Shown here: piece after piece, positions 1 to 64,000 of the stretch | Position numbering within the stretch: position 1 is the stretch's first letter | How the letters are laid out: every line of letters begins with the position of its first letter | NCBI GenBank assembly: GCA_025698865.1 | Contig: JAILWQ010000001.1 | Span: 62,001-126,000 of the forward strand | Origin: Erythrobacter sp. | GTDB lineage: Bacteria; Pseudomonadota; Alphaproteobacteria; Sphingomonadales; Sphingomonadaceae | Length of the DNA stretch: 64,000 bases | Direction: 5' to 3' | The notes under the pieces: generated by a model | Seen by the model: the letters and a program-made list of their open reading frames with translations, nothing else | The model's database searches: none | Told to the model about the DNA's origin: nothing | Program-made: the position numbers and the translations under genes

Positions 1-184
1 TCCGCTCGAGGCGATGACCACGGTGACCGTCCAGATCGTGGCGATGCTTACCGGCGAGGGCAGCTTCGACCATCCCGCGACGCTCAGCGCCTTCGCGCTC
101 GGCTTCGTCCTGTTCATGGTGACGCTGGCGCTCAACTTCATTGCCCTGCGCGTCGTCAAGAGGTTCCGCGAAGCCTATGAGTGA
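1..184 (+). CDS. pstC: Phosphate ABC transporter permease PstC, C-terminal end (partial)
   Basis: This is the last 60 codons of an inner-membrane permease, read in the frame that starts at base 2 and ending with TGA at 182-184. The fragment shows a conserved permease end (EAMTTVTVQIVAM), one strongly hydrophobic helix (FALGFVLFMVTLALNFIAL) and a basic tail. PstC pairs with PstA to form the phosphate channel of the high-affinity PstSCAB importer. The identification leans on the next genes, because the diagnostic permease loop lies outside the window. Its stop overlaps the pstA start by 8 bases, which implies translational coupling. Confidence 0.85.
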   Translation, partial: PLEAMTTVTVQIVAMLTGEGSFDHPATLSAFALGFVLFMVTLALNFIALRVVKRFREAYE

Positions 185-1439
185 CAGTGCCGCCCCCACC
201 CGCGCGCCCACGCGGACCGAGGCTTTCGAGAAGCGCCTGAAAAAGCGCTACGCGTCCGAGCGGCGGTTCCGCCGGATGGGGCTGGGCGCGATCGTCTTCT
301 CGATCGTCGTTCTCCTGTTCCTGCTCGGCAACATGTCGATCAACGGGTTCGCCGGCTTCCAGCGCGCCGAGCTGGAAGTGCCGGTCGATTTCCGCGAGGC
401 GGGCCTGACGGGCGACCCGGCAGCCTTGGCGCAGCCCAATGCGGTCCAGAGCCTCGAGGCGCAGGGACTGCCGCAGGTCGTGGAGTTCTTCGCCGAGCAA
501 TCGCTGGGCGAGGAAGCGGCCGACCAGCTCGACCCGCAGGCCTGGCGCGAGGTTGCCGATGCGGTGATCGACGACCCTGCCATTCTGCGCGGCGAGACCA
601 CATTCTGGCTCCCCGCCAGCGCGGGCCTTGCGTCGGGTCTTGCAGGCGAAGGCGCGCAGGAAATCCGCCAGCTGGCGACGCAATTGGCGAACGACGGCAC
701 ACTCGCATCGCGGTTCGACCCCGGTTTTCTCGTGCGCTCGGATGCCACCAATCCGCAGCAGGTGGGCATCTGGGGGGCGCTCAAGGGCTCGATCCTGACC
801 ATGATCGTCACCCTGCTGCTCGCCTTCCCGATCGGCGTGCTGGCCGCGCTCTATCTCGAGGAATACGCACCCAAGAACCGCTGGACCGACATCATCGAGG
901 TTTCGATCAACAATCTGGCGGCCGTCCCCTCGATCATCTTCGGCCTGCTCGGCCTCGCCGTGTTCCTGTGGATCTTTCCCAACATGCGCTCGGCCCCGCT
1001 GATCGGCGGCATGACGCTCGCGCTGATGACGATGCCGGTCATCGTCATTTCCGGACGCAACGCGATCAAGGCGGTTCCGCCCAGCATCCGCGACGGGGCG
1101 CTGGCGATCGGCGCCTCGCCGGTGCAGGTGGCGTTCCACCATGTCCTGCCGCTGGCTCTCCCCGGCATCCTCACCGGCACGATCATCGGCATGGCCCGCG
1201 CGCTGGGCGAGACCGCGCCGCTGCTGCTGATCGGGATGCGCGCCTTCGTCGCCACTCCGCCCGACGGCTTCACCTCGCCCGCCACGGTTCTGCCAGTCCA
1301 GATCTTCCTCTGGTCGGATGAAATCGATCGCGGGTTCGTGGAACGGACCAGCGCTGCTATCATCGTCCTCCTGCTGTTCCTCCTGCTGATGAACGGCATC
1401 GCCATCTACCTGCGCAACAAATTCGAGAAGACCTGGTGA
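177..1439 (+). CDS. pstA: Phosphate ABC transporter permease PstA
   Basis: This is the second inner-membrane permease of the PstSCAB phosphate importer, 420 aa. ATG at 177 is preferred because it overlaps the pstC stop; an upstream in-frame ATG at 141 lies inside pstC. A basic cytoplasmic N-terminus is followed by a first membrane helix at about residues 34-53, a periplasmic stretch at about 55-195, and then the multi-helix permease core. The core holds the coupling loop ([20 protein letters not shown]). The protein is longer than E. coli PstA (about 296 aa) because of the periplasmic stretch, which matches the DUF3333-type N-terminus known in alphaproteobacterial PstA. Its stop overlaps the pstB GTG start. 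Confidence 0.95.
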
Positions 1440-2224
1440 CCGTAGTCCACGACAACCTCGAGAAGACCGAAGCCAAGATGCGGGCGAAGGACGTCTCCGT
1501 CTATTACGGCGCGAAGAAGGCGATCGACGACGTGTCGATCGACATCCCGACCGAATACGTCACGGCCTTCATCGGCCCGTCGGGCTGCGGCAAGTCGACC
1601 TTCCTGCGCACGCTCAACCGCATGAACGACACGATCCCCTCGGCCCGCGTCGAGGGATCGATCGAGCTCGACGGCGACGATATCTACTCCAGCGGCATGG
1701 ACGTGGTGCAGCTGCGGGCGCGAGTGGGCATGGTGTTCCAGAAGCCCAACCCCTTCCCCAAGTCGATCTACGAGAATATCGCCTACGGCCCGAAGATCCA
1801 CGGCCTCGCCGAAGGCAAGGACGAGCTTGACGCGGTGGTCGAACGCTCGCTTCGCCGCGCCGGCCTGTGGGACGAGGTCAAGGACCGGCTCCAGGACAGC
1901 GGCACCGCGCTTTCGGGCGGTCAGCAGCAGCGGCTGTGCATCGCCCGCGCCATCGCGGTCGATCCCGAGGTGATCCTGATGGACGAGCCATGCTCGGCGC
2001 TCGATCCCATCGCGACCGCCAAGATCGAGGAACTGATTGACGAGCTGAATGGCCGCTACGCGATCGTGATCGTCACCCATTCCATGCAGCAGGCCGCCCG
2101 CGTCTCGCAGCGCACCGCTTTCTTCCATCTTGGCAAGATGATAGAATATGGTCGCACCACCGACATATTCACGACCCCGCTCGAGCAGCGGACACAGGAC
2201 TACATCACCGGAAGGTACGGCTGA
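1436..2224 (+). CDS. pstB: Phosphate ABC transporter ATP-binding protein PstB
   Basis: This is the cytoplasmic ATPase that powers phosphate import through PstC/PstA, 262 aa. Walker [10 protein letters not shown] is at residues 47-55, the ABC signature LSGGQQQR at 159-166 and Walker B ILMDEP just after 180. The PNPFP and CSALDPIAT stretches are typical of PstB. GTG at 1436 overlaps the pstA stop (GTGA). An internal ATG at 1478 would also leave a complete ABC domain, so the N-terminal 14 residues are less certain. phoU follows after 2 bases, so pstC-pstA-pstB-phoU read as one operon. Confidence 0.96.
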
Positions 2225-2226
2225 GC

Positions 2227-2898
2227 ATGGAACACACGGTCAAGGCCTTCGACGAGGACATCACCAAGCTGCGCGGCCTGATCGCGGAGATGGGCGGTCT
2301 TGCCGAAGTCGCCGTCCAGGAATCCATGGACGCGCTGATCAAGGGCGACGAGGAGCTCGCTCAGAAGGTCATTCGCGGTGACAAGCAGATCGACGCGCTG
2401 GAAAGTCAGATCGACAAGCTCGCCGTGCGGATCATCGCCCTGCGCGCGCCGATGGCGGACGACCTGCGCGAAGTCATCGCCGCGCTCAAGATCGCCGGCG
2501 TGGTCGAGCGGATCGGCGATTATTCCAAGAACATCGCCAAGGCGAGCCGCGAGATCGGCGATGCCAACCGCAAGAAGTTCGAACCCCTCACCCTGCTCCC
2601 GGCCATGGCCGAGGTGGCGGCGGAAATGGTCCACGACGTCCTCACCGCCTATGCCGCGCGCGACGCGCAGCAGGCCCGCGAGGTCATCGCTGCGGACGAG
2701 CGGGTCGATGCCTTCTACAATTCGATTTTTCGCAATGTCGTCAGCCACATGGTCGAGAATCCTTCGACCATTTCGAGCGCGGCCCAGCTGCTGTTCGTGG
2801 CGCGCAATATCGAGCGGATCGGCGACCACGCGACCAATGTCGCGGAGATGGTCCATTTCGCGGCAACCGGAAATTACCCGGTGGACGACGATCTCTGA
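2227..2898 (+). CDS. phoU: Phosphate signalling complex protein PhoU
   Basis: This 223-aa all-helical cytoplasmic protein links the Pst transporter to the Pho two-component system and restrains the Pho response when phosphate is plentiful. Two PhoU repeats are visible, each with a conserved ERIGDYSKNIAK or ERIGDHATNVAEM motif; these acidic clusters bind metal in known structures. The length is normal for the family. It lies 2 bases after pstB and 71 bases before the preferred phoB start. No phoR kinase gene is visible in this stretch. Confidence 0.96.
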   Translation: MEHTVKAFDEDITKLRGLIAEMGGLAEVAVQESMDALIKGDEELAQKVIRGDKQIDALESQIDKLAVRIIALRAPMADDLREVIAALKIAGVVERIGDYSKNIAKASREIGDANRKKFEPLTLLPAMAEVAAEMVHDVLTAYAARDAQQAREVIAADERVDAFYNSIFRNVVSHMVENPSTISSAAQLLFVARNIERIGDHATNVAEMVHFAATGNYPVDDDL

Positions 2899-2969
2899 CA
2901 CGGAACTGTAGCCTGGCGGTCATACGAGGGTGACGAACCTTGGATAAACTTCGCCAGGACAAACCCCGC

Positions 2970-3656
2970 GTGACCGCTGCCAAACTGCTTCTGGTCGAGG
3001 ACGACCCCGCTCTTCTCGAACTGCTCGAATATCGTTTTCAGAACGAAGGCTACGACGTGCGCGCCACGCCCGACGGGGACGAGGCGATGGTCATGGCGGC
3101 CGAGGACGTGCCCGATCTCGTCATCCTCGACTGGATGGTCGACGGGACCAGCGGGATCGAGGTCTGCCGTCGTCTGCGCCGCGACAAGACGACCGCCCAT
3201 GTCCCGATCATCATGCTGACTGCGCGCGAGGCCGAGGACGATCGCATCCGCGGGCTCGACACCGGGGCGGACGACTACATCACCAAGCCCTTCTCTCCGC
3301 GCGAACTGATGGCACGGGTCGGCGCGGTCATGCGGCGCATCCGCCCGGCGCTTGCGGGCGAGACGGTCGAGGTCGGCGACATCGCGCTCGATCCGGTCGC
3401 GCACAAGGTCACGCGCCGCGGCAAGACGCTCCAGCTCGGCCCGACCGAATACCGCCTGCTCAAATTCTTCATGGAAAGCCCCGGGCGGGTGTTCAGCCGC
3501 ACCCAGTTGCTGGACGGGGTCTGGGGCACCGGCAGCGATATCGAGCTGCGCACGGTCGACGTCCATATCCGGCGCCTGCGCAAGGCGATCGAGATGCCCA
3601 ACGCCAAGGACCCGATCCGCACCGTGCGCAGCGCGGGCTACGCCTTCGAAGCCTGA
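2970..3656 (+). CDS. phoB: Phosphate regulon response regulator PhoB
   Basis: This OmpR-family response regulator, 228 aa from GTG 2970, activates Pho-regulon genes when phosphorylated. The receiver domain carries acidic VEDD near residues 9-12, phospho-acceptor Asp54 (VILDWM) and Lys in TKPF. The C-terminal winged helix shows the usual LGPTEYRLLKFFM and RTVDVHIRRLRKAIE signatures. The start is ambiguous. A TTG at 2940 with GAGGG upstream would add ten residues, while GTG 2970 has AGGA about 10 bases upstream and gives the usual PhoB N-terminus (MTAAKLLLVEDD). It follows phoU and may share its transcript. Confidence 0.93.
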   Translation: MTAAKLLLVEDDPALLELLEYRFQNEGYDVRATPDGDEAMVMAAEDVPDLVILDWMVDGTSGIEVCRRLRRDKTTAHVPIIMLTAREAEDDRIRGLDTGADDYITKPFSPRELMARVGAVMRRIRPALAGETVEVGDIALDPVAHKVTRRGKTLQLGPTEYRLLKFFMESPGRVFSRTQLLDGVWGTGSDIELRTVDVHIRRLRKAIEMPNAKDPIRTVRSAGYAFEA

Positions 3657-3669
3657 GCGTCACGCCGCA

Positions 3670-4407
3670 TCATCGGCACAGGCCGCTCCACCGGCCGCTC
3701 ATGTCGAGGTGGAAATGGTCGGCATGGGCCGCGTTGTAATCGGGCGATAGAACCGTCGAGAATGCGCGACATGCTCCGTCGCGCACCCGATGAAGGAAGC
3801 GGCCCTTGTCGCCTTCATCCTCCCAGTCGCCCAGCACGCTGATCCGCGTGCCGTCCTCCAGCACGAAACCTGCGATATCGATCGCATTGCCGGTCGCGTG
3901 TTCGCTCCACCCGCCACTCTCACGGCCGTAGAGACGACGGCAGGAATAGGCGCCAAGATGCTCTATCCGCGCGATTTCGCTGCCGAAGATTTCCTGCGCG
4001 GCCGGGTTGATTCCGTCGCGCTGCCACAGCTCCAGAGCGATTGCGACGGGGCAGGTGGTGGGCGGGCTGTCCGGTGACAGCGGGTAGCCGTCGAGCCGCG
4101 TCCGATCTGGCCGCGCGCATTGTCCATCGCCCGCCGGATCGAGCGCGGTGAAAGCGACCTCCGATCGATCGAGGACGGCGCGACAGGCAGGCACATCGTC
4201 CTGCAAGGCGCGCAGCTTGGCCTCGGTCGCCCAGCCCGGCGGGTCGGTCAGGTCGAGCGGCGCCCATGGATCGTGCTCGGGATGTTCGGCCAGCCAGCTC
4301 CGCCCGCCGACGAAGATCGCTACGAGGATCAGCACGGCGATGAACCGCCGATCCCCCGTGAACTTGCCGATGCGCTTGGAAATTCGGGTCTTTGGTCTTT
4401 GGGCCAT
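3670..4407 (-). CDS. Extensin-like family protein (secreted or membrane-anchored)
   Basis: This 245-aa protein has a basic N-terminus (MAQRPKTRISKRIGKF) and one short hydrophobic anchor (FIAVLILVAIFVGG). An extensin-like C-terminal domain starts around residue 130: the CPVAIALELWQRD motif, HLGAYSCRR, EHATGNAIDIAGF and the final AHADHFHLDMSG. The His/Asp pattern is that of a peptidoglycan carboxypeptidase-like fold (D-Ala-D-Ala metallopeptidase relatives), so a cell-wall role is plausible but inferred. The ATG at 4407 lies only 2 bases after the dnaE2 stop on the same strand, so it may be the last gene of the SOS operon. A longer reading into dnaE2 (to 4530) was not used. Confidence 0.85.
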   Translation of the reverse strand: MAQRPKTRISKRIGKFTGDRRFIAVLILVAIFVGGRSWLAEHPEHDPWAPLDLTDPPGWATEAKLRALQDDVPACRAVLDRSEVAFTALDPAGDGQCARPDRTRLDGYPLSPDSPPTTCPVAIALELWQRDGINPAAQEIFGSEIARIEHLGAYSCRRLYGRESGGWSEHATGNAIDIAGFVLEDGTRISVLGDWEDEGDKGRFLHRVRDGACRAFSTVLSPDYNAAHADHFHLDMSGRWSGLCR

Positions 4408-4409
4408 GT

Positions 4410-7400
4410 CTAGTGAAAGTCCCGCGAGGCCGGGAGTATCCGGGGAATGATTCTTGCATTGCGCGGATGGCCGTCCGATTGCGGACCATGGAAGCCGCAT
4501 TCGCGATTGCCGGCGGGCGGTTCCTCCCACGGTTCGACGGGCTTGTAGGGATCGTCCGCCCCCTCACGCAGATTGTCGCGCGGATTGAGCTTGCCCGAAG
4601 ACGAGGACGGCAGCGGCGAGTTCACGTGATCGGCACGCGCGACCGGCGCGTTGAGCATGTCGTCCGACAGGCGGTAGAGCTCGTGGCTGGCATCGTTCAT
4701 GTGCTGGGCGATGACGTGGATCACCTCGTCGTCATACTCCACCCGGCCGCGCACCTCCATCAGCCGGGCGCCCATCACCACGCGCCGCTGCTTCTCCTTG
4801 AGATCGGGCCAGACGACCAGATTGACCACGCCGGTCTCGTCCTCCAGCGTGATGAAGCAGACCCCCTTGGCCGAGCCCGGCCGCTGGCGGATCAACACCA
4901 CGCCGGCGACATGGACCACCGAGCGGAATTTCCTATCGCGCAGATCGCAGGCGCGCACGAAGCCACGCTCGGCAAGGCCGGCGCGCAGGAACGCCATCGG
5001 ATGCGCTTTCAGGCTGAGGCGCGTAGTCTGGTAATCGGCGACCACCTCTTCGGAGAGCGGCATCGCCGGAAGCTGCGTGCGCGTCTTCTCCGCCCCCTCT
5101 TCACGCGCCGCCGCTGCGGCGAAAAGCGGCAGGTCGGGCGCGTTCACCAGACTGCGCGCGTCCCACAGGGCCTGCCGCCGGGAAAGCCCCAGCGATCCGA
5201 AAGCATCGGCCTGCGCGAGCCGCTCGACATGCGAAGGCGATATCCCCGTACGATCCCGCACGGCCCTTACATCGCGGTAGGGACCATGCTCCTCGCGCTC
5301 GCCCACCAGCCTCGCCGCCACCGCTTCGGGAAGTCCGTCGATCTGGCGCAGGCCGAGGCGAAGGGCGACACGCCCGTCCTCCTGTGAGGGCATGACGTCA
5401 GTTTCTTCCAGCGTGCAGTCCCATCCTGACAGATTGACGTCAGCCGGCAACACTTCCACGTCGTGCTCCACGGCGTCCCGCACGATCTGCGCCGGAGCGT
5501 AGAAGCCCATCGGCTGCGAATTGAGCAGCGCGCAGGCGAAGGCCGCCGGGTAATGGCATTTGAGCCAGCTCGAGACATACACCAGATGCGCGAAACTCGC
5601 CGCGTGGCTTTCGGGAAAGCCGTATTCACCGAAGCCCTTGATCTGATTGAAGCAGCGCTCCGCGAATTCAGGATCGTAGCCGCGCGCGATCATCCGGCCG
5701 ACCATCTTGTCCTGATGCTCATCCACCATGCCGCGGCTGCGGAAGGTCGCCATCGCCCTGCGCAACTGGTTCGCTTCCACGGGCGAGAACTTGGCAGCGT
5801 CGAGCGCGATCTTCATCGCCTGTTCCTGGAAGATGGGGACGCCGTAGGTGCGCTCCAGAATGGAGGAGAGCTCGTTCGCCGGGCCGTGCTCCGGCGAGGG
5901 GCTCGGCAGGTGGAAATCGGTGTGCCCCTCGCGCGCACGCCGCCTCTGCTTGAGATAGGGGTGCACCATGTCGCCCTGGATCGGGCCCGGCCGCACGATG
6001 GCCACTTGCACAACGAGATCGTAGAAAATGCGCGGGCGCAGCCGGGGGAGCATGTTCATCTGCGCCCGGCTTTCCACCTGGAACACACCCAGCGAATCCC
6101 CCTTGCACAACATGTCGTAAGTGGCGGAATCCTCACGCGGCAGAGTGGCCAGAGTCAGCGGCCGCGCGTGATGCTCTTCGAGCAGGCCAAAGCATTTCCT
6201 TATGCAGGTCAGCATTCCCAGCGCGAGCACATCCACCTTGAGGATGCCGAGATCGTCGATATCGTCCTTGTCCCATTCGATGAAGCTGCGATCGGGCATG
6301 GCCCCGTTGCCGATCGGCACGGTTTCGGTCAGCGCTCCGTCAGTCAGGATAAAACCACCGACATGCTGCGAAAGATGTCGCGGCATTCCAATCATTTGCT
6401 CGGTGAGTTTCAGAACACGCCGGAGATGCGGATCGGTCACGTCCATACCCGTTTCGGCCGCGTGCCGATCGCTGATTTCCTTGCCCCATCCGCCCCACAC
6501 CGTCTTGGCGAGCGAGGCCGTGACATCCTCCGTCAGGCCCATCGCCTTGCCGACCTCGCGGATCGCCATGCGCGGGCGGTAATGGATCACCGTGGCGCAC
6601 AGTCCGGCACGGTGGCGACCGTATGTATCGTAGATGTGCTGAATCACCTCTTCGCGCCGTTCGTGCTCGAAATCGACGTCGATATCGGGCGGCTCCTTGC
6701 GTTCTTCGGAGATGAAGCGGTCGAACAGCAACTGGTGCTCGGCCGGATCGACTGAAGTGATGCCGAGGCAGTAACAGACCGCCGAATTGGCCGCGCTGCC
6801 GCGCCCCTGGCACAGGATCGGCGGCTTCGCCTGATAGCGCGCGAAATCGACGATATCCTTGATCGTGAGGAAATAGCGGGCGAGGTCGAGCTTCGCGATC
6901 AACGCCAGTTCGCGTTCCAGGGTCTCGGCGATATGGTCGGGCACGCCCGAAGGATAGCGATCCTGCGCGCCCCACCATGTCTCGCTTTCCAGAAATTCCT
7001 GCGGCGTCATGCCGTTGGGATATATTTCCTCCGGATATTCGTAGGTTAGCTCATCAAGCGAGAACTGAGATGCATCCGCCACCGCACGCGCAGCGGCAAT
7101 GGCATGGGGCCAGCGGTCGAACAGGCGGATCATGGTTTCGGGCGGCTTGAGATAGCGTTCGGCATTGCCATGCAGCAGATGGCCCGCTGCGGCGACGGTG
7201 GTCTTGTGCCGGATCGCCGTCATCACATCCTGCAACGGCCGCCGGTCGGGTGTGGCGTAATGCACGTCGTTGGTGGCGAGGATCGTGAGGCCGTTCGCCC
7301 TGGCCAGCGCGTCGAGCCGTTCGATGTGCACGACATCGTCGCCGGTGTGGAGATAGCTTGCAGCAATATGGCGCAATGCCGGGAGACGGTCTGCGATATG

Positions 7401-8018
7401 CGGTACAAGATGTTCGAAAGGCTTGGTTATTTCATGCGTGCCCAGCGGAGCGCGGACCAAGTCTTCCTCCGCATCCACACACGATCTTCCGGATGGAAAC
7501 GCGACCACATTGCTCGGCACTGCTAGGGTGAAGCACTCGTCGAGATCGCGTGGCGGCAAGAGGATCAGCTGCACATCGCCGCTGTGTTCGGCCAGCATGG
7601 CGAGCGTGATGTCGCACTGCCCCTTGGCCTGCCACTTGTCGTCGAGCGTGGACATCCGCCCGGCGCTGATAAGCTTGCACAGCCTGCCATAGGCCGCGCG
7701 GTTCCGCGGGTACGCGAGGAAGGCCAGACCCTCGACAGTCTCTATCCGGGTCCCGATAACCGGTTTCAGTTTCAGCTTTTTCGCTTCGGTGTGGACACGC
7801 ACCACCCCGGCCATGGTGTTGGCATCCGCGATCCCGACCGCATCGTAACCGAGCTCGTAAGCCCGCTCGACGATGTCCACCGCATCCGATGCGCCGCGCA
7901 GGAAGCTGAAGCAAGAAACCAGGCCCAGTTCGACGAAGGGAGCGCGCGCCGGCGGGTCGATCGTATCCGGATCGACGGCCAGCGTACGCTTGGGTATCTG
8001 ATGGTCGTTTTCTGGCAT
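4410..8018 (-). CDS. dnaE2: Error-prone DNA polymerase DnaE2
   Basis: This is a C-family translesion DNA polymerase of 1202 aa. An N-terminal PHP domain (CFSFLRGASDAVDIVERA, GIADANTMAGVVR) is followed by the polymerase core with catalytic PDIDVDFEHERR at about 444-455 and a further Asp in the LGILKVDVLALG segment. Then come a helix-hairpin-helix region, an OB fold (VVHVAGVVLIRQRPGSAKG) and the diagnostic DnaE2 tail ending RDFH. The ORF is intact. DnaE2 acts with ImuA and ImuB in SOS mutagenesis; those two genes lie about 4 kb away in their own operon. The gap to udgX upstream is 56 bases and holds no LexA box, so transcription most likely comes from the boxed promoter at 10767. Confidence 0.97.
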   Translation of the reverse strand: MPENDHQIPKRTLAVDPDTIDPPARAPFVELGLVSCFSFLRGASDAVDIVERAYELGYDAVGIADANTMAGVVRVHTEAKKLKLKPVIGTRIETVEGLAFLAYPRNRAAYGRLCKLISAGRMSTLDDKWQAKGQCDITLAMLAEHSGDVQLILLPPRDLDECFTLAVPSNVVAFPSGRSCVDAEEDLVRAPLGTHEITKPFEHLVPHIADRLPALRHIAASYLHTGDDVVHIERLDALARANGLTILATNDVHYATPDRRPLQDVMTAIRHKTTVAAAGHLLHGNAERYLKPPETMIRLFDRWPHAIAAARAVADASQFSLDELTYEYPEEIYPNGMTPQEFLESETWWGAQDRYPSGVPDHIAETLERELALIAKLDLARYFLTIKDIVDFARYQAKPPILCQGRGSAANSAVCYCLGITSVDPAEHQLLFDRFISEERKEPPDIDVDFEHERREEVIQHIYDTYGRHRAGLCATVIHYRPRMAIREVGKAMGLTEDVTASLAKTVWGGWGKEISDRHAAETGMDVTDPHLRRVLKLTEQMIGMPRHLSQHVGGFILTDGALTETVPIGNGAMPDRSFIEWDKDDIDDLGILKVDVLALGMLTCIRKCFGLLEEHHARPLTLATLPREDSATYDMLCKGDSLGVFQVESRAQMNMLPRLRPRIFYDLVVQVAIVRPGPIQGDMVHPYLKQRRRAREGHTDFHLPSPSPEHGPANELSSILERTYGVPIFQEQAMKIALDAAKFSPVEANQLRRAMATFRSRGMVDEHQDKMVGRMIARGYDPEFAERCFNQIKGFGEYGFPESHAASFAHLVYVSSWLKCHYPAAFACALLNSQPMGFYAPAQIVRDAVEHDVEVLPADVNLSGWDCTLEETDVMPSQEDGRVALRLGLRQIDGLPEAVAARLVGEREEHGPYRDVRAVRDRTGISPSHVERLAQADAFGSLGLSRRQALWDARSLVNAPDLPLFAAAAAREEGAEKTRTQLPAMPLSEEVVADYQTTRLSLKAHPMAFLRAGLAERGFVRACDLRDRKFRSVVHVAGVVLIRQRPGSAKGVCFITLEDETGVVNLVVWPDLKEKQRRVVMGARLMEVRGRVEYDDEVIHVIAQHMNDASHELYRLSDDMLNAPVARADHVNSPLPSSSSGKLNPRDNLREGADDPYKPVEPWEEPPAGNRECGFHGPQSDGHPRNARIIPRILPASRDFH

Positions 8019-8074
8019 GGTGCGAGATCGCCCCTCGGCCTATCATTGCGAGCCTCGCGTGAAGCCATCCGGCC

Positions 8075-9520
8075 TCATGCCTGCAATTCTTCCAACCGCT
8101 CCCGCACTGCGGCGAGATCGGCGTCGAACAGGCGGGATTGTTCGTCGCGCGCCGCGCCGTCGAGCCGCAGGAGATAGGACGGGTGCGCCGTGATCCACAG
8201 CTCGCTGCCATCCTCGAGCGGGATCGGTGCACCGCGTGCCTTGGAAATGCTCACCGTCTTGCCCAGCATACCGCGCGCCGCGCTGGCACCCATCGCCAGC
8301 ACCAGTCTGGGCTGCACGATCGCGCGCTCACTTTCGATCCACCAGCGACAGGTGTCGATTTCCTTCGCACCCGGCGACTGGTGCAGCCGCCGCTTGCCGC
8401 GCTGGACATATTTGAAATGCTTGACCGTGTTCGTGACATAGGCCGATCCGCGATCAATCCCGGCCCGTTCGAGATGCTGGTCCAGCAATTGCCCGGCCGG
8501 GCCGACAAAGGGCTTTCCCGCCTGATCCTCCTGATCGCCCGGCTGCTCGCCGACGATCATCAACGCGGCATCGCGCGGACCTTCGCCCATCACCGCCTGA
8601 TTATCGAGCTCCCCGATCGGACATTTGCGGCAGGCATGGATCGCCCTGTCGATCGCCGCCAGCGTTTCGGGTCGTTCCTCGAATTCGAGCGTTCCTGCCT
8701 CGACCATCGTGCTCTCCCGCTTCTGTGCGCCTGCCACGAGCTCGGGAATGAGCGCGGCCTCGGGCATATTCTTCCAGTATTTCCGGGGCATCTCCTTGAG
8801 CATTGCCCCGATCTTCAAACGCGCGGGGTTGAAGATGGACGCGTAATAGCTGCGCCACAGATCCTCCATCGGATCGCCGCCGGGCGCATTGGACCGCTCG
8901 GCCGGCGGACCTTCGCGCATGGTATCGGTGTCCCAGTGCAGGCTCCCCTGCGGCGTGAGGATCGACCAGTGCATGTTGGCGAAACGCCGCATGAAGAAGC
9001 CGGCATTGGCGCGCAGGATGTGATGCTCGGGCTCGAACCAGGCGACGTAATGTTCGCGCAGTTCGCCATCCTCGCTCTCTTCCTCGATCAGGCGGAAACG
9101 GACGAAGGCGTGCATCTTGTGGCTGTCGCGCCGGACGTTCTTGTCGAGCTCCTCCATGCGGCGCACGTCGGGATCGGCCTTGTCCTCCATGATCCGCGGA
9201 CTAGACTGGAGCCGCCACAGCAGCCGATAGAGCAGCGCGAAGCGGTCAGGGTCGGAATGGAGGATCGCGTTCTTCGCCAGACTGACGAAGCGGCGGTTGG
9301 CCCGCACGGGCCGTGCGCCTTCCTCGGGCATCGGGCTGCGCCTCTCGCCATGCGCGAACAGATCGCCACTGCCCCCCGGCTCGATCCAGGCGATCCGGTC
9401 GGGCGGCACGTCGCACTGGACCAGAGCCCGCGCCCGCTCCCGCCAGAACTCGAAATCGTCCGGCTCCGGCATCTCCACCACATAATAAGTGCCGGCCTCG
9501 ACATGTTGGAGCACCGTCAT
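8075..9520 (-). CDS. udgX: UdgX-family uracil-DNA binding protein with N-terminal DUF4130 domain
   Basis: This 481-aa two-domain protein has a DUF4130 domain in the first roughly 260 residues (SDPDRFALLYRLLWRL, ILTPQGSLHWD) and a uracil-DNA glycosylase fold after about residue 290. The glycosylase part shows motif A GEQPGD at 324-329, the Cys pair CRKC at 297-300 with a further Cys391 (iron-sulphur candidates), the loop KRRLHQSP at 376-383 and AHPS near the end. In characterised UdgX proteins the His of this KRRxH loop forms a covalent bond to the deoxyribose after uracil excision, so the protein stays cross-linked to DNA. His380 is the equivalent here. Its start overlaps the radical SAM stop (ATGA), so the two are co-translated. 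Confidence 0.93.
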   Translation of the reverse strand: MTVLQHVEAGTYYVVEMPEPDDFEFWRERARALVQCDVPPDRIAWIEPGGSGDLFAHGERRSPMPEEGARPVRANRRFVSLAKNAILHSDPDRFALLYRLLWRLQSSPRIMEDKADPDVRRMEELDKNVRRDSHKMHAFVRFRLIEEESEDGELREHYVAWFEPEHHILRANAGFFMRRFANMHWSILTPQGSLHWDTDTMREGPPAERSNAPGGDPMEDLWRSYYASIFNPARLKIGAMLKEMPRKYWKNMPEAALIPELVAGAQKRESTMVEAGTLEFEERPETLAAIDRAIHACRKCPIGELDNQAVMGEGPRDAALMIVGEQPGDQEDQAGKPFVGPAGQLLDQHLERAGIDRGSAYVTNTVKHFKYVQRGKRRLHQSPGAKEIDTCRWWIESERAIVQPRLVLAMGASAARGMLGKTVSISKARGAPIPLEDGSELWITAHPSYLLRLDGAARDEQSRLFDADLAAVRERLEELQA

Positions 9521-10764
9521 GCCGCGAACAGCTCGAGCTGCTCGGTCCGGGGCGCAAGCATGCTGCGAAGGTCGGCGCGATCGGTCAGCATCACGGGGCG
9601 CCAGTCGACCGTGCAGATGAACGGCCGCACCTTGGTGATCGAAAGGGTCAGACGCGCCACATCGTCGAGCCGCAGCGTGCGGTGGCGCCGGCTCGCGAGG
9701 ATCTTGTGGACCGCCTTCACCCCCAGCCCGGGCACGCGCAGCAATTGTTCCTTGGTCGCGCGGTTGACGTCGACCGGAAAGCTGTCGCGAAACTTGAGCG
9801 CCCAGGCGAGCTTGGGATCGATGTCGAGCGGCAGATTGCCGTCCGCCTCCGTCGCCTGCATCACCTCGGCCGGCTTGTAACCGTAGAAGCGCATAAGCCA
9901 GTCGGACTGGTACAGGCGGTGCTCGCGGATCAGCGGCGGACGCTTCAGCGGCAACACGGCGCTTGCATCGGGGATCGGGCTGAACGCGCTGTAATAGACC
10001 CGGCGCAGACGGAAATTGTCGTAGAGCCTGCTCGCCTTGCCCACGATATCCGCATCAGTCGCCGCATCGGCCCCGACTATCATCTGCGTCGACTGCCCGG
10101 CAGGCGCGAAGCGCGGAGCGTGGCGGAACCGCTTCTTCGCATCCTTCGCCTCAACGAGATCGCTTCTCACCTTGCCCATCGCGCCTTCGATCTGGCGGGC
10201 GTCTTTGTCGGGCGCGAGGCGGGTCAGACCGGCATCGGTCGGCAGTTCGACATTGATCGAGACGCGATCGGCATAAAGCCCCGCCTGATGGACGATTTCG
10301 GCATCCGCTTCGGGAATGGTCTTGAGATGGATATAGCCGCGAAAATCGTGCTCTTCCCGCAGGATGCGAGCGACTTCGACGATTTGTTCCATCGTGTGGT
10401 TCGAGTTCTTGACGATACCAGAGGAGAGGAACAGCCCCTCGATATAATTGCGCCGGTAGAAGGCGAGCGTCAGATCGACGACCTCCTGCGGCGTGAACCG
10501 GGCGCGCGCCACGTTCGAGCTCTTGCGGTTGACGCAGTAATGGCAGTCGAACACGCAGTGATTGGTCAGCAGGATCTTGAGCAGCGAGATACAGCGTCCG
10601 TCCGGCGCGTAGGCATGACAGATTCCCATCCCCTCGGTCGAGCCGATGCCTTTTGCCGATCCCAGCGAATTCTTCTTCGCCGTGCCGGACGAGGCGCAGG
10701 ACGCATCGTATTTCGCCGCATCGGCGAGAATCTCGAGCTTTTGAAGGATGGTCTGCGAAGCCAT
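9517..10764 (-). CDS. Putative DNA modification/repair radical SAM protein
   Basis: This 415-aa radical SAM enzyme has the cluster-binding CVFDCHYC (Cys70, Cys74, Cys77). Further Cys/His lie just upstream (GMGICHAYAPDGRC), and the core carries IHLKTIPEADAEIV and SINVELPT. A helix-hairpin-helix DNA-binding segment (LRVPGLGVKAVHKIL) is near the C-terminus. The family is known to pair with DUF4130/UdgX proteins and is annotated as a putative DNA repair enzyme; the actual reaction is unknown. It is first in the minus-strand operon with udgX (4-base overlap) and probably dnaE2. A LexA box begins 3 bases upstream of the ATG and contains the ribosome-binding AAGGA. Confidence 0.93.
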   Translation of the reverse strand: MASQTILQKLEILADAAKYDASCASSGTAKKNSLGSAKGIGSTEGMGICHAYAPDGRCISLLKILLTNHCVFDCHYCVNRKSSNVARARFTPQEVVDLTLAFYRRNYIEGLFLSSGIVKNSNHTMEQIVEVARILREEHDFRGYIHLKTIPEADAEIVHQAGLYADRVSINVELPTDAGLTRLAPDKDARQIEGAMGKVRSDLVEAKDAKKRFRHAPRFAPAGQSTQMIVGADAATDADIVGKASRLYDNFRLRRVYYSAFSPIPDASAVLPLKRPPLIREHRLYQSDWLMRFYGYKPAEVMQATEADGNLPLDIDPKLAWALKFRDSFPVDVNRATKEQLLRVPGLGVKAVHKILASRRHRTLRLDDVARLTLSITKVRPFICTVDWRPVMLTDRADLRSMLAPRTEQLELFAA

Positions 10765-10766
10765 AT

Positions 10767-10781
10767 GTTCCTTATATGTTC
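10767..10781 (-). promoter_or_regulatory. LexA box (GTTC-N7-GTTC) of the radical SAM/udgX/dnaE2 operon
   Basis: The top strand reads GTTC-CTTATAT-GTTC, an exact match to the direct-repeat LexA site of alphaproteobacteria. It starts 3 bases upstream of the radical SAM start codon. Read on the coding strand it contains AAGGA, which serves as the Shine-Dalgarno sequence. LexA binding would therefore cover the 5' end of the transcript and the ribosome-binding region. No other such site was seen upstream of udgX or dnaE2. Confidence 0.88.
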
Positions 10782-10899
10782 CGTTGCTGTTTTCGCCAAG
10801 GATTCTTTCGATCCGCGAAACGTCACTCGATATTAACCACGTTGTTTGGCCCGGGTTTCACCTTGTTGCGCGAAAAGCGCGGGACAAGGATACGAGGCA

Positions 10900-11286
10900 A
10901 TGTCGCACCATCACGCTATCGGAGCAGACCGACGCAAGGTTCAACGCTGGGTCGTCGACAGCGACGCACGACTGCGTATGACCGGGGGAAACCGCGAGGG
11001 GCGACTGTCCGATCTCTCGCAGACCGGCGCGCGGTTCGAAGGCAGCAATTTGCCGATGACCGGCGCCTGCGGCTTCCTCGCCTGGTCGGACGAGGAGCAA
11101 TATTGTCGGGTGGTGTGGTCGAGGCCGGGCAGTTGCGGTCTCCAGTTCGACCGGCCCATTCCGCTCGAAACCATTCGCCGCACTGCGGAGATGGTAGAAG
11201 AACGCGAGCAGGCCGTCGCCAGTTTCAACCGGATTCCCATGGGTCGCAAGCGGGAGGGCAGATTGACGCTCGTCGAATGCGATTGA
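10900..11286 (+). CDS. PilZ domain protein
   Basis: This is a 128-aa single-domain protein. The RR pair near the N-terminus (GADRRKVQRW) and the DLSQTGARFEG motif fit the RxxxR and D/NxSxxG signatures of PilZ domains, which bind cyclic di-GMP. No membrane helix or signal peptide is visible. ATG 10900 follows GAGG; a longer in-frame start at 10846 gives an unlikely Cys-rich leader. It is transcribed away from the LexA-boxed operon, with 135 bases of shared upstream region. Its partner is unknown. A multidomain GGDEF-EAL-PilZ protein lies at 61113-63314. Confidence 0.88.
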   Translation: MSHHHAIGADRRKVQRWVVDSDARLRMTGGNREGRLSDLSQTGARFEGSNLPMTGACGFLAWSDEEQYCRVVWSRPGSCGLQFDRPIPLETIRRTAEMVEEREQAVASFNRIPMGRKREGRLTLVECD

Positions 11287-11334
11287 GTGCTGGAGAATGG
11301 TTGGCCGGAAATCGCGGAACGCAAGGAAATCCGT

Positions 11335-11362
11335 GATGTTGTGAAGATGTATCCGCAACATC
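11335..11362 (+). repeat. Short hairpin ahead of the alpha/beta hydrolase
   Basis: GATGTTG at 11335-11341 pairs with CAACATC at 11356-11362 across a 14-base loop. It ends just before the ribosome-binding site (CAGGAG) of the hydrolase that starts at 11376. It could affect translation or mark the 5' end of the message. No T-run follows, so it is not a normal terminator. Confidence 0.4.
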
Positions 11363-11375
11363 AGGAGAACCCCCA

Positions 11376-12203
11376 GTGCCCAACCTCACCACCCGTGACG
11401 GAACCCGTCTTCGCTACAAGGAGCTGGGCCAAGGCCGCCCGGTGATCCTGATCCATGGCTGGCCTCTTTCGGCCGACAGTTGGGACCCGATCATGATGAA
11501 GCTGGCCGATAACGGCTATCGCGCGATCGCTTACGACCGCCGCGGTTTCGGTCGCTCCGACCACGCGCCTTCGGGTTACGACTACGATACGTTCTCCGAC
11601 GATTTGGCCGACGTCATGAAGGAAACCGGCGCGACCGAGAACGTCGCCTTGGTCGGCTTCTCCATGGGCGGCGGCGAGATTGCCCGCTACATGTCGCGCC
11701 ATTCGGGCAAGGGGGTGACGCAGGCAGTGCTGGTCAGCTCTGTCATGCCTTACATGCTGAAGACCGACGACAATCCGGACGGCGTGCCGCAATCGACCTT
11801 CGATGAGATGACCGAAGGGATGAAAACCAACTTCCGCCATTTCTTCACCGGCTTCTTCAAGGATTTCTACGGTGACGGCGTTCTGCGTGACAAGGTGTAC
11901 GACGAAGAGAAGCACTGGGCCTGGATGACCACGATGATGGCCAGCCAGTATGCAACGCTCCAGTCCGCCGCCGCTTTCGCCACCACCGATTTCCGCCCCG
12001 ATCTGCCGAGCTTCAACGTACCGACCTTGGTGATCCACGGCACCAAGGACGAGACCGTGCCGATCGATGCGACCGGACGGCAGGTTGCCGAGAAGGTGCC
12101 GGGCGCCACCCTGATCGAGTACGATGGCGAGCCGCATGCCGTCTTCGCCACGCAGACCGAACGGTTGGGTGACGATCTGCTCGATTTCCTCGGACGAAAC
12201 TGA
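11376..12203 (+). CDS. Alpha/beta hydrolase, non-haem haloperoxidase-like
   Basis: This 275-aa alpha/beta hydrolase has the oxyanion HGW at 27-29, nucleophile elbow GFSMGG at 94-99 (Ser96), acid Asp in HGTKDETVP and His in GEPHAVF. The overall layout (MPNLTTRDGTRLRYKELG start, YDRRGFGRSD) matches the cofactor-free chloroperoxidase/arylesterase group. The true substrate cannot be told. CAGGAG lies upstream of the ATG. It shares a strand with the PilZ gene before it but has its own 89-base leader, and it ends 54 bases before the convergent imuB stop. Confidence 0.92.
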   Translation: MPNLTTRDGTRLRYKELGQGRPVILIHGWPLSADSWDPIMMKLADNGYRAIAYDRRGFGRSDHAPSGYDYDTFSDDLADVMKETGATENVALVGFSMGGGEIARYMSRHSGKGVTQAVLVSSVMPYMLKTDDNPDGVPQSTFDEMTEGMKTNFRHFFTGFFKDFYGDGVLRDKVYDEEKHWAWMTTMMASQYATLQSAAAFATTDFRPDLPSFNVPTLVIHGTKDETVPIDATGRQVAEKVPGATLIEYDGEPHAVFATQTERLGDDLLDFLGRN

Positions 12204-12257
12204 CGCGCTGTCACTGCATCGGCGGGCTGGAGGCGAACCGCCCTTCCCGCCCGCCGG

Positions 12258-13886
12258 TCAGGCGCATAATCCGTGGAGATACCAGTCGGGCGCCCCACCC
12301 CGCCCGTCGCCGATCAGGCCCTGCCTGTATATCCAGTAGCGGCGGCCCGTCTCGTCCTCGATCCGGTAGTAATCGCGCAGGCGCGCATTGCCGCGTTCGC
12401 GCCACCATTCGGGCGCGATCCGCTCCGGCCCCTCCACTCGGGCCACTTCATGCACCGCGCCGCGCCAGCGGAAGCGCTTGGGATAGCCGTCGGGCGTGGC
12501 GTAGAGCACGGCGATACGCTCACTTTTCTCCAGCATCTTCAGCGGTCTGTAATGGAATTCGAAGACTTCCTGCGAAGTCCGCTCCGGCTCCAGTGGCGGC
12601 TGCCATCGCTGTGCGCGTTCGGGGATGTGGCTGGCAAAGGGCACCGGGCGGCGAACCGCTTTCGCGCCCAGCCTGACGGCGAGCCGGTCGATGCAGGTCG
12701 CGAGCGAGGTGCCGTGATACGCCGCCGCGGCCTCGAAATCCGACTGTTCCAGCGAAAGCGGCTCGGCCCAGCTTGCTCGGAGGCGCACCATCTCGATGCC
12801 GAACCCCGCATCGACATTGTCCAGGCGCGAGGAGAACAGCCGGCACATATGATCGGCATCGCGCGTGGCAGCGGCGAATTCGAGACGGCGCAGCACCACC
12901 TCCCCATCGACTCGCCACAGGCCCAGTTCGAGCCGCCGCGCGCCCTCCTCCCGGCCTTCGAGTTCGCGCACCATGTCGAGCGCAAGGTCGTGCATCACCT
13001 GATCGAGCAGCGCGCGATGGCGAATCGGTTCCATCAACCGGCGCTGGACCAGCGGCATCTGTCGGGGAATGACCGGCAACAGAGGTTCGGGAACGCGGCC
13101 GAGGAGCTGGTCAAGGCGGATCAGCGGATTGGCGGCAGGCGATCGGCGATTGCGAAAACGGCGCTGGATCGCGTCACGTCCGCCGCCCCCGTCCTGAACA
13201 GCGGTCAGTTCGCCGAGCCGCTTGAGGCCGAGACGGCGGAGCACCCCCGTCACATCCTCGTCGAGCCGCAGCGCCGCCACCGGCAGGTCGGCAAGGCGTG
13301 CCGTCATGTCATGGACATCGTCCAGTATCGTGCGTTCGGGCCCGAAATGCGCCAGAGCCCAGGCGGCGCCGGCAGTCGGCGCGATCGCGCTGCGGATCGC
13401 CAGATTGCGCCGTGCAAAGGCTGCATGGACATCGGCCAGCAATCGCTCCTCGCCGCCGAACAGGTGCGGCACGGCGGTAACGTCGACCAGCAGACCGTCG
13501 GGCGCGTCCATCGCCGACCATGGCCCCCAGCGCATCGCCCAGACCGCCAGCTTCTCGAGAAAGTCCCTATCGCCGGCCGGATCGTAGAGTGCGGTAACGA
13601 TGCCGGGGCACAGGGTGCGGGCATCGGCCAGCATCATGCCGCGCCCCGCGCCCGCCGCTGCGCCGGCCACGCTCACCGCCTCGATGCGCGGGCCGTGCGC
13701 CGTATCGGCGATGAGAACGAGCGGGCGTGGATCGTCGAGCGCATCGTTGACCGCTCGCCAGCGATCCATCGCCAGAGAGCGGAGCCAGATGGAGAGGATA
13801 CGGCGCGATCGGGTCTGCGGCCTGTCCTCGCCCACCACTGTCCCCAGCTCTAGCCTTCTCCCTGCTCCCTCCGCTGCCGCGGTCAT
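12258..13886 (-). CDS. imuB: ImuB, catalytically inactive Y-family polymerase-like protein of the SOS mutasome
   Basis: This is a 542-aa Y-family polymerase homologue that serves as the scaffold of the ImuA-ImuB-DnaE2 mutasome. The N-terminus (RRILSIWLRSLAMDRW) occupies the place where active Y-family enzymes carry catalytic acidic residues, and the usual acidic residues are not seen there. The middle shows GRGMMLADARTLCPG and the ADLPVAALRLDEDV palm/fingers pattern. The tail contains the ImuB C-terminal segment (FRWRGAVHEVARVEGPERIAPEWW). ATG 13886 overlaps the imuA stop (ATGA); a longer reading to 14417 runs inside imuA and was not used. It is co-transcribed with imuA under the LexA box at 14668. 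Confidence 0.93.
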   Translation of the reverse strand: MTAAAEGAGRRLELGTVVGEDRPQTRSRRILSIWLRSLAMDRWRAVNDALDDPRPLVLIADTAHGPRIEAVSVAGAAAGAGRGMMLADARTLCPGIVTALYDPAGDRDFLEKLAVWAMRWGPWSAMDAPDGLLVDVTAVPHLFGGEERLLADVHAAFARRNLAIRSAIAPTAGAAWALAHFGPERTILDDVHDMTARLADLPVAALRLDEDVTGVLRRLGLKRLGELTAVQDGGGGRDAIQRRFRNRRSPAANPLIRLDQLLGRVPEPLLPVIPRQMPLVQRRLMEPIRHRALLDQVMHDLALDMVRELEGREEGARRLELGLWRVDGEVVLRRLEFAAATRDADHMCRLFSSRLDNVDAGFGIEMVRLRASWAEPLSLEQSDFEAAAAYHGTSLATCIDRLAVRLGAKAVRRPVPFASHIPERAQRWQPPLEPERTSQEVFEFHYRPLKMLEKSERIAVLYATPDGYPKRFRWRGAVHEVARVEGPERIAPEWWRERGNARLRDYYRIEDETGRRYWIYRQGLIGDGRGGAPDWYLHGLCA

Positions 13887-14665
13887 CGTCCCGCCGCGGA
13901 GGGACGTGTCCGTGGCAGTCCCGCCGACGATCCGTGCGCTTCGGTCTCCGCGCTTCCGGCGCGCTCTGCCAGCAGGCGGCTTTCCTCGCCGCGCAGAACC
14001 CATTGTCCGGGCGCATGACCGCGTGCGCGAAAAAGCTCGGCCCGCCATGACGGCGTTCCCGGCGCAGTGGCGTTCCAGCGCGGGGCGGGCGACGGGCTCG
14101 CCACCACATCCCACCGCATTCGCGCCGAAGACAGGTCGTGCGCGGCGTCGAGGCGGACGAGATAGAGCGGCACGCCATGCCGCTCCGCCGACAGTGTCAG
14201 GCGGCGCGAGGCAGTGAAATCCAGCGCCTTGGGATTGCCCGCCATCTCGCCGATCACGAAAGCGATCTCGTGGCAGCGCACCCCTTCCTCCAGAGCGAAC
14301 AGCGCATCTTCCGTCTTTTCCGCAAGAACGTGGATCACCCGGTGGCGCAGATCGCGTGGCAGGCCGGGCCGATAGGGAATGCCGCCGATCCGCACCGCCT
14401 CGCGTGTCTGCACCCACAGCACCGCGCGGCGATCCTCCGCCTCCTGCCCTTCCCCGCGCGGGGCATGGCGCCAGTCGTCGAGCGCAAGTGCGAGCGCCGC
14501 CCCCGCGCCGCTCGCCTCCCGCCCTGAAGCGAAGATCTCGCTATGACACGGCGCACCCTGCATTGCGGCCAGACCGGTTTGCCAGCGAGTGCTGCGCCGC
14601 GCTGCCAGAGCGGCCACGTCGCAGGTCTGCGAGAGAGTTTCGAAGGGCATGGCGGAACGACTCAT
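13883..14665 (-). CDS. imuA: ImuA, RecA-like SOS mutagenesis protein
   Basis: This 260-aa protein resembles the RecA/SulA-like ImuA of the DnaE2 mutasome. Visible stretches are GGIPYRPGLP, IAFVIGEMAGNPKALDFTASRRLTLSAERHGVP and the C-terminal SAARMRW-type region (SSARMRWDVVASPSPAPRWN). No convincing Walker A is seen, as is usual for ImuA. The start is either ATG 14665, whose Shine-Dalgarno AGAAG lies inside the LexA box, or ATG 14650 five codons later. Its stop overlaps imuB by 4 bases. Its position directly after a LexA box supports damage induction. Confidence 0.9.
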   Translation of the reverse strand: MSRSAMPFETLSQTCDVAALAARRSTRWQTGLAAMQGAPCHSEIFASGREASGAGAALALALDDWRHAPRGEGQEAEDRRAVLWVQTREAVRIGGIPYRPGLPRDLRHRVIHVLAEKTEDALFALEEGVRCHEIAFVIGEMAGNPKALDFTASRRLTLSAERHGVPLYLVRLDAAHDLSSARMRWDVVASPSPAPRWNATAPGTPSWRAELFRARGHAPGQWVLRGEESRLLAERAGSAETEAHGSSAGLPRTRPSAAGR

Positions 14666-14667
14666 TT

Positions 14668-14682
14668 GTTCTTCTTATGTTC
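14668..14682 (-). promoter_or_regulatory. LexA box (GTTC-N7-GTTC) of the imuA-imuB operon
   Basis: The top strand reads GTTC-TTCTTAT-GTTC, an exact alphaproteobacterial LexA repeat that starts 3 bases upstream of the imuA ATG. Its position relative to the start codon equals that of the box at 10767-10781. Both sites overlap the presumed ribosome-binding site. Confidence 0.88.
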
Positions 14683-14801
14683 CAACGTCCAGCGATTCGC
14701 AACGCTATGCGCGTTGTTTCCCGCAGAACCGAAAGCCCGCGGGACCCGACCCGCCTCTGGTTCATTGATGGAACAAACCCAACGCGAACAGGAGATACGC
14801 G

Positions 14802-15287
14802 ATGAAGTACAATGAAGGCGATCCGGACAAGCTGAAGAAGAAATTCTGGAAGTCGCTCGCCGACTCGCCCTTCCTGTTCCTGCAACTCGACGGCAAGCCC
14901 GGCACCGCGGTTCCGATGAGCCCGCAGCTCGACAAGGATGCCAACAGCTCGATCTGGTTCTTCACTCACCGCAAGAGCGATTTCTGCGCGCTCGGCCCCG
15001 TTACCGCGACGTTTCAGGGCAAGGGCCACGATATCTATGCTCGCTTCAACGGCACGCTGAGCGAGGAAACGAGCCGCGAGCGTTTCGACCAGTTCTGGAA
15101 CAATTTCGTCGAGGCCTGGTACGACGGCGGCAAGACCGATCCCGACATCTTCTTCATGCGACTGGATCTCGGTCGTGCCGAAATCTGGGATGGCGAGATG
15201 GGCCTGCTCGACACGGCCAAAATGGCGCTCGGGATGAACGTCCACGAGGATGCCGAGGAGCAGCACGTGAAGAGCGCGAACCTCTGA
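14802..15287 (+). CDS. Pyridoxamine 5'-phosphate oxidase-family general stress protein
   Basis: This 161-aa cytoplasmic protein has the split-barrel flavin-binding fold of the pyridoxamine-phosphate oxidase-like general stress family (GSP26 type). Supporting stretches are LKKKFWKSLADSPFLFLQL, IWFFTHRKSDF, ARFNGTLSEE and the EAWYDGGKTDPDIFFMRLDLGRAEIWD segment. Members bind flavin, but their physiological reaction is mostly unknown. GGAGA precedes the ATG. The gene diverges from imuA, so the 136-base spacer that holds the LexA box also serves as its upstream region. A clear terminator follows. Confidence 0.9.
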   Translation: MKYNEGDPDKLKKKFWKSLADSPFLFLQLDGKPGTAVPMSPQLDKDANSSIWFFTHRKSDFCALGPVTATFQGKGHDIYARFNGTLSEETSRERFDQFWNNFVEAWYDGGKTDPDIFFMRLDLGRAEIWDGEMGLLDTAKMALGMNVHEDAEEQHVKSANL

Positions 15288-15306
15288 TCCTCGCTTTCCG
15301 AAAAGC

Positions 15307-15336
15307 AAAGGGCCGCCCATCGAGGCGGCCCTTTTT
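15307..15336 (+). terminator. Rho-independent terminator
   Basis: AAAGGGCCGCC at 15307-15317 pairs with GGCGGCCCTTT at 15324-15334 around a 6-base loop, and a T-run follows. It sits 20 bases after the general stress protein stop. The A-rich left side could also end transcription of the convergent permease gene that stops at 15358. Confidence 0.92.
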
Positions 15337-15357
15337 GTATATGGAGAATTGATCGCC

Positions 15358-16935
15358 TCAGGAGGCGGGCGGAGGATCGATCGGAACCGTCGTCTCGGCG
15401 CCGCCCACATCGTCCACCACCTCGATCACCCCGCGGCCGAGATGGCTGCGACTGCGGCTGTAGCCGAAATATACCAGCAGCCCGATCAGCCCCCATACGG
15501 GCAGGACCAGGATCGCGATGGTCGGCAGGTTCACATAGAGAAACGCACAGCCGATCAGCGTCAGCGGGGCGACAATCCACACACCCGGCAGGCGGAAGCT
15601 GCGCTTGCGATGGGGATCCTTGCGCCGCAGCACCATGATCGCCACGCCCACCATGAAGAACGCGTAGAGCGTGCCCGCATTGGCGTAATCGGCCAGCAAC
15701 CCGACGGGCAGGAACGCCGCGGCGACGGCGACGCCGATCCCCGTGATCACGGTGATGACATGGGGCGTGCGATATTTCGGGTGAATCTTGCTGAGGCGCG
15801 CGGGCAGCAGACCGTCCCGGCTCATCACGAAGAAGATGCGTGTCTGCGCGAAGATCAGCACGAGGATCACCGATGGCAGCGCGATCGTCGCGGCGACCCC
15901 GACGAGGTTGCCGATCGTCGAGAAACCGATCTCGCGCAGCACATGTGCCAGCGCCTCGTCCGAACAGACGAGCCGCGCGGCATATTCGGGCATCGCACAC
16001 TGACGCGCGAGCTCTTCCGACCCCGCCGGGAAGGGAATACCGCCCGGACCCATGATGGGCTGCCCGCCGATCGTCCCGATCGCGCCCGCGGCCACGAGAA
16101 CGTAGAACACGGTGCAGAACAGCAGCGAGCCGATCAGGCCGAAGGGCACGTTGCGCTGCGGATTCTTTGTTTCCTCCGCCGCGGTGGAAACGGCGTCGAA
16201 GCCTACATAGGCGAAGAAGATCGTCGCCGCCGCGCCGACCGCGCCCAGTCCGGTGCCGATTCCGCCGAACACACCCGCGGGCAGGAAGGGGTTGAAGTTC
16301 GCAGCGTCGAAATCGCCGCTGGTCAAAGTCAGCGCGACGAACGCGGTCAGCGCCGTCACCTTGATCGCCACGAGGATCGCGTTGACCTTGGCACTCTCGC
16401 TGGTGCCGACGACCAGCAACCAGGTCACCAGCAGGGCGATGATCACGGCGGGCAGATTGATCACGCCCCCGGCCTCGCCACCCAGCGCCAGCGGCGCGGC
16501 GGCCAAGGCGGCGGGCAGGTGGATGTCGAGATATTGCGCCAGGAGTCCGGCGAAATAACCTGACCAGCCGACGGATACCGCGCTGGCGGCGACGGCGTAT
16601 TCGAGGATCAGCGCCCAGCCGACCGTCCAAGCGAAGAACTCGCCGACGGAAGCGTAGCTGTAGGTGTAGGCGGACCCCGCAACCGGGATCATCGCCGCGA
16701 CCTCGGCATAGCAGAGCGCCGCGAAGATGCAGACCAGCCCGGCGATGGCGAAGGCCAGCATCAGGCCCGGCCCCGCTTTCTGCGCGCCCGCGGCGGTCAG
16801 CACGAAAATGCCGGTGCCGATAATACAGCCGATGCCGAACAGCATCAGCTGGAACCCGCCCAGCGTGCGCTTCAGCGACTTCTTCTCCGCCGTCGCCAGA
16901 ATGGCATCGAGCGGCTTCACTCTTCCAAAGATCAT
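15358..16935 (-). CDS. Amino acid permease (APC superfamily, cationic amino acid transporter type)
   Basis: This 525-aa inner-membrane transporter has about 12 hydrophobic helices. The first helix carries GIGCIIGTGIFVL, the substrate-binding unwound segment of APC transporters, and the conserved ALCYAEVAAMIPVAGSAYTY and FFAYVGFDAVSTAAEE follow. The length and layout are those of the YfnA/cationic amino acid transporter group. Substrate specificity cannot be read from the sequence. It stands 104 bases downstream of the sodium-symporter gene on the same strand, with no obvious strong terminator between them. Confidence 0.93.
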   Translation of the reverse strand: MIFGRVKPLDAILATAEKKSLKRTLGGFQLMLFGIGCIIGTGIFVLTAAGAQKAGPGLMLAFAIAGLVCIFAALCYAEVAAMIPVAGSAYTYSYASVGEFFAWTVGWALILEYAVAASAVSVGWSGYFAGLLAQYLDIHLPAALAAAPLALGGEAGGVINLPAVIIALLVTWLLVVGTSESAKVNAILVAIKVTALTAFVALTLTSGDFDAANFNPFLPAGVFGGIGTGLGAVGAAATIFFAYVGFDAVSTAAEETKNPQRNVPFGLIGSLLFCTVFYVLVAAGAIGTIGGQPIMGPGGIPFPAGSEELARQCAMPEYAARLVCSDEALAHVLREIGFSTIGNLVGVAATIALPSVILVLIFAQTRIFFVMSRDGLLPARLSKIHPKYRTPHVITVITGIGVAVAAAFLPVGLLADYANAGTLYAFFMVGVAIMVLRRKDPHRKRSFRLPGVWIVAPLTLIGCAFLYVNLPTIAILVLPVWGLIGLLVYFGYSRSRSHLGRGVIEVVDDVGGAETTVPIDPPPAS

Positions 16936-17039
16936 ATGGCCCGCGAGCCCCCTCCCACGCCCCCGGACGGGACGATCCCGCTCAGCAAGCCAGAAGCGAG
17001 GGATTTATCCGGACTGGCATTGTCGCAAAAGCGAAATCT

Positions 17040-18452
17040 TCACTCGCCCACGATCGAGGGGAAGGTTCCCACGATCAGGATCACCACCAGCGCGAGCGGA
17101 CAGGCCCAGCGCACTAGGAAAAGCCAGGTGTGATGAAGCCCCCCGGACAGGCCGTTCTCGCTGTCGATCAGGCGGCGCGAGGCGACCCAGCCGACGAAGA
17201 GCGAGGTCATGATCGCACCGATCGGCATCATGATGCGGCTGGTCGCGGTGTCGAGCACGGAGAACACGTCCTGCCCGTCGAACAGCGCGATCCCGGACAC
17301 GACCGGCACCGGCTGGCCGAAGAACCAGGCGGCAAACCCGCCCAGCACCAGTGCCCCGGCGGCGACGATCCCGGTGGCGATCGGACGGGGCATGCGGAAG
17401 CGGTCCTTGAACCAGGCGGATGGCGCCTCGAGCAACGAGATCGAACTGGTCAGCGCAGCGAAGAACACCATCACGAAGAACAGCAGTCCGATCACCGATC
17501 CGAACGGAATGTCCTGAAAAGCGCGCGGCAGGCTCTGGAACATGAGGCCGGGGCCGGCATTCGCCTCCAGCCCCGCCGCGAACACGATCGGGAAGATGCA
17601 GAGCCCGGCCAGCAGCGCGACCGCCGAATCGGCGGCGGCGATGATACCCGAGGTACCCGCCAGATTGACGTCGCGCCCGACATAGGCGCCGTAGGTCATC
17701 ATTCCCGCGACCCCGAGCGACAGCGAGAAGAACGCCTGCCCCACGGCCGCCAGCATCACCGGCCCGGTCAGCGCGGAGAAATCCACGGTGAAGAGATAGG
17801 ACACCGCCTCGTCGAACCCGCCGGTGAAGGCGCCGTAAAACGTGATGGCGACGAACAGGATGAAGAAGGCGGGCATCAGCCAGGTCGCCACCCATTCGAT
17901 CCCGCCGGAAACCCCGCGCGCGACGAAGAAGAAGGTGATCGCGAGGAAAGCGACGTGAAGGCCCAGCATCAGAGCGCCGTTGCCGAACAATGCGGGGAGC
18001 AGCCCCTCGACCTCTGCCGGGTCGCGGCCCTGAAATGCCCCACCGACGATGCCAGTGGTGAAAATGTCGCCCAGGAAGACGCCGATGTAATAGAGGACCC
18101 AGCCTCCGACGACACAATAGAAGCTGAGCACCATGAAGGCGCCGAGCACGCCGATATCGGCAAGCAGAGCCCAGCCCGTGGACTTGCCGCTCTCCTCGGC
18201 CACGCGGCGGACGCTTTCGGGGGCGTTGCTCTGTCCGTGGCGCCCGATGATGACTTCGGACAGAAGCACCGGAAGACCGATCAGCAGCACGCAGAGCAGG
18301 TAGAACATCACGAAGGCGCCGCCGCCATTCGCCCCCGCTTCCGCCGGGAAGCGCCACATATTGCCGAGGCCGACCGCCGACCCGATCGCTGCCAGCACGA
18401 AGGCGCGGCGCGACGACCAGCCTTCGCCAGTGGTTTTCGATGCTGCGGCCAT
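17040..18452 (-). CDS. Sodium-dependent transporter, neurotransmitter:sodium symporter family
   Basis: This 470-aa inner-membrane NSS-family (SNF) protein has the hallmark first helix SAVGLGNMWRFPAEAGANGGGAF, which carries sodium and substrate ligands, and about 12 helices. It is related to bacterial LeuT/MhsT amino acid symporters. ATG 18452 is preferred over 18548 because GGAGAGG lies 5 bases upstream and the longer N-terminus is charged and unlike the family. It diverges from panB across a 125-base spacer. Confidence 0.93.
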   Translation of the reverse strand: MAAASKTTGEGWSSRRAFVLAAIGSAVGLGNMWRFPAEAGANGGGAFVMFYLLCVLLIGLPVLLSEVIIGRHGQSNAPESVRRVAEESGKSTGWALLADIGVLGAFMVLSFYCVVGGWVLYYIGVFLGDIFTTGIVGGAFQGRDPAEVEGLLPALFGNGALMLGLHVAFLAITFFFVARGVSGGIEWVATWLMPAFFILFVAITFYGAFTGGFDEAVSYLFTVDFSALTGPVMLAAVGQAFFSLSLGVAGMMTYGAYVGRDVNLAGTSGIIAAADSAVALLAGLCIFPIVFAAGLEANAGPGLMFQSLPRAFQDIPFGSVIGLLFFVMVFFAALTSSISLLEAPSAWFKDRFRMPRPIATGIVAAGALVLGGFAAWFFGQPVPVVSGIALFDGQDVFSVLDTATSRIMMPIGAIMTSLFVGWVASRRLIDSENGLSGGLHHTWLFLVRWACPLALVVILIVGTFPSIVGE

Positions 18453-18577
18453 TGGTAACCTCTCCCTATCGGTCTCGCGCTCGTTCGGCGCCGTCTTCGC
18501 GCGTCCCTGTGCAGGGTTTGGCCATTCGCGTCGAGTGCGCTTTGCCATTGTGTCGACAGGCGTCTAACGGATTGGCC

Positions 18578-19447
18578 ATGTCGACATTCCAGCTAGACAC
18601 CAACACCAGCCGGGCCAATCCCACGCCAAAACCGATGCGGCGGCTGACCGTGCCGAAGATCCGCGCGCGCAAAGTCGACGGGCGGACGAGCGAGCCGCTG
18701 GTGATGCTGACCGCCTACACCGCGCGGCAGGCGCAGCTGCTCGACGAGCATTGCGATGTGCTGCTTGTGGGCGATTCCGTGGGACAGGTGATCTACGGAT
18801 TGCCCTCGACGCTCCAGGTTACTCTCGACATCATGATCGCGCACGGCGCGGCGGTCATGCGGGGGAGCTTCCATTCGCTGGTCGTGGTCGACCTGCCTTT
18901 CGGCACTTACGAAGCCAGCCCGCAGCAGGCCTTCGACACGGCGAGCCGGGTAATGGCGGAAACCGGCTGCGCTGCCGTGAAACTCGAAGGCGGAGAAGAC
19001 ATGGCGGAAACGATCGCCTTCCTCTCCCGCCGTGGCATCCCCGTGATGGCCCATGTTGGCCTGACCCCGCAGGCGGTCAACGCACTGGGTGGCTATGGCG
19101 CGCGCGGCCGCAGTCAGGAGGAACACGACAAGATCATCGCCGACGGGCGCGCGGTGGAGAAAGCCGGCGCCTTCGCCGTCGTGGCCGAAGGCGTGGTCGA
19201 GCCCATCGCGATCGCCTTGTCGCAGACACTGGAAATCCCGGTGATCGGGATCGGCGCGAGCGCGGAATGCGACGGGCAGGTGCTCGTCACCGACGACATG
19301 CTCGGCATGTTCGAGCGTGTCCCGCGCTTCGTGAAAAAATACGGCGATCTTGCCGGGACGATATCGGACACCGCCGCTAAATATGCCGCCGAGGTCAGGG
19401 CGCGCACTTTCCCGAGCGCGGACCAGACCTACCAGCCTAAGGACTGA
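18578..19447 (+). CDS. panB: 3-methyl-2-oxobutanoate hydroxymethyltransferase
   Basis: This is the first committed enzyme of pantothenate synthesis; it transfers a hydroxymethyl group from methylenetetrahydrofolate to 3-methyl-2-oxobutanoate. It is 289 aa with conserved MLTAYTARQAQLLDE, DVLLVGDSVGQVIYG (metal-binding Asp), VKLEGGEDMAE, PVMAHVGLTPQ and IGASAECDGQVLV. The protein is cytoplasmic. ATG 18578 is chosen because it sets the family N-terminus; the longer reading to 18440 runs into the promoter spacer. The next gene starts 8 bases after its stop. No panC or panD is seen in the window. Confidence 0.96.
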   Translation: MSTFQLDTNTSRANPTPKPMRRLTVPKIRARKVDGRTSEPLVMLTAYTARQAQLLDEHCDVLLVGDSVGQVIYGLPSTLQVTLDIMIAHGAAVMRGSFHSLVVVDLPFGTYEASPQQAFDTASRVMAETGCAAVKLEGGEDMAETIAFLSRRGIPVMAHVGLTPQAVNALGGYGARGRSQEEHDKIIADGRAVEKAGAFAVVAEGVVEPIAIALSQTLEIPVIGIGASAECDGQVLVTDDMLGMFERVPRFVKKYGDLAGTISDTAAKYAAEVRARTFPSADQTYQPKD

Positions 19448-19454
19448 ATGGAAA

Positions 19455-20534
19455 ATGCGGGCGTTTCTCACCTATTACCGGTTCTCGCTGGTCTTCACGA
19501 TCATCTGCCTGGCGCTGGCCGCCTGGTACGGCTGGAGCGCCACCGGGAATGTCGTCGGGGTTCTCCAGATCCTCTGGATCGTCGCGATCCTCTCCGTGCT
19601 GGAGATTTCGCTCAGCTTCGACAATGCGGTGGTGAACGCCTCCGTGCTGAAGGAGATGGACGAGGTCTGGCAGCGGCGATTCCTCACCTGGGGCATCGCC
19701 TTCGCCGTCTTCGGAATGCGGATCGTCTTCCCACTCGCCATCGTAGCGATTGCCGCGGGGCTCGGCCCGATCGAGACGATCCGGCTCTCGCTCAACCGGC
19801 CTGACGAATACGAGCGGATCGTCAGCGCCGCCCATGTCGGGATCGCTGGCTTCGGCGGGTCCTTCCTGGCGATGGTCGGCCTGAAATTCTTCTTCGACCG
19901 CGAAAAGGAAGTCCACTGGATCCGCGACATCGAGCGTTTCCTATCCAAGTTCGCCGCCCTCCCCGCCGCCGAAATCGCGATCCTGCTGCTGGCGCTGTGG
20001 GGCATATCGGGCTTGCTGCCCGACGCGGACGCGCTCACTTTCCTCGTCGCGGGCATCCTCGGACTGGTGACGTTCATCGCGGTCGAAGGGATCAACGCTC
20101 TGCTCGAGATCCACGAGGAGAAAAAGCGCATCGCCGGGGCCGCCGTGCGCAGCGGGCTCGGCGGTTTCCTCTATCTCAACGTGCTCGACGCGAGCTTCAG
20201 CTTCGATGGCGTGATCGGCGCGTTCGCGCTGTCGAACAACATGGTGGTGATCGCGCTGGGCCTGTCGATCGGCGCGATGTTCGTGCGTTCGATGACCATC
20301 CATCTGGTGAAGAAGGGCACCCTCGCCCAGTACAAGTTTCTCGAGAACGGGGCTTTCTGGGCGATCATCGCGCTCGGCCTCATCATGCTGCTGTCGGCGC
20401 GGTTCCATATTCCCGAGACCATCACCGGGCTGATCGGAGCGACGCTTATCGGGCTCTCCCTGTGGTGGTCGATCCGGCTCAATCGCCGCGAGCGGCAGGG
20501 GCTGCCGGAATTTCCTCCGACGCCGCTTGCCTGA
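19455..20534 (+). CDS. DUF475 family membrane protein (TerC-related)
   Basis: This 359-aa integral membrane protein has about nine hydrophobic segments. Two related motifs, LEISLSFDNAVVNASVL near the first third and DASFSFDGVIGAFALSNN near residue 245, are the paired acidic/Asn signatures of DUF475 and the wider TerC/LysE-like superfamily. TerC relatives are linked to metal ion export. A direct assignment is not possible here. ATG 19455 lies 8 bases after panB, suggesting one message. The 3' end overlaps the convergent transporter gene by 56 bases. Confidence 0.88.
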   Translation: MRAFLTYYRFSLVFTIICLALAAWYGWSATGNVVGVLQILWIVAILSVLEISLSFDNAVVNASVLKEMDEVWQRRFLTWGIAFAVFGMRIVFPLAIVAIAAGLGPIETIRLSLNRPDEYERIVSAAHVGIAGFGGSFLAMVGLKFFFDREKEVHWIRDIERFLSKFAALPAAEIAILLLALWGISGLLPDADALTFLVAGILGLVTFIAVEGINALLEIHEEKKRIAGAAVRSGLGGFLYLNVLDASFSFDGVIGAFALSNNMVVIALGLSIGAMFVRSMTIHLVKKGTLAQYKFLENGAFWAIIALGLIMLLSARFHIPETITGLIGATLIGLSLWWSIRLNRRERQGLPEFPPTPLA

Positions 20535-21483
20535 GCGCGAGCCGGCTCGCGACCGGAGCGGCCACCACCAGCTGGAACAGGTGGTAGAGCAGCAGCGGGA
20601 CGACCACGAAGCCGGCCGCCTCGGGCGAGAACAGGATGGTCGCGAGCGGTACGCCGATCGCCGTGCTCTTCTGCGCGCCGCCGAACAGGAACGCCGTGCG
20701 GTCGGCGCGCGGCAGTCGGAGAAGCCCGCCGAGCAGCCAGGCACCGCCAGTGGCGAACAGCAGCAGCGCGGCGACCATGCCGAACAGGATGGCCCATGCG
20801 GCGGCGTCGAGCCTCTGCCAGATGCCCTCCTCCACCGCACCCGAGAACGCGACGTAGACGACCGTGGCAATCACCATGCGATCGATCCAGACGATCTTCG
20901 GCTTGTGCCGCGCGATGAAACCGATGGTCCAACCCTGAACCACCTGACCGATCACGAAGGGAAGCAACAGCATCAACGCGATCTTGCGCATGGACTCGAA
21001 GCCGATGGCGCCCTCGCCCGCGCCGCCCAGCGCCAGGAAGATCGGCACTGTCACGAACACGCCGAGGATGTTGAGCAGGGCCGCGCCGACCACCGACATT
21101 GCGATGTTCCCTCCCGCCAGCGAGGTATAGGATGTCGCCGACTGAACGGTCGAAGGCAGGGTGCCGAGATACAGGAAGCCGACCGCGATGAGGGGGGGCA
21201 GGAGATTGTCGCCCACCATCGACAGCCCCTGTCCGGCAAGAGCCATCGCTCCGAACACCCATAGGATCAGCGGCACGAGGAAGCGCCAGTTCGCGATTCC
21301 CCGCCCGATGTCGCGGCGCGCGATCCGCATTCCGTTGAACAGGAACAGCGTGAAGATCGCCCCGTCCACGATCCAATCCGCGATCTCCCGCCCGTTACCG
21401 GTGGCCGGCAGGATGGCCGCGAGCGCGATGGCTCCGGCCAGCATTCGCAGCATGGGGTCGGCAATAACCGCGCGTATCATCAT
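20479..21483 (-). CDS. Bile acid:sodium symporter-like transporter (SBF-like family)
   Basis: This 334-aa protein has about ten hydrophobic helices in two inverted halves, typical of SBF-like permeases (YfeH/P7-type) in the BASS superfamily. Motifs include GAIFTLFLFNGMRI, LYLGTLPSTVQSATSYTSLAGGN and FLFGGAQKSTAIGVPLA. The STVQ/TSLAGGN crossover region is where these transporters bind sodium. The substrate is unknown and need not be a bile acid. The gene is convergent with the DUF475 gene, with a 56-base tail overlap, and lies 17 bases downstream of the TPR lipoprotein gene on the same strand. Confidence 0.9.
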   Translation of the reverse strand: MMIRAVIADPMLRMLAGAIALAAILPATGNGREIADWIVDGAIFTLFLFNGMRIARRDIGRGIANWRFLVPLILWVFGAMALAGQGLSMVGDNLLPPLIAVGFLYLGTLPSTVQSATSYTSLAGGNIAMSVVGAALLNILGVFVTVPIFLALGGAGEGAIGFESMRKIALMLLLPFVIGQVVQGWTIGFIARHKPKIVWIDRMVIATVVYVAFSGAVEEGIWQRLDAAAWAILFGMVAALLLFATGGAWLLGGLLRLPRADRTAFLFGGAQKSTAIGVPLATILFSPEAAGFVVVPLLLYHLFQLVVAAPVASRLALRQAASEEIPAAPAARGD

Positions 21484-21500
21484 GCGGCGCGACTGCCCGC

Positions 21501-23114
21501 TCAGGAAGAGCTTGTCGAGTAGCGAGGGGTGGCCATCGCTTCGAGCTTGTCCTCAAGGCGCGCTTTGAGGGCCGCGTCGCCGGTCGATTTCGCCACCGCC
21601 GCGATGGAGGGGCGATAGGCGGGCTGTGCCCGGTACGCCTTCCAGGCCCAGCCCAACGCGGCTGCCGCCTCTCCCTGACGCAGCGCTACCTCGCTGCGGA
21701 GCGAGAGCATCCGGGGATTGGCGGAATTGCGATCGATGACAGTGTCGAGCAAATTCGCCGCCCGTGTCCATTCTTCCCGCTGTGCCAGCATGACGGCGTA
21801 GAGCTCAACCGCCTCGGTCTCGTTGCCGCCCTGACGGAGATACTGTGCGACGATCCTCTCGGCACGCTCGGGCTCCGCCACGCGCATCGCCGCCGCGACC
21901 ATGCGCAATGTCAGGGGCCAGTTCTGCCTGATCCGTGCGGCGCGGCTGTAGGCGGCGATCGCGCCTCTCGCGTCGCCTCCCCAAAGCAGACTGTCACCCA
22001 GAAGAGCGAACCCATCGCCCGCGCCGGGACTCGCATCGAGAAAGGCCCGCGCCTTCGACACGGCCGCACCGGAGCCGATGCGGGATCGAATGGCGTCGCG
22101 CGCTGCCAGAGCATCGCCGGATTGCGGAGACAGGTGCGCCCTGTCCGCCATACGAGGTTCGAGCGGGACGAGGTCCCAACCCTCCTCGCGGGCTGCCCGA
22201 TCCAGATAGGCGGCCGCCATGTCCCGCTCGCCCATCGCCTCGTGCGCCATCCCCACCAGTTCGCGCAGATAAGGTGAGGCCCCGTCGCGCGCGGCCGCAT
22301 CGCCGAAGCGCGCGATCACCTGACGATAGGAACCGCCCAGAAAGAGCGCGCGGACCAGCAGACGCTCGACCCGCGCATTGTCGGGTTGTCGCCGGGCAAG
22401 AGCGTCGAGCTTTTGCGCCGCGCCGTCATACTGCCCCTCATCCATCGCGATTACCGCATCGAGCAGCATTGTCGCGGGTCGGACCAGGATTGCGGGCGGC
22501 ACCCGCTGGAGCAGGCTCCGCGCCAAGCCGAAATTTCCCGCACGGGCCGCAACGATCGCCTGGAGATAAAGGAGATCGGGCGTTCCGGGTGCGACTTCGG
22601 CGAGACGCCGGAGGGATACGAGCCCTTCCGCTGGCCGGTCGAGATCGATCAGGACGGCCGCGTGGTCGTGCAGGAGCGCCGGGTCGTCCGGATGGAAACG
22701 CAGACCCCGCTCGAACCACGCCAGCCCTGCACGAAGCCCCTCCGCATCCCGCGCGATCTGACCACGGAACAACAGTGCCGACGGGTCTTCGGGCGCGAGG
22801 TCCAGCGCCCGTTCGACGGCCTCGATCGACTGTTCCTGCTGCCCGCCGCGATAGCGCATCTGCGCGATATCGATCCACAGACGGGCGTTGTCCGGCTCCA
22901 GCGCCAGAGCGCGGTCGAAACGGGCAGCCGTTCCGGCAAGATCGCCCTCATCGAGCCGCGCCCGCCCGACCTCACGCAGCCGTGCCACTCCGGCAGACTC
23001 GGTGCTTTCGACGGCAGCCAGCGGCGGCACATCGTCCGTCTGCTCGCCGGAACAGGCCGAGAGGATCAGCAGGACCGCAAGTGCCGCCGCCGGCCACTCA
23101 CCCCTGAAGATCAT
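21501..23114 (-). CDS. Tetratricopeptide-repeat lipoprotein
   Basis: This 537-aa protein starts with a lipoprotein signal (MIFRGEWPAAALAVLLILSACSG, acylated Cys about residue 21), so it is exported and lipid-anchored. The rest is a helical solenoid of TPR units, for example AARFDRALALEPDNARLWIDIAQ and EQSIEAVERALDLAPEDPSALLF. It lies 51 bases after the XrtA-type sugar transferase gene on the same strand and is probably co-transcribed. TPR lipoproteins are common partners in exopolysaccharide and PEP-CTERM gene sets, so a surface polysaccharide role is plausible but inferred. It is shorter than the roughly 900-aa PrsT proteins of such loci. Confidence 0.88.
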   Translation of the reverse strand: MIFRGEWPAAALAVLLILSACSGEQTDDVPPLAAVESTESAGVARLREVGRARLDEGDLAGTAARFDRALALEPDNARLWIDIAQMRYRGGQQEQSIEAVERALDLAPEDPSALLFRGQIARDAEGLRAGLAWFERGLRFHPDDPALLHDHAAVLIDLDRPAEGLVSLRRLAEVAPGTPDLLYLQAIVAARAGNFGLARSLLQRVPPAILVRPATMLLDAVIAMDEGQYDGAAQKLDALARRQPDNARVERLLVRALFLGGSYRQVIARFGDAAARDGASPYLRELVGMAHEAMGERDMAAAYLDRAAREEGWDLVPLEPRMADRAHLSPQSGDALAARDAIRSRIGSGAAVSKARAFLDASPGAGDGFALLGDSLLWGGDARGAIAAYSRAARIRQNWPLTLRMVAAAMRVAEPERAERIVAQYLRQGGNETEAVELYAVMLAQREEWTRAANLLDTVIDRNSANPRMLSLRSEVALRQGEAAAALGWAWKAYRAQPAYRPSIAAVAKSTGDAALKARLEDKLEAMATPRYSTSSS

Positions 23115-23165
23115 GCTGCTTCGCCCCGCTGATCTCGCGCGTATCGCAGGTCCGGTCCATCGCCT

Positions 23166-24551
23166 CTACCGCGCGCCTTCGGGCCAGAGCACCACTCTCA
23201 GCGTTTGCAAAAGGATCAAGATATCCAGAAACGGAGTGTAGTTCTTCGCGTAGTAGAGATCGTATTCGAGCTTCTCGCGGGAATCCTCGATTGATGCGCC
23301 GTAGGGATAGTTGATCTGGGCCCAGCCGGTGATGCCGGGCTTCACCATGTGCCGTTCGGCATAATAGGGCAGTTGCTGCTCGAGATCGGCCACGAATTGC
23401 GGGCGTTCGGGGCGCGGGCCGACGAAGCTCATCTCTCCTCTCAGCACGTTCCAGCATTGCGGCAGCTCGTCGACGCGGATCGTGCGTATCAGGCGCCCGA
23501 CGCGGGTGACGCGCGGGTCGTTCTTCTGCGCCCATTGCGCCCCGCCGGCCTCGGCATCGTTGCGCATGGAGCGCAGCTTGTTGAGCATGAAGGGCTGGCC
23601 ATAAAGGCCGATACGCTGCTGACGGAAAAAGGCCGGTCCCGGGCTTTCCATACGGATTAACAGGGCGAAGAACAGGATCACGGGCGCTGCGAGCGCGAGC
23701 AGGACCGCGCTGACGACGATGTCGAAACTGCGCTTGGCAAGGCTCGAGAAGAAGCGGCCGGAGGAAAATCCGTCGGAGAAGATCAGCCAGCTGGGATTGA
23801 GCGTGTCGAGGTCGACCCGCCCCGTCTCGCGCTCGATGAAGCTGCTGAAATCGATCACCGGAACCCCGCGGGTCTTGATCCGCAAAAGGTCCTTCAGCGG
23901 CAATGCGTTGCGCCGCTCCTCCAGCGCCAGCACCACCTCGCCCGCGCGCATCCGGTCGACATGGCCGCCGAGATCATGGATATCCTCGCGCCGGATCGCC
24001 CGATCGACACGTATCTCCGCATCGCTCATCGCCACGAAGGACGTGACCAGGAAACCGCTTCCCGATTTTCGCGCCAGATCGGAGAGGCGGCCGGCCCTGC
24101 CGCCCGCGCCGAGGACGAGGATACGCCTCTGAAAACGGGATGTGCCGAGCAGCGGCCCCAGAAGCAGGCGATTGGCGACGAGCAAGCCAAGGGCGATCAC
24201 CATCGCGTAAAGCAGGATCGAGCGCCACAGCAGCTCGCCGGGCAGCACCAGATCGATCACCGATATGCCGATCACGCCAAGGCTTACCGCGACGAGCAGA
24301 CGCGCGGTGGCAAAGCGGATCGATTGCAGGGCCTGGACACTATATCCGCCCACCGCCGCGATCGCGGCGAACTCCGTGATCCCGAAGATCAGGACCTCGA
24401 CCACCCGCTCGCTCAAGCCGCCGGGGGAGCTGCCGATCTGATAGGTGCGAAGCCGCCATGCGAGATCGGCCGCGAGAAGCAGCAGGACGAAATCAACCAG
24501 AGCCAATGCCAGCACGGCATTGGGAATATAGTGCTTGAACATCCGGATCAT
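23166..24551 (-). CDS. XrtA/PEP-CTERM-type sugar transferase (polyprenyl glycosylphosphotransferase)
   Basis: This 461-aa membrane enzyme has four N-terminal helices (about residues 10-125), a Rossmann-like middle (RRILVLGAGGRAGRL) and a C-terminal bacterial sugar transferase domain. The latter has KRSFDIVVSAVLLALAAPV, NKLRSMRNDAE, RVTRVGRLIRTIRVDELPQ and FVGPRPERPQFV. It would transfer a sugar phosphate to undecaprenyl phosphate to start exopolysaccharide assembly. The N-terminus (MIRMFKHYIPNAVL) matches the group associated with XrtA exosortase loci, which sets the start at 24551 rather than 24587. No exosortase or PEP-CTERM substrate is in the window. Confidence 0.92.
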   Translation of the reverse strand: MIRMFKHYIPNAVLALALVDFVLLLLAADLAWRLRTYQIGSSPGGLSERVVEVLIFGITEFAAIAAVGGYSVQALQSIRFATARLLVAVSLGVIGISVIDLVLPGELLWRSILLYAMVIALGLLVANRLLLGPLLGTSRFQRRILVLGAGGRAGRLSDLARKSGSGFLVTSFVAMSDAEIRVDRAIRREDIHDLGGHVDRMRAGEVVLALEERRNALPLKDLLRIKTRGVPVIDFSSFIERETGRVDLDTLNPSWLIFSDGFSSGRFFSSLAKRSFDIVVSAVLLALAAPVILFFALLIRMESPGPAFFRQQRIGLYGQPFMLNKLRSMRNDAEAGGAQWAQKNDPRVTRVGRLIRTIRVDELPQCWNVLRGEMSFVGPRPERPQFVADLEQQLPYYAERHMVKPGITGWAQINYPYGASIEDSREKLEYDLYYAKNYTPFLDILILLQTLRVVLWPEGAR

Positions 24552-24637
24552 GCGGGTGCGTCCGAGTAACCTCCAGCTTGTCGGCATAGCGACAATACAT
24601 GAAATGTGGGTAAATCTTGCGGTTCGTATGACGAGAA

Positions 24638-24669
24638 AGGGCGGCGGGGCCGTCAGACCTCGCCGCCCT
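24638..24669 (-). terminator. Probable terminator after the small membrane protein gene
   Basis: AGGGCGGCG at 24638-24646 pairs with CGCCGCCCT at 24661-24669. Read on the minus strand the stem is followed by a weak TTTCTC tract. It lies 23 bases after the stop of the 98-aa gene and 87 bases before the sugar transferase start, which separates the two units. Confidence 0.65.
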
Positions 24670-24691
24670 CTCGGCTCTCTTCACGTATGGA

Positions 24692-24988
24692 TCAGTTGCC
24701 GTTGGCAGCGCCTTCGATCGCCTCGCCCGCGTTCTGTGCCGCATCGCCAACCTGGCTGGCCGCATCCCCCACCTGCTCGGCAGCGCCGGCGATGGCGTTG
24801 TCCTTGGCAACTTCGGCGCCGCTCTGCTGCGTGAAGAACCAGATGGCCGCCACGGCCACTACAATGAGCAGCAGGAACACGAGCCACGTTCCACCGCCGC
24901 CCTTGCGTCCATCGTCATGGACAATCGTATGCGTCGTCTGCGTGTCGCCTGAGGGCGTCCGGGTTTCCGTAATACGTTCTTCTGTCAT
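24692..24988 (-). CDS. Small single-pass membrane protein of unknown function
   Basis: This 98-aa protein has a polar Thr-rich N-terminus with a Gly/Lys linker (GRKGGGG), one strong membrane helix at about residues 34-53 (WLVFLLLIVVAVAAIWFF), and an Ala/Gly-rich helical tail with repeating DAAxxxGDAAxNAG units. The tail heptads could form an amphipathic or coiled structure outside the membrane. AGGAAGG precedes the ATG, supporting a real gene. I do not recognise a named family. It lies between the sugar transferase and the RamB-like regulator, with a terminator after it. Confidence 0.8.
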   Translation of the reverse strand: MTEERITETRTPSGDTQTTHTIVHDDGRKGGGGTWLVFLLLIVVAVAAIWFFTQQSGAEVAKDNAIAGAAEQVGDAASQVGDAAQNAGEAIEGAANGN

Positions 24989-25061
24989 GTCGTCAGCCTT
25001 CCTGCAGCCTCGATGCTTGTCAAAACGGCGATGCGCTATAGCCGGTTCCGTGCAAGGAGCG

Positions 25062-26450
25062 TTAACGCGCTACGAATTCGAAGGGAGAGGTCCCCCGCCG
25101 CATCGGCTCGAATTGCAGGCGACGCCCCCGCGGCGGAAGCGACCTCTGGACGCAGTTGACGCGGTAGCAGCGCGCGCATCCCGGACCTATACGCTCGGCC
25201 TCCGACGGTCGGAGGGAGACGCCGCGCGCCTGTGCCAGATCGGAAGCGAGCACGCCCTCGATCCCGATCGCGACCACGAAGCGCGCCCGGCCCGAAGCTC
25301 CCGCCCCCTCAACGCTGCGCATCATGGTCAGCCATCCGCCGGAACCTTCCTGAGCCTCGCTCTCGTCGAGCGCCACGAACTGCACGATCATCTCGCCGCC
25401 TCGTTCGAAGGCACGGTGTGCGTCCCATAGCGGACAGCTGACCTCGGCGTCCGCGAAGCGAGCCGAGCTCGCCCCGACGAAGCTCTTGGAGAACTGCCCC
25501 GCCCGGTCGATCCGCACCATGAAGAAAGGCAGTCCGCGCTGGCCGATCCGCTGGAGCGTGGTGAGCCGGTGGGCGAGCTGCTCGAAGCTGACGTTGAAGC
25601 GGCGCTCGAGCACCGGGAGATCGTAGCCCGTCGCCTCGCAGGCGCGCAGGAAACGGCCATACGGCATGACGAGCGCGGCGGCGAAATAGCCTTCGAGATG
25701 TCGCTGGAAGAGCGCACGCGCGGCCTCGTCCTCGAATTTGGCGCCCTGCGCCAGCGAGCGGATCGCGTCGCGCTGTTCGAGCTGCGCGATCTGGAGCGCC
25801 ATCTGGAAATTGCGCGAGGCTGGCGCCAGCATTTCCGACAGCTGCAATTGCCGCGCATGAAGATCGAGGCGGCTGATGCTGTCTGGCAGGACGTCCGCCG
25901 GCAGCACGCGGACCGACAGTTGATGGCGTTCGCGCAGACGCTCGGTCAGTGCCATGGCGATGTCGCCGCGCGACAGGCGCATCTCGTCGGCCAACGCCTC
26001 GGCGGCGTGGTCGAGATCGGCGAAGTGGTTGCGCCAGCGCTCGATCTCGCGCCGCGATTCGGCAAGCGGATCGCTGTCGGCGAGGACCGCTGTGCCCGCT
26101 CCGTCGAAGAGACGCGCGAAGGCCGAGGCGACGTGCGGCGTGGTGGAAAGGAATTCCTCGGCCTCCTCGCGGTCGATGGCGAGATCGGCGAAGCGTTCGT
26201 CGGACAGGCGACGCATCAGCCCGTCGACCCCGCCGATGTCCTGATCGGCCTGCAGGCTCCGCGGATCGAATGCGAACTGGTCGACCAGGGCCATGACCAC
26301 GCGCGCGCTCAATGGCCGCTGATTGCGCTCGATCAGATTCAAGTAGCTCGGCGAGATCGACATGCGTGCCGCCATGGCGGCTTGGGTCAGACCCTCCCGC
26401 TTGCGCAGGCGGCGAAGGGCGGGTCCGGCGAAGATTGCCTCTTCAGCCAT
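25062..26450 (-). CDS. RamB/ScfR-like XRE-family transcriptional regulator (DUF2083)
   Basis: This 462-aa regulator has an N-terminal XRE helix-turn-helix (residues 10-60, GLTQAAMAARMSISPSYLNLIERNQRPLS), an ImmA/IrrE-like middle region and a DUF2083 C-terminal part. The middle region shows RHLEGYFAAALVMP where related proteins have HExxH, so metallopeptidase activity looks lost. The tail has Cys425-x2-Cys428-x4-Cys433, the pattern seen in RamB-type regulators of acetate and propionate metabolism. It is transcribed divergently from isocitrate lyase across a 140-base spacer rich in TTTACA/TGTAAA half-sites, so it most likely controls aceA and itself. Confidence 0.9.
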   Translation of the reverse strand: MAEEAIFAGPALRRLRKREGLTQAAMAARMSISPSYLNLIERNQRPLSARVVMALVDQFAFDPRSLQADQDIGGVDGLMRRLSDERFADLAIDREEAEEFLSTTPHVASAFARLFDGAGTAVLADSDPLAESRREIERWRNHFADLDHAAEALADEMRLSRGDIAMALTERLRERHQLSVRVLPADVLPDSISRLDLHARQLQLSEMLAPASRNFQMALQIAQLEQRDAIRSLAQGAKFEDEAARALFQRHLEGYFAAALVMPYGRFLRACEATGYDLPVLERRFNVSFEQLAHRLTTLQRIGQRGLPFFMVRIDRAGQFSKSFVGASSARFADAEVSCPLWDAHRAFERGGEMIVQFVALDESEAQEGSGGWLTMMRSVEGAGASGRARFVVAIGIEGVLASDLAQARGVSLRPSEAERIGPGCARCYRVNCVQRSLPPRGRRLQFEPMRRGTSPFEFVAR

Positions 26451-26461
26451 TTGTCATTTCC

Positions 26462-26521
26462 TTTACAGCTTTACATCGTAAATTGCCGTATTGGCGCTTC
26501 CACGACAAGATATTTTGTAAA
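26462..26521. promoter_or_regulatory. Clustered TTTACA/TGTAAA half-sites between the RamB-like gene and aceA
   Basis: TTTACA occurs at 26462-26467 and 26470-26475. The second copy forms a dyad TTTAC-ATC-GTAAA at 26470-26482, and TGTAAA appears at 26516-26521. Such spaced, mirrored half-sites in a divergent regulator/target spacer suggest the operator of the adjacent RamB-like regulator. No experimental motif is known to me for this protein. Confidence 0.55.
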
Positions 26522-26590
26522 TTCCCTGCGAGTCCCAGCACCACCTCTGTATTTCATGCTCATACACGGATCGGACGCAGGAGATTTCCA

Positions 26591-28189
26591 ATGACCTATC
26601 AGAGCCACATCGCGCGGTTGGGCGACACCATCGGCAAGGCCGGCGCTTCATGGGCTGCCATCGACGGCGAGAGTGCTGCGCGCATGGCCGTGCAGAACCG
26701 CTTCCCGACCGGCCTCGACATCGCCCGTTACACCGCCGGCATTCTGCGCGCCGACATGGAAGCCTATGACGCGGACCCGGCGAACTACACCCAGTCGCTC
26801 GGCTGCTGGCATGGCTTCATCGCCCAGCAGAAGATGATCAGCATCAAGAAGCATTTCGGCACGACGAAGCGCAAGTACCTCTATCTGTCGGGCTGGATGA
26901 TCGCCGCCCTGCGCAGCGAATTCGGTCCGCTGCCCGACCAGTCAATGCACGAGAAGACGTCGGTCCCCGCGCTGATCGAGGAGATCTACACCTTCCTGCG
27001 CCAGGCCGATGCACGCGAACTCGGTGGCCTGTTCCGCGAGCTCGACGCCGCCAAGGAAGCGGGCGATGCGGTCAACACCCACCGCCTGCTGCACCAGATC
27101 GACGAGCACGAGACGCATATCGTCCCGATCATCGCCGATATCGACGCGGGCTTCGGCAATGCCGAAGCGACCTATCTGCTCGCCAGGAAGATGATCGAGG
27201 CCGGTGCCTGCGCGCTCCAGATCGAGAATCAGGTTTCGGACGAGAAGCAGTGCGGCCATCAGGACGGCAAGGTCACCGTTCCGCACGAGGACTTTCTCCA
27301 GAAAATCCGCGCAATCCGCTATGCTTTCCTCGAACTCGGCGTTCCCGACGGCATCATCGTCGCGCGGACCGACAGCCTGGGAGCAGGACTGACCAAGCAG
27401 ATCGCTTATTCGAGCGAACCGGGCGATCTGGGCGACCAGTACAATTCCTTCCTCGATTGCGAGGAGGTCGATCCGGCGAACATCGCCAACGGGCAGGTCT
27501 TCATCAGCCGCGACGGCAAGCTGATGGCGCCTAGGCGTCTGCCCTCGAACCTCTATCAATTCCGTGCCGGAACCGGCGAGGATCGCTGCGTTCTCGACTG
27601 CATCACGTCGCTTCAGAACGGCGCGGACCTGCTCTGGATCGAGACCGAGAAGCCGCATATCGGCCAGATCGGCGGCATGGTCGACCGTATCCGCGAGGTC
27701 GTTCCGAACGCCAAGCTCGTCTACAACAATTCGCCGAGCTTCAACTGGACGCTGAACTTCCGCCAGCAAGTGTACGATGCCTGGGCCGGGGAAGGCCGCG
27801 ACCTTTCGGAATACGACCGGGCCAAGCTGATGAGCGTCGATTACGACAGCACCGACCTCGCCGTCGAGGCCGACGAACGTATCCGCACGTTCCAGAAGGA
27901 TGCGGCGGCGCAGGCGGGGATTTTCCACCACCTCATCACCCTGCCCACCTACCACACGGCGGCGCTGAGCACCGACAATCTCGCCAAGCGCTATTTCGGG
28001 GAGGACGGCATGCTCGGTTACGTCAAGCCGGTGCAGCGCGAAGAAATCCGCCAAGGCATCGCCTGCGTGAAGCACCAGAACATGGCCGGCTCCGACATGG
28101 GTGACGACCACAAGGAATACTTTGCCGGGGAAGCCGCGCTGAAGGCGGGCGGCAAGGACAACACCATGAACCAGTTCGCCGCAGCCTGA
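26591..28189 (+). CDS. aceA: Isocitrate lyase
   Basis: This 532-aa cytoplasmic enzyme cleaves isocitrate to glyoxylate and succinate, the first step of the glyoxylate shunt. Metal and substrate residues are visible in PIIADIDAGFGNAEATYLL. The active-site loop reads KQCGH at 219-223 (classically KKCGH), followed by HTAALSTDNLAK-type sequence near the end. The length fits the long isocitrate lyase type. ATG 26591 has AGGAG upstream and gives the family N-terminus. It is divergent from the RamB-like regulator and followed after 11 bases by a small gene. Malate synthase is not in the window. Confidence 0.96.
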   Translation: MTYQSHIARLGDTIGKAGASWAAIDGESAARMAVQNRFPTGLDIARYTAGILRADMEAYDADPANYTQSLGCWHGFIAQQKMISIKKHFGTTKRKYLYLSGWMIAALRSEFGPLPDQSMHEKTSVPALIEEIYTFLRQADARELGGLFRELDAAKEAGDAVNTHRLLHQIDEHETHIVPIIADIDAGFGNAEATYLLARKMIEAGACALQIENQVSDEKQCGHQDGKVTVPHEDFLQKIRAIRYAFLELGVPDGIIVARTDSLGAGLTKQIAYSSEPGDLGDQYNSFLDCEEVDPANIANGQVFISRDGKLMAPRRLPSNLYQFRAGTGEDRCVLDCITSLQNGADLLWIETEKPHIGQIGGMVDRIREVVPNAKLVYNNSPSFNWTLNFRQQVYDAWAGEGRDLSEYDRAKLMSVDYDSTDLAVEADERIRTFQKDAAAQAGIFHHLITLPTYHTAALSTDNLAKRYFGEDGMLGYVKPVQREEIRQGIACVKHQNMAGSDMGDDHKEYFAGEAALKAGGKDNTMNQFAAA

Positions 28190-28200
28190 GGAGAGTGAAG

Positions 28201-28398
28201 GTGACTACGATGACCGAAGACACACCGAAGACGGAACCGGGGCGGGCCCGCGCCCTGTTCTCCACCGCCGATTTCCGCCTGCTGCGGGCCGCGCTGACCA
28301 GCCACGCCCGCCAGACCGACGATCGCGAGGAGCTGGCGAAGATCAACGCGCTTCACCACCGGCTGGGCAATTACGTGCCCAACGCGGAACAGGTTTAG
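28201..28398 (+). CDS. Small hypothetical protein downstream of aceA
   Basis: This is a 65-aa charged protein with a helical core (FSTADFRLLRAALTSHARQ, EELAKINALHHRLGNYV). GAGGAGAG ends 5 bases before GTG 28201, which favours that start over GTG 28195; ATG 28210 is a third option. Its position right behind aceA and before a hairpin suggests co-transcription with isocitrate lyase. No function is recognised. Confidence 0.65.
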   Translation: MTTMTEDTPKTEPGRARALFSTADFRLLRAALTSHARQTDDREELAKINALHHRLGNYVPNAEQV

Positions 28399-28423
28399 AG
28401 TTCAGTTCTCCTGGGGAGGAGAA

Positions 28424-28460
28424 ACGGCCGTCGGAGGTTCCCCAAGCCTCCGGCGGCCGT
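28424..28460 (+). terminator. Strong hairpin between the aceA unit and korB, probable terminator
   Basis: A 14-bp stem is formed by 28424-28437 (ACGGCCGTCGGAGG) and 28447-28460 (CCTCCGGCGGCCGT), with one U-G pair and a 9-base loop. It lies between the convergent aceA-side small gene (ends 28398) and korB (ends 28506). The following T content is weak (CATTCGTTTG), so it may act in both directions. Confidence 0.7.
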
Positions 28461-28505
28461 CATTCGTTTGAAACGGGGCGTAGCAAGGTGCTGGACCGGG
28501 CCCGG

Positions 28506-29540
28506 TCAGACAGGGTCCTGCGCGGTGCCGTCGACCGTCCAGGTCTGGCCCGAGCCAAGCAGGCGCGCGAGATTGGCGGTCTTGCCCTCGCTCGCCTTCT
28601 CCCGCTCGGCGATCACCGCTTCCTCGAAGGTCGGGCGCGGATCGTCGTAAAGCACGCCCAATGCCATCGGGAATTCGCCGAAAGGCATCTCGACCAGCAT
28701 GTGCGCCAGCGAGCGGTTGGCGACGTCGTGCACGATCACGTCGGCCGCTTCCCAGTCGCCATCAGCCACGTCGACCACTTTCAGCGTCAGCGCCTCCCGG
28801 TCGAGCGCGATGCCCTTGGTATCGCCCGCGAACAGCATCGGCTTTCCGTTTTCGAGCCAGAGCTGGCGATCTTCCGCACCCTTGGGCGCGGCGAAATCGT
28901 CGAACACGTCCTTGTTGTAGACGATGCAGTTCTGGAAAATCTCGACGAAGGCCGCGCCCTGATGGGCATGGGCTGCGGTCAGCACTTCAGGCAGCTTCTT
29001 CGACACGTCGAAACCGCGTGCGACGAACCGCGCGCCGGCACCCAGGGCGAAGGCTGCGGGGCGCGCGGGGTGGTCGTAGCTGCCGATCGGGGTGGACGGC
29101 GACTTGGTCCCCTCACGGCTGGTCGGCGAGGCCTGGCCCTTGGTTAGGCCGTAGATCTCGTTGTTGAACAGCATGATCTGCATGTTCACGTTGCGGCGCA
29201 GGACATGCATCAAATGGTTGCCGCCGATCGAAAGCCCGTCGCCATCACCCGTAACCAGCCAGATGTCGAGTTCCGGGTTGGCAAGCTTGACCCCGGTCGC
29301 AAAAGCCGGTGCGCGGCCGTGGATGGTGTGGAAACCGTAGCTCTCGATGTAGTAAGGGAAGCGGCTGGAGCAGCCGATGCCGCTGATGAACACCGTGTTT
29401 GCGGGATCGGCGCCGAGCTGTGGCAGGGTGCGCTGCACCGCCTTCAGAATGGCGTAGTCCCCGCAACCCGGGCACCAGCGCACCTCCTGGTCGGTTTCCC
29501 AGTCCTTGAGCGTGGTTTCGATCTTTACCGGTGCGTTCAC
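28506..29540 (-). CDS. korB: 2-oxoacid:ferredoxin oxidoreductase subunit beta
   Basis: This 344-aa thiamine-diphosphate subunit decarboxylates a 2-oxoacid (likely 2-oxoglutarate) to the acyl-CoA and reduces ferredoxin. CPGCGD at 23-28 begins the catalytic domain, and WLVTGDGDGLSIGGNHL is the TPP/Mg motif. NNEIYGLTKGQASPTS follows in typical family form. Its start overlaps the korA stop (ATGA), so the two subunits are made together. No ferredoxin gene is adjacent, although a ferredoxin-NADP reductase begins at 63497. The exact 2-oxoacid is inferred from family resemblance. Confidence 0.92.
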   Translation of the reverse strand: MNAPVKIETTLKDWETDQEVRWCPGCGDYAILKAVQRTLPQLGADPANTVFISGIGCSSRFPYYIESYGFHTIHGRAPAFATGVKLANPELDIWLVTGDGDGLSIGGNHLMHVLRRNVNMQIMLFNNEIYGLTKGQASPTSREGTKSPSTPIGSYDHPARPAAFALGAGARFVARGFDVSKKLPEVLTAAHAHQGAAFVEIFQNCIVYNKDVFDDFAAPKGAEDRQLWLENGKPMLFAGDTKGIALDREALTLKVVDVADGDWEAADVIVHDVANRSLAHMLVEMPFGEFPMALGVLYDDPRPTFEEAVIAEREKASEGKTANLARLLGSGQTWTVDGTAQDPV

Positions 29541-31522
29541 GAGCTGTGCTCCTGCGATTGCGGAGAGGTTTCGCGGCGCAGCGATCCATCGTCGTGGCCG
29601 GATTGCATGGTCGGCAATTGCTGCCGGTTCACCTCGACCTCGCCGCCTTCATTGCCTTCGATCCCGTCGAAATACCGGCCGATCGCAGTGACCAGCTCCG
29701 CGATCTGGAAAGGCTGGCCGCTGGTTTTGGTCAGCGGCTGTGCATCGACCAGGAACTGGTCGCGCAGCACGGTCTTGAACTGGCCGGTGTTCATCTCGGG
29801 CACGAGGATATTGTCGTAACCGCGCAGCAGTTCGCCGAGATTCTTCGGCAGCGGCCAGACATGGCGGACATGAATGTGGCTGACATCGCAGCCCTTCGCC
29901 CGCGCCTTGCGGACCGCCTGATGAATCGGACCGAAGGTCGAGCCCCAGCCCACCACCGCGAGCTTGCCCGAAGTCTCGCCGAGCGAGACCTCCTGATCGG
30001 GCACGTCGATGTTTTCGATCTTGGCCTTGCGCAGATCGGTCATCGCCTGATGGTTGTCGGGCGAATAATCGATATTGCCGGTTTCCTGGTGCTTCTCGAT
30101 CCCGCCGATGCGATGCATCATGCCCTTGGTTCCGGGCTTGATCCACGGCCGCGCGCCATGTTCGTCGCGCTTGTAGGGCAGCAATTGCTCGCCACGCGGT
30201 TCTTCGAGGAAAGTCGCCGGAAAGGGCTCGAATTCGGCCGGGTCCGGCACTTTCCACGGTTCGGCGGCATTGGCGATGTAACCGTCGGTCAGCAGCATCA
30301 CCGGGGTCATGTATTTCACCGCAATGCGGCACGCCTCGATCGCGACCTCGAAAGCGTCGGATGGGCTGCGCGCGGCGAGCACCGGCATCGACGCATCGCC
30401 GTTGCGGCCGTAGACCGCCTGGTAGAGGTCGCTCTGCTCGGTCTTGGTCGGCAGGCCGGTCGACGGGCCGCCGCGCTGCGAATTGACGATCACCAGCGGC
30501 AGCTCGGTCATGATCGCGAGGCCCATCGCCTCGGTCTTCAATGCGATGCCGGGGCCGCTCGAACTGGTGACGCCCAGCTGCCCCGCATAGCTCGCCCCGA
30601 TGGCGGCGCAGACCGCGGCGATCTCGTCTTCCGCCTGGAAGGTGGTGACACCGAATTCCTTGAGCCGGGCGAGATGATGCAAAATCGCGCTCGCCGGAGT
30701 GATCGGATAGCCGCCAAAGAACATCGGCAGCTCGGCAAGCTGCGCGCCCGCGACGAGGCCGAGCGAAACGGCCTCCGCCCCGGTCACGGTGCGGTAGAGA
30801 CCCGGCGCGCTGGGCACGGGCGGAACGGTCAGCTGCTTCAGCGGCCCGGCAAGTTCGGCCGTTTCGCCATAAGCGTGCCCGGCATCGAGCGCGGCGATGT
30901 TGGCATCGGCGATGTCCGGCTTGTTCCTGAACTTCGCCCGCAGCCACTGGTGGATCGGATCGCGCGGACGATCGAACATCCACAGCGCGAGGCCGAGCGT
31001 CCACATGTTCTTCGACCGCAACGCGTCCTTGTTGCCGAGACCGAAGGGTTTCACCGCCTCGATCGTCTTCTCGCTGATGTCGAAGGCCAGCACGTCGTAT
31101 TTGGCGAGGCTGTCGTCCTCGAGCGGATTGCTCTCGTACTGCGCCTTGTCGAGATTGCGTTTGGTGAAGGCGCCGGTGTCGGCGATCACCAGCCCGCCGG
31201 GCTTGAGCGCAGCGATGTTGGTCTTGAGCGCTGCCGGGTTCATTGCGACCAGCACGTCGGGCGCGTCGCCGGCCGTGTTGATCTGGCGGCTGCCGAAATT
31301 GATCTGGAAGGCGGAAACGCCGAACAGGGTGCCCTGCGGCGCGCGGATCTCCGCCGGAAAGTCCGGGAAAGTGGCGAGATCGTTGCCGGCAAGCGCGGTC
31401 GACAGGGTGAACTGGCCGCCGGTCAGCTGCATGCCGTCGCCACTGTCGCCGGCAAAGCGGACGACGACCGCTTCGGGAGTTTCCGCCGCTTCGCGCGGGC
31501 TTTCGACCTGCTGGGTCGCCAT
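29537..31522 (-). CDS. korA: 2-oxoacid:acceptor oxidoreductase subunit alpha (fused gamma-alpha)
   Basis: This 661-aa partner of KorB has an N-terminal gamma-like domain (VVRFAGDSGDGMQLTGG, about residues 20-200), the alpha pyrimidine-binding part (GYPITPASAILHHLA, FQAEDEIAAVCAAIGASYAG, TSSSGPGIALKTEAMGLA) and the domain ending with VPEMNTGQF. The gamma-alpha fusion is normal for this two-subunit class. ATG 31522 is chosen over 31603, which lies in the spacer shared with the divergent hydrolase gene. Together with aceA it suggests flexible TCA-cycle carbon flow in an aerobe. Confidence 0.92.
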   Translation of the reverse strand: MATQQVESPREAAETPEAVVVRFAGDSGDGMQLTGGQFTLSTALAGNDLATFPDFPAEIRAPQGTLFGVSAFQINFGSRQINTAGDAPDVLVAMNPAALKTNIAALKPGGLVIADTGAFTKRNLDKAQYESNPLEDDSLAKYDVLAFDISEKTIEAVKPFGLGNKDALRSKNMWTLGLALWMFDRPRDPIHQWLRAKFRNKPDIADANIAALDAGHAYGETAELAGPLKQLTVPPVPSAPGLYRTVTGAEAVSLGLVAGAQLAELPMFFGGYPITPASAILHHLARLKEFGVTTFQAEDEIAAVCAAIGASYAGQLGVTSSSGPGIALKTEAMGLAIMTELPLVIVNSQRGGPSTGLPTKTEQSDLYQAVYGRNGDASMPVLAARSPSDAFEVAIEACRIAVKYMTPVMLLTDGYIANAAEPWKVPDPAEFEPFPATFLEEPRGEQLLPYKRDEHGARPWIKPGTKGMMHRIGGIEKHQETGNIDYSPDNHQAMTDLRKAKIENIDVPDQEVSLGETSGKLAVVGWGSTFGPIHQAVRKARAKGCDVSHIHVRHVWPLPKNLGELLRGYDNILVPEMNTGQFKTVLRDQFLVDAQPLTKTSGQPFQIAELVTAIGRYFDGIEGNEGGEVEVNRQQLPTMQSGHDDGSLRRETSPQSQEHSS

Positions 31523-31689
31523 GGAATTACCTCTTCGCACGCCGGAAGGGCGTGTCTTTCCTCGTATGGCAGCGGAGGTAGGAGCCGCGCCCCGCCCCGG
31601 CAATGATTTTCGTGAGACACAAGAATTGTCGAGTGGAAATGAGGCGCCGAGCCGCTATCTCGGATGCCGCAGGAAGAAAGAGGATGCCC

Positions 31690-32643
31690 ATGGCCGACAC
31701 CGAACATTACGTGCGCGACGATGTCCGCGGGTTTCTCGACATGCTCGAACAGATCGGCAGCCCCGGCGTCGATCAGGTCGGTGCTGTCGTGGGACGCGAA
31801 CAGATGCGGGCAATGGGCGCGTTGGCGGATGCCGACGCGATCGCGCTGCCGGTGAAGCGCGACCTCTCCTGTCCCGGGCCGGCAGGCGAGATACCTCTGC
31901 GGCTCTACGACACGCGCGAAAGCCGCTCGGCGGGGGCTTGCGTGGTCTTCATTCACGGTGGCGGTTTCGTCATCGGCGATATCGAGGTCTACGATGCCCT
32001 TTGTACCGAGATCGCACATCAGCTCGACCTGCCCGTGGTCTCGATCGAGTACCGGCTTGCGCCCGAGCACCCCTTCCCCGCCGCACCCGACGATTGCGAG
32101 GCGGCGGCGCGCTGGATCGCCTCCTCTCCCGAGGCGTTGGGCCGCGAGATCACCGGCCTCGTCATCACCGGCGACAGCGCGGGCGGCAATCTCACGATCG
32201 TCACCACCAACGCGCTGACGAACGATCCGGCCGATGCGCCGGTGCTGTTGCAGGCGCCGATCTATCCGGTGGCGAGCGACGTCTCGCAGCATGACAGCCT
32301 TGCCCTGTTCGGCGACGGCTTTCTGCTGACCGGAGCGGCCATGTCGTTCTTCACCCGGTCCTATGGCGGGGACAGCAGCAATCCGCGCCACACGCCGATG
32401 GTGGGCGATTGCTCCAACACGCCGCCGACCGTCATCTGCACCGCCGGGCTCGACCCCTTGCGCGATTCGGGCCGGGAATATGCGGCGCATCTCATCCAGC
32501 AGGGGACCGAAGTGAGCTATTTCGAATTCCCGGGTATCATTCACGGCTTCACGACCTTGCGCAAAGCCATTCCCAGCGGTCAGAAAGACCTCGAGGCGTT
32601 TCTCGGCGCGATCCGCCTCAAGCTCGATCGGATCGCGGCATGA
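31690..32643 (+). CDS. Alpha/beta hydrolase, hormone-sensitive lipase family esterase
   Basis: This 317-aa esterase of the HSL family carries oxyanion motif HGGGFVIGD, nucleophile GDSAGGN, catalytic Asp in GLDPLRDSG and His in GIIHGFTTL. SIEYRLAPEHPFPAAPDD is a family hallmark. No signal peptide is seen, so it is probably cytoplasmic. ATG 31690 has AAGAGGA at a good distance, whereas ATG 31684 overlaps that site. Its stop overlaps the rppH ATG (ATGA), implying coupling. The natural substrate is unknown. Confidence 0.92.
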   Translation: MADTEHYVRDDVRGFLDMLEQIGSPGVDQVGAVVGREQMRAMGALADADAIALPVKRDLSCPGPAGEIPLRLYDTRESRSAGACVVFIHGGGFVIGDIEVYDALCTEIAHQLDLPVVSIEYRLAPEHPFPAAPDDCEAAARWIASSPEALGREITGLVITGDSAGGNLTIVTTNALTNDPADAPVLLQAPIYPVASDVSQHDSLALFGDGFLLTGAAMSFFTRSYGGDSSNPRHTPMVGDCSNTPPTVICTAGLDPLRDSGREYAAHLIQQGTEVSYFEFPGIIHGFTTLRKAIPSGQKDLEAFLGAIRLKLDRIAA

Positions 32644-33125
32644 GCGATCCTCAACGCGAACTCGGCTATCGTCCCTGCGTCGGCGTGATGCTGGTCAATG
32701 CCGCCGGCAAGGTGTTCGTCGGGCGCCGGATCGACAACAAGGAAGGCGACTGGTGGCAGATGCCCCAGGGCGGCGTCGATCCGGGCGAGGACCTGAAAGA
32801 CGCCGCGCTGCGCGAACTGAACGAGGAAACCGGCGCGAAGGCCGAGCATGTCACCATCCTCCAGCGGATGGAGGAGCCGATGCGCTACGACCTGCCGGAA
32901 GAGCTGATCGGCAAGCTGTGGAACGGCAAATATCGCGGGCAGGAACAGGTCTGGTATCTCGCCCGCTTCACCGGGTCCGACGCCGATATCGACCTCGAGG
33001 CGCACGATCCGCCCGAATTCTGCGACTGGAAATGGGTTGATCCCGACCAGCTTCCCGAGCTGATAGTGCCGTTCAAGAAGCGCGTCTATCGCGCCGTGGT
33101 CGAGGCGTTTCGCGAGATCGTCTGA
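32640..33125 (+). CDS. rppH: RNA pyrophosphohydrolase RppH (Nudix)
   Basis: This 161-aa enzyme removes pyrophosphate from the 5' end of mRNA to start decay. A complete Nudix box, GGVDPGEDLKDAALREL plus NEETGA, spans residues 44-66. The family N-terminus GYRPCVGVMLVN, DWWQMPQGG and the EQVWYLARF segment are all present. Related Nudix enzymes hydrolyse dinucleoside polyphosphates, but the pattern fits RppH best. It overlaps the upstream esterase by 4 bases and is convergent with the TPR gene after a 4-base gap. Confidence 0.93.
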   Translation: MSDPQRELGYRPCVGVMLVNAAGKVFVGRRIDNKEGDWWQMPQGGVDPGEDLKDAALRELNEETGAKAEHVTILQRMEEPMRYDLPEELIGKLWNGKYRGQEQVWYLARFTGSDADIDLEAHDPPEFCDWKWVDPDQLPELIVPFKKRVYRAVVEAFREIV

Positions 33126-33129
33126 CGGA

Positions 33130-33636
33130 TCAGTTCGACTGCACCGCCTCGGCATCGGGCATTACCGCTTCGGCGGTGAGCACGCGTTCCGAGGGGCCGG
33201 TGGCGATCGCGGCGGCGAGGCTCCGGGTCTCCTCGCATCCCGAACCGCACAGCGATTCCAGCTTGGCGAGATTGAGGCGCGCCTTTTCGAGAGCGCCCTT
33301 CTCCACCAAGGCCGCACCCTCGCCCGAGATCGCCGCGTAATTGCGCGGTTCGCGGACGAGTGCTTCGCGGTAATAGCTGATTGCCTTGCCCTGAAGCCCC
33401 TCGCTGCGCGCCGCTTCCGCAAGGCGCAGCAGGGTGGGCGTGTAACCGGGATCGACGGTGAGCGCCGCCTCGAAGGCGTCGATCGCAGCCTGCGTTTCCC
33501 CGGCATCCAGCGATGCCTGACCTTGCGCGAGCAACATCGCGGCGCGCGGCGCCGGATCGCGCTCGGCTCCGAACCCGGCGCTGGCCGTGACGGCGAGAGC
33601 GAGCGAAAGGGCGGCGGCGGCTGGGGCGAAACGCAT
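33130..33636 (-). CDS. Exported tetratricopeptide-repeat protein
   Basis: This 168-aa protein has a cleavable signal peptide (MRFAPAAAALSLALAVTASAGFG) and about three TPR units (QASLDAGETQAAIDAFEAAL, ISYYREALVREPRNYAAIS), so it is periplasmic. Two Cys in LCGSGCEE may form a disulphide. GCAGGAGA upstream supports ATG 33636 over 33684. It follows rsmB by 61 bases on the same strand. The function is not known beyond a protein-interaction scaffold. Confidence 0.82.
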   Translation of the reverse strand: MRFAPAAAALSLALAVTASAGFGAERDPAPRAAMLLAQGQASLDAGETQAAIDAFEAALTVDPGYTPTLLRLAEAARSEGLQGKAISYYREALVREPRNYAAISGEGAALVEKGALEKARLNLAKLESLCGSGCEETRSLAAAIATGPSERVLTAEAVMPDAEAVQSN

Positions 33637-33697
33637 CAGGGTCTCCTGCAAACTGGCGCGGGACGTGGTTGGCGGATGGGCCATCGTCGATCAGCTA

Positions 33698-34876
33698 TCA
33701 CGCCGCGCCTGCACAGGCGATGAAAAATCCGTCGGTCCCGTCATGGTGCGGGGTGAGCCGAATGCCCTGCCCGCGCTCGCGGCCGAGCGGCAGCACAATT
33801 TGACGCGGCGCCAGTGCCGGATGGCGCTCGATCAGCGCGGCGAACTGGTCGGGTCCTTCGGCGTCGAGCAGCGAACAGACCACGTAGACCAGCCGCCCGC
33901 CGGGGCGCAGCAGGCGCGTGGCATTGTCCAGTATCTGCGCCTGTGTCGCGACCAGGCGATCGAGCGATTGAGGCGTCAACCGCCAGCGCGCCTCGGGATT
34001 GCGGCGCCAGGTGCCGGTGCCCGAGCAGGGCGCATCGACCAGCACGGCATCTGCCTGCCCGGCGAGGTCCTGCAACGCCTCCATCTCGCGACCGGGATCG
34101 AGCAGGCGCGTCTCGATCGTGGTGGCGCCGGCCCGCTCGGCGCGCGGAGCGAGTTTGGACAGGCGGCCGCGATCGGTGTCGCAGGCGACCAGCCGCCCGA
34201 GATTGTCCATCGCCGCGGCCAGCGCCAGCGTCTTGCCGCCGCCGCCGGCGCACAGGTCGATCACAGTCTCCCCCGGCTGGGCGTCGAGCGCGAGGCAGGC
34301 GAGCTGCGAGCCGGTGTCTTGGATCTCGGCCAGCCCGTCGCGATAGGCGGGCCATTGCTCGACCTTCGTGCCCGCAGCGACGCGCAAACCCTGCGGCGCA
34401 GCGGTCGGTTCGGCTTCTTCGGGAAGGTCGATCCCCGCACGATCGGTTTTCAGCGTGTTGACGCGCAGATCAAGCGGCGCCCGATCGAGCAGCGCCGTCG
34501 CTTCCTGATCGGCTATGCCATCGGCGGCGAGCCTTTGCGCGAGCCAGTCCGGCGCGATGCCGCCCTGCGCCACGGCCTCACCCTCTCCGATGGGCGCGGG
34601 GCCATATTGCGAGCCATCGAACAGCGGTGCGATCGCCGGATCGACCTCGGCCAGACGCAGCATCGCCGCGCGCCCGCTTTCAGGAATCGGACCGCAAGCA
34701 CGGATCGCGGCATAGACCAGCTCGCGGATCGCCCTCCGGTCCTTCGATCCGGCAAAGCGATTGCCGCGAAACCAGTCGGCCAGAATACGGTCGGCAGGAG
34801 CGCCCTGCCCCCGTGCGGCCGTAACGATGGCGTCGAGCAGTTCAATCGAAGTCGCGACACGCGCGGCGGGGGTCAT
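33698..34876 (-). CDS. RsmB/NOP-family RNA cytosine-5 methyltransferase
   Basis: This 392-aa SAM-dependent enzyme methylates a cytosine in RNA, most likely 16S rRNA as RsmB does. The SAM site is DLCAGGGGKTLALAA (about 207-221). The two active Cys of the family are in DAPCSGTG (Cys284) and VVCSLLDAEG (Cys334), the second being the expected nucleophile. The N-terminal helical region is short compared with E. coli RsmB (429 aa), so an exact rsmB call is not certain. It is downstream of guaB, separated by a hairpin array at 34921-35009. Confidence 0.88.
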   Translation of the reverse strand: MTPAARVATSIELLDAIVTAARGQGAPADRILADWFRGNRFAGSKDRRAIRELVYAAIRACGPIPESGRAAMLRLAEVDPAIAPLFDGSQYGPAPIGEGEAVAQGGIAPDWLAQRLAADGIADQEATALLDRAPLDLRVNTLKTDRAGIDLPEEAEPTAAPQGLRVAAGTKVEQWPAYRDGLAEIQDTGSQLACLALDAQPGETVIDLCAGGGGKTLALAAAMDNLGRLVACDTDRGRLSKLAPRAERAGATTIETRLLDPGREMEALQDLAGQADAVLVDAPCSGTGTWRRNPEARWRLTPQSLDRLVATQAQILDNATRLLRPGGRLVYVVCSLLDAEGPDQFAALIERHPALAPRQIVLPLGRERGQGIRLTPHHDGTDGFFIACAGAA

Positions 34877-34920
34877 GCCTCTCCAACTCCGCCTAGATCG
34901 CGAGCGGCCAAGGCTTCGTA

Positions 34921-35009
34921 TCCTCTCCGGCGGGCGGAGAGGAATTTGGTGTGGCCCTGCTCCTCTCCGCTTGCCGGAGAGGATGGCGAAGCTTGCTCCG
35001 ATACGGAGC
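34921..35009. repeat. Hairpin array between guaB and the RNA methyltransferase gene
   Basis: Two near-identical inverted repeats sit exactly 40 bases apart. TCCTCTCCG at 34921-34929 pairs with CGGAGAGGA at 34935-34943, and the same arms recur at 34961-34969 and 34975-34983. A third dyad, GCTCCG-ATA-CGGAGC, is at 34995-35009. The arms resemble REP-type intergenic elements. The array fills most of the 153-base spacer and could limit read-through or stabilise mRNA ends. Confidence 0.75.
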
Positions 35010-35029
35010 TAGCGCAGCGTGGAGAGGTC

Positions 35030-36568
<1,539 letters not shown>

Positions 36569-37348
36569 CTACTCCGCCGTCCAGCCGCCATCCATGCTCC
36601 AGTTCGCGCCGTTCACGTTCTGCGCAGCCTGCGAGCAGAGGAACACCGCCAGCGCTCCGATCTCCTCGGGCTGGACGAATTTCTTCGTCGGCTGCTTGGC
36701 GAGAAGGATCTTGTCGATCACCTCGTCCCTGCTCATCCCCCGCGCCTTCATCGTGTCGGGGATCTGGTTCTCCACCAGCGGGGTCCAGACATAGCCCGGG
36801 CTGACGCAGTTGGCGGTAATCCCGTGCTCGGCCAGTTCCAGCGCCAGCGTCTTGGTGAGGCCGGCAATGCCGTGCTTGGCTGCGACATAGGCGCTCTTGA
36901 ACGGGCTGGCGGTGAGAGAATGGGCGCTCGCCGTGGTGATGATGCGCCCCCAGCCGGCCTCCTTCATATGCGGTACGGCGAGGCGCGCGGTATGGAACGC
37001 GGCCGTGAGATTGAGCGCGATGATCTGATCCCATTTCCCCACCGGAAACTCCTCGACCGGCGCGACGTGCTGCATCCCGGCATTGTTGACCAGGATGTCG
37101 ATCCCGCCCGCCTCGGCCATCATGGTCTCGATCTGCGCGACGTCGGTCAGGTCGGCGCCGCTATGCGTTGCGCCCAGTTCCTCGCACAGCCCGGCGATCT
37201 CGCTCTCGTCGCCGAAGCCGTTGAGAACGATCTCGGCGCCCTCTTCATGCAAAGCCCGCGCTACGGCGAGGCCGATGCCGCTGGTCGAACCCGTGACCAG
37301 CGCGCGCTTGCCTTCGAGAAAACGGTTCTGAAACAAATCGGCCTCCAT
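36569..37348 (-). CDS. bdhA: D-3-hydroxybutyrate dehydrogenase
   Basis: This 259-aa short-chain dehydrogenase oxidises D-3-hydroxybutyrate to acetoacetate. The cofactor motif TGSTSGIG, NNAG, the SAH/YVAAK catalytic set and the diagnostic MQHVAPVEEFPVGKWD, NQIPDTMKARG and KKFVQPEEIG segments match 3-hydroxybutyrate dehydrogenases rather than generic SDRs. Asp/Asn choice in the dinucleotide fold suggests NAD, but this is not certain. The protein is cytoplasmic. Upstream is a 95-base spacer shared with the divergent zinc peptidase gene. The enzyme fits with aceA in using stored or external hydroxybutyrate. Confidence 0.9.
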   Translation of the reverse strand: MEADLFQNRFLEGKRALVTGSTSGIGLAVARALHEEGAEIVLNGFGDESEIAGLCEELGATHSGADLTDVAQIETMMAEAGGIDILVNNAGMQHVAPVEEFPVGKWDQIIALNLTAAFHTARLAVPHMKEAGWGRIITTASAHSLTASPFKSAYVAAKHGIAGLTKTLALELAEHGITANCVSPGYVWTPLVENQIPDTMKARGMSRDEVIDKILLAKQPTKKFVQPEEIGALAVFLCSQAAQNVNGANWSMDGGWTAE

Positions 37349-37443
37349 ACGTTTGGACTACGTTCACGCGCCATCGCCGAGGGTTGGCGCGCGGTCAATC
37401 TCGGGGCAGGCAATCGGGGCCGGCAATTTGGGGGTAGGTTGGA

Positions 37444-38301
37444 ATGCGGCTCAATCCGTTCGACACAAGCAAGATCGATGTTCGCTCTAGCGGGGGCGGG
37501 GGCATGGGCAAGGCCGGCGGGATCGGCTGCGGGACCATCATTCTGGCAGCGGTTGGTTATTTCGTCTTCGGGCTGGATCCGATCCAGACAGTCTCGACCG
37601 TCGAGGGTATTCAGCAGCAATCCGCCTCTTCTCCAGGCGAGGTAAATACCGATGAACAAGCGATTTGCACCAGCAGCGAGTATGCAACCGAGGCCTGCAA
37701 TGTTCTCACCTCGTTGAACGAGACCTGGTCGCGCGAATTCGCGGCGCAGGGCTATGGCGAACAGTTTCGTGGGCCGGGGCTGGACCTCTTTCGCAATGGC
37801 CAGGTCGATACCCAAGGATGCGGTAGCGCGTCGTCGGCGGTTGGTCCGTTCTACTGTCCTGCCGATCAGCGAATCTACATCGACACAAGCTTCTACGACA
37901 CGCTGGAACGCCAGCTTGGCGCAGGCGGCGATTTCGCGCGCTATTACGTCATAGCGCATGAATACGGGCACCATATCCAGACACTCACCGGCGTTTCGGA
38001 CCAGATCCGCAGCGCACAGCAGCAGAACCCTCGCTCGGCCAACCAGCTTCAGGTGCTGATGGAATTGCAGGCTGATTGCTATGCCGGTGTCTGGGCTGGC
38101 AAGAACCGCAATCTGATCGAACCGGGCGATATCGAGGAAGGGATGCAGGCGGCCGCCGCGATCGGCGACGATCGCTTGACCGGCGGCCGCGTTTCGAGCG
38201 AGAACTTCACCCACGGCACTTCACGGCAGCGCAGCGAGGCCCTCCGGCTGGGCCTGCAAGGCGACGACAGGAAATGCGATGACATCACGCAATTGCGCTA
38301 G
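37444..38301 (+). CDS. Neutral zinc metallopeptidase, YpfJ family
   Basis: This 285-aa protein has a short cytoplasmic N-terminus rich in Gly (SSGGGGMGKAGG), one membrane helix (GCGTIILAAVGYFVFGL) and a large periplasmic domain with HEYGHH at 172-177. Glu in ELQADCYAGVW is the likely further zinc ligand. The family is called putative neutral zinc metallopeptidase, with no settled substrate. ATG 37444 begins the family motif MRLNPFDTSKI. The 3' end overlaps the next gene by 23 bases. Confidence 0.92.
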   Translation: MRLNPFDTSKIDVRSSGGGGMGKAGGIGCGTIILAAVGYFVFGLDPIQTVSTVEGIQQQSASSPGEVNTDEQAICTSSEYATEACNVLTSLNETWSREFAAQGYGEQFRGPGLDLFRNGQVDTQGCGSASSAVGPFYCPADQRIYIDTSFYDTLERQLGAGGDFARYYVIAHEYGHHIQTLTGVSDQIRSAQQQNPRSANQLQVLMELQADCYAGVWAGKNRNLIEPGDIEEGMQAAAAIGDDRLTGGRVSSENFTHGTSRQRSEALRLGLQGDDRKCDDITQLR

Positions 38302-38905
38302 GTTCCTTCTGGCCACCCTCGCCGTCTCGATGACGAGCCAGGCGAATGCGCGCCAGAAACAGGAGGAGGTGGTCCACGAACGCGGCCCCGATGCCGGCGA
38401 AGTGGCCACCACGCCGCTGCGCGATCTCAACCTGATGCGCGACGATCTGCCTGAAGTGCTCGCGGAAGCGGTCATGGCGACCTATGCCAGCGAGCGGCTG
38501 GTCGAATGCGCCGATATCGAGCGCGAGATTGCCCGGCTCGACGCTGTGCTCGGCAACGATCTCGATCAGGAGCAGGACGAACAGGGCCGGATCAGCGTCG
38601 GCCGCTTGGCCGAGCAGGCTGTCGGCTCCTTCATTCCCTTCCGCTCGATCATCCGCGAAATCAGCGGAGCGGCGGACGCCCAGCGCGATCTGCGCGAGGC
38701 GATCGTCGCGGGCTTCACTCGGCGCGGCTTCCTCAAAGGTTTGGGCGAAGCGCGGGACTGCCCCTTCCCCGCCCGGCCGATGAGCGTTCGCGTGACAGTC
38801 GACGGCGCGCATATCTACGAGATGGGTACAGGGCAGCTTGCGGTCGGCAGGGCGCAGACCGTCCCTACAAGCTCGACCCGCAGCGACAGCTCGAAAGGGA
38901 ACTGA
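38279..38905 (+). CDS. Hypothetical secreted protein
   Basis: This 208-aa protein begins with a signal peptide (MTSRNCARFLLATLAVSMTSQANA). The mature part is mostly helical, contains an acidic stretch (NDLDQEQDEQGR) and a segment FIPFRSIIREISGAADAQRDL that could lie along a membrane. It ends in a Ser/Thr-rich tail. It overlaps the zinc peptidase gene by 23 bases, so translation is probably coupled and the two may work together in the envelope. No named family is recognised. Confidence 0.7.
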   Translation: MTSRNCARFLLATLAVSMTSQANARQKQEEVVHERGPDAGEVATTPLRDLNLMRDDLPEVLAEAVMATYASERLVECADIEREIARLDAVLGNDLDQEQDEQGRISVGRLAEQAVGSFIPFRSIIREISGAADAQRDLREAIVAGFTRRGFLKGLGEARDCPFPARPMSVRVTVDGAHIYEMGTGQLAVGRAQTVPTSSTRSDSSKGN

Positions 38906-38932
38906 CGCGGCGGGCCGGTCCTGTCGCCGGAA

Positions 38933-40597
38933 TCAGTTGGACAATTCGGCGATCGCCTCGTCGAGCGAACGAAGGGCCTCGGCGCGTTCTTCCCGCGATA
39001 GATCGCCATCTCGTTCGATCGCGGCGCGAGCGGATCGGACCGCGCCCAGCGAGACCTTCCTGCCGAACGTCTCGCAGACGAACAGGGTGGTCGAGCCATC
39101 GGCATCGGTGCGGCTGGTGACCGGGCTGTCGTTGCCCTTGCATTCCATCACCACCTTGGGCGCCATCGCCATGGCGTGCGCCGCAGCGAAGGCACCCGAC
39201 GCGCTCGCGGCACGGGCCTGGTCGACCGCTACGCGCAGCTCGCGACGCATTTTGCCGTTATCGCCCAGATCGCGAGCCAATTGACGCATTTCGCGGCTGA
39301 ACTCGCCATTCTCGGCGAACGCCTCGCGCATTTCCTTCATGCTCCGCTCGAATTCGGCGCGATCCTCGGCGCTCCAGCCGCGAAGCTCGGCCATCTTCGG
39401 GAAATCCTTGCCGTCGAAGCTGAAGCTCCGCCTGACCACCCGCTCCTCGCCATCGTCGCCGATCTCGCGCTCGACATGCTCGAAGGTCTGGCGGTCACCT
39501 TCGTTCGCCGCCTCGTCGGCAAGCGAGGATGGCGGGGTGCCGACCGTCCTGACGGTCTCGACCCGGCGGACAGTTCGCGCAGGTCCGGCGCTCTCCGCCG
39601 GCGCCCCGACAGCAGTCGGCGCTCCGACCGGTTCCTGCGCGGCGTAGCTGACCGAGGCGGTGAGCGGCAGAGCCAGAATGCTCGTGCCCAGCAAGGTGCG
39701 CGCGGCGATGCGGCGACGGGCGGAAATGTCGTTCATGGTCAGGCTCCTCAAGCGGTGGACGATGGATTTGTCGCCCAGCACCGGGCAGGCCATCGGCGCT
39801 GCCAGCACATGGCGGGACGACTGGCTTCGCGCCGTCGCGAAATCGGCGATGACCCCGGCGTAGCGCGCACGGTCCTCGCGCGAACGCCGGTCCACCACCC
39901 GCGCATCGCAGGCCGCTTCCTGATCGCGCCGCAACGCCGTCCAGCCAGCCCAGCCGAGGGGGTTGAACCAGTGCAGCGCGAACAGTGGCTGGACCAGAAT
40001 ATTGACCAGCAGATCGTGGCCGCGATGATGGGCGACCTCGTGCGCGATCGCGAGATCGCGGCTGACGCGGTCGCGGCTCACGATCATGCCGACCGGCAGT
40101 GCCACCACCTTGTCGAGCACGCCGAACGCCACCGGACCTTCCGCCTGCGCCGTTTCCACGATGCGGATGTCGCCCACCTCGCCGACCGGTCGCGCATCGG
40201 CCAGCAGCTCGCGGCGCATCCGGAAATAGAGCGAGAAGCGCCGGATCAGGAACACCGCCGCGCCCATCAACCACAGCGCAACCATCGGCACCACGAAATC
40301 GACCGGCGAAGGCGCTGCGACGGCTGCGGGCGCCGCGGCGACCGCATCGCCGAGAGTGCGCGTGACCGGGACCACCATGTCCTCGGCCGGAACGGCGGCG
40401 GGAAGGCTGGCGGGTTCGCTCGCGCCCATCCATGCGGGCAGCACAAGCGGCGGCAGTAGCATCCGCGCCATCGGCAGCGCCCACAGCGCATAGGCCATCC
40501 GCGCTCCGAAATGACGCGCGACCGGGCGACGCAGGACGAGAACCAATGCGATCAGCGCCCCGGTCCAGACAAGCGTTTCGAGCAGGAAGGCGATCAT
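38933..40597 (-). CDS. M56-family BlaR1/MecR1-like membrane metallopeptidase with a novel C-terminal domain
   Basis: This 554-aa protein has an N-terminal membrane region (helices near 5-22, 35-52 and 100-118) and an M56 peptidase domain with HEVAHH at 186-191 and the downstream zinc ligand in DQEAACDARVV. A last helix lies near 301-319, and about 235 residues follow outside the membrane. BlaR1 sensors carry a penicillin-binding domain there. Here the region is charged and helical (EFERSMKEMREAFAENGEFSREMRQ) with no SxxK-type motif seen, so the signal sensed is different. Its start overlaps the blaI stop by 4 bases (ATGA), forming a regulator/protease pair. Confidence 0.88.
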   Translation of the reverse strand: MIAFLLETLVWTGALIALVLVLRRPVARHFGARMAYALWALPMARMLLPPLVLPAWMGASEPASLPAAVPAEDMVVPVTRTLGDAVAAAPAAVAAPSPVDFVVPMVALWLMGAAVFLIRRFSLYFRMRRELLADARPVGEVGDIRIVETAQAEGPVAFGVLDKVVALPVGMIVSRDRVSRDLAIAHEVAHHRGHDLLVNILVQPLFALHWFNPLGWAGWTALRRDQEAACDARVVDRRSREDRARYAGVIADFATARSQSSRHVLAAPMACPVLGDKSIVHRLRSLTMNDISARRRIAARTLLGTSILALPLTASVSYAAQEPVGAPTAVGAPAESAGPARTVRRVETVRTVGTPPSSLADEAANEGDRQTFEHVEREIGDDGEERVVRRSFSFDGKDFPKMAELRGWSAEDRAEFERSMKEMREAFAENGEFSREMRQLARDLGDNGKMRRELRVAVDQARAASASGAFAAAHAMAMAPKVVMECKGNDSPVTSRTDADGSTTLFVCETFGRKVSLGAVRSARAAIERDGDLSREERAEALRSLDEAIAELSN

Positions 40598-40983
40598 TTG
40601 CGCATCTCCTTCAGCAGGGCCTCGATTTCGGAAAGATCGCGATCGGTCAGCGCCTCGCTTTCGGCTAGCTGCGCGAAGAGCGAAGCGGCCCGGCCCCCGA
40701 ACAGGCGATCGACCAGCCGGCGCGATTCCCCGCCGACATAATCGGCCCGCTCGATCAGCGGCGAATAGAGAAACTTGCGCCCCTCGGGCTCGGTCGCGAC
40801 GGCACCCTTGGTAACCAGTCGCGACAGCAGCGTCTTCACCGTCGGCATCGACCAGCCACGCTGTTCGCAGACCCGGTCGCACACCTCGACCGCGCTCAGC
40901 GGACTGCGGTCCCACAGCGCCTCCATTACGGCATGTTCGGCGTCGCTGATGCGCTCGCCATTCGCTTCGCTCTTCCTGGACAA
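40594..40983 (-). CDS. BlaI/MecI/CopY-family transcriptional repressor
   Basis: This 129-aa winged-helix repressor shows RISDAEHAVMEALWDRSPLSAVEV, the RGWSMPTVKTLLSRLVTKGAVATE recognition helix region and the C-terminal dimerisation part. It would be cleaved when the neighbouring M56 peptidase is triggered. TTG 40983 is preferred because GGAGGA lies 6-11 bases upstream and the protein then begins like the family. An ATG at 41046 would put the first codon inside the dyad operator at 41028-41051. It is transcribed with the M56 gene (4-base overlap). Confidence 0.88.
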   Translation of the reverse strand: MSRKSEANGERISDAEHAVMEALWDRSPLSAVEVCDRVCEQRGWSMPTVKTLLSRLVTKGAVATEPEGRKFLYSPLIERADYVGGESRRLVDRLFGGRAASLFAQLAESEALTDRDLSEIEALLKEMRK

Positions 40984-41027
40984 GGTGGCATCCTCCCCTC
41001 GATCTGCCGGGACGGTATAGATCAATT

Positions 41028-41051
41028 CGACTACGCTTGTAAACATAGTCG
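41028..41051. promoter_or_regulatory. Dyad operator, probable BlaI-type repressor site
   Basis: A 24-base imperfect palindrome has perfect outer arms CGACTA and TAGTCG and mostly matching inner bases (9 of 12 positions per half). BlaI-type repressors bind dyads with TACA/TGTA or ACTA/TAGT arms. It lies 45 bases upstream of the preferred blaI TTG and 82 bases upstream of the divergent ClpP-like gene, so it could control both. Confidence 0.7.
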
Positions 41052-41132
41052 CATGTTCCGCGATTTCGTGGAACGACCGCAGCCCGAGGGCGCTCCCCCT
41101 GTCGAAGCTCGACAAAAGGATGACCCCGACCG

Positions 41133-41699
41133 ATGAACGACCAGTCCAGCGATCGCCAGAAAGTGCTTACCGCGCCACAATTGCGGCTGATCGGCACGGT
41201 CGACGAGGCGATGTATGCCGAATTCCGCAACCAGCTGAGCGCCGCGCCGGAGGAAGGGCCGCTGGTGATCGCGCTCACCACGCTGGGCGGCAATCCCGAG
41301 ATCGCCCGCGCCATGGCCGACGACGTTCGCCTGCTGCGCGATGCCGGCCGCACCATGCTGTTCCTCGGCAAGGCGAGCGTCTATTCGGCCGGGGCGACCT
41401 TCATGGCAGGCTTTCCGGTCGAATGCCGTTTCCTCACGCGCAACAGCACGCTGATGGTTCACGAGAGGCAGATCACCCGGACGATCAACCTGTCCGGTCC
41501 TTTGCGCAGCTGCACCCATCAGCTCGAGGCGGTGCTGAACGAGATCGAGCAGTCGATCGCCATCGAGGAACAGGGCTTCCGCGACTTCGTGGCCGGTTCG
41601 GATGTCGCGTTCGAGGAAGTCCAGCGCCGCGCGCCGAACAACTGGTATATCGGCTGCGAGGAGGCAAAGGAACGCGGTCTGATCGCCGAGGTGATCTAG
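41133..41699 (+). CDS. ClpP-like (S14 family) serine protease homologue
   Basis: This 188-aa cytoplasmic protein has the ClpP/crotonase fold. PLVIALTTLGGNPEIA matches the ClpP substrate-cleft strand, the nucleophile is in YSAGATFMAG (Ser85) and the catalytic His in LMVHERQ (His110). The C-terminal EEAKERGLIAEVI resembles the ClpP end, but the position of the third catalytic residue appears to be Asn (APNNWY, near 169-170) instead of Asp. It may be a weak protease or a non-classical member. A second ATG frame at 41120 is a shadow. It diverges from the BlaI/M56 pair across the dyad operator, hinting at joint control. Confidence 0.85.
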   Translation: MNDQSSDRQKVLTAPQLRLIGTVDEAMYAEFRNQLSAAPEEGPLVIALTTLGGNPEIARAMADDVRLLRDAGRTMLFLGKASVYSAGATFMAGFPVECRFLTRNSTLMVHERQITRTINLSGPLRSCTHQLEAVLNEIEQSIAIEEQGFRDFVAGSDVAFEEVQRRAPNNWYIGCEEAKERGLIAEVI

Positions 41700-41700
41700 C

Positions 41701-42603
41701 TCAGCACTGTTCCGCCGTGTTCGCCGGGATCGGCCCGGGCGGGACGCGCGCCTTGCTCAGATAGAACGGGTCCGAGGCGAGGCGATGATTGTCGCCGAAC
41801 ACCCTTGCCAGCGCGGCGTGGAGCCGGGGGTCGTATTCGGCGAGGTCACGGTCGCTCAGGATGCGGCGATTGTCGAACACCTGCAGGCGGTTCGAATTGA
41901 ACCAGAACTGCGCGCCTTCGGCCCAGTACTCCTGGACCGTGGTCGATCCGTATTCGTCCTTCCACAACCCCTGCGCCAGCGCGGCGGCATAGGACGCCTC
42001 GACTTCGGCGTAGAGCACGGGATCGATCGCCTCGACCGCGTAGAGGATCTGGTGCGCGAATTCGTGGACGAAGATCGTCTCGCCGTAATAGCGGCTGGAG
42101 GGACGGCCGAGGACATCTTCCTCGCCGTCCGCCATGTATTTGCCGCCGGTCGCCCGCGCCCGGGCGTTCCAGTATTCGCGGGGCGTGAAGCGGCCGATGC
42201 GGTCCTCGTAATGGATGCGCTCGCATCGGGTCAGACGCGGATCGTCGGCACCCGGCTTTTCCCAACCGGCGTTTTCGGGAAGGTCGAGCAGCGCCTCGTC
42301 CTCGGCGATGAGGGCGATCCGCCAGCCATTGGTCGCCAGCCAGCGCGCGAGATCGGGGCGATGGGCGAGCATCCCGCGCGCCATTGCGCGCGCAGCCACC
42401 ATAGCCTCGTCCGACACCCGGTCCGAGGACAGGATCGGCACTCCGAAGGCGGAGACATGCCTGCTGTAGAACGGATCGGCCCCGAGCGAGGCCGGCACCG
42501 GACCGGCGGTCGCGCTGCACCCACCGAGGAGCAGCGCGACCCAAGCCAGCCCTATCTGGCGTCGATCAATAGACCCGCTTCTTCGGCTTGATATATTCGA
42601 CAT
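41701..42603 (-). CDS. Putative zinc-dependent peptidase lipoprotein (HExxH)
   Basis: This 300-aa lipoprotein has signal and lipobox WVALLLGGC (Cys29). The domain carries HEFAH at 180-184 ([17 protein letters not shown]), and a later Glu in [13 protein letters not shown] is a candidate third zinc ligand. Together these suggest a metallopeptidase-like fold, although no exact family name is recognised. ATG 42603 overlaps the end of sdhA by 38 bases on the same strand, in the place where sdhB often stands. The stop is one base from the convergent ClpP-like stop. Longer readings into sdhA (to 42675) were not used. Confidence 0.78.
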
Positions 42604-44494
42604 CGTCGGTGAGCGTGTACTCGTGGACCGGGCGATAGGCGATGCGGACATCGCCGCCCTTGCCGCCCCAGCCATCGAACCAGGCGATGGTGTGCTTCAT
42701 CCAGTTGGCGTCGTCGCGCTCGGGGAAATCCTCGTGCGCGTGGGCGCCGCGGCTTTCCTTGCGGTTCTCTGCGCTTGCCATGGTGACGTTCGCCTGCGCC
42801 ATCAGATTGTCGAGCTCCAGCGTCTCGATCAGGTCGCTGTTCCAGATCAGCGAGCGGTCGGTGACGTGAATGTCCTCCATCCGCTTGTTGATCACCTTCA
42901 GCATGTCGACGCCTTCGGACAGCATCTTGCTGTCGCGGAACACGGCGGCGTGACGGGTCATCGCCTTCTGCATCTCGGCGCGGATCTCGGCCGTCGGCGA
43001 GCCGCCATTGGCGTGGCGGAAATGGTCGAGCCGGGTCAGCGCGAGATCGGCGCTGTCGGAAGGCAGTTCGGCATGGCTGCTGCCGGGCTGGATCAGTTCC
43101 TTGAGGCGGTGGCCGGTCGCGCGGCCGAACACCACGAGATCGATCAGCGAGTTCGAGCCGAGGCGGTTCGCGCCATGCACGGACACGCAGGCCGCCTCGC
43201 CCACGGCGAACAGGCCGGGGACGGTCTTTTCCGGATCGGACAGGTCGCCCGCCATGACCTCGCCGTGGAAGTTACACGGGATGCCGCCCATGTTGTAATG
43301 CACCGTCGGCGTCACCGGCAGGGGCTGCTTGGTGAGGTCGACACCGGCGAAGATCTTGCCGCTCTCGGTAATTCCCGGGAGCCGCTCGGCCAGGATCTTG
43401 GGATCGATGTGGTCGAGGTGAAGGTAGATGTGATCCTTCTCCGCCCCGACGCCGCGGCCTTCGCGCATCTCGAGCGCCATCGAACGGCTGACGACGTCGC
43501 GCGAGGCGAGGTCCTTGGCCGAGGGCGCATAGCGCTCCATGAACCGCTCGCCCTCGGAATTGGTGAGGTATCCGCCCTCGCCGCGCGCACCCTCGGTGAT
43601 CAGCACGCCGGCGCCGTAGATGCCGGTCGGGTGGAACTGCACGAACTCCATGTCCTGCAGCGGAAGACCCGCGCGCAGCACCATCCCGCCGCCATCGCCG
43701 GTGCAGGTGTGGGCGCTGGTGGCGGTGAAATAGCAGCGGCCGTAGCCACCCGTCGCCAGCACCACGGCATGGGCGCGGAAGCGATGGATGCGCCCGTCGT
43801 CGAGGCACATCGCGATCACGCCGACGCATTTGCCGCCATCCATGATCAGGTCGAGCGCGAAATACTCGATGAAGAAGTCCGCGTCGTATTTCAGGCTCTG
43901 CTGGTACAGCGCATGGAGCATGGCGTGGCCGGTGCGGTCCGCCGCGGCGCAGGTGCGCTGCACCGGCGGGCCTTCGCCCATGTTCTGCATATGGCCACCG
44001 AAGGGCCGCTGGTAGATCGTGCCGTCCTGATTGCGGCTGAAGGGTACGCCGGCATGCTCGAGCTCGTAGACAGCCTGCGGCGCCTCGCGCACCATGTATT
44101 CGATCGCGTCCTGGTCGCCGAGCCAGTCGGAGCCCTTGACGGTATCGTACATGTGCCACGACCAGTGGTCGGGCGAATTGTTGCCGAGGCTGGCGGCGAT
44201 CCCGCCCTGCGCGGCGACGGTGTGGCTGCGCGTGGGGAACACCTTGGAGATGTTGGCGGTCTTCAGCCCCGCCTCGGCGGCGCCCATGGTGGCGCGCAGG
44301 CCCGATCCGCCCGCACCCACGACGACCACGTCATAGGTGTGGTCGATGATCTCGTAATCGCCCCATTTGTCCGCCGACTGGCCTTCGCGGCCGCTGCGGT
44401 CCTTGGTCTTTTCCGGCGGTGCCTCGGTCGGGGCCACGTTCCGCTCGTTCGCCTGCTCGGACTGGGTCTTGGGATCGGTATCGGCTTTGGCCAT
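42566..44494 (-). CDS. sdhA: Succinate dehydrogenase flavoprotein subunit
   Basis: This 642-aa catalytic subunit of complex II oxidises succinate to fumarate. The FAD site [21 protein letters not shown], the covalent FAD His in [22 protein letters not shown] and the R/H catalytic stretches ([19 protein letters not shown]) are all present. The first roughly 45 residues (Ser/Glu/Lys rich) extend beyond most SdhA proteins. ATG 44494 overlaps the sdhD stop and is preferred over the longer frame to 44713. sdhC and sdhD precede it. The iron-sulphur subunit sdhB does not follow and must be elsewhere. Confidence 0.96.
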
Positions 44495-44883
44495 TATGCG
44501 GCACCTCCGGTAAGGGCGAGGCGGGCGATGGAAAACAGCCCGAAGGCGGCGCCGCCGACGGCCGCGAGATTGAGCAATGCGATCACGCCGAACTTGGTCC
44601 CGGCGTCGTGGACGTAATCCTCGATCAGGACCTGCAGGCCGAGCCGGGCGTGCCAGAAGACGCTGACGATCAGGAGCGCGATGGCGGTCGCGGGGATCGC
44701 GCTGCCGGCCCATTCGCTCATCGTCGCATAATCATAGCCCGGCAAAAGCGCGATGCTGATCACCAGGAACAGCGCAAGCACGAGGTTGCCGATCGCGGTG
44801 AAGCGCTGCTGCAGCCAGTGATGCGCGCCGTGATGGGCGCTGCCGAGGCCGCGCACCCGGCCGATGGAAGTTCCGTTACCCAT
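44494..44883 (-). CDS. sdhD: Succinate dehydrogenase membrane anchor subunit SdhD
   Basis: This 129-aa hydrophobic subunit has three membrane helices (near 33-47, 63-83, 98-117). [18 protein letters not shown] carries the conserved HxxxGxxxIxEDY haem-binding signature. It anchors SdhA/SdhB and helps form the ubiquinone site. The gene lies 9 bases after sdhC and its stop overlaps the sdhA ATG, consistent with an sdhC-sdhD-sdhA operon. The first roughly 20 residues are polar with several His. Confidence 0.93.
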
Positions 44884-44892
44884 GGTCCGCCC

Positions 44893-45276
44893 TTATTTCG
44901 CGAGAAGTATGAATGCCCAGAAGAGGACGGTGAGCACGATGCCCGATGCCACCGAAACCATCGACCAGGTCTTGTTGGTGGTCAGTTCGTAGCCCGCGCC
45001 AATGTCGAGCACGAAATGCCGCAATCCGCTGGAGAGGTGATTGAAGAAGGCCCAGGTCAGGCCGATCAGGACGATGATGCCGATCCACGAGCCCATCACC
45101 GCCTGGAAGGTCTCATACGCCTCCGGTCCGGCGGCGAGCGCGCCCAGCCACCACAGGAACACGGCGAGGCCGACAGTGGCCATCCCGTCCCCGCTCACGC
45201 GGTGCAGGATGGAAACCAGCATGTGCGGTCCCCATTTCCAGATTGACAGATGCGGCGAAAGCGGGCGTCCGGCCAT
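44893..45276 (-). CDS. sdhC: Succinate dehydrogenase cytochrome b556 subunit SdhC
   Basis: This 127-aa membrane subunit begins with RPLSPHLSIWKW and HRVSGDGMATVG, and contains FNHLSSGLRHFVLDIG, whose His is the haem b axial ligand. Three helices are visible. It is the first gene of sdhC-sdhD-sdhA. The 102-base spacer to the divergent SDR gene must contain the operon promoter, but no specific operator was recognised there. Confidence 0.94.
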   Translation of the reverse strand: MAGRPLSPHLSIWKWGPHMLVSILHRVSGDGMATVGLAVFLWWLGALAAGPEAYETFQAVMGSWIGIIVLIGLTWAFFNHLSSGLRHFVLDIGAGYELTTNKTWSMVSVASGIVLTVLFWAFILLAK

Positions 45277-45378
45277 TTATGTACCCTTTTGACGTTCGCG
45301 GCCTCCTTAGCGGACCCTGCGCGACGTGCAAGGCGGGCGGGCTCGACAAACGTTGCGAATTTGCGAATAGTCGCCCGC

Positions 45379-46089
45379 ATGACGAACATCCTCCTCACCG
45401 GATCGAGCCGCGGCATCGGCGCGGCGGCCAAGGCGGCGCTGGAAACCCGCGGCGCGAAGGTCGTCGGCCAGGCGACCACCAGCGACACGATCGACACCGT
45501 GCCCGCGGATTTCTCCGAACCCTTCGAGGCCGGCGAGCTGTGGGAAGCCGCGCTCGCCCGTGCCGGCGGGACGATCGACGTGCTGGTCAACAATGCCGGC
45601 CTGTTCCTCGCCAATCCGATCGACGTCTCGGACATGCAGTGGCTCGATGCCTGGGAGGAAACGCTCCGGATCAATCTCACCTCGGCCGCGCAGCTCTCGC
45701 GCTTCGCCGTGCGCCACTGGCAGGAACGCAGCTGTCCGGGCCGGATCGTCCATGTCGCGAGCCGGGCGGGCCATCGCGGGGACAGCCCCGAGCACTGGCA
45801 CTACGCCGCGAGCAAGGGCGGAATGCTGGCGCTGCACAAGACGATCGCGCGCGGCTATGCGCGTGACAACATTCTCAGCTTCGCGATCACGCCCGGCTTC
45901 ACCGACACGGCGATGGCCGGCGATTATCTCGAGAGCCGCGGAGGCCCCGGCCTGCTCGCCGACATACCGCTGGGCCGCGTGGCCCGGCCCGAGGAAATCG
46001 CCGCGATGATCGAATGGTGCGCGCTCGATGCGCCGCCCAGCATGACCGGCGCCACGCTCGACGCCAACGGGGCGAGCTATGTCCGCTGA
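45379..46089 (+). CDS. Short-chain dehydrogenase/reductase
   Basis: This 236-aa SDR has cofactor motif TGSSRGIGAAA, NNAG and catalytic Ser/Tyr/Lys in VASRAGHR and YAASKGG. It includes IPLGRVARPEEIAAMIEW near the end. The Tyr-x3-Lys motif is intact, so it should be active, but the substrate cannot be told. ATG 45379 begins the beta strand of the Rossmann fold; the in-frame reading to 45250 is spacer. It diverges from sdhC and is 36 bases before prmA, so it may be co-transcribed with it. Confidence 0.9.
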   Translation: MTNILLTGSSRGIGAAAKAALETRGAKVVGQATTSDTIDTVPADFSEPFEAGELWEAALARAGGTIDVLVNNAGLFLANPIDVSDMQWLDAWEETLRINLTSAAQLSRFAVRHWQERSCPGRIVHVASRAGHRGDSPEHWHYAASKGGMLALHKTIARGYARDNILSFAITPGFTDTAMAGDYLESRGGPGLLADIPLGRVARPEEIAAMIEWCALDAPPSMTGATLDANGASYVR

Positions 46090-46125
46090 CCGCGCCCTCC
46101 CCCTCCCCCGGAACTGAAACGAACC

Positions 46126-47028
46126 ATGCCCGACTGGAAAATGAGCGCGGAAATGCCCCGCGAAACCGCCGAGGCCGCCCTGCTGGCACAGGAGCTCGCG
46201 CCCGAATGGGACCCCGAGCTTGTCGTTTCGGCCTGCGAGTTCGACCCCGAGCGACCGGATGAGTGGCTGTTCGAGGCCTGGCTGCCGCGCGAGCCGGACA
46301 TGGAGGACCGGGCGGCGATCGAGGCATTGTTTGTGGGATCACCGCCGCAGTTCCGTACCGAGAAGCTCCCCGACAGCGACTGGGTCGTCGAAAGCCAGAT
46401 GCGCGTCCAGCCGATCCGCGCTGGCCGGTTCCATGTCCGCACCCCGGACTACTCGAAAGCACCGGAGCTGGTCGACTTCGTCATTCCTGCGAGCCAGGCC
46501 TTCGGCACCGGCCACCACGAGACCACCGCAGGTTGCCTCGCCATGCTCGACCTGATGCGGCGCGAGGGCGTGGTGGCGCGGAACATCGCCGACATCGGGA
46601 CCGGCACCGGCCTGCTCGCCTTTGCCGCCATGCATCTCTGGCCCGGCGCCCACGCGACCGCGTCCGACAACGATCCGGTCTGTCTCCCGGTGGTGGAGGA
46701 GAACGCCCGTCTGAACGACGTGCCGCTCGGCGGACGACGCGGCGAGCTGGCGATGATCATCGCCGAGGGGATGGATCACCCGCTTCTTGAGGCCCGCGCG
46801 CCCTTCGACCTCCTGATCGCCAACATCCTCGCGCGCCCGCTGATCGATCTGGCGCGCGACTTCGCCGACGCCGTCGCGCCGGGGGGCCATGTGGTCCTGT
46901 CCGGCCTTTTGGAAACGCAGGAGCCCGACGTGCGCCGCGCCTATCGCCGGGCGGGCTTCCGCCTCGCGAGACGCCATGTGCGCGGCGACTGGTCGATCCT
47001 CTGGCTGCGCAAGCGGCACCGGGGGTGA
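46126..47028 (+). CDS. prmA: Ribosomal protein L11 methyltransferase
   Basis: This 300-aa SAM-dependent enzyme trimethylates ribosomal protein L11. The catalytic domain has PASQAFGTGHHETTAGCL, DIGTGTGLLAFAA (SAM motif), ASDNDPVCLPVVEENAR and DLLIANILARPLIDLA, all typical of PrmA. An N-terminal L11-recognition part precedes it. It is followed without gap by the DUF2459 gene (stop TGA 47026-47028 overlaps its ATG). Confidence 0.95.
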   Translation: MPDWKMSAEMPRETAEAALLAQELAPEWDPELVVSACEFDPERPDEWLFEAWLPREPDMEDRAAIEALFVGSPPQFRTEKLPDSDWVVESQMRVQPIRAGRFHVRTPDYSKAPELVDFVIPASQAFGTGHHETTAGCLAMLDLMRREGVVARNIADIGTGTGLLAFAAMHLWPGAHATASDNDPVCLPVVEENARLNDVPLGGRRGELAMIIAEGMDHPLLEARAPFDLLIANILARPLIDLARDFADAVAPGGHVVLSGLLETQEPDVRRAYRRAGFRLARRHVRGDWSILWLRKRHRG

Positions 47029-47729
47029 TGCGCGCGCGGCGATGGGTGCTGGGCGCCCTCGCCATTCCCGTCGCGCTCGTCCTGACAACGCTGCTGGCCG
47101 GCTGGATCGGCTCGGCCATTCCGCGCAATGCCGGATGGCGCGAACCGCCCGACGGTGACCCTGCGGCGGTCGAGATCATGGTGACGACCAACGGCATCCA
47201 CACCGAACTGGTCTTGCCCGCCGACACCACCATCAAGGACTGGCGGACGACCTTCCCCGTCATCGAGGCGCAACAGCGGGGCGGGCAATCTCCGACGCAT
47301 GTCGCGATCGGCTATGGCGAGAAGGAGGTCTTTCTCGATACCCCGACCTGGGCCGATCTCGATCCCTCGACCGCGCTCCGGATTGCATGGAGAGGCGGAG
47401 ACGCGCTGCTGCGCGTCGGCTATCGCGCGCGGCCGGCTCCGGACCAATGGCACCGCCCGTTGCGCCTGCGCCGGGAGGAGTATCGAAACCTCGTCGCGCA
47501 TGTCGAGGCCGCGCCTCCCCCACTGAACAGAGGAGAGGTACGCAGGACCTATCGGGAAGGCCCGCCCGGACAAACCTATTACGAAGCGGCGGGCCGATAC
47601 ACGCTGGCCCATTCTTCGAACCAGTGGACCGCCGACACGCTGGCCGCGGCCGGGGTGACGATCGGCCTGTGGACGCCTTTCTCCGGCGGGGTCATGAAGT
47701 GGATCGCGACGCCCGAAACCGGCTCGTGA
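47028..47729 (+). CDS. DUF2459 (TIGR02117) family protein, single-pass membrane
   Basis: This 233-aa protein has an N-terminal basic stretch and one membrane helix (VLGALAIPVALVLTTLLAGWIG), with the rest periplasmic. The family marker NGIHTELVLPAD, GYGEKEVFLDTPTWADLD and HSSNQWTADTLAAAG are present, the last with conserved Cys replaced by Thr (family often NTW). The function is unknown. ATG 47028 is preferred to GTG 47025; both overlap the prmA stop. It is convergent with ligA after a 9-base gap. Confidence 0.88.
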   Translation: MRARRWVLGALAIPVALVLTTLLAGWIGSAIPRNAGWREPPDGDPAAVEIMVTTNGIHTELVLPADTTIKDWRTTFPVIEAQQRGGQSPTHVAIGYGEKEVFLDTPTWADLDPSTALRIAWRGGDALLRVGYRARPAPDQWHRPLRLRREEYRNLVAHVEAAPPPLNRGEVRRTYREGPPGQTYYEAAGRYTLAHSSNQWTADTLAAAGVTIGLWTPFSGGVMKWIATPETGS

Positions 47730-47738
47730 ACCCCGAAG

Positions 47739-51460
<3,722 letters not shown>

Positions 51461-51521
51461 CGGGGCCGTTTAAATCACCGCGCCGCGCGCGTCACCTCCG
51501 GCGGAGGGCTTTTTCGATCGG

Positions 51522-52322
51522 TCAGCTCACCGTCACGCCCGCGGCGTGGCGTTCGACCAGATCGTATGCCTTGTCGTACCACTCGCTGCCCGGATAGTTC
51601 GCGCCGAGCACGGCGGCGTATTTCTGCGCTTCCGTCGGCACGCCGAGGGCAAGGCTGCTCTCTGTCAGGCGATACAGCGCCTCGGCGGTGTGGCTGGTGG
51701 TCTGGAAATTGTCGATCACGTTCTGGAACCGGATCTGCGCCGCGATCCAGCGCCCGCTGCGTTGGTAGAAACGGCCGATCTCCATTTCCTTGCCGGCGAG
51801 ATGATCCTGTACCAGGTCGATCTTGAGGCGCGCATCGGTCGCATATTCCGTCGCGGGGAAGCGGCGCTCGACCTCGCGCAGGGAGGCCAGAGCCTGCTCG
51901 GTGATCTTCTGGTCGCGCTGAACGTCGCTGATCTGCTCGTAATAGCTGAGCGCGATCAGGTAATAGGCGTAGGGCGCGTCCTTGTTGCCGGGGTGGATCG
52001 AGAGGAACCGCTGGGCCGAAGCGATCGCCTTGTTGTAATCCTGCGCCACGTAATAGCTGAACGCGCTCATCAGCTGGGCACGGCGGGCCCAGGGCGAATA
52101 GGGATGCTGGCGTTCCACCTCGTCGAACAGGGCGGCGGCGAGCAGAGTGTCGCCCGCGTCCATCCGCGCCTTCGCCTCGCCATAGAGCGATTCGACATCG
52201 CGCGCGACATAGGCGGTGTCCGAGGGCCTGCTTCCCGCACCGCCGCCGCAGGCAGCGAGAGCAAGAGTTGCGGAAGCAAGAACGGCGGCGCGGCTGATGC
52301 GCGAAACGGCGGAAGCGGTCAT
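51522..52322 (-). CDS. bamD: Outer membrane assembly lipoprotein BamD
   Basis: This 266-aa outer-membrane lipoprotein of the BAM complex folds beta-barrel proteins together with BamA. It has signal and lipobox TLALAAC (Cys25), followed by TPR units: YGEAKARMDAGDTLLAAALFDEVERQHPYSPWARRAQ, PGNKDAPYAYYLIALSYYEQ and ERRFPATEYATDARLK. ATG 52322 gives the shortest proper signal peptide; the frame to 52358 lacks support. recN and ligA follow on the same strand. Confidence 0.95.
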   Translation of the reverse strand: MTASAVSRISRAAVLASATLALAACGGGAGSRPSDTAYVARDVESLYGEAKARMDAGDTLLAAALFDEVERQHPYSPWARRAQLMSAFSYYVAQDYNKAIASAQRFLSIHPGNKDAPYAYYLIALSYYEQISDVQRDQKITEQALASLREVERRFPATEYATDARLKIDLVQDHLAGKEMEIGRFYQRSGRWIAAQIRFQNVIDNFQTTSHTAEALYRLTESSLALGVPTEAQKYAAVLGANYPGSEWYDKAYDLVERHAAGVTVS

Positions 52323-52403
52323 GACCGCGCCTATAGACCCGGCGCGGGTGAACGCCAAGTGAAAGGGCGCCGTCCGCCTGTGTGCCGCGCCGATACTCTT
52401 GCC

Positions 52404-52754
52404 CTACCGGATCGGGCTGTCGGCGGCGATCTGCGGATCGAAGACCTGTTGCGGCACTTCGACGTCGACCGGTTGCGGTTCGTAAACCGGCAAGGCGCCA
52501 GACGCCGCGGGCAGAGGAGAGGCGCCGGAAAATGGCGGCAGATCGCTGCCAGCCTCCAGGACATCGCTCGCCCCCGGCTGCGGCATGGAAGTCCCCGCGC
52601 CGGATGGCGGGATCGCGACGCGCACCACCGATCCCTCGACAGGCGCAGGCGCGCCGCCTTCCGCGATCCGGTCGACCGCCCCGTCGTCGCGCAGGACCGC
52701 CGCGACCATCAGGAGCACGCCGAGGCAGATCGCTATCGTCAGTTTCAGGTTCAT
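52404..52754 (-). CDS. Hypothetical membrane or secreted protein beside the Tad locus
   Basis: This 116-aa protein begins with a hydrophobic helix (LKLTIAICLGVLLMVAAVL) that could be an anchor or uncleaved signal. The rest is Pro/Ala/Ser rich (GAPAPVEGSVVRVAIPPSGAG, FSGASPLPAASGALPVYEP) and probably disordered in the periplasm. The gene lies 21 bases downstream of the TadE-like pseudopilin on the same strand, so it is likely part of the locus. RcpB/CpaB proteins start somewhat similarly but are longer, so I make no assignment. Confidence 0.6.
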   Translation of the reverse strand: MNLKLTIAICLGVLLMVAAVLRDDGAVDRIAEGGAPAPVEGSVVRVAIPPSGAGTSMPQPGASDVLEAGSDLPPFSGASPLPAASGALPVYEPQPVDVEVPQQVFDPQIAADSPIR

Positions 52755-52775
52755 GGCGCGGGCGTTCCTTGCGCG

Positions 52776-53423
52776 TCAGCAGGATTTGACTGGAAGGTGC
52801 TGGGTGTTGGTGGGGTTCTGGTTCGTCCGTTCGCGGACGTTGAACGCAGTCTCGTATCGCAGCGTCATGCCATCCTTCATGATGCTGGGCAGCAGCGTCG
52901 GAACATAGCGATAGGTGACTTCCACGAACATCACGGCCGTCCCCTCGGCCGCCTTGATCTGCTTGCCGGCGGGCCCCATCCCCGCTGCGAGGCGATTGTT
53001 GGTGCGGCCGGTGTCCTGAGGGCCGTAGGCCGGTTCGACATCCATCGCGCCGTGGCACCGCTGCCAGTTGATCATCTGGCCCGCCTTGTTGCCCGAAAGG
53101 CCGTTGGGCTGAAGCGATGACAGGACGATCCGTCCCTGCTCGGCGAAGTCTATCCCGGATCCGACCTGGTCCGCGCCGGCGAAGACCTCGTAGATGTCCG
53201 CCTCGTCGATCACCTCGCGCGCGCGCCCGGCATTGTCGGCGACCGTGATGGCGATCTGGTTCACGCGCATATGGGCCATCACCAGATTGATGACTTCCAG
53301 ACCGCCGAACAGCAGGGCGACGAAGATCGGCAGGGAGAAGGCGAACTCCACCATCGCGATTCCCCGGTCGGCGCGGGCGATCCCGCGCAGCTTTCGCCAT
53401 ATGCGGTCTGCGAACTCGGCCAT
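52776..53423 (-). CDS. TadE-family pseudopilin
   Basis: This 215-aa minor pilin-like protein has an N-terminal basic stretch, GIAMVEFAFSLPIFVALLFGGLEVINLVM (the TadE-type helix with conserved Glu at the processing site) and a periplasmic domain with Cys in RCHGAMD and a Cys-ended tail (LPVKSC). Such proteins are part of Flp/Tad secretion-pilus machines. ATG 53423 overlaps the stop of the preceding TadE gene by one base (TGATG). The longer frame to 53798 runs antisense to good sequence and is rejected. The ATPase and secretin genes of a Tad system are not in the window. Confidence 0.85.
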   Translation of the reverse strand: MAEFADRIWRKLRGIARADRGIAMVEFAFSLPIFVALLFGGLEVINLVMAHMRVNQIAITVADNAGRAREVIDEADIYEVFAGADQVGSGIDFAEQGRIVLSSLQPNGLSGNKAGQMINWQRCHGAMDVEPAYGPQDTGRTNNRLAAGMGPAGKQIKAAEGTAVMFVEVTYRYVPTLLPSIMKDGMTLRYETAFNVRERTNQNPTNTQHLPVKSC

Positions 53424-54028
53424 CACACGCACACCGTAGGCGGCCGCCGCTGCGCGGCGTAGGGCTGGTTGCGCAGGGCTGTGGTGGCGACGATCGCGTA
53501 TTCGGGCGACGCCTCGATCAGGCGATGGATCGGGAAGAGGCGCGGCATCCGGGCCGTCACCTTGTAGAACGACACGTCGTCCGCACCGCCCACGCCGGTC
53601 CGCCCCGCGCTGAGGTCGAATTTCCCGTTCTCGTTGAGATCGACGAAGCAGTCGCCGGGATCGTAGGCGCCATTGCCGTTGTGGTCGGTGGTCAGGCGCT
53701 CGCTGCGGCCGATCGTCGAGAAATCGTAGAAGTTCTTGATCTCCACGTCGTAACGCGCGTTGCGCGCCAGCACGTCCGAGCGCTTTTCGATGGCGCATTT
53801 GATCCGCAGCTCGACCGTCGCGCCGTTGCAGCCGAGTTCGGGGGCTTCGAGCGATCCGGTGCGCGAGACGTCGTTAAGCGCGCCTTGGAGCACCGAGCGC
53901 AGATAGGCCTGATAGCCGAGGTCCATGCCGCCCACGAGGAACATGATCAGCGGCAGCAGGACGAAGGCGAATTCGGGAAGCGCCGCGCCCCGCTCGTCGC
54001 GCCCGAGCCTGTGGAAAACGCCCGTCAT
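53423..54028 (-). CDS. TadE-family pseudopilin with calcium-loop-like motifs
   Basis: This 201-aa protein has the TadE helix ERGAALPEFAFVLLPLIMFLVGG near residues 12-34 and a periplasmic domain. In the middle it carries DHNGNGAYD (115-123) and DLNENGKFD (130-138), which look like DxNxxGxxD calcium-binding loops of the dockerin/thrombospondin type 3 kind. Two Cys pairs may form disulphides. It overlaps the TadG-like gene upstream (ATG/TGA) and the next TadE gene by one base, so the three are read together. Confidence 0.85.
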   Translation of the reverse strand: MTGVFHRLGRDERGAALPEFAFVLLPLIMFLVGGMDLGYQAYLRSVLQGALNDVSRTGSLEAPELGCNGATVELRIKCAIEKRSDVLARNARYDVEIKNFYDFSTIGRSERLTTDHNGNGAYDPGDCFVDLNENGKFDLSAGRTGVGGADDVSFYKVTARMPRLFPIHRLIEASPEYAIVATTALRNQPYAAQRRPPTVCV

Positions 54029-55731
54029 TGCGTCAGCCTCAGCGCGCCGATCTTGTTTCCGATCGCCCGGAACTTCGCGATCAGGGCATCGCGGTTGGTG
54101 GCGGTATCGGCCTGGCCCGGATTGGTCGCGCAATTGATGAGGTTGGAACTGAGCGAGGTATCGAACCCGATGACCCACACCGAGGCGCCGAGATTCTTGG
54201 TGGCGTTGCAGGCCATCCGGAAACGCTGCTCGTGCCGTTTCAGCAGCGCGGCGGTGACGCTGTTGTTCTGGTCGTCGGACGAGCAATTGTTCGCCCCCAT
54301 CACCCGCTTGTCGTTCCGCTCGACGCCATAAGCGCTGTAGACGTTGCAATAGGCCGTCTGCGCCCCGTCGGTCATGAAGATGACATGGCGGTTGCAGGGC
54401 ATCCCGGCATAGGTCTCGCAGGCATCGGCGAACACGCCGCCGGTCGAAGCGAAGCGCGCGCCCCAGATCATGCCGATATCATGATAGGTGCCGCCGACCG
54501 GGTTCAGCCCCTGAAGGTAGCTGTTGAGGGCCCCGCGGTCCCATTCGGCAAGGCGCCGGGCTTCGGTGGGGCAGGCCCAGTAGCCTTGTTCCGGCCTGTA
54601 CTCCTTGATCGCAAGCCTGGTATCCGTATCGCCGCCATTGTAGCTTTCCGTGGTCGAGCCTGTGCTCCGTCTGTAGACGAGGTCAGGAACCATAGGCCGC
54701 CAGCGCGATGAATTGTCGCTTGGAATAAGATTGATGTTGAGATCTTTGGCGCCAGAGGGAATGGTCAGGCTCGTCCCTCCATCGATAGAGGTTGTGGTAT
54801 CGCGCTCTTCTATACAGCCATTCCATTGGGCAGACGTGATGTTTCCATAGTAAACTGCGCCGACAAGTTGCTGGGGATTATAGCTGTTGGAATATTCAAC
54901 GACCCCCGTCGCGTCCGCCGCGAAAGTTAATTTGCCGGATGGCTTGATGTAGTCGGAAACATCGTAGTCGACATCGCGATATGTCCAGTTGTTATGACGG
55001 TACGGGGTATACCCTCTGTAAGAGAACGGTTGCGTGAAATTGGACACACGCGAGGGCACTCTGACAGTGGAGCGCAAATAGGACGGGTTCTGGGCATAGA
55101 GCAGACGCCCGACATTCACCGTGCTGGAATAGGGCACGATGCTGTAGCGCAGCCGCTGACCCTGTGCGCGCAGCTGCGCCTGGATCGGCGCCAGCTCGTC
55201 ATAGAGCGCCATCACCGCATCGCGCAGCGCCTGAATCTTGACCGATCCGCCGACCGTCTCGTTCATCGATCCCGTCACGTCGAGGACCAGCACGATGTCG
55301 GTGTTGACGAAATTGAGCGAGGCGTTGCAGCTCACCTCGACCGGCAGGGTGCGGAAGCCGAACAGGTTCATCACCGCGGTCGGGATCCGGCTGGCCGCCG
55401 TCACCCGCACCACGCCCGCCTGCGGCTTGGTGATCACCGGCGCGAAGGTTTCGGTGCCGTAGATCCCGGCGGGATAGTTGAAGGCGAAGAACTCCTTGCC
55501 CGTCTTCTCGACCTCGCTGGTGAAGCTGTCGTTGCGCATCACCCGGCGCGCCGCGAGCGAGGCGGCGTCGCAGGCGCTCTGCATCCGGCTCTTGGCCATG
55601 TAGGCGCGGCTGATGTCGACGCCGCTGCCGATCATGATGGCGAGCGGGATCATCCCCACCCCGACGATGGCAAGCACGTTGCCCGCCCTGTCGGCGAGCA
55701 GGCGGGCGATCAGACGACAAAGAAATGCCAT
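54025..55731 (-). CDS. TadG-like pilus assembly protein with von Willebrand factor A domain
   Basis: This 568-aa protein starts with the TadG N-terminal helix (GNVLAIVGVGMIPLAIMIGSGVDIS) and SACDAASLAARR. It then carries a von Willebrand A domain whose metal site DVTGSMN is at 151-157 and FMTDGAQTAYC later. The stretch encoded by about 54640-55010 (residues about 240-365; Tyr/Asn/Ser rich) has visibly lower GC than the flanks. TadG proteins are surface or secreted parts of Tad pili and adhesion. It is first in the locus; a CtrA-like site lies 76 bases upstream. Confidence 0.87.
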   Translation of the reverse strand: MAFLCRLIARLLADRAGNVLAIVGVGMIPLAIMIGSGVDISRAYMAKSRMQSACDAASLAARRVMRNDSFTSEVEKTGKEFFAFNYPAGIYGTETFAPVITKPQAGVVRVTAASRIPTAVMNLFGFRTLPVEVSCNASLNFVNTDIVLVLDVTGSMNETVGGSVKIQALRDAVMALYDELAPIQAQLRAQGQRLRYSIVPYSSTVNVGRLLYAQNPSYLRSTVRVPSRVSNFTQPFSYRGYTPYRHNNWTYRDVDYDVSDYIKPSGKLTFAADATGVVEYSNSYNPQQLVGAVYYGNITSAQWNGCIEERDTTTSIDGGTSLTIPSGAKDLNINLIPSDNSSRWRPMVPDLVYRRSTGSTTESYNGGDTDTRLAIKEYRPEQGYWACPTEARRLAEWDRGALNSYLQGLNPVGGTYHDIGMIWGARFASTGGVFADACETYAGMPCNRHVIFMTDGAQTAYCNVYSAYGVERNDKRVMGANNCSSDDQNNSVTAALLKRHEQRFRMACNATKNLGASVWVIGFDTSLSSNLINCATNPGQADTATNRDALIAKFRAIGNKIGALRLTQ

Positions 55732-55806
55732 CGATGAAAAGCTTCCCTTCCGAGGCTGTCCGGCATCGATTCCGCCGCCTCGCCCCCGGTTCCTATCGCG
55801 GCGGGG

Positions 55807-55821
55807 TTAAGAGAATCTTGA
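55807..55821 (-). promoter_or_regulatory. CtrA-like binding site upstream of the TadG/TadE operon
   Basis: TTAA-GAGAATC-TTGA matches the CtrA consensus TTAA-N7-TTAA at 7 of 8 positions. It lies 76 bases upstream of the tadG start and 70 bases before the divergent HTH gene. CtrA controls pilus and flagellar genes in several alphaproteobacteria, so the location makes sense, but a single site with one mismatch is weak evidence. Confidence 0.45.
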
Positions 55822-55890
55822 GGCTGATCTTTCCTACAGGCCCCCTCCTGTGCTCCATCCTGTCCGGTTTGCCCCGAAGGAGACTGGACG

Positions 55891-56721
55891 ATGACCCGCC
55901 GCAAGGACCCCACCGAAATCCGCACCCCCGTCGCGCCGAGCGACCTGCCCACATTCGACCCGGTGCCCCGCAAGCCCCGCCACGACGGCTGGACGCCCGA
56001 GCGCCAGCGCGCCTTCATCGGGGCGCTGGCCGACACCGGCAGCGTCAGCCGCGCCTGCCGCTACGTCAACATGAGCGCCGTGGGGGCCTATTACCTGCGC
56101 CGCCGGCCCGGCTCGGAAGGCTTCCGCCGTGCATGGGAGGCAGCGCTCGACCTCGGGGTGCAGCGGCTGAAGGACGTCGCCTACGAGCGTGCGATCGACG
56201 GGCAGCTCGTGCCGGTCTTCGTCGCCGGCAAGCTCAAGGGCTTCCGCCGCGTACGCAACGACCGGCTGCTGATGTTCTGCCTCCGCATGAACATGCGCGG
56301 AGAGGACGGCAGGCGCCTCGCCGCCAGCTATTTCGACCCCGGCGCGGACCGGTTGTCAGGCAATCCCGCGAGCATCCTGTCCCCGGGTAGCGGGGCGACA
56401 GGACAATCCTATACCGTGCCCGCCCTCTCCCGCGCGGAGAAGGACGACATGAACGCCGCGATCGTGGAGCATTTCGACCCCGTCGACATGACCCTGTCCG
56501 AGATCGAGGCGATGCAGGAAATGCTCGCCGAGACCGCCCGCCGCAAGCGCGCCGAGGAAGACGGCCCGCCCGACCACGACACCGGCCCCGCCTTCATGCA
56601 GCTCACCAGCAGCGACTGGAAGGAAGCGGGCACCCTCGAGGGGCTGGAGCAGGTGGAGGACGAACTCGAACAATGGAACGAGGACGAGGATCACTGGCAA
56701 ACGCTGGGGGAAGAGGAGTAG
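55891..56721 (+). CDS. Helix-turn-helix protein of unknown function (terminase small subunit-like N-terminus)
   Basis: This 276-aa acidic protein has a polar Pro-rich leader and then GWTPERQRAFIGALADTGSVSRACRYVNMSAVGAYYLRRRP. That segment is a clear helix-turn-helix resembling phage terminase small subunits and similar DNA-binding proteins. The middle (LGVQRLKDVAYERAIDG) is conserved-looking. The C-terminal third is Glu/Asp rich (EEDGPPDHD, QVEDELEQWNEDEDHW). No neighbouring phage genes are present, so it is likely a resident regulator. GGAG precedes the ATG. It stops 16 bases before the convergent HerA-like stop. Confidence 0.72.
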   Translation: MTRRKDPTEIRTPVAPSDLPTFDPVPRKPRHDGWTPERQRAFIGALADTGSVSRACRYVNMSAVGAYYLRRRPGSEGFRRAWEAALDLGVQRLKDVAYERAIDGQLVPVFVAGKLKGFRRVRNDRLLMFCLRMNMRGEDGRRLAASYFDPGADRLSGNPASILSPGSGATGQSYTVPALSRAEKDDMNAAIVEHFDPVDMTLSEIEAMQEMLAETARRKRAEEDGPPDHDTGPAFMQLTSSDWKEAGTLEGLEQVEDELEQWNEDEDHWQTLGEEE

Positions 56722-56737
56722 CGCATGAGGTTACGCA

Positions 56738-58969
56738 TTATGAATGTTCGTCGGGCTCCTCAGGTATATCCGGAGCCTCAACATCTTCTTCCTCTCCTTC
56801 GGGCATGGCCAAAGGCTCCGGTTGTCGTGGGGGATTGTCCGGACGAAACCGAGCACGAAAATCTTGTTGGTCGTTTAGACGAATTAAGACCGGATTTTCG
56901 CAGGAGGACGCCTTACCGAAAACGACGGCGTGTCGAGGTTGCATAGATGGCAGCACGGCAGCGTAATCCGAGCCAATGTAGTTACCGAGAAAGTCCTTCC
57001 CGGTGTCGTCGAAGGTCCGCATTGCAAAGATAGTGTTACATTGGTTCAGAATGGTCTTGGTCACATTGGCAGTTCGCTGTGTTATCAGCAGACAGCCCAA
57101 ACCGTATTTGCGCCCTTGGAGAATCGCTCGTGCGCTCGTCGCGGTCGCCATCTTATCGCCATCTGCCGCAACTGAATTCCATTCAGGCACGAGCGAGTGG
57201 GCCTCCTCATATACCAGACAGAGCCGGGCTTCATCAGTCATACCAAGCTCTTGACATACAAACAGCGCCGCATCGGAAAAAATGGCTGTGATTTCCGAAG
57301 GCGTGAGGTGGGCAAGGTCAGCGTTACCATTAAACATCCCTGAAACCTGTTTGGTCACCCGGAACTGCGCCGGGTTTATGACCCACAGATAATGGTCGTC
57401 CTCCGCTGCCATGAACTCCCGCATCTTACGGAAAACGGCTTGTTTGAAGCGGTGACGTGAGCCGCCTTGTTCCTTGTTCTGGTTTGCAACTCCTCCTCGC
57501 CCTGCGGTTGTAAGGAAGTCGCGTCGCACCTGCTCGTGCACAGGGTCGATAAAATCTTCGAGTAGGTTCTCATACTGATTGGTCAAATCGAGGCAGACTA
57601 CCTTAATACCGCGCGCGATCATTCGCTCAACGAGTTCGATCGCGAGATAACTCTTGCCCACGCCCAAAATACCGAGGATCGCCGTGTTATGGGTGACACA
57701 TTCTGAGGGATCGAGTCTCACCCCATACGGGGTCGCCGGAAAATGCCCAATGCAGTCATCCTCGGGACCGCCTTCAAGTTTCTCTAGTAGAAACACTGGG
57801 GCATTCATTCGAGGCATCCAAGGCACCGGGCGGAACCGGCGATCGCCATTGTCCCATGCCCCGATCTTGCGAGCTTTGGCGCGTGCGTACCCGTACTTGT
57901 TTTTCTGTTGCACAACCTCGTCACGGGTAACGCCGTCGACTATTTGATAGATGACGCTCTGGTTCTCACCAATTCGTGCCTCAGCAAGCGAGCCTTCAGC
58001 CAGTCCAATTTCGTTGGTCACTTCGAACTGTAGATACTCTGGGCTCGTGTCGGTATCGACAATGCCGCACAGACGGTCGATCCATTGGAGGGCTCGAATT
58101 TCCGCTTTGTCCTCATCTGTCACCGCAATTGACACGGCCATTCCGTCAGCCGCTTTGCCCCTACCATCGTAGAACGCTGCAAGTCGATTGGGCAGCGAGG
58201 ATGTCAGGACCCGTAGGAGGTTTCCTTCATCTCGCCCCACGTAATTCAGCGCCACGCCAAGCTGCGGGGGGCCATGCTGGTCTGAGATAACCATCGGAGT
58301 ACCTCGGCTAATCGTCTTGGCTTCCGCTTGCCGGACAAGAACGATACCCGGCGATTGATGCGCGGCGACCGAGCCGATCAAATCTGCGTGATTGATAGGC
58401 TTAGGTTGATCGACAAACCACCCGATGTACTTTGCAATACCCTCAAGAGGGCGAACAAAAGCTATTATCGCAAAAGTACTTAGTATCGCAAAGACTTCAG
58501 TTGCTGAGTTCCTGTGAAACAACCATACAGCGGCGGCAATCAACACGCCGAAGATGATATTCGGGCTTCCCAATCCGATGACAGCGCGCTCAAACACTCG
58601 CCAACTAGTAGGGGGCTCCTCGCCTAAGGGTGCACGAAATATGAGCAGAAGCATCGAAACCGAAGCAATAACCGCGCAATAACCGATCATCGCCCCCAAA
58701 ACGTATGCGTCGTTGGTCCACGGAAACACGACCGGGAGGGCAGGCGCTAAAGCCAGCATTGCCGTCAAACCATTGATGAGGGCACCAGAAGGTGGGGTAA
58801 AGTAGGGGTTCAGAATGCGGCTACCAAAGAGCAAGCTAGCGATACCGCCGTAGAGCCAGATGGCGTTCTCATTCGGTTGCAGGCCAGTATCGACGAAGCC
58901 CGCCTGTACGAAAAGCAATACTGCACCGTATACAAGCAGTGCTCCTGCTCGGACTTTAGATTCTGACAT
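56738..58969 (-). CDS. Membrane-anchored HerA-like ATPase (DUF87-type)
   Basis: This 743-aa protein has about six N-terminal membrane helices (roughly residues 8-26, 36-50, 62-82, 88-112, 136-152, 157-174). A beta-rich linker follows, then a HerA/FtsK-type ATPase: Walker A GILGVGKS at 433-440, Walker B LCLVYEEAH at 583-591, LLITQR at 627-632 and NTIFAMRT. The C-terminus is Pro/Glu rich. HerA-type motors move DNA and occur in several phage-defence systems, but a membrane version as a single gene has no assigned role known to me. The GC content is visibly lower than the neighbours, suggesting transfer. ATG 58969 follows GAGGGG; the TTG at 58984 is less likely. Confidence 0.85.
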   Translation of the reverse strand: MSESKVRAGALLVYGAVLLFVQAGFVDTGLQPNENAIWLYGGIASLLFGSRILNPYFTPPSGALINGLTAMLALAPALPVVFPWTNDAYVLGAMIGYCAVIASVSMLLLIFRAPLGEEPPTSWRVFERAVIGLGSPNIIFGVLIAAAVWLFHRNSATEVFAILSTFAIIAFVRPLEGIAKYIGWFVDQPKPINHADLIGSVAAHQSPGIVLVRQAEAKTISRGTPMVISDQHGPPQLGVALNYVGRDEGNLLRVLTSSLPNRLAAFYDGRGKAADGMAVSIAVTDEDKAEIRALQWIDRLCGIVDTDTSPEYLQFEVTNEIGLAEGSLAEARIGENQSVIYQIVDGVTRDEVVQQKNKYGYARAKARKIGAWDNGDRRFRPVPWMPRMNAPVFLLEKLEGGPEDDCIGHFPATPYGVRLDPSECVTHNTAILGILGVGKSYLAIELVERMIARGIKVVCLDLTNQYENLLEDFIDPVHEQVRRDFLTTAGRGGVANQNKEQGGSRHRFKQAVFRKMREFMAAEDDHYLWVINPAQFRVTKQVSGMFNGNADLAHLTPSEITAIFSDAALFVCQELGMTDEARLCLVYEEAHSLVPEWNSVAADGDKMATATSARAILQGRKYGLGCLLITQRTANVTKTILNQCNTIFAMRTFDDTGKDFLGNYIGSDYAAVLPSMQPRHAVVFGKASSCENPVLIRLNDQQDFRARFRPDNPPRQPEPLAMPEGEEEDVEAPDIPEEPDEHS

Positions 58970-59066
58970 GAACCCGCCCCTCAATCATCACGGTTGATTG
59001 GCTAATTGGCAGTACCGAAGCAAGCTTTAGCGGACCCGAAAGGGAATTTTCATCAAGCGCCGTTCC

Positions 59067-59086
59067 GCGATTGCTGACGCAATCGC
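59067..59086. repeat. Perfect short hairpin in the spacer between lepA and the HerA-like gene
   Basis: GCGATTGC at 59067-59074 pairs with GCAATCGC at 59079-59086 around a 4-base loop. A further bulged dyad (GGGTTCGGC and GCCGACCC, about 59110-59130) and the composite hairpin at 59168-59207 follow within 80 bases. The 246-base spacer (58970-59215) shows no coding sequence. Confidence 0.6.
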
Positions 59087-59167
59087 TCCATGCGTCGCGT
59101 GACGTCAGTCGGGTTCGGCTGCGCCGACCCGCTGGCCGATGCTCGCGATGCGCTGGCGCGCACCGGC

Positions 59168-59207
59168 TTCTAACTTGTCGCTTGCTTCGCAAGCTCTGGC
59201 GTTAGGC
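59168..59207. repeat. Composite hairpin after lepA with attC-like end boxes
   Basis: TTCTAAC at 59168-59174 faces GTTAGGC at 59201-59207. Between them GCTTGC-TTC-GCAAGC forms an inner stem flanked by unpaired spacers of 5 and 6 bases. The outer boxes resemble integron attC R-boxes, but the 40-base length is below the usual attC range. It begins 9 bases after the lepA stop on the minus strand, so a transcription end structure is the simpler reading. Confidence 0.5.
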
Positions 59208-59215
59208 GCCTTCGC

Positions 59216-61051
59216 TCACTCCTCCCCCATCCGCAGCGCCGCGATAAACGCCTCCTGCGGAATGCTCACATTGCCGTATTCCCGCATCCGCGCCTTGCCC
59301 TTCTTCTGCTTTTCCAGCAGCTTCTTCTTGCGCGTGATGTCGCCGCCGTAGCACTTGGCGGTCACGTCCTTGCGCAGGGCGGCGATGGTCTCGCGGGCGA
59401 TCACCTTTCCGCCGATCGCGGCCTGGATCGGGATCTTGAACAGGTGGCGCGGGATGAGGTCCTTGAGGCGCTCGCACATGCCGCGGCCGCGTTCCTCGGC
59501 CACGCTGCGGTGGACGATCAGGGACAGCGCGTCGACCGGCTCGTTGTTGACGAGGATGTTCATCTTCACGAGGTCGCCTTCGCGAAGGCCGATCTGCTCG
59601 TAATCGAAGCTGGCATAGCCGCGGCTGATGCTCTTCAGCCGGTCGTAGAAGTCGAACACCACCTCGTTCAGCGGCAGCTCGTAGCTCACCTGCGCGCGGC
59701 CGCCGACATAGGTCAGATTGGTCTGGATGCCGCGCCGGTCCTGGCACAGCTTGAGGATCGGGCCGAGATATTCGTCGGGCGTGTAGATCACCGCCTTGAT
59801 CCACGGCTCCTCGATCGTCTCGATCCGGTTGACGTCGGGCCAGTCGGCGGGATTGTGGATGTCGATCGTCTTGGCATCCTCCATCTTGGTGTGGCCGAGA
59901 TGGACCCGGTAGACGACCGAGGGCGCGGTGGTGATGAGGTCGAGATCGTATTCGCGGCTGAGGCGCTCCTGAATGATCTCCAGATGCAGCAGGCCGAGGA
60001 AGCCCGCGCGGAAGCCGAAGCCCAGCGCGGCGGAGCTTTCCATCTCGTAGCTGAAGCTGGCATCGTTGAGGCGCAGCTTGCCGATGCTCTCGCGCAGCTT
60101 CTCGAAATCGGCGGCGTCGACCGGGAACAGGCCGCAGAAGACCACCGGCTGCACTTCCTTGTACCCCTTGAGCGGTTCCGGCGCGCCGTTCTTGACCGTG
60201 GTGATGGTGTCGCCGACGCGGGCCTGCTCCACCTCCTTGATCTGGGCGGTGATGAAGCCGATCTCGCCCGGGCCGATCTCGGGCAGGTCGACGCGCTTGG
60301 GCGTGAAGGCGCCGACCCGGTCGACGAGGTGCTGGGTGCCGCCCTGCATGAACTTCACGTTCAGCCCCTTGTGCAGGTAGCCGTCGATCACGCGGACGAG
60401 GATGACCACGCCGAGATAGGGGTCGTACCAGCTGTCGACCAGCATGGCCTTGAGCGGCGCGGCGCGGTCGCCCTGCGGCGGGGGGATGCGGGCGACGAGC
60501 GCTTCGAGCACGTCCTCCACCCCGATGCCGGACTTGGCCGAGGCGAGGACCGCCCCGCCCTCCTGCCACGGGCCGGTCGCCTCGATGCCGACGATCTCCT
60601 CGATTTCCTCGGCCACCCGCTCGGGCTCGGCGGCGGGCAGGTCGATCTTGTTGATGACGGGGACGATCTCGTGATCGTGCTCGATCGACTGGTAGACATT
60701 GGCGAGCGTCTGCGCCTCGACCCCTTGCGCCGCATCGACCACCAGCAGCGCGCCCTCGCACGCGGCAAGGGAGCGACTGACCTCGTAGGCGAAGTCGACA
60801 TGGCCGGGCGTGTCCATGAGGTTGAGCTCGTAGGTCTCGCCATCCTTAGCGGTGTAGGAAAGGCGCACGGTCTGCGCCTTGATGGTGATCCCGCGCTCCT
60901 TCTCGATGTCCATGTTATCAAGGACTTGCTCGGACATCTCGCGATCCGTCAGCCCCCCGCAAAACTGGATCAACCGATCCGCGAGGGTCGACTTCCCATG
61001 GTCGATGTGGGCTATTATGCTGAAATTGCGGATTCTGGAGAGGTCGGTCAT
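59216..61051 (-). CDS. lepA: Translation elongation factor 4 (LepA)
   Basis: This 611-aa ribosomal GTPase acts on stalled or mispositioned ribosomes and helps initiation. G-domain motifs AHIDHGKST near residue 14, DTPGH and NKID are present, followed by the EF-G-like domains and the LepA-specific C-terminus ([32 protein letters not shown]). ATG 61051 gives the family N-terminus [19 protein letters not shown]; the frame to 61288 runs into the spacer and neighbouring gene. The HerA-like gene follows 246 bases downstream on the same strand. Confidence 0.97.
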
Positions 61052-61112
61052 TGCGCCGCCGCCTTTAGCCGCGCGGCGGGCGGTCGCCAAGCGGGGTGTT
61101 GGCGGGGTGTGT

Positions 61113-63314
61113 CTATGCGCCGAAAGGCGCGCAGGAGGCGTCGATCTCGACCTCGGCGAACCGGCGTTCTTTCGCGGGCGAAGACCGCTCGCCACCGGCG
61201 AGATCACGCCCTTCGGCCGCCGTCCTTGCCTCCGGTGGCATCTCGAGCGGCGAAGCCCGGTGGCGGGTGCAGAGCCGGTCCGATCCATCGCTGATCAGCG
61301 GAATCTCGAATTCCACGCCCTGCGCCGCACCCTTCGTACGCTGCACCGTGGCGATGACGAGCTGGCCGCCTCCCAGATCGAGCACGAATTTCGTGCCCAG
61401 GGGCACATTGGCCAGCCCTTCGATGAGAGCGCCGGTCTTCGAAAGGTTGCGCATCACCGCGTGGTAGCGGCAGTCCTCGTGGATGACGCCGATGCGCCTG
61501 AACACGGAGCGACGGCTGGCACGATAGCGCGCCGGTCCGCGCGCTTCGAAGGCGAGCGGCCCGTTCGCGCTTCGCTCCAGAATGTCCGCCTGCGACAGCG
61601 GAGCGGAGAAGATATACCCCTGAATGTGGCTCGCCCCCCGCGCGATCACCAGTTCCAGTTCGTCCTTGCTTTCCACCCCTTCGGCGACAGTCTGCATCTC
61701 AAGCGCCTGCGCCAGATTGACGATCGCGCTCATGATCGCGGGGTTGTTGTTTCCCGGCTCGGTACAGCCCCGCACGAAGCTCTGGTCGATCTTGATCTTG
61801 TCGAACGGCGCGGTCCGCAAGTAGCTGAGCGAGGAATAGCCGGTGCCGAAATCATCGAGCGCCAGGCGCACGCCGAGCTTCTTGATATCCTCGAACTTGC
61901 GCTGGGTTCGTTCCGAACCTCCGAGGAAGACCGATTCGGTAATCTCGAGCTCGAGCCGCGAGGGTTTGAGCCCGGTGTCGAACAGCACCTCCTCGACCCG
62001 GGTCGGGAAATCGTCGCATTCGAATTGCAGCGCCGAGATGTTCACCGCCACGCCGATCTCGTCAGGCCAGCCGCACGCATCCCGGCACACCTGAGCGAGC
62101 GCCCATTCACCGAGCGGCTTGATCATGTCGATGTCCTCGGCGACCGGAATGAACTCCGCCGGGGATATGGTTCCGCGCTCGGGATGATCCCACCGCATCA
62201 ACGCCTCGAAGCACGCGACCTCGCGCGTTCCGGCGGAGACGATCGGCTGGTAGTGCATGGCGAGCTGGTTCGTATCGAGGACGCCGCGCAAATCCTCTTC
62301 GATCTGCCGCCGACGCTTGGCGCCTTCCTTCATCTCGCTCGAATAGAAACGATACTGACCCCTGCCCTCGCCCTTGGCGGCGTAGAGGGCAAGGTCGGCC
62401 GCCTTCACCACTGCGTCAGGTTCCATCCCGTCATAAGGGGCGATCGCCACTCCGATCGAGACACCGATCACCAGCCGCGATCCGTTGATCGGATAGGGTT
62501 GCGAGATCATCTGGATGAGGCGCTGGCTCAATTCGCCGAGAACGCCGCGATCATCGACGTCGGGCAGGATGATGTTGAACTCGTCGCCGCCGGGCCGTCC
62601 CACCTCGCCGCGATTGCCGACGATCTTGGTGATGCGTGCGGCAACCTGCTTGAGCAATTCGTCGCCGACCGGGTGGCCATAGGTGTCGTTGACCTGCTTG
62701 AAGCGATCGAGATCGAGCATCGCATAGGCGCAGGACCGCCTGGAACTGCGATAGCTCGCGAGGATGTTCGCGAGCGACATGTCCATCCGCCGCCGGTTCG
62801 CGAGGCCGGTCAGATCGTCATGCTGCGCCAGACGCTCCGTATTGCGTTCACGGTCGCGACTTTCGGTAATGTCGCGCGCGCTGCCCCGGTAACCCTGGAA
62901 TTCGCCATGCGCGTCGAACAGGGCCTTGCCGGCGATCTCCCACAGCAGGACCTTCCCGTCGTGGCTGACATTAACCGGGAGAGGGTTGATCGTGTTGCGC
63001 GCGCCGAGCAGGAAGGCCAGCGGTCGCTGCGACCTGTCCTCTGCCGCCTCGGCCTCCGTTGCGAAAAGGGAACCGAACGGCTGGCCGATCAGGTCATGCT
63101 CCGCCCAGCCATATCTGCGGTACACCGTGTCGGAGAGGTAGGAGAGCCTGTTCTCCGCATCGGTCGCCCAGAACCACCCCTGCCCGGACGCTTCGTAACT
63201 ATCAAGCAGCTCTAGTCGCCGGCGGTCGTCGAAACCCCGTCTGGATACCGCAAAACCCGGCCCGTCCCTGTCGGCGAAACCGGTTCCGCGGGACAATAAC
63301 CGGATAAACGACAC
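61113..63314 (-). CDS. PAS-GGDEF-EAL-PilZ cyclic di-GMP signalling protein
   Basis: This 733-aa multidomain cytoplasmic protein has PAS at about 45-150 ([33 protein letters not shown]) and GGDEF at about 165-325 with an intact GGDEF at 242-246. EAL follows at about 335-585 with CFEALMRW (370-372), [10 protein letters not shown] and KIDQSF. PilZ covers about 597-672 ([24 protein letters not shown]). Both synthesis and degradation sites look complete, with a built-in receptor domain. The start is unclear: GTG 63314 has GGGGAG upstream, while ATG 63461 would add 49 unusual residues. It is divergent from the ferredoxin-NADP reductase gene. Confidence 0.9.
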
Positions 63315-63496
63315 TCTGGCTGGCTCCCCGCGATCATCGGGCGCGGCATTTCTTCTGCGACGCGATCCGCGCCCGGAATAGGCCGGAAAACTTGACGATT
63401 GCCTAACCGGCTGACCTCCTACCCCACGGGGCAGCTTGTCACCGCAGCATGTCCGCGCCATGATCGCAACGCGTTCGCGGCTTTCGGAGAAACGCC

Positions 63497-64000
63497 ATGC
63501 GACATATCGCGATTATCGGGTCCGGGCCGGCAGGCTATTACACTGCCGAAGCCGCGCAGAAGAAGTGGGGCGAGGAGGTCAGGGTCGATGTCTTCGACCG
63601 TCTGCCCGTCCCTTTCGGCCTGATCCGCAGCGGGGTGGCTCCGGACCACCAGTCAATCAAGGGCGTCTCGCGCCGTTACGAGCAGACCGCTCTCGGGGAC
63701 AGCGTGCGTCTGGTGGGCAATGTCGACATCGGGACCGATGTCTCGATCGCCGACCTTCAGGAGCTTTACGACGCAGTGGTCATCGCTACCGGAGCGCCGG
63801 AGGATCGCCCGATCAGCCTGCCCGGCGACAACCTTGGCAATGTCTTCGGCAGCGCGGCTTTCGTCGGATGGTACAATGGACATCCGAAATTCGCAGGGCT
63901 CGCGCCCGATCTCTCGGGCCGTCGGGCGGTCGTCATCGGCATGGGCAACGTGGCGCTCGACGTTGCGCGCATCCTGTCGAAGACACGCCGGGAGTTCGCC
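63497..64000 (+). CDS. Ferredoxin-NADP reductase, adrenodoxin reductase-like (partial)
   Basis: The first 168 codons are present and the gene runs off the window. The N-terminus has the FAD motif IAIIGSGPAGYYTAEAA, VDVFDRLPVPFGLIRSGVAPDHQSIKGV (family hallmark of FprA/adrenodoxin reductase enzymes), VVIATGAPEDRP and the NADP motif VVIGMGNVALDVARIL. It transfers electrons between NADPH and ferredoxin. GGAGA lies 5 bases before the ATG. It could supply or use the reduced ferredoxin of KorAB, but that is inference. Confidence 0.92.
   Translation, partial: MRHIAIIGSGPAGYYTAEAAQKKWGEEVRVDVFDRLPVPFGLIRSGVAPDHQSIKGVSRRYEQTALGDSVRLVGNVDIGTDVSIADLQELYDAVVIATGAPEDRPISLPGDNLGNVFGSAAFVGWYNGHPKFAGLAPDLSGRRAVVIGMGNVALDVARILSKTRREFA

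Follow-up and report, generated by a model that had tools for sequence, protein, structure and literature searches.

A predicted SOS operon joining a radical SAM enzyme, a DUF4130-UdgX fusion and the error-prone polymerase DnaE2 in Erythrobacter

Three closely spaced genes of Erythrobacter sp., encoding a radical SAM enzyme (rSAM), a DUF4130-UdgX fusion protein and the error-prone polymerase DnaE2, likely form a single SOS-induced transcript. We give an even chance to the reading that, in addition, their products cooperate as a "capture and bypass" unit. The rSAM-udgX part appears as an insertion within an imuA-imuB-dnaE2 cassette, and a differently arranged linkage of the same genes is found in Bradyrhizobium-like genomes.

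Organization of the locus

The locus lies within the window, that is, the whole stretch of 64,000 nucleotides analyzed. The genes for rSAM (9517-10764, minus strand) and for the DUF4130-UdgX fusion (udgX; 8075-9520, minus strand) share 4 nt, and 56 nt separate udgX from dnaE2 (imuC; 4410-8018, minus strand), which encodes a C-family polymerase of 1202 aa. A LexA-type box, GTTCCTTATATGTTC, reading GAACATATAAGGAAC on the gene strand (10767-10781, minus strand), ends 2 nt before the rSAM ATG at 10764 and spans the putative ribosome-binding site of this gene, the RBS-like AAGGA being inside the box. Upstream of rSAM-udgX-dnaE2 are imuA and imuB, under a second exact box (GTTCTTCTTATGTTC, gene strand GAACATAAGAAGAAC; 14668-14682, minus strand) positioned 2 nt 5′ of the imuA-like gene (13883-14665, minus strand), whose product is a RecA/SulA-type mutasome accessory of 260 aa. 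The imuB gene, for a Y-family-like mutasome protein, extends from 12258 to approximately 13850 on the same strand, its start codon being uncertain within the open reading frame 12258-14417. An alpha/beta-hydrolase gene (11376-12203, plus strand; Pfam Abhydrolase_1, 1.5e-34) is located on the opposite strand between imuAB and the rSAM unit. An uninterrupted imuA-imuB-dnaE2 operon is thus absent from the Erythrobacter locus, where rSAM-udgX, a second box (counting from imuA) and the hydrolase gene intervene.

An earlier note on this DNA had described an exact GTTC-N7-GTTC box over the rSAM ribosome-binding site, a 4-base overlap of rSAM with udgX and a 56-base gap before dnaE2; the box is borne out and the spacings agree with our coordinates to the base. 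The DUF4130 half, imuA, imuB, the 14668-14682 box and the opposite-strand hydrolase gene did not figure in it. A promoter and terminator scan was uninformative for the Erythrobacter host, with 0 sigma-70-like sites and 4 terminator-like sites versus 6.4 expected. The terminator scan placed no terminator-like site in the 56 nt before dnaE2 and one on the gene strand at 9503-9490, within the start of udgX.

Protein families encoded in the locus

The identification of rSAM, UdgX and DnaE2 in the earlier note holds, all three proteins scoring over curated profile cut-offs. The rSAM protein reaches 574 bits against TIGR03916 (cut-off 343.5; NCBIfam), a family that we take to be the same as COG4277; it also matches Pfam Radical_SAM and, weakly and C-terminally, HHH_3 (helix-hairpin-helix), and the cysteines of its CX3CX2C motif (C70/C74/C77) are invariant across 38 aligned sequences. 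Residues 257-472 of the fusion protein match TIGR03914 with 319 bits (cut-off 189.95) and constitute the UdgX half, residues 20-255 match TIGR03915 (DUF4130) above its cut-off, and DnaE2 matches the error-prone polymerase profile NF004225 with 1380 bits (cut-off 939). DnaE2 proteins from linked loci show differences in the C-terminal tail. The imuA product scores 21.8 bits against NF033429, far under the cut-off of 150, and the assignment is backed by gene order, with imuB next, and by tblastn matches at the corresponding place in relatives; that of imuB is based on Pfam IMS and DUF6504 matches and on tblastn in relatives.

Motif A of the UdgX half is GEQPG. Its R-loop, KRRLH, aligns with KRRIH of Mycobacterium smegmatis UdgX (PDB 6ail and others), the His (His380) falling at H109 of that protein, and the aligned column retains this cross-linking His in 64/64 linked and 121/123 unlinked UDG domains. 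Motif B, HPSYLLR here and in most relatives, preserves His, Pro, Ser and Arg of the published pattern HPS(S/A)(L/V)(L/V)R and carries Tyr at the Ser/Ala position; the fused N-terminal DUF4130 further distinguishes the Erythrobacter protein from its M. smegmatis counterpart. Structural modeling of the fusion yielded a mean pLDDT of 81.3 and a pTM of 0.47, with R-loop residues 376-379 and 381-384 below 50; a structure search with this model retrieved UDG-half matches only, among the matches listed, and barely probed the DUF4130 half. The AF2 model of rSAM (mean pLDDT 54.5) is too poor for fold comparison with spore photoproduct lyase (SPL), and no SPL (SplB) family match to rSAM was found in NCBIfam at E 0.001.

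A DUF4130 match occurs within the fetched stretch in 91 of the 97 loci of rSAM relatives. Among the other six, two stretches end inside rSAM (L062, L139) and four have no match in ~3.5 kb downstream (L091, L108, L110, L124). The UDG domain is present in all 27 linked loci examined; DUF4130 accompanies rSAM even without this domain, for example in loci L046, L050 and L055, and such UDG-less DUF4130 proteins are encoded in 12 of 20 non-alphaproteobacterial loci. Outside the linked groups, the DUF4130 protein is often devoid of UDG, so the usual core of the module is the rSAM-DUF4130 pair and not UdgX.

LexA-type boxes and SOS control

The bare motif GTTC-N7-GTTC, the box of the alphaproteobacterial LexA regulon, was counted in the window against shuffled sequences and in the genome against a reversed-motif control. 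The 2 copies in the window do not exceed chance (expectation 1.48; at least 2 copies in 46 of 100 shuffles), and the motif is common genome-wide (117 sites versus 47 in the reversed control); its frequency was accordingly dropped as evidence of significance. A refined form, GTTCN4WWTGTTC, has 15 genome sites and 0 in the reversed control, this form having been picked post hoc, after inspection of the genome-wide list of bare-motif sites. The decisive evidence for the rSAM box is its conserved position rather than motif frequency: an exact box lies no more than 45 nt from the rSAM start in 94/97 and 78/80 loci, compared with a background of 47 exact boxes per 1,062,718 bases, or 0.044 per kb. 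Unlinked rSAM loci also have the box (71/74). Where an imuA match was obtained, a box lies near it in 21/22 linked and 17/18 unlinked loci. In non-alphaproteobacterial rSAM loci, a CTGTN8ACAG box is found within 60 nt of rSAM in 14 of 20 cases. The Erythrobacter genome encodes lexA, itself preceded by an exact box 47 nt before the ATG.

The absence of a separate dnaE2 box, pointed out in the earlier note for this locus, extends to its relatives: the 1 kb preceding dnaE2 contains no exact box in any of the 23 linked loci, and 9-kb neighborhood scans revealed none between the rSAM start and dnaE2. Among these loci, the gap between udgX and dnaE2 is 1 nt in 12 and does not exceed 15 nt in 18. With a conserved box, tight spacing and a boxless dnaE2, the joint SOS induction of rSAM, udgX and dnaE2 that the note had anticipated is well supported as a prediction. 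LexA is predicted to bind at 10767-10781, and a common transcript of the three genes is likely.

Insertion into the imuA-imuB-dnaE2 cassette

The sample of the host family comprised 119 genomes, 107 with DnaE2, 82 with rSAM and 80 with both. The three genes follow each other in the same order and on the same strand in 23 of these 80 genomes; linkage is not apparent in the other 57, a few of which may be masked by contig breaks. In all 20 loci examined in which dnaE2 is not linked to rSAM-udgX (from 84 such family genomes), imuB lies next to dnaE2, and in 7 of 57 linked loci no more than 100 nt separate the imuB end from the rSAM start; the rSAM-udgX module therefore appears to sit inserted within the imuA-imuB-dnaE2 cassette. 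In one lineage (L152/G244), rSAM-udgX has been lost and imuB-dnaE2 is contiguous again.

The linked state changes twice in the DnaE2 tree (56 rows), where linked rows form one clade bar one nested unlinked row, and 18 times in the rSAM tree (168 rows), being patchy by rSAM descent. Our reading of this mismatch is that dnaE2 beside rSAM-udgX has been lost or replaced repeatedly; repeated gain of linkage is a possible alternative account of the patchiness in the rSAM tree. The long-branch unlinked rows L142 and L159 are included in the 56-row tree and were left out, together with L080, of the tree containing Bradyrhizobium-like DnaE2s; L082, the dnaE2 of which has an in-frame stop, is missing from the DnaE2 trees.

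A second linkage and the distribution of the genes

In Bradyrhizobium-like genomes, rSAM-udgX is divergent from imuA-imuB-dnaE2, with one common box in 10/10 loci. This linkage is present in 10 of the 17 rSAM-bearing genomes of the Bradyrhizobium-like family sample, and the DnaE2s concerned fall into a clade of their own. The different arrangement around one common box suggests that rSAM-udgX and dnaE2 became linked twice. Because linkage is inherited by descent within each group, there were about two linkage events, not dozens. None of the 20 non-alphaproteobacterial loci displays the linkage. Among plasmids, 158 records hold rSAM; in three annotated regions, from Agrobacterium vitis, Azospirillum and Caballeronia, UdgX comes after rSAM and the annotation shows no polymerase within 9 kb, and a fourth record, from Ensifer, carries no annotation.

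DnaE2 co-occurs with rSAM in 80 of 82 rSAM-bearing family genomes, an association weakened because DnaE2 is common in the family regardless (107/119), and 27 of these 107 DnaE2-bearing genomes are without rSAM. In the phylum sample, DnaE2 is present in 55 of 63 genomes with rSAM versus 80 of 266 without it, as raw counts that ignore kinship; in the Bradyrhizobium-like family, it is present in 17/17 rSAM genomes. SRAP/HMCES proteins shield abasic sites. SRAP, another AP-site shield, occurs in 88 of 119 family genomes, including 22 of the 23 with linkage, and the idea of UdgX as a substitute for SRAP was dropped given this co-occurrence.

Relation to known systems

The earlier note treated the pairing of rSAM with UdgX as known, rightly so, and the control of rSAM-UDG pairs by the SOS response has been published as well; no description of the physical link to DnaE2 was found in our literature search. 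According to passages of PMC8565304, UDG and rSAM genes (COG1573-COG4277) make up a two-gene operon under SOS control in Bacteroidetes; for Verrucomicrobia and Alphaproteobacteria, the paper cites other work. Erythrobacter likewise has these two protein families behind a LexA-type box, but its predicted operon goes on to include dnaE2, and its UDG half is a UdgX carrying the cross-linking His and a fused DUF4130, differences from the operon as portrayed in those passages. As in the imuABC cassette of the Caulobacter crescentus type, imuA, imuB and dnaE2 occupy one region under LexA-type boxes; unlike in that cassette, here they are split by rSAM-udgX, which brings a box of its own, and by the hydrolase gene, and dnaE2 is third in the rSAM unit.

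Gene neighborhood had tied DUF4130 to rSAM and UDG in PMC3765255, where, in the relevant passages, ImuB-C is listed with SplB-like rSAM. That network, which includes ImuB-C and SRAP, has the same domains with a neighborhood tie to SOS mutagenesis; rSAM-udgX-dnaE2 operons and the common divergent box are not described in the passages concerned. A UDG-type domain is likewise associated with a C-family polymerase in the DnaE proteins described in part of PMC3919608, in which a fused UDG domain replaces the OB and C-terminal domains; there it is inside the polymerase, whereas here it belongs to a separate gene product.

Discussion

The chemistry of UdgX and the idea of AP-site protection are set out in passages of PMC10359453. 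In the capture and bypass reading, DNA damage would lead to LexA cleavage and induction of the unit. The rSAM-DUF4130 pair would perform radical chemistry on some damaged base, and the UdgX domain would remove uracil, after which the R-loop His would bond to the abasic sugar and protect the site from cutting. DnaE2, brought by ImuA-ImuB of the neighboring SOS unit, would then fill in or bypass the blocked stretch, with mutations as the price. We infer cross-linking by the Erythrobacter UdgX, the chemistry of rSAM and a coupling between capture and bypass. Tentatively, rSAM-DUF4130-UdgX could be a genuine added part of the ImuABC mutasome, with a self-sacrificing uracil/abasic clamp and a radical repair enzyme handing blocked sites to DnaE2, recruited at least twice: in Erythrobacteraceae and Novosphingobium by entering the cassette, and in Bradyrhizobium-like genomes through a divergent common box. 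The single-pathway proposal of the earlier note gains from the second, differently arranged linkage and from co-occurrence, and loses from the 57 of 80 family genomes in which linkage is not apparent, from the 20/20 non-alphaproteobacterial loci in which the units are apart and from the frequent presence of DnaE2 without rSAM-udgX; a single pathway for uracil trapping and mutagenic bypass may nevertheless be surmised.

The arrangement might alternatively reflect shared regulation only, with two independent SOS functions that have become neighbors since one LexA box serves both, and no common biochemical pathway. The two units are mostly apart in the family, each with a box of its own (71/74 unlinked rSAM and 17/18 unlinked imuA loci), box sharing alone would yield the divergent Bradyrhizobium-like layout, and the L152/G244 lineage shed rSAM-udgX and retained imuA-imuB-dnaE2. 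We consider this account less likely than capture and bypass, given that two separate linkages involve the same polymerase cassette among all SOS genes available, that rSAM-udgX entered the cassette despite already having its own box, and that rSAM rarely occurs without DnaE2 (2 of 82 family and 8 of 63 phylum genomes).

Two further accounts assign different roles to the proteins. UdgX might strip uracil or other wrong bases inserted by the low-fidelity DnaE2, thereby limiting mutations rather than enabling bypass, as would agree with the uracil specificity of UdgX in passages of PMC10359453 and with the proposal, in part of PMC8565304, that SOS UDGs counter misincorporation by error-prone polymerases. 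However, a protein that remains bound to its product captures only one site, so many sites cannot be cleaned, and the sequence favors neither the clean-up nor the bypass direction; we regard this account as unlikely. Very unlikely, in our estimate, is that the real partner of DnaE2 is the rSAM-DUF4130 pair, reversing a DnaE2-requiring lesion much as spore photoproduct lyase acts on a thymine dimer, with the UdgX domain as an add-on. The persistence of DUF4130 with rSAM where the UDG domain is lacking would fit such a role, but the domain, with its His, is retained in every linked locus examined, rSAM has no SPL family match in NCBIfam at the threshold used, and its model is too poor for fold comparison.

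A conserved operon under a damage switch common with the mutagenic polymerase indicates where a udgX phenotype should be sought, namely, under SOS induction and in processes that depend on DnaE2. Should capture and bypass prove to be coupled, the modeling of DnaE2 mutagenesis would change, and the unit would be a bacterial analog of SRAP/HMCES abasic-site shielding, assembled from unrelated components.

Organization of the locus and its LexA-type boxes

In transcription order, the locus opens with a LexA-type box (GTTC-N7-GTTC; 14668-14682, minus strand), which is the first element of an imuA-imuB unit (imuA, 13883-14665; imuB, 12258 to about 13850; both minus). The imuA product matches its profile weakly (21.8 bits against a cut-off of 150), and we identify it tentatively, mainly from the position of its gene ahead of imuB and from hits in relatives. 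Between imuB and a second box (10767-10781, minus) lies a plus-strand alpha/beta-hydrolase gene (11376-12203). The second box precedes the radical SAM gene (TIGR03916; 9517-10764), the gene for a DUF4130-UdgX fusion (8075-9520) and dnaE2 (4410-8018), all on the minus strand; the radical SAM protein, UdgX and DnaE2 score far above their curated cut-offs. The radical SAM protein shares 96% identity with its counterpart in an Erythrobacter metagenome-assembled genome and 94% with the one in Qipengyuania vulgaris, and we assign the genome to an Erythrobacter/Qipengyuania relative. Cys 23, 49 and 58 of this protein, outside the CX3CX2C motif, are invariant in 38 aligned sequences and may bind an additional iron-sulphur cluster. 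Downstream of the operon (141-3656, plus strand), genes for an ABC transporter permease with DUF3333, an ATPase, PhoU and PhoB form a predicted phosphate-uptake (pst-pho) cluster; PhoB and an extensin-like gene occupy the corresponding place in L048, a locus from the same family.

By sequence alone, the box is not found more often than expected by chance, with two GTTCN7GTTC matches in the window against 1.48 expected; the 3.16-Mb genome contains 117, and 47 of the backwards reading. A form in which one end of the spacer is A/T-rich, picked post hoc from the list of genome sites, occurs 15 times and never backwards, and behind these sites lie, besides imuA and the radical SAM gene, what we take from translated starts to be uvrA, radA and an mmcB-like gene. 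A lexA gene (TIGR00498, 174 bits) is also present in the genome, and an exact box precedes its ATG by 47 nt. It is conserved position rather than motif frequency that argues strongly for the box. The radical SAM start has an exact box no more than 45 nt away in 94 of 97 loci (the window and 96 alphaproteobacterial loci, mostly from one family; exceptions L047, L106 and L115) and in 78 of 80 named loci, almost all with sphingomonad titles (exceptions L213 and L221), against a background of 47 exact boxes per 1,062,718 bases; the two sets overlap in some organisms. In 123 of the 177 loci the box ends exactly 2 nt upstream of the start. Outside Alphaproteobacteria, 14 of 20 loci carry the palindrome CTGTN8ACAG, which serves as the box in other proteobacteria, within 60 nt of this start. 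Two boxes with the identical sequence GTTCGCTATATGTTC, separated by 13.6 kb (G000:C20:391376-391390, L012, and 405004-405018, L013), have no clear gene start close downstream.

The claim that dnaE2 lacks a box of its own was examined more widely: in none of the 23 family-sample loci with the linkage did a scan from the radical SAM start to dnaE2 reveal an exact box less than 1 kb from dnaE2. Exact boxes do lie inside the udgX coding sequence in L063, L071 and L075, more than 1 kb away. Given also that udgX and dnaE2 are 1 nt apart in 12 of the 23 loci and no more than 15 nt apart in 18, a single transcript of the three genes is likely; the 56-nt gap of the window is at the loose end of the range.

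Distribution and origin of the linkage

Among 119 genomes of the family, 82 encode the radical SAM protein, 107 DnaE2 and 80 both. The two genes are linked in 23 of these 80, on the same strand and with their matches separated by 1.53-1.80 kb, where udgX lies. In G401, imuA-imuB-radical SAM (L139) reaches the contig end, so that the linkage is cut off rather than absent. The 80 named loci comprise 37 linked, 37 unlinked and 6 undecidable through contig ends. Tsuneonella, Porphyrobacter, Erythrobacter, Croceicoccus and Aurantiacibacter are among the linked, as are one of several Qipengyuania and some Novosphingobium; Sphingomonas, Sphingobium and other Novosphingobium are unlinked. In the wider class sample, 18 of 289 genomes encode a radical SAM protein scoring above the cut-off, and among the 17 loci besides the window only L048 has DnaE2 in the fetched stretch. 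In L082 (genome G323), the dnaE2 adjoining radical SAM-udgX contains an in-frame TAG, which may mean that the polymerase has decayed or that the sequence is in error.

We examined the unlinked dnaE2 locus in 20 of 84 such family genomes. imuB adjoins dnaE2 in all 20, imuA is detected in 18, with an exact box nearby in 17 of those, and no box lies in the 400 nt upstream of dnaE2 in any of the 20. Linked loci read imuA, imuB, radical SAM, udgX, dnaE2, the distance from imuB to the radical SAM gene ranging from 45 to 6,287 nt (<100 nt in 7 of 57). Taken together, the simplest reading is that a radical SAM-udgX module with its own box entered between imuB and dnaE2. In the DnaE2 tree, linked sequences form one clade save for the nested L152 (genome G244), which lacks the radical SAM gene, has imuB and dnaE2 3 nt apart and looks like a loss of the inserted module. 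The radical SAM tree is patchier for the linked state (18 changes over 168 rows). Stretches corresponding to residues 162-200 and 1143-1177 of the window DnaE2, the latter directly preceding the conserved C-terminal tail, occur in most of the linked DnaE2s and in few of the unlinked ones.

In a phylum sample of 329 genomes, 63 encode the radical SAM protein. We opened 20 of the 21 loci outside the class, none with DnaE2, and 20 further alphaproteobacterial loci, of which four, all from family f160, have it; one of these (L272) has a UdgX that shares 93% identity with UdgX from a Bradyrhizobium sp. Among 80 f160 genomes, the radical SAM protein occurs in 17, all with DnaE2. Ten of the 17 carry radical SAM-udgX divergent from imuA-imuB-dnaE2, each with exactly one exact box between the units, 72-99 nt before the radical SAM gene; in the seven unlinked loci a box lies 0-19 nt before it. 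The DnaE2s of the divergent loci form a clade separate from the sphingomonad linked clade. Since both layout and DnaE2 lineage differ, we argue for a second origin.

Relation to published systems

The pairing of radical SAM protein and UdgX was rightly taken as known. Passages of PMC8565304 describe a two-gene COG1573-COG4277 operon under LexA-type control in Bacteroidetes, cite earlier reports that such a UDG system is SOS-controlled in Verrucomicrobia and Alphaproteobacteria, place imuA-imuB-dnaE2 in this network as a further member and suggest that UDGs handle misincorporation by error-prone polymerases. Passages of PMC3765255 present DUF4130 as a predicted enzyme of mutagenesis with ties to UDGs and to radical SAM proteins resembling SplB. 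On these passages, the components have already been published, together with their SOS control and a tentative function. In a literature search with most subscription papers outside it, UdgX appeared together with neither DnaE2 nor radical SAM, and imuC never with uracil, glycosylase and LexA, while a single paper mentioned DUF4130; our claim is only that this search yielded no description of the linkage.

Proposed capture and bypass, or possibly shared regulation only

LexA might simply co-induce both units without a common pathway. We consider this explanation possible, and close behind the one we prefer, because most family genomes having both genes dispense with the linkage, which is the strongest argument against a joint pathway, and LexA control would still co-induce the two units there.

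We nevertheless favor, with about even confidence, a mechanism in which uracil capture is coupled to lesion bypass. Locus anatomy, conservation, residues and the two linkages are its observed basis; LexA binding, joint transcription, the activity of the window UdgX, the radical SAM chemistry and the coupling itself are its predicted elements. Co-occurrence is in line with it, DnaE2 being found in 55 of 63 genomes with the radical SAM protein (hand tally) versus 80 of 266 without (Fisher p = 6e-17, uncorrected for kinship). The cross-linking His is replaced by Asn in the UdgX R-loop (KRRLN) of L102 and L172 (Qipengyuania sp. YIM B01966), a natural variant of interest. Under the coupled mechanism, the radical SAM-udgX module would capture uracil or abasic sites, which DnaE2 with ImuAB would then pass or fill, all under LexA control.
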